This document shows positions 1-23,445 of a DNA stretch of 23,445 nucleotides, piece by piece. The position numbers and the translations under genes are program-made. The DNA comes from a virus. The notes beneath the pieces are model-generated. The model saw nothing but the letters and a program-made list of their open reading frames with translations. It was not told the origin of the DNA and did not search any database. The number at the start of each line of letters is the position of its first letter. Position 1 is the first letter of the stretch. The stretch covers positions 1-23,445 of the IMG/VR virus record IMGVR_UViG_3300032356_000013, one strand, 5' to 3'.

Positions 1-165
1 CCGATCATCCGGCCCGGGGCGACGAATCACCAGGGAGCGGCCATCGAGATCACATCGAACTACTTCAATCGGGGTTACATGTGGGATACGAACCCTGACA
101 CCGGTCAGGCGTGGAATCCGGGCGATATCGCAAATCTGAGGTTCGGCTACAGGATCGTGACCTGA
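1..165 (+). CDS. Virion protein, C-terminal end (5' partial)
   Basis: The frame is open from the first base of the window to a TGA at 163-165 and gives 54 residues, including NYFNRGYMWDTNPDTGQAW and ending in GYRIVT. The pattern of a tryptophan, NPDTG, a proline-rich turn and a final hydrophobic strand (IANLRFGYRIV) is typical of the last strands of jelly-roll domains in phage tail or other surface proteins. No start is visible, so the size is unknown. The next gene begins one base after the stop, so the two are probably translated together. The virion assignment rests on this short pattern and on the next gene. Confidence 0.6.
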   Translation, partial: PIIRPGATNHQGAAIEITSNYFNRGYMWDTNPDTGQAWNPGDIANLRFGYRIVT

Positions 166-166
166 C

Positions 167-1090
167 ATGGCGGCGCGCGTCAGCCAGACGAACAAGGAGA
201 TTGCGGGGACTTCGTCCTCGCCGGCCTCCCGCGTCACGCAGGCCAACGCCGAGATCCTGTCCACCGGCGGTGCGGCCAACGCGCGGGTGACCCAGGCCAG
301 CACAGAGATCCTCAGCACGCAGTCCAATTCCAACGCTCTGGTGACCCAATCCAGCGTGGAGATCCTGGTTTATGTCTACAGCTGGATGATCTACGGCATT
401 GGGCCGATAGACGAATCCAGCGTGCCCGCGCCCACGGTGCTTCTGACGCCGCCGCCGCCTCCGCCGGTTTTCTACTTCTACCCGTCCGGCGGCGGCAAGG
501 TGCTCAAGTACAAGCCGGAGAGGTCGGAGGTCGACGATCGGCTGCTGGCGCTGCAGAGGATCTGGGAGGACTACGCCCGGGAGGCGGTGGAAGGGCAGCC
601 GTCCGCCGGTATCCGCGGCCTGGGTTCGATGGGCAGGGTCAGCAACGGCTTCCGCTGGTTGGAATTCGGACGCCAAAGGAGGCCATGGATGCGGCAGGGA
701 TCGATTGTGACGCCAGCACCGGCCAATGGCGACGTGACAGTATGCGAGTTCGAGGTGCCGGAGGGCTACTACGGCTGGCTGAGCGGTTTCTGGTGGGCTT
801 ACACGGGCACCGGCTACGTCGAGGGCAGCACGGACATCGAGTGGCGGATCCGCATTGCGGACCAGTACCCGGACGGATACGGACGGACAAGGTTCCAAAT
901 GGGGACGCCGACGGATCCTCTCACCATCACCGGCATGCTGCCGTTGCGATCCAGGCAGACGGTGCGGCTGATCGTTTTCGTCAAAAACGACAGTGGCAAC
1001 ATCCAAGTAGGCAGCAGCAGGATCATCGGCGGGCTGCAGGGGTGGTTGTACGAACCGGAGGGCGGAAAGGGAGGAGGCGTGCGGTGGTGA
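167..1090 (+). CDS. Virion/tail-associated protein with N-terminal 18-residue repeats
   Basis: This is a 307-residue protein. Residues 4-67 are four copies of an 18-residue unit beginning R/L-V-T-Q and continuing to E-I-L (units at 4, 22, 40 and 58). Such RVTQA..EIL repeats are common in phage tail-tip or fibre-like virion proteins. A hydrophobic stretch (VYVYSWMIYGIG), a hexaproline run (95-100) and a charged helix follow. The C-terminal third (from about 190) is rich in aromatic beta-strands (EGYYGWLSGFWW, IEWRIRIAD) and looks like a surface jelly-roll domain. The ATG lies one base after the previous stop with no clear Shine-Dalgarno site, suggesting coupled translation. The exact role (fibre, head decoration or neck) cannot be told. 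Another frame at 685-1110 is a shadow. Confidence 0.65.
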   Translation: MAARVSQTNKEIAGTSSSPASRVTQANAEILSTGGAANARVTQASTEILSTQSNSNALVTQSSVEILVYVYSWMIYGIGPIDESSVPAPTVLLTPPPPPPVFYFYPSGGGKVLKYKPERSEVDDRLLALQRIWEDYAREAVEGQPSAGIRGLGSMGRVSNGFRWLEFGRQRRPWMRQGSIVTPAPANGDVTVCEFEVPEGYYGWLSGFWWAYTGTGYVEGSTDIEWRIRIADQYPDGYGRTRFQMGTPTDPLTITGMLPLRSRQTVRLIVFVKNDSGNIQVGSSRIIGGLQGWLYEPEGGKGGGVRW

Positions 1091-1129
1091 AAACCTCCAC
1101 CGAAGCCTGAAGAGAGGAGGCCTAAGACG

Positions 1130-1423
1130 TTGAAAGGAAAAGACATGGAAGTGAGAATCAACGGCAACGAAGGCCCTTCCTTGAAATTCCGCGTCGGATT
1201 GATGGCCATCGTGCAGGTCATCGCGACTCTGATTACGTTCGGCGTCGCGCTCAAGGTGCTGTCGGCGGATGTGGATCGGCTGAAGATCCAGAACGATAAC
1301 CTGCAGAAAGAAATACTTATTATCCGCGAGGCACAGGCTAAAATTCTGGCTTTGCTTGAAGATCTGCGAGACGAGCAGCGGTATCAGCGCGACCGGATCG
1401 ACAGGCGGTGGGGCAAAGAGTAG
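1130..1423 (+). CDS. Small membrane protein with C-terminal coiled coil, probable lysis accessory
   Basis: A 97-residue protein if read from TTG 1130, or 92 from ATG 1145. The TTG has an excellent AGGAGG at 1115-1120, nine bases upstream; the ATG has only GAAAGGA nearby, so I prefer the TTG with moderate confidence. One membrane segment is visible (VGLMAIVQVIATLITFGVAL), followed by a charged coiled coil (from DVDRLKIQNDNLQKEI to RYQRDRIDRRW). A single membrane span plus coiled coil resembles XhlA-type or spanin-like lysis accessory proteins. Its position just before a holin-like gene and an endolysin supports a lysis role, but no family signature proves it. It ends 12 bases before the next start. 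Confidence 0.6.
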   Translation: MKGKDMEVRINGNEGPSLKFRVGLMAIVQVIATLITFGVALKVLSADVDRLKIQNDNLQKEILIIREAQAKILALLEDLRDEQRYQRDRIDRRWGKE

Positions 1424-1434
1424 GGAGGCCAACC

Positions 1435-1653
1435 ATGGGGAAGATGAAGAAGATACTGACCATCGTCATCAAGATCCTGCAGATCCTGGGCATCGGCGCT
1501 GGCACTGCGGCGCTGTCGCAACCGGAATTGCTGCAGGGCATCCTGACGCCGGACCAGATCTCGGCTCTGGCGGCTGGCGCGGCAATCGTGAACGCGTTCC
1601 TGCCGTCGGTGCTCGGCAAGCAGAAGCAGGGTTCCGATGCGGGGAAAAGTTGA
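1435..1653 (+). CDS. Holin-like small membrane protein
   Basis: A 72-residue protein, MGKMKKILTIVIK and onward, starting at ATG 1435 with GGGAGG at 1423-1428. An in-frame GTG at 1408 lies inside the previous gene and is less likely. A lysine-rich start leads into one hydrophobic helix (ILTIVIKILQILGIGAGTAAL), then a turn with LTPDQI and a second hydrophobic helix (ALAAGAAIVNAFLPSVL), with a short charged tail. Small size, two membrane segments and a place upstream of the endolysin fit a phage holin, which would open the inner membrane at the end of infection. Holins share little sequence, so the call depends on topology and context. Confidence 0.6.
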   Translation: MGKMKKILTIVIKILQILGIGAGTAALSQPELLQGILTPDQISALAAGAAIVNAFLPSVLGKQKQGSDAGKS

Positions 1654-1773
1654 CATAAATTATGTAACATCGGCAGCACAGAGAGAGAGAGGGAGAGATA
1701 CTATTCTCCTTCTTCGAAGGAGAATGTATCTCACCCTATACTCTCTCTCTCTGTGCTGGGTTTAATGTAACAT
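1650..1773. repeat. Long compound inverted repeat with GA/TC microsatellite arms
   Basis: Intergenic. The outer arms run from CAGCACAG at 1674 to CTGTGCTG ending at 1758 and carry (GA)n facing (CT)n. The inner stem is a perfect 10-bp pair (1703-1712 with 1716-1725) around a TTC loop. Together this is an about 85-base hairpin with only small mismatches near 1731-1740. AT-rich palindromes flank it: ACATAA-A-TTATGT at 1653-1665 and AATGT-A-ACATT at 1764-1774. The 9-mer ATGTAACAT occurs on both sides (1662-1670, 1765-1773). There is no U-run, so it is not a standard terminator. It could be a transcript-stability element, a protein-binding cruciform or a remnant of a small mobile element. Confidence 0.75.
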
Positions 1774-1822
1774 TCGAGGCCGTTCTAGGACGAAATGATA
1801 TTATAAAAGTACCATCGTCTTT

Positions 1823-1838
1823 TACGCGCGCGCGCGTA
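1823..1838. other. Alternating (CG)6 tract, palindromic, Z-DNA prone
   Basis: TA(CG)6TA, a 16-bp perfect palindrome in the intergenic region before the endolysin. Just upstream is an AT-rich stretch (GATATTATAAAAG, 1797-1809). Alternating CG of this length is a classical Z-DNA-forming sequence; any function here is unknown. Confidence 0.6.
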
Positions 1839-1844
1839 TTGTTA

Positions 1845-1939
1845 TTGGGTATTGGAGATTGAGCATTGGCATTGGCGCGGCTCGTCGACCGGAACCTGGC
1901 ACCCGGCATCCGATGACCGGCGACAAGTGACCGGCTGCA
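1845..1939. repeat. Degenerate 7-base tandem repeats, array A
   Basis: A first block has TTG-starting units (TTGGGTA 1845, TTGGAGA 1852, TTGAGCA 1859, then a six-base unit). A second block from 1884 has units GTCGACC, GGAACCT, GGCACCC, GGCATCC, GATGACC, GGCGACA, AGTGACC and GGCTGCA. The seven-base phase is kept from 1884 to 1939. It ends just before the endolysin Shine-Dalgarno site. The 15-mer GGCACCCGGCATCCG also occurs in array B. Together with the hairpin and the CG tract it fills the 304-bp gap 1654-1957, in which I see no gene. Confidence 0.7.
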
Positions 1940-1957
1940 GATGAAAGGAGGTTCGCC

Positions 1958-2524
1958 ATGGCGACCTACAAGGAACTCGCCGACGCCATCATCCAGCAGG
2001 AGGGCGCGTTCGATCCGCGCAGCGTCAACATGCGCATGGTCACCCGGCACGGGCTGTGGAACGTCGGCCACCTGGTTTGGGCGTTCCAGCGCGGCGCGGT
2101 GCCGGTCAACATCGGTGACCGCCTCTGGGCCGGGTGGCCTACCTACGAGGATTCCTACGACGGACTGCTGCGCCAGCTCCGCGCCTACTCCAACAAAGGG
2201 CTGACCCTGGAGCAGATGATCTACAAGTACGCGCCGCCGAAGGAAAACCTGACGGAAAGCTACATCGCCTTCGTCAGCTCCCGCACCGGCATTCCACGCA
2301 GCGGCAAACTGGCCGACTACGTCGACCAGAACAGCTACTTCCAGTACGCCGGGCGCAAGGCGAACGAAACCCCGGCTCCGGATCGGCCCTCCCCTCTCGA
2401 CCTCGGCATCGGAGAAGAAGCCGCCGACTCCGGTGTCGAACTCGCAGCCCTCGGCGGCGCAGCAGGAATCTTCGTCCTCCTCGCCATCGCAGGAACCGCA
2501 GCGGTCCTCCTCAAGCGGCCCTGA
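1958..2524 (+). CDS. Lysozyme-like endolysin / transglycosylase with C-terminal membrane segment
   Basis: A 188-residue protein. The start is clear: AAAGGAGG at 1944-1951 before ATG 1958. The N-terminal region (ELADAIIQQEGAFDP, glutamate 15) resembles the catalytic start of a phage lysozyme-fold family that usually reads AIxxxEGW. Later segments (KGLTLEQMIYKYAPPKENLTESYIAFV, about 84-110) also fit that family, where the phrase is typically LTLxQLIxKYAPPxEND. The family would cleave the glycan strands of peptidoglycan. From about 135 there is a linker, then a membrane segment near 163-185 followed by LKRP. The membrane tail suggests anchoring in the inner membrane. It lies downstream of a holin-like gene. 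Its last 92 bases overlap another frame (2433-2693). Confidence 0.65.
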   Translation: MATYKELADAIIQQEGAFDPRSVNMRMVTRHGLWNVGHLVWAFQRGAVPVNIGDRLWAGWPTYEDSYDGLLRQLRAYSNKGLTLEQMIYKYAPPKENLTESYIAFVSSRTGIPRSGKLADYVDQNSYFQYAGRKANETPAPDRPSPLDLGIGEEAADSGVELAALGGAAGIFVLLAIAGTAAVLLKRP

Positions 2525-2693
2525 GCAGGCGATTGCCGATGCCGATGCCAATGCCAATGCCAATGCCGATGCCGATGCCGATGCCGATGGCAATGCCAAC
2601 ACCGCCAAGACGCCGCCGCATCCCGGCTTCGTCGACGCGCTGCGCTGGCTGACACGGCAGGCATGGGGTCTCTGGCTCCGGCTCTGGAAGTAG
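2433..2693 (+). CDS. Low-complexity protein overlapping the endolysin 3' end
   Basis: An 86-residue frame from GTG 2433, +1 relative to the endolysin. Composition changes sharply along it: Ser/Gln/Pro-rich (SAAQQESSSSSPSQEPQRSS), then 11 repeats of Ala-Asp/Asn, then a basic-aromatic end (FVDALRWLTRQAWGLWLRLWK) that could form an amphipathic helix. No signal peptide or lipobox is seen, so it is not an obvious Rz1-type spanin. The upstream codons in this frame stay Ser/Pro-rich and stop-free into the endolysin gene, so a +1 ribosomal frameshift making an alternative endolysin tail is also possible. No good Shine-Dalgarno site precedes the GTG. Whether it is expressed is uncertain. Confidence 0.4.
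   Translation: MSNSQPSAAQQESSSSSPSQEPQRSSSSGPEQAIADADANANANADADADADGNANTAKTPPHPGFVDALRWLTRQAWGLWLRLWK
2535..2600 (+). repeat. Coding hexanucleotide repeat GCCGAT/GCCAAT, 11 units
   Basis: Eleven consecutive six-base units, GCCGAT or GCCAAT with the last two degenerate (GGCAAT, GCCAAC). In the 2433-2693 frame they encode alternating Ala-Asp/Ala-Asn. Because the unit is a multiple of three, copy number could change without breaking the frame. The inverse complement of the unit (ATTGGC) appears as a near-tandem pair at 1865-1876, on the other side of the endolysin gene. Confidence 0.85.
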
Positions 2694-2769
2694 CAACCTG
2701 GGATCCGGCAGCCGATACCCGGTATCCGGCAGCCTACGACCGGCACCCGGCATCCGGCATTTGGCACCA
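2693..2769. repeat. Degenerate 7-base tandem repeats, array B
   Basis: Eleven units in constant seven-base phase: GCAACCT, GGGATCC, GGCAGCC, GATACCC, GGTATCC, GGCAGCC, TACGACC, GGCACCC, GGCATCC, GGCATTT, GGCACCA. It begins at the stop codon of the upstream frame. The rest of the gap to 2879 (221 bp in all to the next gene) shows no gene. Confidence 0.75.
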
Positions 2770-2879
2770 GCTGTAGAATGCCCGTTGCTGCGGCAGAAAT
2801 GCCCAAGGACGAGCCGGAGAGTCAGGGATAGGGGTAGGGTAGCGGGCAGCCGTTCCGAACGCTCCAAAAGCCGCCGCTG

Positions 2880-2908
2880 TTGATCCTGCATCAAGTCCGC
2901 TGCATACT
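2880..2908 (+). promoter_or_regulatory. Candidate sigma70-type promoter, leaderless for the 2915 gene
   Basis: TTGATC at 2880-2885, a 17-base spacer, then CATACT at 2903-2908. The ATG at 2915 follows after six bases (GAGGCC), so transcription would begin at or next to the start codon. This spacing repeats at 21433-21468 and at both leftward genes. Confidence 0.5.
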
Positions 2909-2914
2909 GAGGCC

Positions 2915-3457
2915 ATGAACCCCGTGAAAGTGATCCTCCCCGCCGCCGAGGGCGTCAACCCGGTGGCCGTCATCGACTGCGCTGCAATGCCACTGGTCGA
3001 CGTGCTCGGCTACTGCAGCCGCACGCTCGGCTGGTCACGCGCCCTGCTCCCCATGGGGCGGGACGAAGAAGGCCGGGGCGTCGTCGCCGAGATCGGCGAC
3101 CTGACCGCCGCAGACGCCGAAGCCGCCAGTCTCGAACGCAATATCGAATCCCTGCCGCAGGGAACCACCATCCGGCGGCTGGTCATCGGCAACGGAATCC
3201 TCGCCACCGTCAGCCGGGCCGACGGAACCGTGCTCGACAACGCCATCGAGGCCATCCACGCCGTCGAGGATCCGCCGCTGAGTCTCGCGCCCGGATTCTT
3301 CGACGGGGACGATGACGAGGACTGGGACGACGACGAGGAGTTCGAGGACGAGGACGAGGACGAGGACGAAGAGGACGAGGACGAGGACGAAGAGGACGAG
3401 GACGATGAAGACGCCGAGGCCGAAGAGGAGGAGGCAAAGGCTGCTTCGGCTGGCTGA
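2915..3457 (+). CDS. Hypothetical protein with long acidic tail
   Basis: A 180-residue protein. Residues 1-128 look like a compact folded domain (MNPVKVILPAAEGVNPVAVI; TIRRLVIGNGILATVSRADGTV). From about 129 the chain is almost only Asp and Glu (WDDDEEFEDEDEDEDEEDED and onward) before a short EEEEAKAASAG end. The tail is encoded by repeated GACGAG hexamers. Such a tail could mimic DNA or bind basic partners, but this is inference. There is no strong Shine-Dalgarno site (only TGAGG two bases before ATG), and a promoter with its -10 box six bases upstream suggests a leaderless transcript. The last 53 bases overlap the next gene in another frame. I do not recognise the family. Confidence 0.7.
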   Translation: MNPVKVILPAAEGVNPVAVIDCAAMPLVDVLGYCSRTLGWSRALLPMGRDEEGRGVVAEIGDLTAADAEAASLERNIESLPQGTTIRRLVIGNGILATVSRADGTVLDNAIEAIHAVEDPPLSLAPGFFDGDDDEDWDDDEEFEDEDEDEDEEDEDEDEEDEDDEDAEAEEEEAKAASAG

Positions 3458-3674
3458 GATCCTGGCGGTTCTGGCCAAACCCTGCTCCCTTTGGCTTCTC
3501 TGCATCAGCCTGCTTTGGGCCGCGACCCGGACCGAGCCGATGGATATCCTGCTCGCCGTCGCCGGGCTATTCTTCCTCGGCCCGGCGGTCTACGCAACCG
3601 AGGAGGCCATCCTCGACTGGGGCTTCCTCCGGCGTCTGGAGCTGTGGCATGATGATGGCAAGGGCGAAGACTAA
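3405..3674 (+). CDS. Small two-span membrane protein
   Basis: An 89-residue protein from ATG 3405, inside the acidic-tail region of the previous gene, with purine-rich GAGGACGAGG just upstream as a possible ribosome site. The frame continues upstream only as Thr-Arg low complexity, which is a by-product of the acidic codons, so I reject earlier starts. A very basic N-terminus (MKTPRPKRRRQRLLRL) leads into a membrane segment (EILAVLAKPCSLWLLCISLLWAA), a short loop and a second segment (MDILLAVAGLFFLGPAVYA), then an acidic end (DDGKGED). Positive-inside logic puts the N-terminus in the cytoplasm. It could be a second holin or an envelope protein; there is no family match I can name. Confidence 0.6.
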   Translation: MKTPRPKRRRQRLLRLAEILAVLAKPCSLWLLCISLLWAATRTEPMDILLAVAGLFFLGPAVYATEEAILDWGFLRRLELWHDDGKGED

Positions 3675-3700
3675 CTCCTCCGGCTTCGGCCCGCATAGCA

Positions 3701-3736
3701 CCCCCTCCGGCGCATCCCCCCTGCCGCCGGAGGGGG
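3701..3736. repeat. Perfect 12-bp stem-loop after the membrane-protein gene
   Basis: CCCCCTCCGGCG at 3701-3712 pairs perfectly with CGCCGGAGGGGG at 3725-3736 around a 12-base C-rich loop. It lies 27 bases after the stop at 3674. No T-run follows, so it is only a possible factor-dependent terminator or RNA end-protecting structure. Confidence 0.6.
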
Positions 3737-3817
3737 CGTCCGGCGCTGGAAAACCCCCCTCCAAATCTACCCTCTGGAAGAGCATTTTCCGCAGCGTACT
3801 GTCTCTTGCAGCCGCTT

Positions 3818-3832
3818 TTTTAGCGCCTAAAA
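3818..3832. promoter_or_regulatory. Operator-like palindrome TTTTAG-CGC-CTAAAA
   Basis: TTTTAGCGCCTAAAA is a 6-3-6 palindrome framed by GCCG and CGGC. Its exact reverse complement is found at 10713-10727, directly before the first replication gene. Here it sits 12 bases upstream of a candidate -35 box. Two copies in front of two separate transcription units suggest a shared regulator. Confidence 0.5.
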
Positions 3833-3844
3833 CGGCTAAGTCCC

Positions 3845-3873
3845 TTGATTGTGCCATCAGGGGGCCGGACAAT
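3845..3873 (+). promoter_or_regulatory. Candidate promoter for the 3910 gene
   Basis: TTGATT at 3845-3850, a 17-base spacer and GACAAT at 3868-3873. Transcription would start near 3880, leaving a leader of about 30 bases that contains the AGAGAAAGGA ribosome site (3893-3902). Four of six bases match consensus in each box. Confidence 0.4.
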
Positions 3874-3909
3874 ATGTTCAAAGAGTCTGATAGAGAGAAA
3901 GGAACACCC

Positions 3910-4455
3910 ATGATCATCTACCCGAAACCGGACGTCCCCATCGCCTCCGCGCAGGAGCCGATCCAGTCAATCTACCTGTTCCCGGTCATGCAGACTTGGG
4001 ACGACTACCGCGAGCTGTTCCGCTCCGATCCGCCGCCGCCGGATCCGAACTTCCGCGCCAAGTACTGGCTCGATCCGGGCTACGCCGGAATGGCCGAGGA
4101 TGACGGCGAGGAGGTCTCCTACACCGTCGCCGCCTACGATCCCAGGACCGGCGCGTACAGGGTCGACGCCAACGGCAACCCGGTCGTCACCACTCTGACC
4201 ATCAGCAAGTGGCTTGCGGGACGGGTCAACATGCCGCGCGGCATCACCAACGAGTTCCCGGCTGCGGCGGCCATCAGCCGCTTCAAGCCGCTCCCCGTGC
4301 CCATCCGCCAGCTCCATCCGGACGAGTACCTGGCCATGAGCGGCGGCCTCCTGCCCCAGCCCGTCGTCGTCAACCGCCGCAAGATCACCGTCACCGCCAA
4401 GGATATCTCGGCCCGGATCCGGGCGCTGCTCGACGAGCTGGACAGCAAGCTCTGA
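3910..4455 (+). CDS. Hypothetical protein, 181 residues
   Basis: Begins MIIYPKPDVPIASAQEPIQ at ATG 3910, preceded by AGAGAAAGGA at the right distance. The frame is open from 3649, but that part translates to low-complexity Ser/Pro sequence over an intergenic hairpin and promoter, so I exclude it. The protein is proline-rich early (SDPPPPDPNFRAKYWLDPGYAG), has a segment that looks like beta-strands (VSYTVAAYDPRTGAYRVDANGNPVVTTL) and ends in a helix (ITVTAKDISARIRALLDELDSKL). There is no signal peptide or membrane segment. It is the first gene of a run continuing to 4984 and beyond. Family unknown. Confidence 0.7.
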   Translation: MIIYPKPDVPIASAQEPIQSIYLFPVMQTWDDYRELFRSDPPPPDPNFRAKYWLDPGYAGMAEDDGEEVSYTVAAYDPRTGAYRVDANGNPVVTTLTISKWLAGRVNMPRGITNEFPAAAAISRFKPLPVPIRQLHPDEYLAMSGGLLPQPVVVNRRKITVTAKDISARIRALLDELDSKL

Positions 4456-4468
4456 GGGGAGGCAGGCA

Positions 4469-4984
4469 ATGGGTTCCCTGCTCGACATGGAGATGGAGCC
4501 GTTCCTCCTGTTCGGCTTCCCCGAGTACCGCGACGACGCAAGCTACATCATGCTCGCCAACGAAGCCACCGAGGCCTTGTGGGCGGCCCGTGGCTCCATC
4601 AAGGGTCCGGTGGAGTCGGTTCTGGTCGAGGTGCCCTACATCGAACTCCTCGATCTCTGGGTCATCGATGACGCCAACGTCAAGCTCGGAAAGGATATCG
4701 GCGTCATCACCGCCTGGCGGCTGTGGGACTACGGCGTGGACGAGGAAGCCGACCTGGAGCGGAAGTTCACGACCGGAGCCTGCTCCTCGTTCGACTACGT
4801 CCGGCTGGAACTCGCGAAGAACTCCGGCGGTTACGAGTTTCGCGCCGTCGGCTTCGGCGATTACGAGGGCATCAAGGGCGGCGCGTACGAGCGGACCGTT
4901 TGGGTGCCGCTGGAAAAGCTGTCCGATGCGGCGGCAAAGACGGCCAAGCAGGCACGGGAGAAGGAAAACTTCTCGGAGGATTGA
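4469..4984 (+). CDS. Hypothetical protein, 171 residues
   Basis: ATG 4469 follows a GAGGGGAGG ribosome site. The acidic protein looks globular, alternating predicted strands and helices (FLLFGFPEYRDDASYIMLANEATEALW; VESVLVEVPYIELLDLWVIDD), and ends in a charged helix (SDAAAKTAKQAREKENFSED). No cysteine motif, P-loop or membrane segment is seen. Its TGA overlaps the ATG of the PAPS-reductase-like gene (TGATG), so the two are translationally coupled and may act together. I do not recognise the family. Confidence 0.7.
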   Translation: MGSLLDMEMEPFLLFGFPEYRDDASYIMLANEATEALWAARGSIKGPVESVLVEVPYIELLDLWVIDDANVKLGKDIGVITAWRLWDYGVDEEADLERKFTTGACSSFDYVRLELAKNSGGYEFRAVGFGDYEGIKGGAYERTVWVPLEKLSDAAAKTAKQAREKENFSED

Positions 4985-5814
4985 TGCGGATTCTCAACCT
5001 CGGGGCCGGAGTGCAGAGCACTACCGTGTACCTGATGGCCAACTCCGGAGAGATCCCGGCATACGACTGCGCCATCTTCGCCGACACCGGCGAGGAACCG
5101 CAGGCCGTCTACCGCCATCTGGACTGGTTGCTCAGCCTCGGCGGGATCCCGATACTGATCCGCAGCGCCGGGAAACTTGGCGAAGACCTCGTCCAAGGCC
5201 GCAACAGCACGGGCGGCAGGTTCGCCGCAATTCCTGCCTATGTGGATCATGGATCCGGGCGGCGCGAGGGGCGCGGGCGGCGGCAATGCACTCGCGAGTA
5301 CAAGATCGACGTCATCGAGCGCACGATCCGCCGCGAGCTGCTGGGACTCAAACCGCGTCAGCGCATCCCGAAGGGCGTAATGGTAATGCAGGCCTATGGC
5401 ATCAGCATCGACGAGGCGGGCCGCAGCAGGCGGATCCGGGAGCGCATCCGCAGGCACAGCCCGTGGATCATCCCGGAGTTTCCGTTGCTGGACCGGTTGA
5501 TGAGCCGGGCGGACTGCATCCGCTGGCTGCAAAGCCGTGTGCCGCACGAGGTGCCGAAAAGCTCCTGCGTATTCTGCCCGTACAAGTCGAACGAGCAGTG
5601 GCGATGGTTGAAGGACAACGACCCGGAGGGCTGGGCGCGTGCGATCGAGATCGATGAAGCCCTGCGAAACGGAGCCGTAGCCGCAAGGGGCATGAAGGGC
5701 CGCCAGTTCGTCCACCGCTCCTGCGTCCCGCTGGAGGAAGCGGATCTCGGAGCCGGTTCCAATCCGGGGCAGTTGTCGTTCGCCTTGGAATGCGCCGGGA
5801 TGTGCGGCGTTTAG
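4984..5814 (+). CDS. PAPS-reductase-like / N-type ATP pyrophosphatase protein
   Basis: A 276-residue protein. It starts LNLGAGVQSTT (residues 4-14), the nucleotide-binding loop of the adenine nucleotide alpha-hydrolase (PAPS reductase) superfamily, then DTGEEP (34-39). QCTREYKI (101-108) and the cysteine set CVFCPYKSNEQW (C195, C198) with ECAGMCGV at the end (C270, C274) match a large phage family annotated as phosphoadenosine phosphosulfate reductase. The family activates a substrate with ATP or transfers sulphur. DndC of DNA phosphorothioation is a distant relative, but the true phage substrate is not established. Here it overlaps the stop of the upstream gene and precedes a GNAT-like gene and a DNA methyltransferase, which fits a nucleic-acid modification role. 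True sulphate assimilation seems unlikely. Confidence 0.85.
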   Translation: MRILNLGAGVQSTTVYLMANSGEIPAYDCAIFADTGEEPQAVYRHLDWLLSLGGIPILIRSAGKLGEDLVQGRNSTGGRFAAIPAYVDHGSGRREGRGRRQCTREYKIDVIERTIRRELLGLKPRQRIPKGVMVMQAYGISIDEAGRSRRIRERIRRHSPWIIPEFPLLDRLMSRADCIRWLQSRVPHEVPKSSCVFCPYKSNEQWRWLKDNDPEGWARAIEIDEALRNGAVAARGMKGRQFVHRSCVPLEEADLGAGSNPGQLSFALECAGMCGV

Positions 5815-5825
5815 GGGGATTGATC

Positions 5826-6308
5826 ATGAAAGCTGAGGCCGTACAACCATACTTGCAGTTGCTTGACACCGCATGGATTGAAACAAGAGACGGCGACCCA
5901 TCGGCCTTGGCACTGTTTCATCGGCACTACAGTTACAGGCGACGTGCGAATGGCAAACCTCCATCCTTGTTCGTCGGGCCGGGGCAAAAGATGGTGCTAG
6001 TTACGCCGGACTGCGATGCCCTGTTTGTTTGGCGCAAATTCATACCGGATGATGGACAAACCGGCGTGAATTGCGCAGTCTTCCGGAACGAAGGGCCGAT
6101 TCAATCCAGCATGTTGATCCGGGAGGCCTGCCGTTTGGCCTGGCAGCGCTGGCCCGGCGAGCGCCTCTATACATACGTCAACCCCAGGAAAATCCGCAGC
6201 ACGAACCCAGGCTGCTGTTTTCTGAAAGCCGGATGGCGCAGATGCGGAGTGACAAAGCGAAACAAACTGTTGATTCTGGAATACATTCCTGCGATGCATA
6301 GAGATTGA
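5826..6308 (+). CDS. GNAT-fold, Mom-like putative DNA-modifying acyltransferase
   Basis: A 160-residue protein from ATG 5826, with AGGGGGATTG just upstream. The core reads DCDALFVWRKF (62-72), GQTGVNCAVFRNEG (77-90), then a helix (LIREACRLAWQRWPG), RLYTYVNPRKI (113-123) and STNPGCCFLKAGWRRCG (125-141). A strand ending YVNP followed by NPGxCFxxAGW is how the last part of many GNAT acyltransferases reads. I recall this family in phages near DNA methyltransferases, where GNAT relatives of Mu Mom modify adenine. Assignment to Mom itself is inference; it could also acylate a protein. Its position between the PAPS-reductase-like gene and the C5 methyltransferase supports a DNA-modification role. 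Confidence 0.55.
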   Translation: MKAEAVQPYLQLLDTAWIETRDGDPSALALFHRHYSYRRRANGKPPSLFVGPGQKMVLVTPDCDALFVWRKFIPDDGQTGVNCAVFRNEGPIQSSMLIREACRLAWQRWPGERLYTYVNPRKIRSTNPGCCFLKAGWRRCGVTKRNKLLILEYIPAMHRD

Positions 6309-6342
6309 GGAGCACGCATATGGTGTGGTTGAGGGAGGATTG

Positions 6343-7494
6343 ATGTGGCTCTACGTTCCCTTTCCCTGTGCTCCGGAATCGGAGGACTCGATATCGCAGT
6401 CGACATCGCCTTGGGAGGCGTTCGCCCGGTCTGTTACGTCGAACGGGAACTCCCCGTCGCCCGCATTCTTGCGCAGCGCATGGAAGAAGGGTGCCTTCCT
6501 CCCGCTCCGGTTTGGAGCGATCTCGCAACGTTCGATGGATGCCGCCTGCGAGGCCTGGTGGACGTCGTTACGGCAGGGTTCCCGTGCCCGGATTACAGTT
6601 TCGCCGGGAAGCGGGCTGGTCGATTCGGAAAGCATGGCCAGGTCTGGGATCTCGTCCTCAAAGCGGTTCGCGACGTGGAACCCGCAATCATCGTGCTGGA
6701 GAAAGTGGCCGGAATCCGGACTCCTCATCGCAATGGACATGCAGGACTCTGGCATGTTCTCGGAGACCTGGCCGAGAGCGGGTACGATGCGGAATGGCTG
6801 TGCCTTCGAGCGTCCGATGTGGGAGCGCCGCATTACCGCGACCGGTGGTTCTGCCTCGCATGGCGAAAGCATATGGCCGACCCCGATAATGAGAGCGGGT
6901 GGATCAGGCAAGACGCACAGATCTCTTATCCAGGAGGCGCAATCCTGGCCGGAGCCGCCTCTGCGATGCAAGGAGCGCACAAATTGGCGGAACTCTCCGA
7001 TGGTTCCCTGCTGGACGACACCGACGCTGGACGACGTGAACAACATCACCCGGAAGAGCGGAATGCAGAAATCGCTGGCCAGGGATGCGTACCAGTGGCA
7101 GATGCCGGAGTCGGACAACCCGGTGAAGATGTTCCCTACTCCGTCGGCGCGGGACGCGAAGGGCGAGAACCATGTCCGCCATCTGGCGGTGGCCCGGGGC
7201 AGGAAGCACATGGATCAGCTGCCGAACTTCGTAGCTTACTCGGATTCTTCCCCCCAGCGCCTGATGAGTTCGGACGGTGGGCAGAAATCCTCGAGCGGTT
7301 CCCCTGCCTTGCTCCGGCGGTTGAACCCGGCTTTCGTTTCGTGGCTGATGGGACTGCCGTGGTGGTGGACGCAGCCCGGGCTGCTCAGCTTCGCGCCCTC
7401 GGAAATGCAGTCGTACCTCTCCAGGCTGCGGTCGCTGTGCGAGAGCTTCTGCGGCGTTCCGGCATCATCATTCAGGGAGTTCAGCCATGACTGA
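6343..7494 (+). CDS. Overlapping-frame protein with WPTP and LNPxFVxWLMGLP motifs
   Basis: The same DNA as the C5 methyltransferase read in another frame: 383 residues from ATG 6343, two bases before the methyltransferase GTG and served by the same GGAGG. It stops four bases after the methyltransferase. From about residue 98 it carries recognisable family features: SGISSSKRFATWNP (101-114), MFSETWPRAGTMRNGCAFERP (138-158), IWPTPIMRAG (177-186), MFPTPSARDAKG (263-274) and LRRLNPAFVSWLMGLPWWWT (324-343). I recall this pattern in many phage proteins found at methyltransferase loci. A nested start at 6634 (286 residues) is possible. The first 97 residues show no family look. Function is unknown; whether it is translated here needs proof. 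Confidence 0.5.
   Translation: MWLYVPFPCAPESEDSISQSTSPWEAFARSVTSNGNSPSPAFLRSAWKKGAFLPLRFGAISQRSMDAACEAWWTSLRQGSRARITVSPGSGLVDSESMARSGISSSKRFATWNPQSSCWRKWPESGLLIAMDMQDSGMFSETWPRAGTMRNGCAFERPMWERRITATGGSASHGESIWPTPIMRAGGSGKTHRSLIQEAQSWPEPPLRCKERTNWRNSPMVPCWTTPTLDDVNNITRKSGMQKSLARDAYQWQMPESDNPVKMFPTPSARDAKGENHVRHLAVARGRKHMDQLPNFVAYSDSSPQRLMSSDGGQKSSSGSPALLRRLNPAFVSWLMGLPWWWTQPGLLSFAPSEMQSYLSRLRSLCESFCGVPASSFREFSHD
6345..7490 (+). CDS. DNA (cytosine-5-)-methyltransferase
   Basis: A 381-residue protein, GTG start at 6345 with GGAGG at 6334-6338. Family motifs appear in order: motif I SLCSGIGGLDIA (7-18), motif IV GFPCPDYSFAGKR with catalytic Cys81, motif VI LEKVAGI (118-124, where most members have ENV), motif VIII APHYRDRWFCLAW (161-173), and motif X LRALGNAVVPLQAAVAVREL (349-368). 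The stretch between (about 178-320) is the variable target-recognition region and is rich in Asp, Gly and Ala. It methylates carbon 5 of cytosine in a specific short sequence; the target cannot be read from sequence. The Lys in place of Asn in motif VI is unusual. The entire gene is overlapped by another open frame (6343-7494), and its stop overlaps the next ATG. Confidence 0.88.
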   Translation: MALRSLSLCSGIGGLDIAVDIALGGVRPVCYVERELPVARILAQRMEEGCLPPAPVWSDLATFDGCRLRGLVDVVTAGFPCPDYSFAGKRAGRFGKHGQVWDLVLKAVRDVEPAIIVLEKVAGIRTPHRNGHAGLWHVLGDLAESGYDAEWLCLRASDVGAPHYRDRWFCLAWRKHMADPDNESGWIRQDAQISYPGGAILAGAASAMQGAHKLAELSDGSLLDDTDAGRREQHHPEERNAEIAGQGCVPVADAGVGQPGEDVPYSVGAGREGREPCPPSGGGPGQEAHGSAAELRSLLGFFPPAPDEFGRWAEILERFPCLAPAVEPGFRFVADGTAVVVDAARAAQLRALGNAVVPLQAAVAVRELLRRSGIIIQGVQP

Positions 7495-7729
7495 TTTCAA
7501 CCACGGTGACTCGTACCGACTCCGGGCGCTGGGAGTGTCAGCGGATCCGGATGAACTGCGAATGATAACAAGCGAAGAATTTCTCAGAGCCTGCCTGAAC
7601 GCGCTGTTCAACGTGCAGCGGGAGAGGAACGAGGCGCTGGCCGCGGCAGCCCGCTGGCGCAGACTGTTCTGGCTGTGCGCAGCGGCCTTGGTCGCGGCGG
7701 TTACGGGGAAATTGACATGGTGGACATGA
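7487..7729 (+). CDS. Small protein with C-terminal membrane segment
   Basis: An 80-residue protein starting at ATG 7487, inside the ends of the two upstream frames (ATGACTGA), so it is coupled to them. A soluble, acidic N-terminal half (DPDELRMITSEEFLRACLNAL) leads to a charged helix (VQRERNEALAAAARWRR) and one hydrophobic segment (LFWLCAAALVAAVTGKL). It would be a tail-anchored membrane protein with the N-terminus in the cytoplasm. I do not recognise the family. Confidence 0.6.
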   Translation: MTDFNHGDSYRLRALGVSADPDELRMITSEEFLRACLNALFNVQRERNEALAAAARWRRLFWLCAAALVAAVTGKLTWWT

Positions 7730-8940
7730 TGAGAGACAGGGAGCGTCTGGAACGGTTCATCCGCGAAGCGGCGGACGAGGACGAGCTGCAGGCCGTGCTG
7801 GACCACCGGTACGGCGGAAGCATTGAACGCTATCTGAAGTCCATGGATCTGCAGTCGGGCGAAGACCTGGATGCGCTGATCGAGGACTGGGGCGGGGAAA
7901 CCAACGCCAGGCGGCTCGTCTACGACTCCGTCCACGAGGACTTCCGCGACCTCGAGGAGACGCTCGAGAAAGAGCGGCGGCGCAAAGAGATCGAGGAGGA
8001 AGAAGACCGGCAATGGGAGGCCTACCGCCGCCTGGTCGTGCCGCTGATGGAGCAGGCCGTGCAGTATGCGCGCCGGCATCCGGAGGTCTACTCGATCCGG
8101 GAGAACGAATCGAGCGTCTACATCTACGGCCCGGCGGGCAACATCCGGTTCAGCGATCATCCGCAGAAAGCCGATTACGACAGTCATGGACGCCCGATAG
8201 TGCGCGGCGGTTGGGCGAAGCGGGGCGAGCTGTGGGCGGGCGACTACTACCCTCCGGCGGATTACTCGCTCGATCCGTCCAACGCGGACAAGATCGACTG
8301 GGAAGACGTGCTGCGGTGGCTGGAAACCATCGCTGAAGACGAGGATCCGCAGCAGAGGCGCAACCCGCCGCACTGGGCTTCCATTCGCATTCCCACCACG
8401 CACTGGGGCTGGGTCGTCGACGGCAAGGTCTACGATTTCCTGACCCACGAGCCGGAGGACGGAGCCGGCACCTGGGATCACGGGCAGGCGGCCCAGTGGC
8501 TCATGGAAAAGAAACCGGAGCTGGCACGCCGCACGCTGGAGATGATCCGCAAGCTGCCCGGCGGCTCGGGCGTCCGATCCCTCGACGACCTGCACTGGCA
8601 GTCGTCCCTGTTCATCGGATTCGAACATGCCGGCGCCGTCCGATTCCTCGTCCAGCCACCGGTGCTCGAGATGACCACCGCGTTCCTCGACGACAGCCGC
8701 TTCCGCGAAAAGATCCGGAACCTATCCTACGCCATGCGCTCGCTGGCCCGGCACGCAGAGCAGGGCGGCTACGTTGAGTTCAGCGTCGGAGGCTCGGTCA
8801 AGGGAAGCGATATCAAGGTTTCCCGCAGCTACATCCTCGATTTCAACAGCCGCGCAGAGCTGGTCGAGGCCGCCGGGCAGCTGGAGGTCATCGACCGCAA
8901 GTCCAAACTGGCCGCATGGCTCAAGGCGAAAGGCGCTTGA
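7717..8940 (+). CDS. Large hypothetical protein, 407 residues
   Basis: Starts at ATG 7717 (MVDMMRDRERLERFIREAAD) with GGGGAA upstream; the open frame above it lies inside the previous gene. It overlaps that gene by 13 bases. Residues 1-105 are highly charged and helical, ending in a coiled-coil-like stretch (RDLEETLEKERRRKEIEEEEDRQWEAYRR). The middle (about 110-260) holds tryptophan-rich segments (HWASIRIPTTHWGWVVDGKVYDFL) and the C-terminal part is mixed, with FVEFSVGGSV-like strands near 365. No catalytic motif is evident. Its end is four bases from the recombinase start. Function unknown. Confidence 0.7.
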   Translation: MVDMMRDRERLERFIREAADEDELQAVLDHRYGGSIERYLKSMDLQSGEDLDALIEDWGGETNARRLVYDSVHEDFRDLEETLEKERRRKEIEEEEDRQWEAYRRLVVPLMEQAVQYARRHPEVYSIRENESSVYIYGPAGNIRFSDHPQKADYDSHGRPIVRGGWAKRGELWAGDYYPPADYSLDPSNADKIDWEDVLRWLETIAEDEDPQQRRNPPHWASIRIPTTHWGWVVDGKVYDFLTHEPEDGAGTWDHGQAAQWLMEKKPELARRTLEMIRKLPGGSGVRSLDDLHWQSSLFIGFEHAGAVRFLVQPPVLEMTTAFLDDSRFREKIRNLSYAMRSLARHAEQGGYVEFSVGGSVKGSDIKVSRSYILDFNSRAELVEAAGQLEVIDRKSKLAAWLKAKGA

Positions 8941-8944
8941 GATT

Positions 8945-9571
8945 ATGCCGATCCGGTACGCCACCAAGGAACAGATTGACGAGCTGCTGGAAGCGGCCTA
9001 CTACGACGTCCGCGATTACGCCATGCTCACGCTGATGTTCTGGCGCGGCCTGCGGGCCTCGGAAGTCGGCATGCTGCAGATGGAGGACTACAACCGCGCC
9101 GACGGGCGGCTCTACATCCGCCGCGCCAAGGGCGGCCTGAGCGCCGAGTATCCGCTCAGCCCGCAGGAGCGCAAGTCGCTGGATGCATGGATCCGCGTCC
9201 GGGGAACCGGGCCTGGGCCGCTGTTCGTCAGCCGCAAGGGATCCGACATCCGGCGGCAGCAGATCCACCGGCTCGTCCAGCACTACGGACGCCGCGCGGG
9301 CTGGCCCGAGGATCTGTGCCACCCGCACACCCTGCGGCACTCCATCGCCGTCTACCTGGTCGAGCAGGGCGTCGACCTTCTCGCCATCAAGGACTGGCTC
9401 GGCCACAAGGCCATCAGTTCGACCACGGTTTACGCGCAGATCACCAACAAGGCGCGGGAAGCCGTGGCCGCCAAGGTCTATTCGGCTTCCTCCAAGCCGG
9501 TCGTCCACGTCAACTGGTCCCGCAACAGGCGCAGGCGGCCTGCGGTGGGGAAAGGAGCTGTCAGCCAATGA
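8945..9571 (+). CDS. Minimal tyrosine recombinase / integrase
   Basis: A 208-residue protein from ATG 8945 containing the whole catalytic domain of the tyrosine recombinase family: Arg37 in GLRASEVGML, a Lys near 62 in RRAKGG, the HxxR box HTLRHS (His128, Arg131), LGHKAISSTTVY with His154 and the nucleophile Tyr163. The usual N-terminal core-binding and arm-binding domains are absent, since the catalytic domain starts within about 25 residues of the ATG. FimB/FimE-type recombinases have the same size. It could integrate the phage, resolve dimers or invert a segment; no att site was recognised. The C-terminal tail is basic (SRNRRRRPAVGKG). There is only a weak ribosome site before the ATG. Its stop overlaps the next ATG. 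Confidence 0.88.
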   Translation: MPIRYATKEQIDELLEAAYYDVRDYAMLTLMFWRGLRASEVGMLQMEDYNRADGRLYIRRAKGGLSAEYPLSPQERKSLDAWIRVRGTGPGPLFVSRKGSDIRRQQIHRLVQHYGRRAGWPEDLCHPHTLRHSIAVYLVEQGVDLLAIKDWLGHKAISSTTVYAQITNKAREAVAAKVYSASSKPVVHVNWSRNRRRRPAVGKGAVSQ

Positions 9572-10095
9572 ACGCGGTTGTCGGAGTCGCTTTCCGCAAG
9601 GCCATGGCAGGGGGTCTGTTAGACAAGATCATCGGTCTCCGCGCCGGGCTGCCCGGCATGGTCTACAGTCACTGCGAGTTCTGCTGGCCGGGCAAGAGCT
9701 TCATCGTCTCGGCATCATTCATCGGTTGGAAGCGGCAGGAGTACTCGCCGTCGGAATGGGACGTCCTGCCCCTGCCCGTCGATGAGGAGGAGTCGCAAAC
9801 CTTGGCGCACTTGTGCGAGATCCTGCTGCAGTCCAAGCCCCGCTACGACTGGCCCGGGCTGGTGCGCATCGGCGCTCTGCATCTGGCCGGCCGGGAGCTG
9901 CCCAAGTGGTGGTTCTGCTCGGAGCAGGTCGCGTGGGCGCTGCGCAAACTGGGCTACGCCGACCTGTTCTGCCTGGACAAGGACGCGTACACGCCGTCGC
10001 TGGTCGCCTACACCATCACGCAGTGGCGCAACCTGCCGCAGCCGGTCGCCGATGCACTGGCTTCCTTGGCAAGAGCAAGGAGGGGAAGGAAATGA
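9568..10095 (+). CDS. Permuted papain-like (NlpC/P60 superfamily) protein
   Basis: A 175-residue protein, ATG 9568 overlapping the recombinase stop, with AAAGGAG at 9551-9557. It shows the circularly permuted papain pattern seen in phage YiiX-like proteins: a hydrophobic N-terminus, YSHCEF with the candidate catalytic His35, a WDVLPLP strand (64-70), RYDWPG (92-97) and WWFCSEQVAWAL with the candidate nucleophile Cys117. Such proteins are predicted amidases or peptidases acting on cell-wall or lipid-linked substrates. No signal peptide is visible. It may take part in entry, lysis or superinfection control; the role here is unknown. Confidence 0.65.
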   Translation: MNAVVGVAFRKAMAGGLLDKIIGLRAGLPGMVYSHCEFCWPGKSFIVSASFIGWKRQEYSPSEWDVLPLPVDEEESQTLAHLCEILLQSKPRYDWPGLVRIGALHLAGRELPKWWFCSEQVAWALRKLGYADLFCLDKDAYTPSLVAYTITQWRNLPQPVADALASLARARRGRK

Positions 10096-10307
10096 AAGAC
10101 CGCAATGGCAGCGCCGCCACAACCTGGCACGATCTGCTGGAGCGGCACCCCTACCGCGTGACTCTGGCCAACGGCGGCGATACCCGCACGCTCTACGTCA
10201 GCAGCATCGCAGCGGCCAAGTCCGGCTTGGAGATCGGCTGGCGCATCTCGAAGGTCGACCGCTGGGATGCGGACCGCCGCTGCTGGGAAGCCGTGACTGC
10301 ATTCTGA
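10092..10307 (+). CDS. Small hypothetical protein
   Basis: A 71-residue protein, ATG 10092 overlapping the previous stop (ATGA) with AGGGGAAGGA just upstream. The mostly soluble sequence MKDRNGSAATTWHDLLERH is followed by strands (YRVTLANGGDTRTLYVSS) and a helix and tail with RISKVDRWDADRRCWEAV. It reads like a small mixed alpha-beta domain. No family known to me. It ends the rightward block that converges on the leftward regulator gene, 23 bases away; no terminator hairpin is obvious in the gap. Confidence 0.6.
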   Translation: MKDRNGSAATTWHDLLERHPYRVTLANGGDTRTLYVSSIAAAKSGLEIGWRISKVDRWDADRRCWEAVTAF

Positions 10308-10330
10308 GACCGGATTGCGATGACTGCGTT

Positions 10331-10591
10331 CTAGAGCCGCTGCCGGTATCCGGTGTGGATCTCCACCGCCTTGTCCAGCCGCCGCATGAACTCTCCGTAG
10401 CTCATCCCCAATACTTTGGCCAGCCGGATCGATACGCTGCGGTTGGGCACGATCATCCCCCTGAGAATCCGGTACACGTGCGTCTTGCCCAACCGCGCAC
10501 GGTAAGCCACGTCCATGATGCGCATCGACGGCGGCAGGCCCCAAAGCTCCTCGATCAGGCTGCGCCACTTGGTCCTCGGTGCCACCGGCAT
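10331..10591 (-). CDS. Small Cro/C1-type (XRE) HTH regulator
   Basis: An 86-residue leftward protein, ATG at 10591. Residues 26-70 (MDVAYRARLGKTHVYRILRG, then a short loop and SVSIRLAKVLGMSYGEFMRRL) form a typical Cro/C1-type helix-turn-helix, in which helix 3 would contain THVYRILRG. There is no protease or dimerisation domain beyond the HTH, so it is Cro- or antirepressor-sized rather than a full CI. It is transcribed opposite to the replication operon from a shared control region with three palindromes (10622-10727), a usual layout for a phage switch. The -10-like TAGAAT lies six bases before the ATG and no clear ribosome site is seen, suggesting a leaderless transcript. Confidence 0.8.
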   Translation of the reverse strand: MPVAPRTKWRSLIEELWGLPPSMRIMDVAYRARLGKTHVYRILRGMIVPNRSVSIRLAKVLGMSYGEFMRRLDKAVEIHTGYRQRL

Positions 10592-10597
10592 GCCATT

Positions 10598-10603
10598 ATT
10601 CTA
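10598..10603 (-). promoter_or_regulatory. -10 box of the leftward regulator gene (leaderless)
   Basis: On the - strand TAGAAT is followed by six bases (AATGGC) and then the ATG at 10591, placing the transcription start on the start codon. No TTGACA-like -35 is found 16-18 bases upstream; the palindrome 10622-10639 occupies that place. Confidence 0.45.
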
Positions 10604-10621
10604 CAACCGTTTGCAATTCCC

Positions 10622-10639
10622 GGTGTAGCGGCTTACACC
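10622..10639. promoter_or_regulatory. Operator-like palindrome GGTGTA-N6-TACACC
   Basis: GGTGTAGCGGCTTACACC has 6-bp arms around a 6-bp centre and lies over the expected -35 region of the leftward regulator. Related sites lie at 21142-21158 and 21337-21353; aligned, they share [G/C]TGTA-AGYC-NN-TACACC. This is a candidate operator for the adjacent HTH protein. Confidence 0.55.
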
Positions 10640-10653
10640 ACAATCTGTTGTGG
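10638..10653. promoter_or_regulatory. Palindrome CCACAA-TCTG-TTGTGG
   Basis: A perfect 6-4-6 inverted repeat directly next to the GGTGTA palindrome in the divergent control region (10592-10731). It may be a second operator or a host-factor site. No second copy was noticed elsewhere. Confidence 0.4.
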
Positions 10654-10712
10654 CGGATTGTGCAAGCAGCAGATCTTGCGCTCGCTTGTGCGGAGGACCG
10701 GCAGTAAAGTGC

Positions 10713-10727
10713 TTTTAGGCGCTAAAA
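10713..10727. promoter_or_regulatory. Operator-like palindrome TTTTAG-GCG-CTAAAA
   Basis: TTTTAGGCGCTAAAA, the exact reverse complement of the site at 3818-3832, ends four bases before ATG 10732. Binding here would block the start of the replication operon. It contains TAAAAT, a -10-like hexamer, but only three bases separate that from the ATG. Confidence 0.5.
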
Positions 10728-10731
10728 TTCC

Positions 10732-10998
10732 ATGACGCAACCCATCACAGTCGAACAACTCCGGCAGCTGCACGACGCCATCCAGCGCGACTTGGAGAGA
10801 GTCGAGCAGCTGCTTGGGAAGATCAATTCCCTTTCCGATGACGCCACGGCGGAGCAGATGCTTAGAGTGTTGGTCGAGATCAGCAGGCGCAACCTAGCAG
10901 CGCAGGCGGAGGATCTCCGCCACAAGCTCGAGAGCCTGAGGCCCGCCATGGCCAATATCATTCTCGCGACTCCAATGCCGGGGGTGCCAAGGCAATGA
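10732..10998 (+). CDS. Small helical protein, first gene of the replication operon
   Basis: An 88-residue protein, nearly all helix with coiled-coil character (VEQLRQLHDAIQRDLERVEQ; LVEISRRNLAAQAEDLRHKL), ending in a flexible ATPMPGVPRQ. No Shine-Dalgarno site precedes ATG 10732; instead the TTTTAG palindrome ends four bases upstream. Its stop overlaps the next ATG. It could be a small DNA-binding or scaffold protein; no family recognised. Confidence 0.65.
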   Translation: MTQPITVEQLRQLHDAIQRDLERVEQLLGKINSLSDDATAEQMLRVLVEISRRNLAAQAEDLRHKLESLRPAMANIILATPMPGVPRQ

Positions 10999-11606
10999 AG
11001 AAACGGCCCGCCAAAGCCCAGGAGGAGCTGTGGACCGAGTCCACGGAGCTGCCTGCGGAAAACCGGATCGAATTCAGCGAGGAGGAGTGGCAGCAGCCGG
11101 CGTCGGATAACAAGGGCCACTCGGTCAAACTGTCCTGCCGCGTGCCGCCGCCCGTGGCCAGGATGATCGAAGCCATCGTCGCCGGACAGCGGTTCCCCTA
11201 CCAGACCGCCGATGACCTCGTCCGCCACGCCGTCGTCCGGCACCTCTACGCGCTGCACTCCTGGGATCAGACGCTGCCGCGCACGCTCTACACCACGGCG
11301 GCGGCCATCATCCGCATGGTGCAGGACCACGAGTCCGTGATTACCATGCGCGAGGCCGTCGTCCGCGCCGCAGGCATGCTGCAGGAGCTGGCGCAGGAGC
11401 AGGACTGGGCCGAGGTCGCCCGCCGCATCGCATTCGTCGACGCGGCGCTGGCGCAGATGCCTTCGACCAGCCCGTGGCGGCGCAAGTTCGAATCCATGTG
11501 GCGCAAGAAAACCGACAAGTACAGGCAGGCGGTCGAGGATTCCGGAATCGAGGATCGCCCGGCGGGGCCGTGCCCCAGCACGCTGCCGGCGCACATAGAC
11601 GTATAG
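10995..11606 (+). CDS. Ribbon-helix-helix-like protein
   Basis: A 203-residue protein; ATG 10995 overlaps the previous stop. After a charged N-terminus, residues 44-87 (VKLSCRVPPPVARMIEAIVA, then the turn GQRFPYQT and the helix DDLVRHAVVRHLYAL) read like the strand-helix-helix of RHH DNA-binding domains. The remainder is helical (MREAVVRAAGMLQELAQEQD; WRRKFESMWRKKTDKYRQAV) and ends in a short disordered tail. Position before the helicase suggests a role in replication control or DNA binding. The RHH assignment is by pattern only. Confidence 0.6.
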   Translation: MKKRPAKAQEELWTESTELPAENRIEFSEEEWQQPASDNKGHSVKLSCRVPPPVARMIEAIVAGQRFPYQTADDLVRHAVVRHLYALHSWDQTLPRTLYTTAAAIIRMVQDHESVITMREAVVRAAGMLQELAQEQDWAEVARRIAFVDAALAQMPSTSPWRRKFESMWRKKTDKYRQAVEDSGIEDRPAGPCPSTLPAHIDV

Positions 11607-11633
11607 GAACGGATCGGCAGGGGGTGACAGCCA

Positions 11634-13118
11634 ATGATGATTCCGGGGGGATTCCCTTCCCTGCGCCCGGTCCAGGAAACCATGGCCGGGCTGATCGAAG
11701 CAGCTTGCCGCAGCGGAAAACAGATCGTGCAGTGCCACTGTGCTCCCACCGGCACGGGCAAGACGCTTGCCTACGTCACGGGCTGCTGGAGGAGCGGCGC
11801 TCGGACTGCGGTTCTGACCCAGACGAAGGCTCTGCAGTCGCAGATTCTGAGGGACTTCCGCCGCGAGGCGAAGGATCTTCGCGGCGCGGCGAACTTCCGC
11901 TGTCCGCGCTGGGGGACGTGCGAACGCGGCAGATCCCGTGGCTGCTCCGCCAGGGACTGCCCGTATCTGATCCAGTTCGACGAGGCACGCGCCTACAAGA
12001 TCATCGTAACCAACTACGCCATGTGGGCCGCAGCCATCATGGGCGCTGCGCCGCTGGGCGAAATCCGAGCCATCGTCTGCGATGAAGCGCATCTGCTCGA
12101 CTCCGCGCTCGATTCCGCATTCAGCATCCGGCTGACGGAGGACGAGGCGCGTTTCCTGCACCTGCCCTGGCCGCCGGAGCAGTCCACCATCGGCGAACTG
12201 ATGCCGCATCTGGCCAACCTCGACCTGCTCGATCAAAGGACCGAGGAGGACGCGCTCCGGCTGCAGCGCAACAAGCGCGTCTGGGCAGCGATGCTGAGCA
12301 TGCCTAAGACAACGCCGGTGGTGCTGCGCGACGAGCAGGGATTGATCGCCATCGGCACGCTGTGGCCCGCGCCGTGGTTCCGCTACGCCATCCTGAGCCG
12401 GGCCAAGACAGTCGTCCTCAGCTCGGCCACCATCACCGACCAGCAGGTGCAAACCCTGTTCGGCCTGGGGCGCGATGAATTTGAAAGCTACGACTACCCC
12501 TGCCCGTTCGACCCGGCCAAGGGTCCCGTCTACCTGCTGCCGCGCGGCAGGATGAACCACGCTGCGCGGGAAGAGGCCGTGCTGCGCGTGTTCAAAACCG
12601 CGCTGGACATCGCAAAGGCCAGGCCCGGCAGCCGGGGCATCATCCACACCGTCAGCTACGCCCGGGCGCAGAAGCTGATGGAGTACGCGGCGGCCAGGGA
12701 GATAGAAACCGCCATGCGGCTGACCGACAGCCTGGAAGCTTACACGGCCTCGCCCGACGCCGTGCTCGTCAGCCCCAGCGTCGGCACCGGCCACGACTTC
12801 CCGGACGACCTCTGCCGCTGGCAGGTCGTCCTCAAGGCCCCCTATCCCAACCTTGGCGATCCGCTCATCCGCCTGCGCTCGGAAGCCGATCCCGGCTACA
12901 TGCAGATGGTCATGACGGCCAACCTCGTCCAGATCTGCGGACGCAACGTCAGGCACGAGGACGACTACGGGGAGACGTTCGTCCTCGATACCAACGCCTG
13001 CGATGCGCTCTCGCAGACCGCAACCGGCCTGATCCCCGACTGGCTGGCTTCAAGGGTGCGGCGCATCTCCGCCGTGCCCAGGGTGAAACAAAACAACGAC
13101 CAGAAGGAGAAACCATGA
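11634..13118 (+). CDS. DinG/XPD-family Fe-S superfamily 2 DNA helicase
   Basis: A 494-residue protein; starts at ATG 11634 (a second ATG follows at 11637) behind AGGGGGTGA. Walker A APTGTGKT (37-44), four cysteines C90, C96, C104 and C109 placed between motifs Ia and II as in the Fe-S domain of XPD/DinG, DEAH box (150-153), motif III SSAT (263-266), motif V SPSVGTGHDF (380-389) and motif VI QICGRNVR (433-440). It should be a 5'-3' DNA helicase driven by ATP. At under 500 residues it is shorter than E. coli DinG. It is the probable unwinding enzyme of this replication block, followed by the SSB-like gene, whose ATG overlaps its stop. Confidence 0.9.
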   Translation: MMIPGGFPSLRPVQETMAGLIEAACRSGKQIVQCHCAPTGTGKTLAYVTGCWRSGARTAVLTQTKALQSQILRDFRREAKDLRGAANFRCPRWGTCERGRSRGCSARDCPYLIQFDEARAYKIIVTNYAMWAAAIMGAAPLGEIRAIVCDEAHLLDSALDSAFSIRLTEDEARFLHLPWPPEQSTIGELMPHLANLDLLDQRTEEDALRLQRNKRVWAAMLSMPKTTPVVLRDEQGLIAIGTLWPAPWFRYAILSRAKTVVLSSATITDQQVQTLFGLGRDEFESYDYPCPFDPAKGPVYLLPRGRMNHAAREEAVLRVFKTALDIAKARPGSRGIIHTVSYARAQKLMEYAAAREIETAMRLTDSLEAYTASPDAVLVSPSVGTGHDFPDDLCRWQVVLKAPYPNLGDPLIRLRSEADPGYMQMVMTANLVQICGRNVRHEDDYGETFVLDTNACDALSQTATGLIPDWLASRVRRISAVPRVKQNNDQKEKP

Positions 13119-13900
13119 GCATCAGTCTCAATCCCAAGACGTTCGTTTCCGGCGGGCTGCTGAACGATGTCGACGTCGAGATCGTCGAGGCCCGCTACGC
13201 GCTGTTCGACTACCAGGGAACCGTCGACGCGGCCAACATGCGCACCTCGCTGCGCCTGCACATGCGCACGCTGGACGGCACGCAGGACGCGACCGAGCAT
13301 CTCACGCTCGGCGCGACCACGGACTTCGTCCCCAACGACTCCGACGGCGGCCTCACGCTTCGCCCGCTGTCCGGCAAAACCGCTTTGAGCAAGCGCTCCA
13401 AACTCTACTTCTTCCTGCAGTCGCTGGCGGAAGCCGGAGCCGATCTCAGCCGCCTGGACAGCGGGCGGGCGGACGAGCTGGAAGGCCTCAGGCTCCACTT
13501 CGTCCGCAAGGCCATGCCGGACATGGGCGGATTGGAAGTCACCCGCCGGGGAAAGAACCAGGATCAGGCCATCGAATACATCCACGTCACCAAGGTGATC
13601 GACTGGCCGCAGAAGAAAGCGGCACCGAAGCCCGAGGCTCCAGTCGCTGCGGGCGGCCCGCCGCCGGAGGTCGAGAACACCGCAACCGAGATCCTCATGG
13701 AGGTCGCCAAACCCGGCATGACCCTGCAGCGGCTGGGCATGGAGGCGATGAAGCGCGGCAGCAAGCTCGACGTCAAGATGCGCAACCAGATCAGCCGCCT
13801 GCTGGTCAACGAGCAGTGGCTCGCCGACCATGGCGTCGTCGTCGAGAACAAGCAGCTGGTCCTCGTGCCCTGGGCCGCCGAGGACGAGGTGCCTTTCTGA
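13115..13900 (+). CDS. SSB-like single-stranded DNA-binding protein
   Basis: A 261-residue protein with AAGGAG just before ATG 13115. The N-terminal part (EIVEARYALFDYQGTVDAAN, TSLRLHMRTLDGTQD, then LTLRPLSGKTALSKRSKLYF and LEGLRLHFVRK) matches the layout of a family of phage ssDNA-binding-type proteins with an OB-like fold. A proline/alanine linker (about 170-190) is followed by a small helical module (residues 195-240) that could be winged-helix. The last residues AAEDEVPF resemble the acidic, Pro-Phe-ending tail used by SSB proteins to recruit partners. It lies between helicase and nuclease genes, as expected for replication. The family call is by pattern, so moderate. Confidence 0.65.
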   Translation: MSISLNPKTFVSGGLLNDVDVEIVEARYALFDYQGTVDAANMRTSLRLHMRTLDGTQDATEHLTLGATTDFVPNDSDGGLTLRPLSGKTALSKRSKLYFFLQSLAEAGADLSRLDSGRADELEGLRLHFVRKAMPDMGGLEVTRRGKNQDQAIEYIHVTKVIDWPQKKAAPKPEAPVAAGGPPPEVENTATEILMEVAKPGMTLQRLGMEAMKRGSKLDVKMRNQISRLLVNEQWLADHGVVVENKQLVLVPWAAEDEVPF

Positions 13901-13909
13901 GGCCGGGCG

Positions 13910-14446
13910 ATGCGCTGCTCCTTCCTGGGATACGCGGATCTGAAACTGCCCGCGGGGAACCGTTCCTCCGGCGTCCACCTGAGCGGCGTCATCCGCGCCA
14001 TGATGGCCGACATGGGCCGCAAGTGGGCTTCGGAGGATGAACCTGGCCACGACGGCCTCTGCCGCATGGCCCTGGGGCTGGCGTGGGAGGAGTGGTACGG
14101 GCCGCTGGCCTTCGGCGGCGACTACCATCCGGGCGAGTTCGAGTTCGACGGCATCCTGTTCACTCCTGATGCCGTCGACTGGGAGCGGCGCATCGTCTAC
14201 GAGATCAAAACCACGAGCAAGCGCAGCACGTCGCCGGAGGCCTCGCTGCACTGGCTGCTGCAGGTCAAGGGCGAGCTGTGGGCCATAGGCAGGGGCGAGT
14301 GGCGCAGGGCCGGGTTCCACGTGCTCCAGCTGTCGCCGCCGCAGAGGATCGACATCTGGGGGCTGGAATTCGACCCTGACGACCTCGAGCGCACCTGGCG
14401 GATGATTCTTTCCTACAAGGACAAAGCGAAGCCGGAGGTTTGGTAG
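13910..14446 (+). CDS. PD-(D/E)XK nuclease (Cas4/RecB-like exonuclease)
   Basis: A 178-residue protein. The nuclease core is readable: Glu60 in a helix (LGLAWEEWYG), Asp80 in EFEFDGILF, Glu98-Ile-Lys100 in RIVYEIKTTSK, and Gln118 in WLLQVKGELWA, which together form the metal site and the conserved Q motif of RecB/Cas4-like nucleases. No four-cysteine Fe-S cluster is seen, unlike Cas4. It would resect DNA ends for recombination with the neighbouring ATPase and SSB-like protein. ATG 13910 has only weak GAGG upstream and lies nine bases after the previous stop. Confidence 0.8.
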   Translation: MRCSFLGYADLKLPAGNRSSGVHLSGVIRAMMADMGRKWASEDEPGHDGLCRMALGLAWEEWYGPLAFGGDYHPGEFEFDGILFTPDAVDWERRIVYEIKTTSKRSTSPEASLHWLLQVKGELWAIGRGEWRRAGFHVLQLSPPQRIDIWGLEFDPDDLERTWRMILSYKDKAKPEVW

Positions 14447-14448
14447 TC

Positions 14449-15219
14449 ATGAGCCTGTTCAAGAAGATCTCCAATCAGGAAACGCCGTCGCTGAGCGTCT
14501 GCTCGAGCGGCAAGGAAAAGCGCGGCAAGACCTTCTGGGCGCTGTCCGCGCCGGGTCCGGTAGCCGTCATCGCATCCGATCCGGGCACCGAGAGCGCCGT
14601 GCGCCAGTGGCAGCGGGCCGGGAAGGACATCTCATGTTTCTTCCACGTGCTGCCCGGCACGGGACAGAAGATCGAGGTTTACGAGGCTGCGTGGGCAAGG
14701 GTCGCCGCCGCGTTCGACGAGGCGATCCAGTCCTCCACCATCCGCACCATTGTGGTGGACACGGCAACGGAAATCTGGGAGCTGCTGCGGCTGGCGCGGT
14801 TTGGCCGCCTGACGCAAGTCATGCCGCACCACTACGGGCCGGTCAACGCCGAGTTCCGCTCGCTGTTCCACCGCGTGGCCGGGCGCGGCAAGAACTCGAT
14901 CTGGATTCACAAGGTCAAGAAGGAATACGCAACCAACAAGGAGGGCAAGGACTCGTGGACGGGCCGCTGGGAGAGAAGCGGCTTCAGCGGCTTCGAGTAC
15001 CTGGTGGACCTGGTTGTCGAGCACGACCTCATCTCCTCCGACGACGGCCCGCCGGAGTTCGCCGTGCGCGTCATCGACAGCCGGTTCCACCCCACCAGGG
15101 TCAACGGGCAGGTGTTCGCGGGCGCGATGTGCTCGTTCCCCGCCCTGGCGTCCGCGATCATGCCCGAGTACGATTTCTCGGTCTGGGATGACGGCGTGCC
15201 ATCTCCCGCAGCCGATTGA
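14449..15219 (+). CDS. Sak4-like P-loop ATPase (RecA/Rad51-type recombinase)
   Basis: A 256-residue protein from ATG 14449, with GGAGG at 14434-14438; an in-frame TTG lies nine bases earlier. Walker A is GKEKRGKT (21-28), fitting GxxxxGKT although the intervening residues are unusually charged. IRTIVVDTATEIWELL near 98-113 supplies Walker B. The overall size and the motif order fit the Sak4/AAA_24 group of phage RecA-like ATPases, which work with SSB in single-strand annealing or strand exchange. The neighbourhood (SSB-like, PD-(D/E)XK nuclease) supports this. It is not a full-length RecA. Confidence 0.7.
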   Translation: MSLFKKISNQETPSLSVCSSGKEKRGKTFWALSAPGPVAVIASDPGTESAVRQWQRAGKDISCFFHVLPGTGQKIEVYEAAWARVAAAFDEAIQSSTIRTIVVDTATEIWELLRLARFGRLTQVMPHHYGPVNAEFRSLFHRVAGRGKNSIWIHKVKKEYATNKEGKDSWTGRWERSGFSGFEYLVDLVVEHDLISSDDGPPEFAVRVIDSRFHPTRVNGQVFAGAMCSFPALASAIMPEYDFSVWDDGVPSPAAD

Positions 15220-15232
15220 GAGGAGGCGGTCG

Positions 15233-15565
15233 ATGAAGCTCTACTGCATCCGCAAAACCGAAAGTCTGGACGTCTGGTGCGATGACGCGGGCCGGATCCA
15301 GTTGATCGGACGAATCGCGTTGGGCAACCCCGGCAGTCCGCTGGCGGCGGATTCCCTGCTCAGGCAGGTGGAGCAGCTGATCGGAGACATCAGCTACCAG
15401 TACCTCGAGGAGTGGCCGGACGAACCGCTGCCGATGGATCGCAGCGATGCCGAAAAGGCCATCGAGCGCCTCAGATCGGCTCACAGCAGGCTGACCCACG
15501 CGCTTACGGAGATCGAGGATGCCATGGATCTGCTGCCGGAGGCCGTCAAGGAAAGCGAAGAGTGA
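15233..15565 (+). CDS. Small hypothetical protein
   Basis: A 110-residue protein with a perfect AGGAGG at 15221-15226, six bases before ATG 15233. An N-terminal beta-rich part (MKLYCIRKTESLDVWCDDAGRIQLI) precedes two helices (LLRQVEQLIGDISYQYLEEW and DAEKAIERLRSAHSRLTHAL) and an acidic end. The stop overlaps the GTG of the ERCC4-type nuclease (GTGA), so it is probably co-translated and may act with it. No family recognised. Confidence 0.65.
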   Translation: MKLYCIRKTESLDVWCDDAGRIQLIGRIALGNPGSPLAADSLLRQVEQLIGDISYQYLEEWPDEPLPMDRSDAEKAIERLRSAHSRLTHALTEIEDAMDLLPEAVKESEE

Positions 15566-16317
15566 GCAACCGTATGCTGCTGGTGGATGGCAGGGAAGGC
15601 AGTCGGGATCTTTTGATCCCGCTGAAAGCGGAGGGACTCGACGCAGAGCTGGCCGAGCTGGAGTACGCCGATCTGTGCTGGATGGGCAACGGCCCGGACG
15701 GCCTCGCGCCCGTCGGCATCGAGCTGAAAACCCTCCGCGATCTGCTGTCCTCCATGCGCAGCGGGCGTCTCGCAGGCCGCCAGCTGCCAGGCATGCTCGC
15801 CGCATACGACTACAGCTACCTCATCGTCGAAGGCCCCTGCCGCGCCAATCCGCAGACTGGCATTCTCGAGGAGCCGAGGCGCGGCGGCTGGCAGGAACTG
15901 CGGCTGGGCGCGAGCCGATTCTACTTCGACGACGTCGAGCTGTTCCTGACGTCGCTGGACACGCTGACGCCGCTGCGCATCAGGCGCACGCGGTCCCGCA
16001 CCGAAACCATGCGCATGATCCTGCTGCTGTACCGCTGGTGGCAGAAGCCTTGGGAGGACCATGGCAGCCTGAAGGTCATCTACGGCGGCCCGCCGCCCAG
16101 TCCGCTGCCCGTCGAGCACAGCCTCGTGCGCAGGTTCGCCGTGCAGCTGCCCGGCGTCGGCTGGGAGCGCAGCGCGGCGGTGGAGAAGAGCTTCGCCTCG
16201 GTCGCCGAGATGGTCGCGGCGGACGAGAAGCGGTGGCAGCAGGTGGAAGGAATAGGAAAGGTTTTATCAAGGAGGATCGTCGATGCAATTCATAACCGAA
16301 CGCCAGCCGATTCCTGA
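15562..16317 (+). CDS. ERCC4-type (XPF/Mus81-like) nuclease with helix-hairpin-helix end
   Basis: A 251-residue protein from GTG 15562 (alternative ATG 15574). IELKTLRD (53-60) is the ERKxxxD-like active site of the ERCC4 nuclease fold, with Leu in place of the usual Arg. LLSSMRSGRLAGRQLPGML and AAYDYSYLIVEG follow as in family members. Near the C-terminus are two helix-hairpin-helix-type segments (LPGVGWERSAAVEKSF, about 195-210, and VEGIGKVLSRRIVDAI, about 230-245). Such enzymes cut branched DNA near junctions. The last 35 bases overlap the next gene. It fits the recombination/replication module. Confidence 0.8.
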   Translation: MSNRMLLVDGREGSRDLLIPLKAEGLDAELAELEYADLCWMGNGPDGLAPVGIELKTLRDLLSSMRSGRLAGRQLPGMLAAYDYSYLIVEGPCRANPQTGILEEPRRGGWQELRLGASRFYFDDVELFLTSLDTLTPLRIRRTRSRTETMRMILLLYRWWQKPWEDHGSLKVIYGGPPPSPLPVEHSLVRRFAVQLPGVGWERSAAVEKSFASVAEMVAADEKRWQQVEGIGKVLSRRIVDAIHNRTPADS

Positions 16318-16720
16318 CGGCGAAGCGGACGTGGAACTCATTGGACTGTCGGACAAGAAAGACGGGCTGGCGCTGTACGCCATCATCATACGCGGATCCG
16401 GCGAGGATGCCGCAGTGGCCGCGCTGTGCGTTTCGTCCGACGGCGGCGGCGAGCAGCACGCAGTCCGGTTGTTCGCCCGGCACATCGCGGACTTCCTCCG
16501 CAAAGCAGAAGCCGACGAAGGCTTGGAGTACGAAATGCTCTGGTTCATCTGCCGTCACTCGCTTCTGCGGTTGGAAACGCTCCTGGAAGGCACAGAGCCG
16601 GGACCCGGGATGAACTTCATGGAGATCGGACCTGAGGACATGTACTTCCTCGAGGAAGCCACATCGATGATCACCCGGTTCTGCCTGTGGAAGGTAGTCG
16701 GAGTGGACAGGACGCAGTGA
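16283..16720 (+). CDS. Hypothetical protein, 145 residues
   Basis: ATG 16283 lies inside the end of the nuclease gene behind AAGGAGG (16269-16275). An acidic protein with strands (DVELIGLSDKKDGLALYAII) and helices (LFARHIADFLRKAEADEGLE; EEATSMITRFCLWKVV). No motif or membrane segment stands out. Its stop overlaps the GTG of the UDG-exonuclease gene (GTGA). Function unknown; tight coupling to replication genes is the only clue. Confidence 0.65.
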   Translation: MQFITERQPIPDGEADVELIGLSDKKDGLALYAIIIRGSGEDAAVAALCVSSDGGGEQHAVRLFARHIADFLRKAEADEGLEYEMLWFICRHSLLRLETLLEGTEPGPGMNFMEIGPEDMYFLEEATSMITRFCLWKVVGVDRTQ

Positions 16721-18186
16721 AAAGCCAAGAATGCCCCTGCTACAAACCCGGCGTCTGCCCCCGTATGGCCAACGTCGTGCCCTTCCACGGGCCGGAGGAG
16801 GCGCGGCTGGTCGTCGTCGGCGAAGCGCCCGGGGCGACCGAGAACGCCCAGGGCATCCCGTTCTGCGGCGACAGCGGACGCGAGCTGAACCGGCTGTACC
16901 TGCCCGCCGCCGGGCTGGCGCGGGAGGATGTCTTCGTCGCGAATGCGGTGCGATGCCTGCCGGAAACCGGAACGCCGTCCCGCGAGCTGGTGTCGCATTG
17001 CAGCAGCCACTTTCTCGCTCCCTACGTCCGCCAGCGCAAGACCCCCGCTGTGTTCGTCGCCCTGGGCCGCGTCAGCGGCGAGATCATGGAGCCTCTGGTG
17101 CCGGATTCGCGGTTGCTGATCCGCGCTCCGCATCCGGCGGCGGCGATGCGCGACGAGAGCCGCACCGGCAGGATCATGGACGAGATTCTGGCTGCGTTCC
17201 ACCGAGCGGGCAAACTGCTGCGCGGCGAGGAGTGCCGGGAGATCCGCTACGACTGGGCGGTCGCCGACAGCTGGCGGCAGGCAGCATGGGAATTCCGCTT
17301 CGCCGACACGGTCGCGCTGGATACGGAAACCATCGGCGTCGGCGGCCCCGTGTTCTGCTTGTCGCTGGCTGCGCGGATCGAAGCAGACTTGGCCAGCCGG
17401 GTGCTGTTCGCCCGGGATCTCGAGGGCTGCTGGCAGGACTTCACCGACTGGCTCTGCTCGCGCCGCATCGTCATGCATCACGCGCTTTACGACGTCGAGG
17501 CGATCGCCGCCTGCGCGGAATGGGATGCGGCGCTGCGCCTGCTCGCGGCGGCGGAGGATACCATGCTGCTGGCCTACGAGATCCGGGGTCTGCCGCTGGG
17601 TCTGAAGCCGCTCGCGGAAACCCTGCTGGGCATGCCGATGCAGAGCTTCGAGCAGGCGCTGGAGGCCTCGTTCAGCCGGGCGCTCGCCAAGCTGCTGGAA
17701 TCCGCCGCAGAGGAACTCGAGCGCAGCGGGGCGCGTAACGCGGAGCTGGTTCCGCCGCTGCTGGGCTGCGGCGATCCGGTGCCGGATCGACTGCGGCAGA
17801 TGCGCGGCGAGGCGCTCGCCGACTACGTCAAGCGCATCGGGTCGCTGCCGGACGGGGAGCTGCTGCCGCTGGCCGGACGGGTGCTCGAGATGCCCCAGGG
17901 CGACTGCAGCGATGCGCAAGCGCTCGTGGCCGAGGCCAACCGCAGATTCAGCGCTGCGACGGCGGCTGCAGCCGCCCGGAAGTCGCTCCTGCTGCTGGAT
18001 GGCACGATGGATGGCGTGCAGCGTGCGCTGGTCGAGGCAAGGCAGGTCCGGCTCTTGCGGGACCGGGTGCCGGAGCATGCGCACGGGTTGCTGCCGCTGG
18101 CCGATCCGGACGACGTGGCCCGCTACGCATCCCGGGACGCCGTGGCCACGCTGCTGCTTTGGGATGAGCTGAGGAGGATTGCATGA
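16717..18186 (+). CDS. Uracil-DNA glycosylase (family 4-like) fused to DnaQ-like 3'-5' exonuclease
   Basis: A 489-residue protein from GTG 16717. Residues 1-165 match Fe-S uracil-DNA glycosylases: CPCYKPGVC (C6, C8, C14), VVGEAPGATE (33-42), GIPFCGDSGREL (46-57), NAVRCLPETGTPSRELVSHC (76-95, C80 and C95) and PHP (138-140). From 195 a DEDDy exonuclease domain follows: LDTETIG (D202, E204), HHALYD (254-259), DTMLLAYE (281-288), and YASRD (Y470, D474) at the end. The usual Asn of motif II is His255. An insert of about 160 residues lies between motifs II and III. This would pair uracil recognition with proofreading. The DNA polymerase domain is in a separate gene downstream (18676). Its stop overlaps the next ATG. 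Confidence 0.85.
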   Translation: MKSQECPCYKPGVCPRMANVVPFHGPEEARLVVVGEAPGATENAQGIPFCGDSGRELNRLYLPAAGLAREDVFVANAVRCLPETGTPSRELVSHCSSHFLAPYVRQRKTPAVFVALGRVSGEIMEPLVPDSRLLIRAPHPAAAMRDESRTGRIMDEILAAFHRAGKLLRGEECREIRYDWAVADSWRQAAWEFRFADTVALDTETIGVGGPVFCLSLAARIEADLASRVLFARDLEGCWQDFTDWLCSRRIVMHHALYDVEAIAACAEWDAALRLLAAAEDTMLLAYEIRGLPLGLKPLAETLLGMPMQSFEQALEASFSRALAKLLESAAEELERSGARNAELVPPLLGCGDPVPDRLRQMRGEALADYVKRIGSLPDGELLPLAGRVLEMPQGDCSDAQALVAEANRRFSAATAAAAARKSLLLLDGTMDGVQRALVEARQVRLLRDRVPEHAHGLLPLADPDDVARYASRDAVATLLLWDELRRIA

Positions 18187-18674
18187 AACCGAAGATCTTT
18201 CCAGTCGACCAGGAACGGTACGCGCTGCTCGCAGGCCGCTGCGGCGCGGCGGTGTTCCGCATCAGCGGAGGCGAAGCATGGGTCGAGGGCATGCATGGAC
18301 CGCTGGACGAGGACGTCGCCGAGACTCTGGCGCTGGGTGCCTCCGGCGAGCAAACCCTGCCCGGTGCGCTGGGCAAGTTCCGCCTGGCCGATCCGCAGGC
18401 GGAGTGCTTCATCGAGCTGGGCCATCTCCTGTTCGCCCTGGGGCTGGTGCGGTGCCATTCCGACCTGGCCCGCCTGTGCGGCCTCAGCACGCAGCGGATC
18501 TACCAGCTGATGAGCGATGAAACCAGCATGCCGTCGAAAGCGGCCATGGACCGGCTCAGGGAGTCGCTGGCCAACGCGAGGACGCCGTGCCGCAAGACCC
18601 TGGCCGAGCTGGCCGACTCTGTCGCCAGTCGCGCAAGAAGCAAACTGGGAGCGCTGTACGAGAGGGCGAGTTGA
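18183..18674 (+). CDS. HTH protein between the exonuclease and polymerase genes
   Basis: A 163-residue protein; ATG 18183 overlaps the UDG-exonuclease stop. The middle contains a helix-turn-helix-like stretch (SDLARLCGLSTQRIYQLMSD, about 93-112, then MPSKAAMDRLRESL), similar to Cro/C1-type DNA-binding helices. The N-terminal 80 residues look like a separate small domain (FPVDQERYALLAGRCGAAVF), and the C-terminus is a basic helix. It may regulate the operon or bind DNA next to the polymerase. I do not recognise a named family. It lies two bases upstream of the polymerase gene. Confidence 0.65.
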   Translation: MKPKIFPVDQERYALLAGRCGAAVFRISGGEAWVEGMHGPLDEDVAETLALGASGEQTLPGALGKFRLADPQAECFIELGHLLFALGLVRCHSDLARLCGLSTQRIYQLMSDETSMPSKAAMDRLRESLANARTPCRKTLAELADSVASRARSKLGALYERAS

Positions 18675-18675
18675 G

Positions 18676-20073
18676 ATGTTCGATCCGGAGCAGGAGCTTT
18701 GGGGCGGCGTGCGGTTCCGCGACAAGCCGGACCCGCTCAACGCCTACCTGCTGGACCGCAACGCGCTGCCGATGATCGCCGAATACCGCCGCAACGGCGT
18801 GCTGCTGGATGCGGACTGGCTGCGCCGGATGGACGAGGATGTCGGCGCGGAGCTGGAGCGGATCGAGAGGCGGCTCCGGGAGATCGCAGGCGCGGATTTC
18901 AACCCGGCCAGCGGGCCGCAGGTGCGGCGGCTGCTGTTCGACCAGCTGCGGCTGCCCAGGCAGCGGCTGACTGCATCCGGCGAGGATAGCACAGACAGCG
19001 AGGCGCTGAAGGCGCTCGTCGGTCAGCACGAGGCGGTCGGCCTGCTGCTAGAATGGCGCGCCGCGTCCAAGCTGCTGGGAACCTACATCCGCGCCCTGCC
19101 GCAGATGGCCGGGCCGGACGGGCGCGTCCGCACGCGCTACCTGTACACCTCGACCGAGACCGGCAGACTGTCCAGCGAAAAGCCGAACCTGCAGAACATC
19201 CCAGCGAGAACGAAGCTGGGCCTGCGCGTGCGCGGCGCGTTCATCGCAGGCGACGGCATGCTGCTGGTCGGCTGCGACCTCAGCCAGATCGAGGTTGTCT
19301 GGGCCGCGCACCTGAGCGCGGACGAGCGCCTGCTGGACGCCATCGCCCGGGGCGAGGATATCCACACGCTGACCGCGCTGGCCGCCTTCGGAGTCGGCGA
19401 ACCGGAGCGGTCGCAGATCCTGGAACTGAGCCGGAAGTCCAGGGCCGAAGAAGCCGGGGAGAAGGTCGACTGGACCGACGATGAGCGCAGGCGGTGGAAG
19501 GAATTCAAGCAATCCAAGCGCTTGCCTGCCAAGACGGTTACCTTCGGCATTCTCTACGGCCAGACGGCTTCCGGCGCTCAGGCCAACATCCGGGCGCAGG
19601 GCGGCCCGGATCTGGGCGAGGCCGACTGCCAGCGGCTGATCGACCGCTTCTTCGACGCCTACCCGGGCGTCGCCGGATGGATGGAACTGCAGAAGAGGCG
19701 GGCGCTGGAAACCGGCAAGGTATGGGATGCCTTTGGCCGCGTGCGCCGGGTGACCGGTGCGTTGAGCACGCTGAAGCGCATTCGCGCCAAGGCGCTTCGG
19801 GAAGCAGGCAACATGCCCATCCAGTCGAGCGCCCAGGGCATGATCAAACTGTGCATGGCCGAGTCGATGGAGATGATCAACCGCCTGCGGCAGGCCGGGT
19901 TGCGCGTGCTGCCGCTGCTGCAGATCCACGATGAGCTGATCTTCGAAGTCGATGAGCGCGAGGCCGGGGAGTTCGGGCAGCTGCTGCGTGAGATCTTCCG
20001 CAACTGCTGCCGGTTGCGGGTGGCTCATGATGCGAGCTGCTCGCTGGGCAAACGATGGAACGAACTGAAATGA
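18676..20073 (+). CDS. polA: Family A DNA polymerase, polymerase domain only
   Basis: A 465-residue protein from ATG 18676. It has the family A motifs: TSTETGRLSS (158-167), LQNIP (172-176), motif A CDLSQIE with Asp201, motif B RLPAKTVTFGILYG (282-295) with Lys286, Phe290 and Tyr294, MPIQSSAQG (380-388), and motif C IHDELIF with Asp419 and Glu420. Phe290 corresponds to Phe762 of E. coli Pol I. There is no 5' nuclease and no 3'-5' exonuclease domain; the latter is in the upstream UDG fusion. It is the replicative polymerase of the phage by position. The frame extends upstream to 18517, but that part is antiphase to the HTH gene and I exclude it. Confidence 0.92.
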   Translation: MFDPEQELWGGVRFRDKPDPLNAYLLDRNALPMIAEYRRNGVLLDADWLRRMDEDVGAELERIERRLREIAGADFNPASGPQVRRLLFDQLRLPRQRLTASGEDSTDSEALKALVGQHEAVGLLLEWRAASKLLGTYIRALPQMAGPDGRVRTRYLYTSTETGRLSSEKPNLQNIPARTKLGLRVRGAFIAGDGMLLVGCDLSQIEVVWAAHLSADERLLDAIARGEDIHTLTALAAFGVGEPERSQILELSRKSRAEEAGEKVDWTDDERRRWKEFKQSKRLPAKTVTFGILYGQTASGAQANIRAQGGPDLGEADCQRLIDRFFDAYPGVAGWMELQKRRALETGKVWDAFGRVRRVTGALSTLKRIRAKALREAGNMPIQSSAQGMIKLCMAESMEMINRLRQAGLRVLPLLQIHDELIFEVDEREAGEFGQLLREIFRNCCRLRVAHDASCSLGKRWNELK

Positions 20074-20414
20074 GGAAACCGGAAATGACCGAGGACAAAT
20101 ACATCGCAATCGAGGAAAGCGGACTCGGAGTGGAGTTCGTCGAGGATCTGTCGCGGCTGTCCGCGCTGCGGGACCAGATCGCCGGGCTGGAGTCCAAGGC
20201 CAGGGTGCTGAGAGAGGCGATCCAGTCCAGGATGCTGGAGAGGGGCGTCATTGCCGTGCGCGGCGCGGGCTACCGGGTTTCCGTCTCCGTGCGCGAGCGC
20301 ACGGCGATCAACGGCGACAAGCTGGTCGCCTTGGGCGTGTCGCCGGAGATCGTCAAGCGGGCTACTGACACGAGCAGCTACACCGTGCTGGACATCCGGA
20401 AGGAGAGGCAATGA
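20070..20414 (+). CDS. Small coiled-coil protein
   Basis: A 114-residue protein from ATG 20070, which overlaps the polymerase stop (ATGA), as do many neighbours; ATG 20055 and ATG 20085 are alternatives. A helix with coiled-coil character (RLSALRDQIAGLESKARVLR) leads into a beta part (AVRGAGYRVSVSVRERTAIN) and VSPEIVKRATDTSSYTVLDI. It resembles the helix-plus-strand layout of phage Gp157-type proteins but is shorter, so this is only a hint. Its stop overlaps the next ATG. Confidence 0.65.
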   Translation: MRKPEMTEDKYIAIEESGLGVEFVEDLSRLSALRDQIAGLESKARVLREAIQSRMLERGVIAVRGAGYRVSVSVRERTAINGDKLVALGVSPEIVKRATDTSSYTVLDIRKERQ

Positions 20415-20761
20415 GGGTGGTCATGCTCAACCCGCGCCTGCGCTGCGGCATTCGGCGCAGGCACTCCACCGTGCTGGTGCTCGAGGAATACGGCCATCAG
20501 ATAGAGCTGATCTTCACGTCGATGAAGGCGTTGGAGTATCTGACCGATGCGGTTGACGAGTGCGCCGACAAGCTGGTCAACGGGCAGGCCGGGGAGGAGT
20601 GGTGGAATCCCCGGGTGCCTGCGGATCGGCGGCGTCCGCCGGAGCCGCTGGACTTGCTGCATGAGGAGTCGCTTCTGGAGACTCCGGAGTTTGTCCGCCG
20701 CCGCACGGTGGCCGTACGCCGAGTCGGGCCTCCAGCCAAGCCCCCGGCGGCAGGGGGATAG
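20411..20761 (+). CDS. Hypothetical protein, overlaps an opposing gene
   Basis: A 116-residue protein, ATG 20411 overlapping the previous stop. The first 60 residues look folded (RHSTVLVLEEYGHQIELIFT, SMKALEYLTDAVDECADKLV), then the chain becomes Arg/Pro-rich (PADRRRPPEPLDLLHEESLL; RRVGPPAKPPAAGG). The last 185 bases run tail-to-tail over the 3' end of the leftward zinc-ribbon gene, so one of the two C-terminal tails may be an overrun. Unknown family. Confidence 0.6.
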   Translation: MRVVMLNPRLRCGIRRRHSTVLVLEEYGHQIELIFTSMKALEYLTDAVDECADKLVNGQAGEEWWNPRVPADRRRPPEPLDLLHEESLLETPEFVRRRTVAVRRVGPPAKPPAAGG

Positions 20762-21122
20762 CGAACCGGTTGCCGGGCGTCTGCGCGGCGGGGCAGACGT
20801 CCGGCTCCTCGTCCAGCAGCCGGAGGATCGCGGACCAGACATGGTAGGAGCGCATGACCCGGTGCAGCACGCCGCCGTGCGCCCACAATTCGCGGTGGCG
20901 GCTGCGGTCGAACTTCGGGCTGGACTCGATGATGCGGACGGCCTCGCGGGCCGCGCTCTCGGCAGCGCGGAACAAGCTGAGCAAACCCGGCTCCAGGGTG
21001 CGCAGGGCCTTGTAGTTGTCCTGCTGCGCCAGACGGCATTCCGGGCACCGGCCACCCTTGCCGGGACAGTAGCGCTGGTAGGATGCGCCGCAGTACGGGC
21101 AGATGCGGATTGCGCGGGGCAT
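20577..21122 (-). CDS. Leftward zinc-ribbon protein
   Basis: A 181-residue protein on the - strand, ATG at 21122. It begins MPRAIRICPYCGASYQRYCP and continues to CPECR: cysteines 8, 11, 26 and 29 form two CxxC knuckles (Cys19 extra), a zinc ribbon. A helical domain (LRTLEPGLLSLFRAAESAAR, LWAHGGVLHRVMRSYHVWSA) follows, then a Pro/Ala-rich tail from about residue 140. A -10-like TACAAT lies six bases before the ATG, and the GTGTA palindrome (21142-21158) sits just upstream, the same arrangement as for the HTH regulator. Perhaps it is a regulator active in the same state. The last 185 bases overlap the opposing gene 20411-20761. Confidence 0.65.
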   Translation of the reverse strand: MPRAIRICPYCGASYQRYCPGKGGRCPECRLAQQDNYKALRTLEPGLLSLFRAAESAAREAVRIIESSPKFDRSRHRELWAHGGVLHRVMRSYHVWSAILRLLDEEPDVCPAAQTPGNRFAIPLPPGAWLEARLGVRPPCGGGQTPESPEATPHAASPAAPADAADPQAPGDSTTPPRPAR

Positions 21123-21128
21123 GGCTCC

Positions 21129-21134
21129 ATTGTA
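21129..21134 (-). promoter_or_regulatory. -10 box of the zinc-ribbon gene (leaderless)
   Basis: On the - strand TACAAT is followed by GGAGCC and the ATG at 21122, so transcription would start on the start codon. GGAG is too close to the ATG to be a normal ribosome site. The -35 position overlaps the operator-like site 21142-21158. Confidence 0.45.
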
Positions 21135-21141
21135 CCTGGTA

Positions 21142-21158
21142 GTGTAAGTCTGTACACC
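21142..21158. promoter_or_regulatory. Operator-like site GTGTA-N6-TACACC, second copy
   Basis: GTGTAAGTCTGTACACC sits over the promoter of the leftward zinc-ribbon gene. It shares 14 of 17 bases with the reverse complement of the site at 10622-10639 and 15 of 17 with the site at 21337. Confidence 0.55.
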
Positions 21159-21183
21159 AATGCCCGGGTTTTGGACGCAGTTT

Positions 21184-21331
21184 GGACATCGGAAACCCGA
21201 ATTTGGACGTCTGAAGCCGGAACTTGGATGGCGCGTGGACAGCCGCCGGATGCCAGGATTCGGACTCCGGGATCCAGACGCCGGACGCCGGTACCCGGAC
21301 GCCGGATGCCGGATGCCGGACGCCCGGCTTC
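21184..21331. repeat. Degenerate 7-base tandem repeats, array C
   Basis: About 21 units with one phase slip near 21240. Upstream units: GGACATC, GGAAACC, CGAATTT, GGACGTC, TGAAGCC, GGAACTT, GGATGGC. From 21248: GGATGCC, AGGATTC, GGACTCC, GGGATCC, AGACGCC, GGACGCC, GGTACCC, GGACGCC, GGATGCC twice, GGACGCC, CGGCTTC. The unit is the reverse complement of the GGCATCC type in arrays A and B. It fills most of the 345-bp gap 21123-21467, which has no gene. Confidence 0.8.
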
Positions 21332-21336
21332 TGATA

Positions 21337-21353
21337 CTGTAAGCCTGTACACC
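21337..21353. promoter_or_regulatory. Operator-like site CTGTA-N6-TACACC, third copy
   Basis: CTGTAAGCCTGTACACC lies 195 bases from the 21142 copy in the same orientation, bracketing the heptamer array. A further palindrome ACGAA-AG-TTCGT is at 21391-21402, closer to the rightward promoter. Confidence 0.5.
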
Positions 21354-21432
21354 TCCGGCTGATTCTAGCGCAGGTCACAGTAGTGTAACCACGAAAGTTC
21401 GTATACTGTTGAAAACAAAGAGAATTTAGGTA

Positions 21433-21461
21433 TTGACAGATTCTAGCATCCGGTGCATGAT
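21433..21461 (+). promoter_or_regulatory. Strong sigma70-type promoter, leaderless for the MoxR gene
   Basis: TTGACA (21433-21438) is a perfect -35, followed by a 17-base spacer and CATGAT (21456-21461). Six bases (GGAAGC) later is ATG 21468, so transcription should begin at the start codon. The same geometry is seen at 2880-2915. Confidence 0.6.
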
Positions 21462-21467
21462 GGAAGC

Positions 21468-22559
21468 ATGAAGACAGCAGAATGGCTCACAAGCAAGGCC
21501 GTTGCCACCGGCTGCCCGGTGCTCCTGTGGGGCGAGCCTGGCATTGGCAAGACCGCCCGTCTCGCCGCATTTGCGGCTGAGGCGGGCTTTTCCTTTTTCC
21601 CCGTAGTGCTCTCGCACTACGACCCCGTGGAATTCCACGGGGTCTTGTCGGTCGACCCCGAGTCCCGGCGGGTGCACCGCGCCCTGCCGGACTGGGCGGG
21701 TCCGGAGGTGTATGACCCCGGGGCGGACTCGCTCATCTTTCTCGATGAGCTTTCCACCAGCACCCCCGCCCAGCAGGCGGCGGCGCTCAAGCTGCTCAGC
21801 GAGCGCGAGCTGGGCGGGCGCAAGCTCTCCCCTCGCTGCCGCATCGTGGCGGCAGCCAACCCCCCGGAGTGCGCCGCCGGTGGGCAGGATTTGGCGGCTC
21901 CGACCGCTAATCGCTTCGCCCACGTCCGCATGGGCGCGGATGCGGACGACTTCGCCTCCCATTTCCCCTCCCTCTGGGAGGGCGTGGGCAGCGGCCTGCA
22001 GCTGCTGCCTGCGCCTGCGGACGACGATTACCTCCGCGCCCGGGCGCTGGTCGCCGCGTTCATCAAGCGGCGTCCGGCACTGCTGCATGCGATGCCCTCT
22101 GATCCCGCCGGTCAGAGCGGACCGTGGCCGTCCCCCCGGAGTTGGGACCTTTGCTCCCGGCTGATTGCCGGCGAGCGCGACAACGAGCGCGTTCTCGCCG
22201 CCGCCGCTGCAACGGTCGGCGAAGCAGCGGCCACCGAACTCGCCGCATTCCTCCGGGAGTGCGAACTCCCGGATCCGGAGGAAATTCTCGCGGATCCCGA
22301 ATCGGTGCTGCTGCCGGAGCGCGGCGACATCTTGTACGCCGCAATGAGCGCCGCTGCGGCTGCTGCCATCGCCCGCCCGACCCGCGACCGCGTCCGCGCG
22401 GTCTGGGTGTACCTCCGCCGCGCCGCTGAGGCCGGGCACGCGGATGTGGCCGCCCCGGTCATCCGTCCCCTGCTCCAGGGGACCGGATCGGTCTTCTCGC
22501 CGGTATCTGAACCGGCGCTCCTCTCCCCGTTCCGCCGCGTGCTCGACGCGGCCAAGTAG
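21468..22559 (+). CDS. MoxR-type AAA+ ATPase
   Basis: A 363-residue protein from ATG 21468 (an in-frame GTG at 21453 lies within the promoter and is unlikely). Walker A GEPGIGKT (22-29), then FSFFPVVLSHYDPVEFHGVL, typical of MoxR proteins, Walker B LIFLDEL (89-95), sensor 1 AAANPP (128-133) and an Arg in PTANRFAHVRM (about 149). MoxR ATPases remodel or assemble partner complexes, often with a von Willebrand factor A protein encoded nearby; none is visible before the window ends. Its DNA is dense in perfect stem-loops, including a terminator-like one at 21555-21598. The C-terminal half is helical and rich in Ala. Confidence 0.85.
   Translation: MKTAEWLTSKAVATGCPVLLWGEPGIGKTARLAAFAAEAGFSFFPVVLSHYDPVEFHGVLSVDPESRRVHRALPDWAGPEVYDPGADSLIFLDELSTSTPAQQAAALKLLSERELGGRKLSPRCRIVAAANPPECAAGGQDLAAPTANRFAHVRMGADADDFASHFPSLWEGVGSGLQLLPAPADDDYLRARALVAAFIKRRPALLHAMPSDPAGQSGPWPSPRSWDLCSRLIAGERDNERVLAAAAATVGEAAATELAAFLRECELPDPEEILADPESVLLPERGDILYAAMSAAAAAAIARPTRDRVRAVWVYLRRAAEAGHADVAAPVIRPLLQGTGSVFSPVSEPALLSPFRRVLDAAK
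21555..21598 (+). terminator. Terminator-like hairpin plus T-run inside the MoxR coding region
   Basis: Arms 21555-21569 and 21572-21587 form about 15 base pairs (one bulged T, one G-T pair) around a TT loop, followed by TTTTCCTTTTT at 21588-21598. It has the shape of an intrinsic terminator but lies 87 bases after the start codon, so it may act as an attenuator when translation is low. Being in coding sequence, it may also be chance. Confidence 0.4.
21603..21644. repeat. Two adjacent perfect inverted repeats in the MoxR gene
   Basis: GTAGTGC-TCTC-GCACTAC (21603-21620) is directly followed by a 24-bp perfect palindrome (21621-21644: arms GACCCCGTGGAA and its complement, with an EcoRI-type GAATTC at the centre). 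Both lie in the codons for VVLSHYDPVEFHGV. Confidence 0.85.
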
Positions 22560-22570
22560 CCGCCTGATGA

Positions 22571-22616
22571 GTCCCCCCGTGCGGCGGGGGACGAAACACG
22601 GGGCATGCCCCCGTGT
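22571..22616. repeat. Two stem-loops between the MoxR gene and the next gene
   Basis: GTCCCCC (22571-22577) pairs with GGGGGAC (22586-22592), and ACACGGGG (22596-22603) pairs with CCCCGTGT (22609-22616) around a 5-base loop. Neither has a following T-run. They may terminate or pause transcription or protect RNA ends between the two genes. Confidence 0.6.
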
Positions 22617-22630
22617 CGCGGAGCGCCGCA

Positions 22631-23038
22631 ATGAGACAGGAAATGTCCATCCTGGCCGAACTGCTGCAGCGGACTGGTCCGCTGCCTGCGGCGCTGCCCG
22701 AGTACTCGGACTGCCGCCCGGCGGCATCGTTCGGCTTCGTGCGGTATGAGCCGGACTGGGGAGTGATCCGCAGCACCAGTGAGGACTGCGGCATCCCGCC
22801 GGTCGTCCTGCTGCGCGGATCATCGCGGGCGGATGTCGACGCCGCCATCCGGCGGCTGAGTCCGGATGCGGTCATTCTGTCGCATCCGGTGGCCATACTT
22901 TCGGTGCACGACTCTGAGCCGAGCCTGCGGCTCATGCGTGACATCTACAGGACCGCACCTTGGGTGCTCGATCAGAACCCGGACATCAAGGAAAAGATCA
23001 TTGCCTTCATAACCTTGGAAGAGCTGGAGGAACTATGA
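22631..23038 (+). CDS. Hypothetical protein after the MoxR gene
   Basis: A 135-residue protein from ATG 22631 with GGAG at 22620-22623; ATG 22643 is an alternative. Mostly alpha/beta sequence: FGFVRYEPDWGVIRSTSEDC, GIPPVVLLRGSSRADVDAAI, DAVILSHPVAILSVHDSEPS and a C-terminal helix (IKEKIIAFITLEELEEL). No motif was recognised. Its DNA also contains perfect stem-loops (22666-22685, 22862-22889) and the 12-bp palindrome CCGAGTACTCGG (22698-22709). The stop overlaps the next ATG, so it is co-transcribed with the following gene. Confidence 0.65.
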   Translation: MRQEMSILAELLQRTGPLPAALPEYSDCRPAASFGFVRYEPDWGVIRSTSEDCGIPPVVLLRGSSRADVDAAIRRLSPDAVILSHPVAILSVHDSEPSLRLMRDIYRTAPWVLDQNPDIKEKIIAFITLEELEEL

Positions 23039-23445
23039 GCATCGACAAGTCACTGCAAGCCGAACTCGAGCGCTTGCTCCTGGCTGCAACGGCCAGGGAG
23101 CCGCTCAAATGCACCCGAATTTCGACTGCCCGTCTGGGCAGTTGCCAGTGGAACTACTGGGATGTCGTCCGCTGTCAGCTAAAGCCGACGGCGGATCGCA
23201 AGCGGCTCAAGATCCACGCGCTTGAATCCGCGCGCCGGATCTACCGCAGCATCGCGAAGGCCTTGATCGAGGCCGATACACGCTACCCGGACCGGGTATT
23301 CCTCGGCCAGGGCGTTAGCCGGGTCGATCAGGTCGACCTCGCCCGGGTCATCGAATCCGCCGCTGCCTGCAATCCGGAGTATATCGCCCGGCACCCGGAG
23401 CTGCAGCAGGCGCTCGAGGCCGTCCGCGCCGCCCGGACGTTGCAG
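23035..23445 (+). CDS. Hypothetical protein, 3' end beyond the window
   Basis: ATG 23035 overlaps the previous stop (ATGA); the frame stays open for 137 residues to the last base of the window. Start: MSIDKSLQAELERLLLAATA; then NYWDVVRCQLKPTADRKRLK and a long helical part (IHALESARRIYRSIAKALIE; LQQALEAVRAARTL). A partner of the MoxR ATPase would be expected around here, but I see no von Willebrand A metal-binding motif in the visible part. Function unknown. Confidence 0.6.
   Translation, partial: MSIDKSLQAELERLLLAATAREPLKCTRISTARLGSCQWNYWDVVRCQLKPTADRKRLKIHALESARRIYRSIAKALIEADTRYPDRVFLGQGVSRVDQVDLARVIESAAACNPEYIARHPELQQALEAVRAARTLQ

Follow-up and report, generated by a model that had tools for sequence, protein, structure and literature searches.

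Can the same stretch of phage DNA, read in two frames of one strand, encode two full-length proteins, and if so, what would the second contribute beside a C5-methyltransferase? The window, an IMG/VR virus record of 23,445 bases, raises this question because two plus-strand frames are open over the same ~1.15 kb (6343-7494), as an earlier note made from the sequence had described. One is a C5-methyltransferase frame (M) and the other (W) lies +1 relative to it. Also as described there, the two starts lie within two bases of each other, overlapping as ATGTG behind one Shine-Dalgarno sequence (GGGAGG), and the frames end four bases apart, M at 7490 and W at 7494. The W frame is free of stops upstream as far as 6325, and the third frame has 9 stops at this locus. 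The parts of the locus, in window positions, are:

6333 to 6338, plus strand: Shine-Dalgarno sequence GGGAGG, common to ATG 6343 (W) and GTG 6345 (M); coupled starts are found in the family
6343 (ATG) to 7494, plus strand: W frame, proposed specificity subunit, 383 aa, with core, cassettes and motif IX
6345 (GTG) to 7490, plus strand: M frame, catalytic subunit of a C5-methyltransferase, 381 aa; motifs I-VIII and X present, motif IX absent
6360 to 6392, plus strand: M motif I (LSLCSGIGGLD)
6570 to 6608, plus strand: M motif IV (TAGFPCPDYSFAG, catalytic Cys)
6687 to 6713, plus strand: M motif VI region (IIVLEKVAG; ENV in relatives)
6760 to 6798, plus strand: W core SETWPRAGTMRNG, a predicted beta hairpin, opposite M motifs VII-VIII
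6801 to 6851, plus strand: M motif VIII region (CLRASDVGAPHYRDRWF)
6874 to 7011, plus strand: W cassette 1, WPTP cap at 6874-6885 (ADPD in the M frame)
7012 to 7131, plus strand: W cassette 2, WTTP cap
7132 to 7230, plus strand: W cassette 3, of family 0 (FPTPSARDAKGEN...RKHMDQLPNF), the commonest cassette
7315 to 7374, plus strand: W motif IX (RRLNPAFVSWLMGLPWWWTQ; contains LNPAFVSWLMGLP), directly 5' of motif X in the M frame
7380 to 7418, plus strand: M motif X (AAQLRALGNAVVP)

Both translated frames were searched, as the earlier note had proposed. M matches PF00145 (2.2e-25), with M.HhaI and M.HaeIII among its PDB relatives. W matches phrog_1008, which is named 'DNA methyltransferase' (E = 1.6e-21, residues 83-350 of the 389-aa W translation), and has no Pfam, NCBIfam or solved relative. 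The WPTP, SETWPRAGTMRNG and LNPAFVSWLMGLP motifs that the note had ascribed to a phage protein family at methyltransferase loci were all found in W, and the DNA of WPTP does read ADPD in the M frame. Its statement that M holds all main C5 motifs stands for motifs I-VIII and X but fails for motif IX, which is absent from the M polypeptide of the window and is carried by W; that the second frame would supply this motif, together with putative recognition cassettes, had been missed. Among the features present in the window M (motifs I, IV (PC), VI, VIII and X), motif VI reads EKV, versus ENV in the closest relatives (L009, L010 and L011). The change may weaken catalysis or stem from a sequencing error, and this copy of M may be impaired.

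The simplest objection to a second gene is that only M is coding, W being open and similar between relatives as a result of high GC content and a conserved M, and the database entries of the W family being artefacts. In the window alone, 3.3 W stops are expected under synonymous shuffling and none is seen (P ~0.01); because this is only modestly unlikely, the case rests on the relatives, across which the evidence is overwhelming. For 69 non-redundant loci selected by M alone, synonymous codons were shuffled within each M gene. The M-selected sample comprised the best 80 matches to an alignment in which dual-coded members were included, and the test excluded loci whose M ORF is broken. The W frame of these 69 loci contains 71 stops versus 360 expected, the third frame, as a control, 944 versus 939, and 34 loci are without any W stop (0.7 expected). 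The deficit extends along the gene: over 81 loci, there are 28 W stops versus 189 expected opposite motifs I-VIII and a single one versus 98 between motifs VIII and X, where the cassettes lie. Canonical C5-methyltransferases from the same hosts, searched in 20 genomes, have W-frame stops at expectation, and W was not found in them. A codon-bias or GC artefact is ruled out by the synonymous shuffles and the third-frame control.

Similarity of the W proteins was assessed with a leave-out profile, trained only on loci whose M is <50% identical to that of the target and compared with 100 synonymous shuffles each. The real W outscored all 100 shuffles in 116 of 116 loci, the window W reaching 262 bits versus 93 ± 13 for its shuffles (Z = 12.7). 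When only the part of W opposite motifs I-VIII was scored, 67 of 81 loci beat every shuffle (window Z = 4.4), and this test attributes about two thirds of the N-terminal similarity of W to M, as a by-product. The fact that synonymous shuffles of M still reach ~90 bits against the W profile, like the high GC content, favors the reading in which M alone is coding. But stops and profile scores lie far outside the shuffles down to 37% GC, the cassettes are conserved only in W, W outlives M at several loci (see below), and canonical methyltransferases are without W; we consider this reading hardly credible. The suspicion that many database entries are frame artefacts was likewise not borne out, since the W frame is under selection family-wide and phage homologues do not break it freely.

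Comparison of homologous loci frame by frame, another check that had been suggested, revealed purifying selection on the second frame. Close homologues, found in scans with the window proteins, have a W identity of 76-78% versus 75% for M. The window diverges from L009 or L010 by about 0.19/0.11/0.20 at positions 1, 2 and 3 of the M codons (0.20-0.21 at the third), versus 0.07/0.07/0.20 for the neighboring gene at 7717-8937 in the same comparison. In motifs I-VIII and X, M is better conserved than W against L009, L010 and L011, whereas in the region between VIII and IX the order is reversed (W/M conservation 0.73/0.59, 0.58/0.52 and 0.58/0.42, respectively); M is open through the cassette region of the window, yet less conserved there than W. 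Across 42 disjoint locus pairs, conservation over motifs I-VIII is 0.83 for M and 0.66 for W, and in the cassette region 0.48 for M and 0.51 for W. Because regional conservation differs by frame, M and W hold their important residues mostly in different places. Overall, this is a same-strand overlapping gene pair selected in both frames, with stops avoided and conservation beyond what the other frame demands, which upholds the first of the note's two readings, an extreme overlapping pair, the translation of W being predicted from stop avoidance and conservation across relatives.

The region of W between the core and motif IX is a string of units that begin with WPTP or one of its variants and have a median length of 37 aa. 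A census counted 492 units across 149 proteins, most of which have one to seven; the units fall into at least 33 families and form 132 distinct neighbor pairs of 180. Repeats of the same family inside one W are rare (3 versus 26.6 expected, or 0 versus 7.5 with family 0 excluded), and cassettes 90-96% identical sit in enzymes that share only 29-45% identity in their catalytic domains. Such patterns show that cassettes are shuffled between phages. For 80 disjoint cassette pairs from distant loci, identity is 0.75 in the W frame, 0.39 in the M frame and 0.40 in the third frame, with divergence of 0.24/0.18/0.52 at W codon positions; these pairs were chosen by W similarity, which inflates the W identity but does not affect the equality of the M and third frames. 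This equality points to a cassette region in which only the W frame is conserved and M needs only to stay open. The cassettes, shuffled and not repeated, lie between motifs VIII and IX, where one-piece enzymes have their target-recognition domain, and they may bind DNA.

In 146 of 160 resolvable loci, motif IX (LNPxFVEWLMGxPxGW) is read in the W frame and motif X in that of M. The DNA order of motifs I-VIII, recognition region, IX and X is that of an ordinary C5-methyltransferase, with the recognition region and IX displaced to the +1 frame, so the simplest reading is that M catalyzes and W recognizes. The M frame holds both IX and X in actinophages and in some AT-rich phages, and in actinophages sometimes the cassettes too. 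In the AlphaFold model of a single-frame relative, which matches M.HhaI, the C-terminal IX-X segment packs on the catalytic domain with pLDDT mostly ≥90. The six best PDB matches of an IX-X profile are plant C5-methyltransferases, with the alignment running from 'L.P..vE.l.G.P' through to 'GN' (best E = 0.02); this match is weak by itself, though consistent with the other evidence for a motif IX in W. In a whole-profile PDB search of fused relatives, the alignment stopped short of motif IX. Modeled alone, W gave pLDDT 60 and pTM 0.26 and no fold match among PDB structures, and the cassettes are disordered in the model of the fused relative as well. A profile match to MS2 coat protein (E = 3e-5 on a tandem-fused chain, ≥0.03 on single chains and ~0.7 for domains) was dismissed as chance.

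The lack of a detectable fold or of a family of known function, and the extension of the full-length W even over the region of motifs I-VIII, would also suit a W that is a real overlapping gene but an independent phage protein, e.g., an anti-restriction or DNA-binding protein, and not a methyltransferase subunit. We find this unlikely because W bears the motif IX that M lacks, directly 5' of motif X, because the M frame of actinophages has IX fused to it, at times along with the cassettes, because motif X is fused to W in L207 and L208, and because all 48 of 48 bacterial-genome loci with W also have M (including Acinetobacter, Pseudomonas, Clostridia and Planctomycetota records). The same association holds in viruses: at 80 viral loci picked by the W pattern, M is in the -1 frame in practically all, and at the best 80 loci picked by M alone, W is present in nearly all, over 37-71% GC.

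Several loci at which the two frames come apart are informative. In L211 and L230 (Alphaproteobacterial MAGs) and L219 (a proteobacterial MAG), M has a stop at the same place just past motif VIII and more stops through the cassettes, and its frame is open again for motif X; W is intact in all three. In L207 and L208, M ends past motif VIII, and W bears both IX and X. These loci indicate that W is maintained where M is not, contrary to the possibility of a second frame under no selection. L207, L208 and also L222 have motif X in the frame of W, an arrangement that resembles the M.AquI split but includes a long overlap.

How the two frames would be expressed is suggested by their starts. The W start is offset from that of M by -5 (ATGACATG), -2 (ATGTG, as in the window) or +4 (ATGAATG) at 91 loci, ~70% of those scored. 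In relatives with motif IX in the M frame or with a W that starts past motif VIII and holds IX and X, the number of W stops over motifs I-VIII moves back toward expectation (96 versus 134 and 35 versus 42 expected, respectively). That the DNA keeps motifs I-VIII, IX and X in collinear order, though not in one frame, and that single-frame versions exist, could also be explained by programmed frameshifting from M to W after motif VIII and back before motif X, yielding a single polypeptide. Such a reading requires two shifts, and it leaves unexplained the coupled or internal start of W's own, the W half upstream, which is kept open and conserved over motifs I-VIII where a frameshift product would not need it and is not kept in the internal- or fused-W classes, and an M that is open through the cassettes in most loci; we judge it decidedly unlikely. 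Two separately initiated proteins are favored, because of the coupled starts, the conserved upstream W and the stops that return elsewhere.

The reading that we consider probable is a two-subunit C5-methyltransferase in which the DNA of the catalytic subunit also encodes, overprinted, the specificity subunit with its cassettes and motif IX. A single ribosome site followed by two overlapping start codons would yield two proteins from the same DNA. M would fold as the large catalytic domain (motifs I-VIII and X) with SAM binding and the catalytic Cys, and W would bring motif IX and the WPTP-capped cassettes, at the target-recognition position between VIII and IX. The two would assemble into one methyltransferase in which W positions the DNA and picks the targets, probably one sequence per cassette, and M carries out the methyl transfer. 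In this way, the phage probably shields its own DNA from host restriction, and cassettes may be gained and swapped to track new restriction enzymes. With somewhat less confidence, though still on balance, we favor the broader proposal of a large and widespread phage class in which a multispecific recognition subunit, made of freely exchanged ~37-aa cassettes and motif IX, is fully overprinted on the catalytic subunit, so that new specificities would arise by cassette swaps in one frame while the catalytic protein is kept open in the other.

An alternative frame of the M.EcoHK31I gene encodes the small subunit of that enzyme. In this two-chain C5-methyltransferase, the large subunit has motifs I-VIII and X, and IX is on a second, smaller polypeptide (PMC3404938, PMC3439449), the same division as between M and W of the window. 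But here W spans the whole M gene, starts 2 nt apart from it, is of equal length and has shuffled cassettes in the recognition region. In addition, the predicted TRD of M.EcoHK31I was placed on its large subunit (PMC3404938), which counts against the recognition role proposed for W. M.AquI, like M.EcoHK31I an experimental precedent for a two-chain C5-methyltransferase, is an alpha/beta split enzyme: the break follows motif VIII, and the beta subunit holds both IX and X (PMC3404938). Some relatives (Ryadel gp8/gp7, L265 and L313) are split similarly, whereas in the window motif X stays in the catalytic frame (7380-7418); IX and X are both on W only in some relatives, e.g., L207 and L208. The C5-methyltransferases of Bacillus phages SPR, SPbeta, phi3T and H2 are multispecific, with tandem TRDs (PMC8936443). 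They resemble the present pair in having several exchangeable modules in tandem in a phage enzyme, if the W cassettes do recognize DNA, but the W modules would be on a separate protein in a second frame, have the WPTP cap and comprise at least 33 families. Another phage methylase gene with a second coding frame in it is that of gp65, where the ShiLan domain, a mobile insertion, holds the gene of a hidden HNH endonuclease (PMC11855218); unlike this domain, W is not an insertion. An insertion element of this type was rejected for W, which has no HNH domain and whose overlap covers the whole gene. The present pair departs from the precedents in its complete overlap with coupled starts, in having a cassette system in the second frame and in its breadth, and no description of a phage arrangement of this kind was found in the open-licence literature, an absence that is not proof.

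The family includes single-frame, split, embedded and fully overlapped forms, so that the full overlap is one end of a continuum. As for stand-alone members, whose absence the earlier note would have held against a second gene, no W wholly separate from M was found, and the closest are partly overlapping split pairs, e.g., Ryadel gp8/gp7. In the Acidovorax phages Alfacinha1 and Alfacinha3, both frames are full length, and the annotated 'cytosine-specific methyltransferase' is the W frame. Depositors of Paenibacillus phages annotated both frames, one of them as an 'internal gene'. GenBank records of fully overlapped pairs name one frame only, either W (L001, L002 and L346) or M (L341 and L342), and the annotated frame is called methyltransferase or hypothetical protein. 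The database problem thus runs opposite to the one that had been suspected: annotators keep one frame at random and label it methyltransferase. The phrog_1008 profile, of which the window W is a member, consists of W plus motif X from fused relatives; it is without catalytic motifs I-VIII, as is W itself, so the name 'DNA methyltransferase' is misleading and describes the neighbors.

If the proposal is true, few complete same-strand gene overlaps in bacteria and their viruses would be longer or more widely conserved than this one, which extends over phages and prophages across many host phyla and 37-71% GC. It would resolve the database muddle over which frame is 'the' methyltransferase, and phage methyltransferases expressed from one frame alone may seem inactive or be assigned the wrong specificity. 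Programmable cytosine methylation could draw on the cassettes as a natural parts list, and the restriction-evasion arms race would be recorded in them. Additionally, the single-frame, split, embedded and fully overlapped relatives would let the birth of an overlapping gene be traced directly.

A few further loci deserve mention. One close relative (L021:2488-2628) has lost nearly the whole pair through a single internal deletion, across which the remaining ends are still in frame for M as well as for W. Seven loci (L056, L061, L070, L084, L095, L141 and L172) have one-base changes in mid-gene, which place the second half of W in the M frame and the second half of M in the third frame; these are either sequencing errors or real fused forms. 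Many of the loci come from metagenomic contigs, in which an isolated frame break may be a sequencing error. Finally, a PAPS-reductase-like gene (phrog_424) is found near the methyltransferase in the window (4723-5814), as in the Alfacinha phages and mycobacteriophage ShiLan (L001, L002 and L006), and the two genes possibly form a conserved DNA-modification neighborhood.

Follow-up and report, generated by a model that had tools for sequence, protein, structure and literature searches.

In a 23,445-nucleotide stretch of viral DNA (IMG/VR record IMGVR_UViG_3300032356_000013, positions 1 to 23,445; "the window"), a uracil-DNA glycosylase (UDG) and a proofreading exonuclease are encoded in one gene and a family-A DNA polymerase in another. 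Family-A polymerases are textbook single chains. We consider it fairly probable that the two genes arose by gene fission and encode a replicase, probably of two subunits, whose products would assemble into an active enzyme. The unusual feature is the break before the polymerase and not the joining of UDG to exonuclease; this phage is not alone in having the break, which is common to a branch of uncultured phages.

Results

Organization of the locus

The features of the locus are as follows (all on the + strand).

16717..18186, +, UDG-exonuclease gene (489 aa, GTG start; UDG approximately residues 1-172, exonuclease approximately 175-489)
16717..17232, +, UDG domain, putatively of the Fe-S type (family 4-like), with E36, N76, H139 and Cys 6, 8, 14, 80 and 95
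17317..17328, +, exonuclease motif I, D202-x-E204
17473..17493, +, exonuclease motif II, HHALYD (H255 in place of Asn, D259 retained)
17671..18081, +, helical insert between exonuclease motifs II and III (residues ~319-455)
18124..18138, +, exonuclease motif III, Y470-x3-D474
18183..18674, +, conserved small ORF separating the halves (163 aa; resembles HTH proteins, weakly identified)
18676..20073, +, family-A DNA polymerase gene lacking the exonuclease (465 aa)
20055..20414, +, downstream gene, sharing 19 bases with the end of the polymerase gene (same overlap in relative L003)

The original prediction, made from the sequence of the window, held that the classical polymerase is divided here into a gene for UDG and exonuclease and, two cistrons on, a gene for the polymerase. 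This was borne out, as were the coordinates of the three ORFs, and L003 has the same layout. The best start of the UDG-exonuclease gene is the GTG at 16717, which forms a GTGA overlap with the stop codon of the preceding 145-aa gene, as it also does in L003, and an ATGA overlap joins the UDG-exonuclease gene to the small gene. The L003 orthologue of the UDG-exonuclease is 54% identical to the window protein, and its polymerase 85%. An assembly or sequencing error, or a frameshift, that broke one gene in two was ruled out and has a negligible probability: no point in its favor was found, the ORFs have separate starts, the 492-base gene that lies between them is conserved, and the layout recurs in L003 with its own overlaps at 54% protein identity; loci L114 and L192 contradict it as well. 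Nearby genes encode an ERCC4-type nuclease, an AAA ATPase and a DEAD/Helicase_C_2 helicase. No dUTPase (PF00692) was found in the two records searched, both of which are possibly incomplete.

UDG and exonuclease domains

The predicted N-terminal UDG was confirmed by the Pfam profile PF03167 (E 1.5e-21, 77.4 bits against a cut-off of 24.3), which places it in the UDG superfamily, and by the AlphaFold2 model of the fusion protein (mean pLDDT 88.2, pTM 0.76), in which residues 1-172 match the Thermus thermophilus UDG (1ui0, Z 20.1). The family 4 profile TIGR00758 scored 79.1 bits (E 3e-22) and did not reach its curated cut-off of 125.3, and the UdgX profile TIGR03914 gave 48 bits where 189.95 are required, so that the domain is not assigned to UdgX. 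Five cysteines (6, 8, 14, 80 and 95) are candidate Fe-S ligands; the first group is odd (C-x-C-x5-C), and an iron-sulfur site is plausible.

The DnaQ fold, whose absence from a predicted structure would have counted against the original prediction, is present: residues 175-489 of the model match the Klenow exonuclease (1kfs, Z 19.1). The Pfam profile DNA_pol_A_exo1 scored below its cut-off (E 0.001, 19.4 bits against 23.6) because the insert interrupts the domain. All residues that define a DEDDy exonuclease are intact (D202, E204, D259, Y470 and D474). Motifs II and III are 215 residues apart in the window versus 62-90 in most relatives; the insert noticed earlier is thus real, but comprises about 145 residues rather than 160. 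It is helical in the model, had no separate match in fold searches with the whole fusion model, and is 38% identical to that of L003, versus 57% for the exonuclease core. The replacement of the motif II Asn by His (H255) was also correctly noticed, and was limited to the window, L002 and L003.

The doubt about exonuclease activity that had been raised on account of the His and the insert has weak grounds, although both features are real: the ligands are intact, the Asn position is variable in other relatives too, and an insert between motifs II and III is also present in fused relatives. We regard it as very improbable that the two changes abolished activity and left the domain as a degenerate scaffold. 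The restriction of H255 to three loci and the poor conservation of the insert would fit such a loss, but every metal ligand is present and the core is under constraint. Moreover, in the available parts of the G20c Pol I paper (PMC9629493) the key Klenow residues are given as Asp355, Asp424, Asp501, Glu357, Leu361, Phe473 and Tyr497, a list that does not contain the motif II Asn. In comparison with L003, dN/dS ratios (computed from dN and dS) were ~0.30 (UDG), ~0.36 (exonuclease core) and ~0.19 (polymerase); both proteins are under constraint. In the split relatives L145, L152 and L155 Glu replaces the motif II Asp, and exonuclease activity may therefore be lost there.

Polymerase and the gene between the halves

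The product of 18676-20073 was recognized as a family-A polymerase (Pfam DNA_pol_A, PF00476, E 1.7e-93), in agreement with the prediction of a separate polymerase gene without the exonuclease. It contains D-x-SQIE, R-x3-K..FG..YG and QIHDE, which we take to be the family-A motifs A, B and C. Its N-terminal region carries LWGGVRF, which fits the pattern [GN]-G-[VI]-[RK].

The small gene between the halves, predicted to encode an HTH protein, is conserved (74% identity in L003), but its identity as HTH is weak: Pfam HTH_3 gave E 0.16, below the cut-off, the PHROG 'HTH' match (E 0.0079) covered only 20 residues, and the structure model was poor (pLDDT 50.6). A scan with the protein matched only L002 and the L003 contig. 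HTH-type profiles were detected in four of ten intervening proteins searched, above the cut-off in L116 and below it in L115, L145 and L117. The idea of an essential third part was unsupported, as other split loci have different genes, or none, at this place. Taking into account that zero to about ten differing genes separate the halves, we regard the HTH-like gene as a probable passenger that is no part of the enzyme.

Fused and split relatives

Relatives were compiled in two sets by likeness to the window proteins, the best 80 of 237 for counting fused forms and the best 80 of 539, found through the polymerase, for counting split forms; selected in this way, they do not yield frequencies in nature. 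The sets overlap (L113 is L003 and L159 is L026, on the same contigs), each holds near-copies, and the domains in both were called with profiles built from these very sequences. UDG, exonuclease and polymerase were on one chain in 66 of the first 80 loci. In 17 of the second 80 the UDG-exonuclease was split from the polymerase; it is complete in 14 of them, and in three the contig begins inside the UDG. The survey for phages with this gene order, proposed with the original prediction, thus found it repeatedly: in each of the 17 split loci the UDG-exonuclease gene was upstream of the polymerase gene, and both had the same orientation.

That uracil detection is newly coupled to proofreading, as had been suggested, is not what the window shows, because the UDG-exonuclease junction is already usual in this large phage polymerase family. 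Besides the 66 fused loci it occurs in PaBG gp205, a one-chain UDG-exonuclease-polymerase already in print according to the available text (PMC7412058), and in the solved one-chain structure of the Thermus phage phiLo polymerase (PDB 9qhs). Serratia phage Serbin and Pseudomonas phage Almagne are further named one-chain forms. No description of a break between exonuclease and polymerase was found in the accessible parts of the literature searched.

In the 13 split loci that could be read at the junction, the UDG-exonuclease extends 19-40 residues beyond the motif III Asp (against 15 in the window), and [GN]-G-[VI]-[RK] occurs within the first 95 polymerase residues in seven of them. In two split loci about 4 kb lie between the two genes. 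A second type of split was seen in L075 and L087, where motif III is on the polymerase gene; the exonuclease there would therefore need both chains. A single origin of the two split types was rejected (AU p 1.2e-6). Stop-codon recoding at the L075 junction is unlikely, since TAG serves as a normal stop at other places in both L075 and L087. A scan of genome contigs for UDG-exonuclease kin returned 14 pattern matches, none of them a relative.

Phylogeny

In the first polymerase tree, built without polymerase domains shorter than 350 residues (300 for added records), L101 and exact copies, the window and L003 stood beside the fused L026 (support 100/96). L026 and L027 were also nearest in the UDG-exonuclease tree (89/96, with a long-branch warning). 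The enlarged polymerase tree left out L171, L183, L184, L143, L189 and L159, some three quarters of the exonuclease-polymerase loci from number 162 upward, and the majority of the first tree's rows (of those 68, 27 were designated for retention). It contained a branch of 18 split and five fused rows (support 95/97), nested in a branch of 39 rows (18 fused, 18 split, three other). Split forms thus sit among fused UDG-exonuclease-polymerases. A single fission is not established, because the split label needs three changes on this tree, two of them forced by starred branches, and five fused rows sit among the split ones.

These trees bear on the alternative that the two genes were acquired separately and were never one chain in this lineage, which we hold to be distinctly unlikely. 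It could be argued for from the best matches of the window polymerase in phage records, which have only ~33-36% identity, and from the weak rejection of a grouping with cellular Pol I (AU p 0.02, for a hypothesis chosen after the tree was seen); some of the matches are bacterial Pol I filed as phage. However, the polymerase and UDG-exonuclease trees of the first sample both place the fused L026 nearest, fused relatives share the insert between motifs II and III, and gene order and break point are constant.

UDG-exonuclease and polymerase distances were correlated with a Mantel r of 0.34 (p 0.028) across 11 split loci from which near-copies had been removed (L192, L152, L155 and L113 left out), and of 0.88 with near-copies kept (L192 left out). 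Once near-copies are removed, the correlation is modest.

Discussion

The reading that we favor starts from a one-chain UDG-exonuclease-polymerase whose gene would have undergone fission at the linker between exonuclease and polymerase, one gene then specifying a UDG-proofreading subunit and the other a polymerase subunit. The two products would re-associate; the detached exonuclease would go on editing the primer terminus, and the UDG domain would continue to scan for uracil, or excise it, close to the fork. Candidate docking surfaces are the insert and the short extension at the N terminus of the polymerase. More tentatively, and with somewhat less than even confidence, a branch of phages might possess an obligate two-subunit family-A replicase with a detachable subunit for both uracil scanning and proofreading, the active site in L075 and L087 being formed by both subunits.

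The spacing of ~4 kb in two loci fits independent proteins too. It is conceivable, though rather unlikely, that since the split the UDG-exonuclease has been a free-standing repair enzyme that removes uracil and trims 3' ends, leaving a polymerase without proofreading. Distances of up to ~4 kb and ~10 genes between the halves in some relatives, the nuclease, ATPase and helicase genes close by, and the faster divergence of the UDG-exonuclease than of the polymerase would all agree with this. Against it, the UDG-exonuclease is upstream in every split locus and co-diverges with the polymerase, and in L075 and L087 exonuclease residues are on both chains, so that the halves must meet there for activity.

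Fused forms, forms split after motif III and forms split before it are a natural set for testing if a tether to the polymerase is required for proofreading and uracil handling, and by what route an editing subunit can detach without being lost. A modular polymerase, to which the editing subunit is added or from which it is omitted in the tube, is a possible application.

An obligate two-subunit family-A replicase, if real, would parallel Pol III alpha/epsilon and PolD DP1/DP2. In bacterial Pol III the proofreading exonuclease is on a separate subunit, and in archaeal PolD, going by the excerpts available, it is on a polypeptide other than the polymerase; these belong to other polymerase families, and the exonuclease subunit of the window differs in also carrying a UDG. 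Vaccinia E9/D4/A20 shares with the window a uracil-DNA glycosylase in a viral polymerase holoenzyme, but D4, as described in the excerpts, is a separate protein, whereas the UDG of the window is joined to the exonuclease. The vaccinia polymerase belongs to another polymerase family.

The OM43 phages MEP401 and MEP402 (PMC10580990) resemble the window in that their family-A polymerase is spread over two ORFs separated by a small gene; in the available text their break is inside the polymerase domain and UDG is not mentioned, whereas here the break is between exonuclease and polymerase, with PF00476 positions 3-381 all within the polymerase ORF, in two pieces, and the UDG is joined to the exonuclease. 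ExnV1, an exonuclease-only protein of the Pol I type, is comparable to the detached exonuclease described here, and with PolI_G20c (PDB 7r0t, 7r0k) it shares an additional element toward the end of the exonuclease domain, like that of the window; in the accessible part of the report (PMC9629493) this insert has ~65 residues with beta strands, whereas that of the window is helical, UDG is not mentioned, and ExnV1 is interpreted as a truncated gene. The one-chain UDG-exonuclease-polymerases (PaBG gp205, phiLo, Serbin and Almagne) have, so far as the available sources describe them, the same three domains in the same order. They are single polypeptides, whereas the window and L003 fall outside this group by their separate ORFs, and the exonuclease of the window phage carries a larger insert.

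Gene arrangement and structure of the UDG-exonuclease

Positions 16717-20073 of the 23,445-base virus record contain, on the plus strand, three overlapping or adjacent genes:

16717-18186, plus strand: UDG-exonuclease gene; GTG start overlapping the stop of the preceding gene
18183-18674, plus strand: small gene (163 amino acids), faint helix-turn-helix (HTH) signal at best
18676-20073, plus strand: family-A polymerase gene without exonuclease

The GTG/stop overlap recurs in L003, a relative with the window layout. In the product of the first gene the uracil-DNA glycosylase (UDG) domain was recognized by Pfam with E 1.5e-21, and the Pol I-type 3'-5' exonuclease gave a weak score below the cut-off (E 0.001). 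In the AlphaFold2 model, built from 51 aligned rows (mean pLDDT 88.2), both folds were recovered: residues 1-172 resembled Thermus UDG (1ui0, Z 20.1), and residues 175-489 the Klenow exonuclease (1kfs, Z 19.1). The Pfam score of the UDG and these structural matches confirm the original prediction that the two domains are joined in one gene, and the separate polymerase gene (Pfam E 1.7e-93) was also correctly predicted. The top Foldseek match of the model was the phiLo family-A polymerase (9qhs).

Elsewhere in the window, a PAPS reductase-like gene (4984-5814) and a DNA methyltransferase gene (6345-7490) may be tied to DNA modification, and a tandem repeat in a small reading frame (2433-2693) codes for alternating Ala-Asn and Ala-Asp.

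Active-site residues

The window protein has kept E36, N76 and H139 of the UDG and D202, E204, D259, Y470 and D474 of the exonuclease. According to an excerpt of the G20c Pol I paper (PMC9629493), the important Klenow residues include Asp355, Asp424, Asp501, Glu357 and Tyr497, and all five have counterparts in the window protein. The motif II Asn was replaced by His in three of the 51 rows (window, L002 and L003) and by Ser in one; the 39 rows of the enlarged set had 34 Asn, two His, one Gly, one Pro and one row without a residue. Several fused relatives (L044, L060, L073, L082, L088, L092 and others) have lost the iron-sulphur Cys of the UDG and kept its active-site letters, and in L022 a large part of the UDG motif is gone. 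In L145, L152, L155 and L165 the motif II Asp is Glu, a substitution with which proofreading may have been lost.

Fused and split forms among relatives

When IMG/VR was scanned with a mixed UDG-exonuclease alignment, UDG, exonuclease and polymerase were on one ORF in 66 of 80 loci (the best 80 of 237 relatives). The fused state is thus common, and the UDG-exonuclease junction, originally regarded as the odd feature, is not one. The same 80 loci included three split ones, namely L075, L087 and L025 (the L003 contig), along with one locus nearly identical to the window and truncated by its contig end inside the polymerase gene, five with UDG alone, four cut by a contig end and one frame-broken. 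In L100 (3995-6461) a frame change within the UDG domain breaks the gene, through either an error or decay. The 1,202-residue fused protein of L101 (3917-7522) has its polymerase domain interrupted by about 320 residues, perhaps a candidate intein; a search of this protein for an intein profile found none.

With the polymerase as query, 17 of 80 loci (the best 80 of 539 relatives) were split, 14 whole and three in which the start of the contig truncates the UDG. The others of these 80 had the fused form (21), exonuclease-polymerase without UDG on that ORF (34, one cut), long Pol I-like proteins (2) or no detected exonuclease (6). The split is common to a whole branch of phages and not peculiar to the window; beyond L003, split-locus polymerases among these 80 are at most 53% identical to that of the window (L114, L192). 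The search of open-licence texts turned up no account of a polymerase split off from a UDG-exonuclease.

Where the junction was read (13 split loci), the UDG-exonuclease ends 19-40 residues past the motif III Asp, and in the window 15 residues past it. From its stop to the open polymerase frame there are between 0 bases (L130/L131) and 4,202 bases (L117). The intervening genes differ by locus, for example an HTH protein in L116 and a DNMK-like kinase in L122, and some split loci have none, so that the HTH gene, which had been proposed as a partner, is unsupported in this role. Between the two genes of L133 lies a possible HNH endonuclease (4483-4995; HNH_3, 23.0 bits, just below the cut-off of 24.8), conceivably an agent of gene splitting.

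Origin of the splits

The first tree of polymerases, with 68 rows, joined the fused L026 as sister to the window and L003 (100/96), a placement repeated in the UDG-exonuclease tree (89/96) with a long-branch warning. The enlarged polymerase tree (84 rows) united 18 split and five fused rows in one branch (95/97), nested in a branch of 39 rows (18 fused, 18 split, three others); the window and eight further split rows formed a branch at 98/95. On this tree the split label required three changes, two of them forced. Grouping of the window polymerase with cellular Pol I was weakly rejected (p 0.02, post hoc). Two phage-collection records, L105 (CAKLQH020000014.1) and L108 (AGRM01000004.1), resemble bacterial chromosome contigs with an ordinary polA.

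In L075 (3965-6439) and L087 (3887-6651) the UDG-exonuclease stops ahead of exonuclease motif III; this motif, YNCLD, is at the start of the polymerase ORF. At the L075 junction a TAG stop is directly followed by ATG; in L087 a 65-residue ORF separates the genes. A single origin for this and the window-type split was rejected (AU p 1.2e-6); the L075/L087 split is independent.

The span between motifs II and III is 215-217 residues in the window kin versus 188 in the fused L026/L027, 136 in phiLo and 62-90 in other relatives having both motifs. In the enlarged set it is 138-264 in fused and split rows alike, with the exceptions of L165 (87) and the outgroup (70), and since the long span occurs in both forms, the insert probably predates the split. 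The model shows the insert as helical; insert and linker (38% and 26% identity to L003) are the protein's two least conserved parts.

A proposed replicase from two genes

The UDG-exonuclease and polymerase products would bind each other and act as one replicase. Both pieces are under constraint. Binding is hinted at by their linkage, in an order constant among split loci, by a modest degree of co-divergence across 11 split loci (Mantel r 0.34, p 0.028) and by the presence of motif III on the polymerase gene in the L075/L087 type. The large gaps in some relatives, L117 being the extreme, and the motif II Glu of L145, L152 and L155 speak against a joint replicase. The separately encoded pieces jointly cover the whole UDG-exonuclease-polymerase enzyme, whose fused form was found in named phages including Serbin, Almagne, StAshley, ctMlz233, ctfzr933, Mel-JY34 and phiLo; PaBG gp205 is likewise reported, in an excerpt of PMC7412058, to have UDG, exonuclease and polymerase domains.
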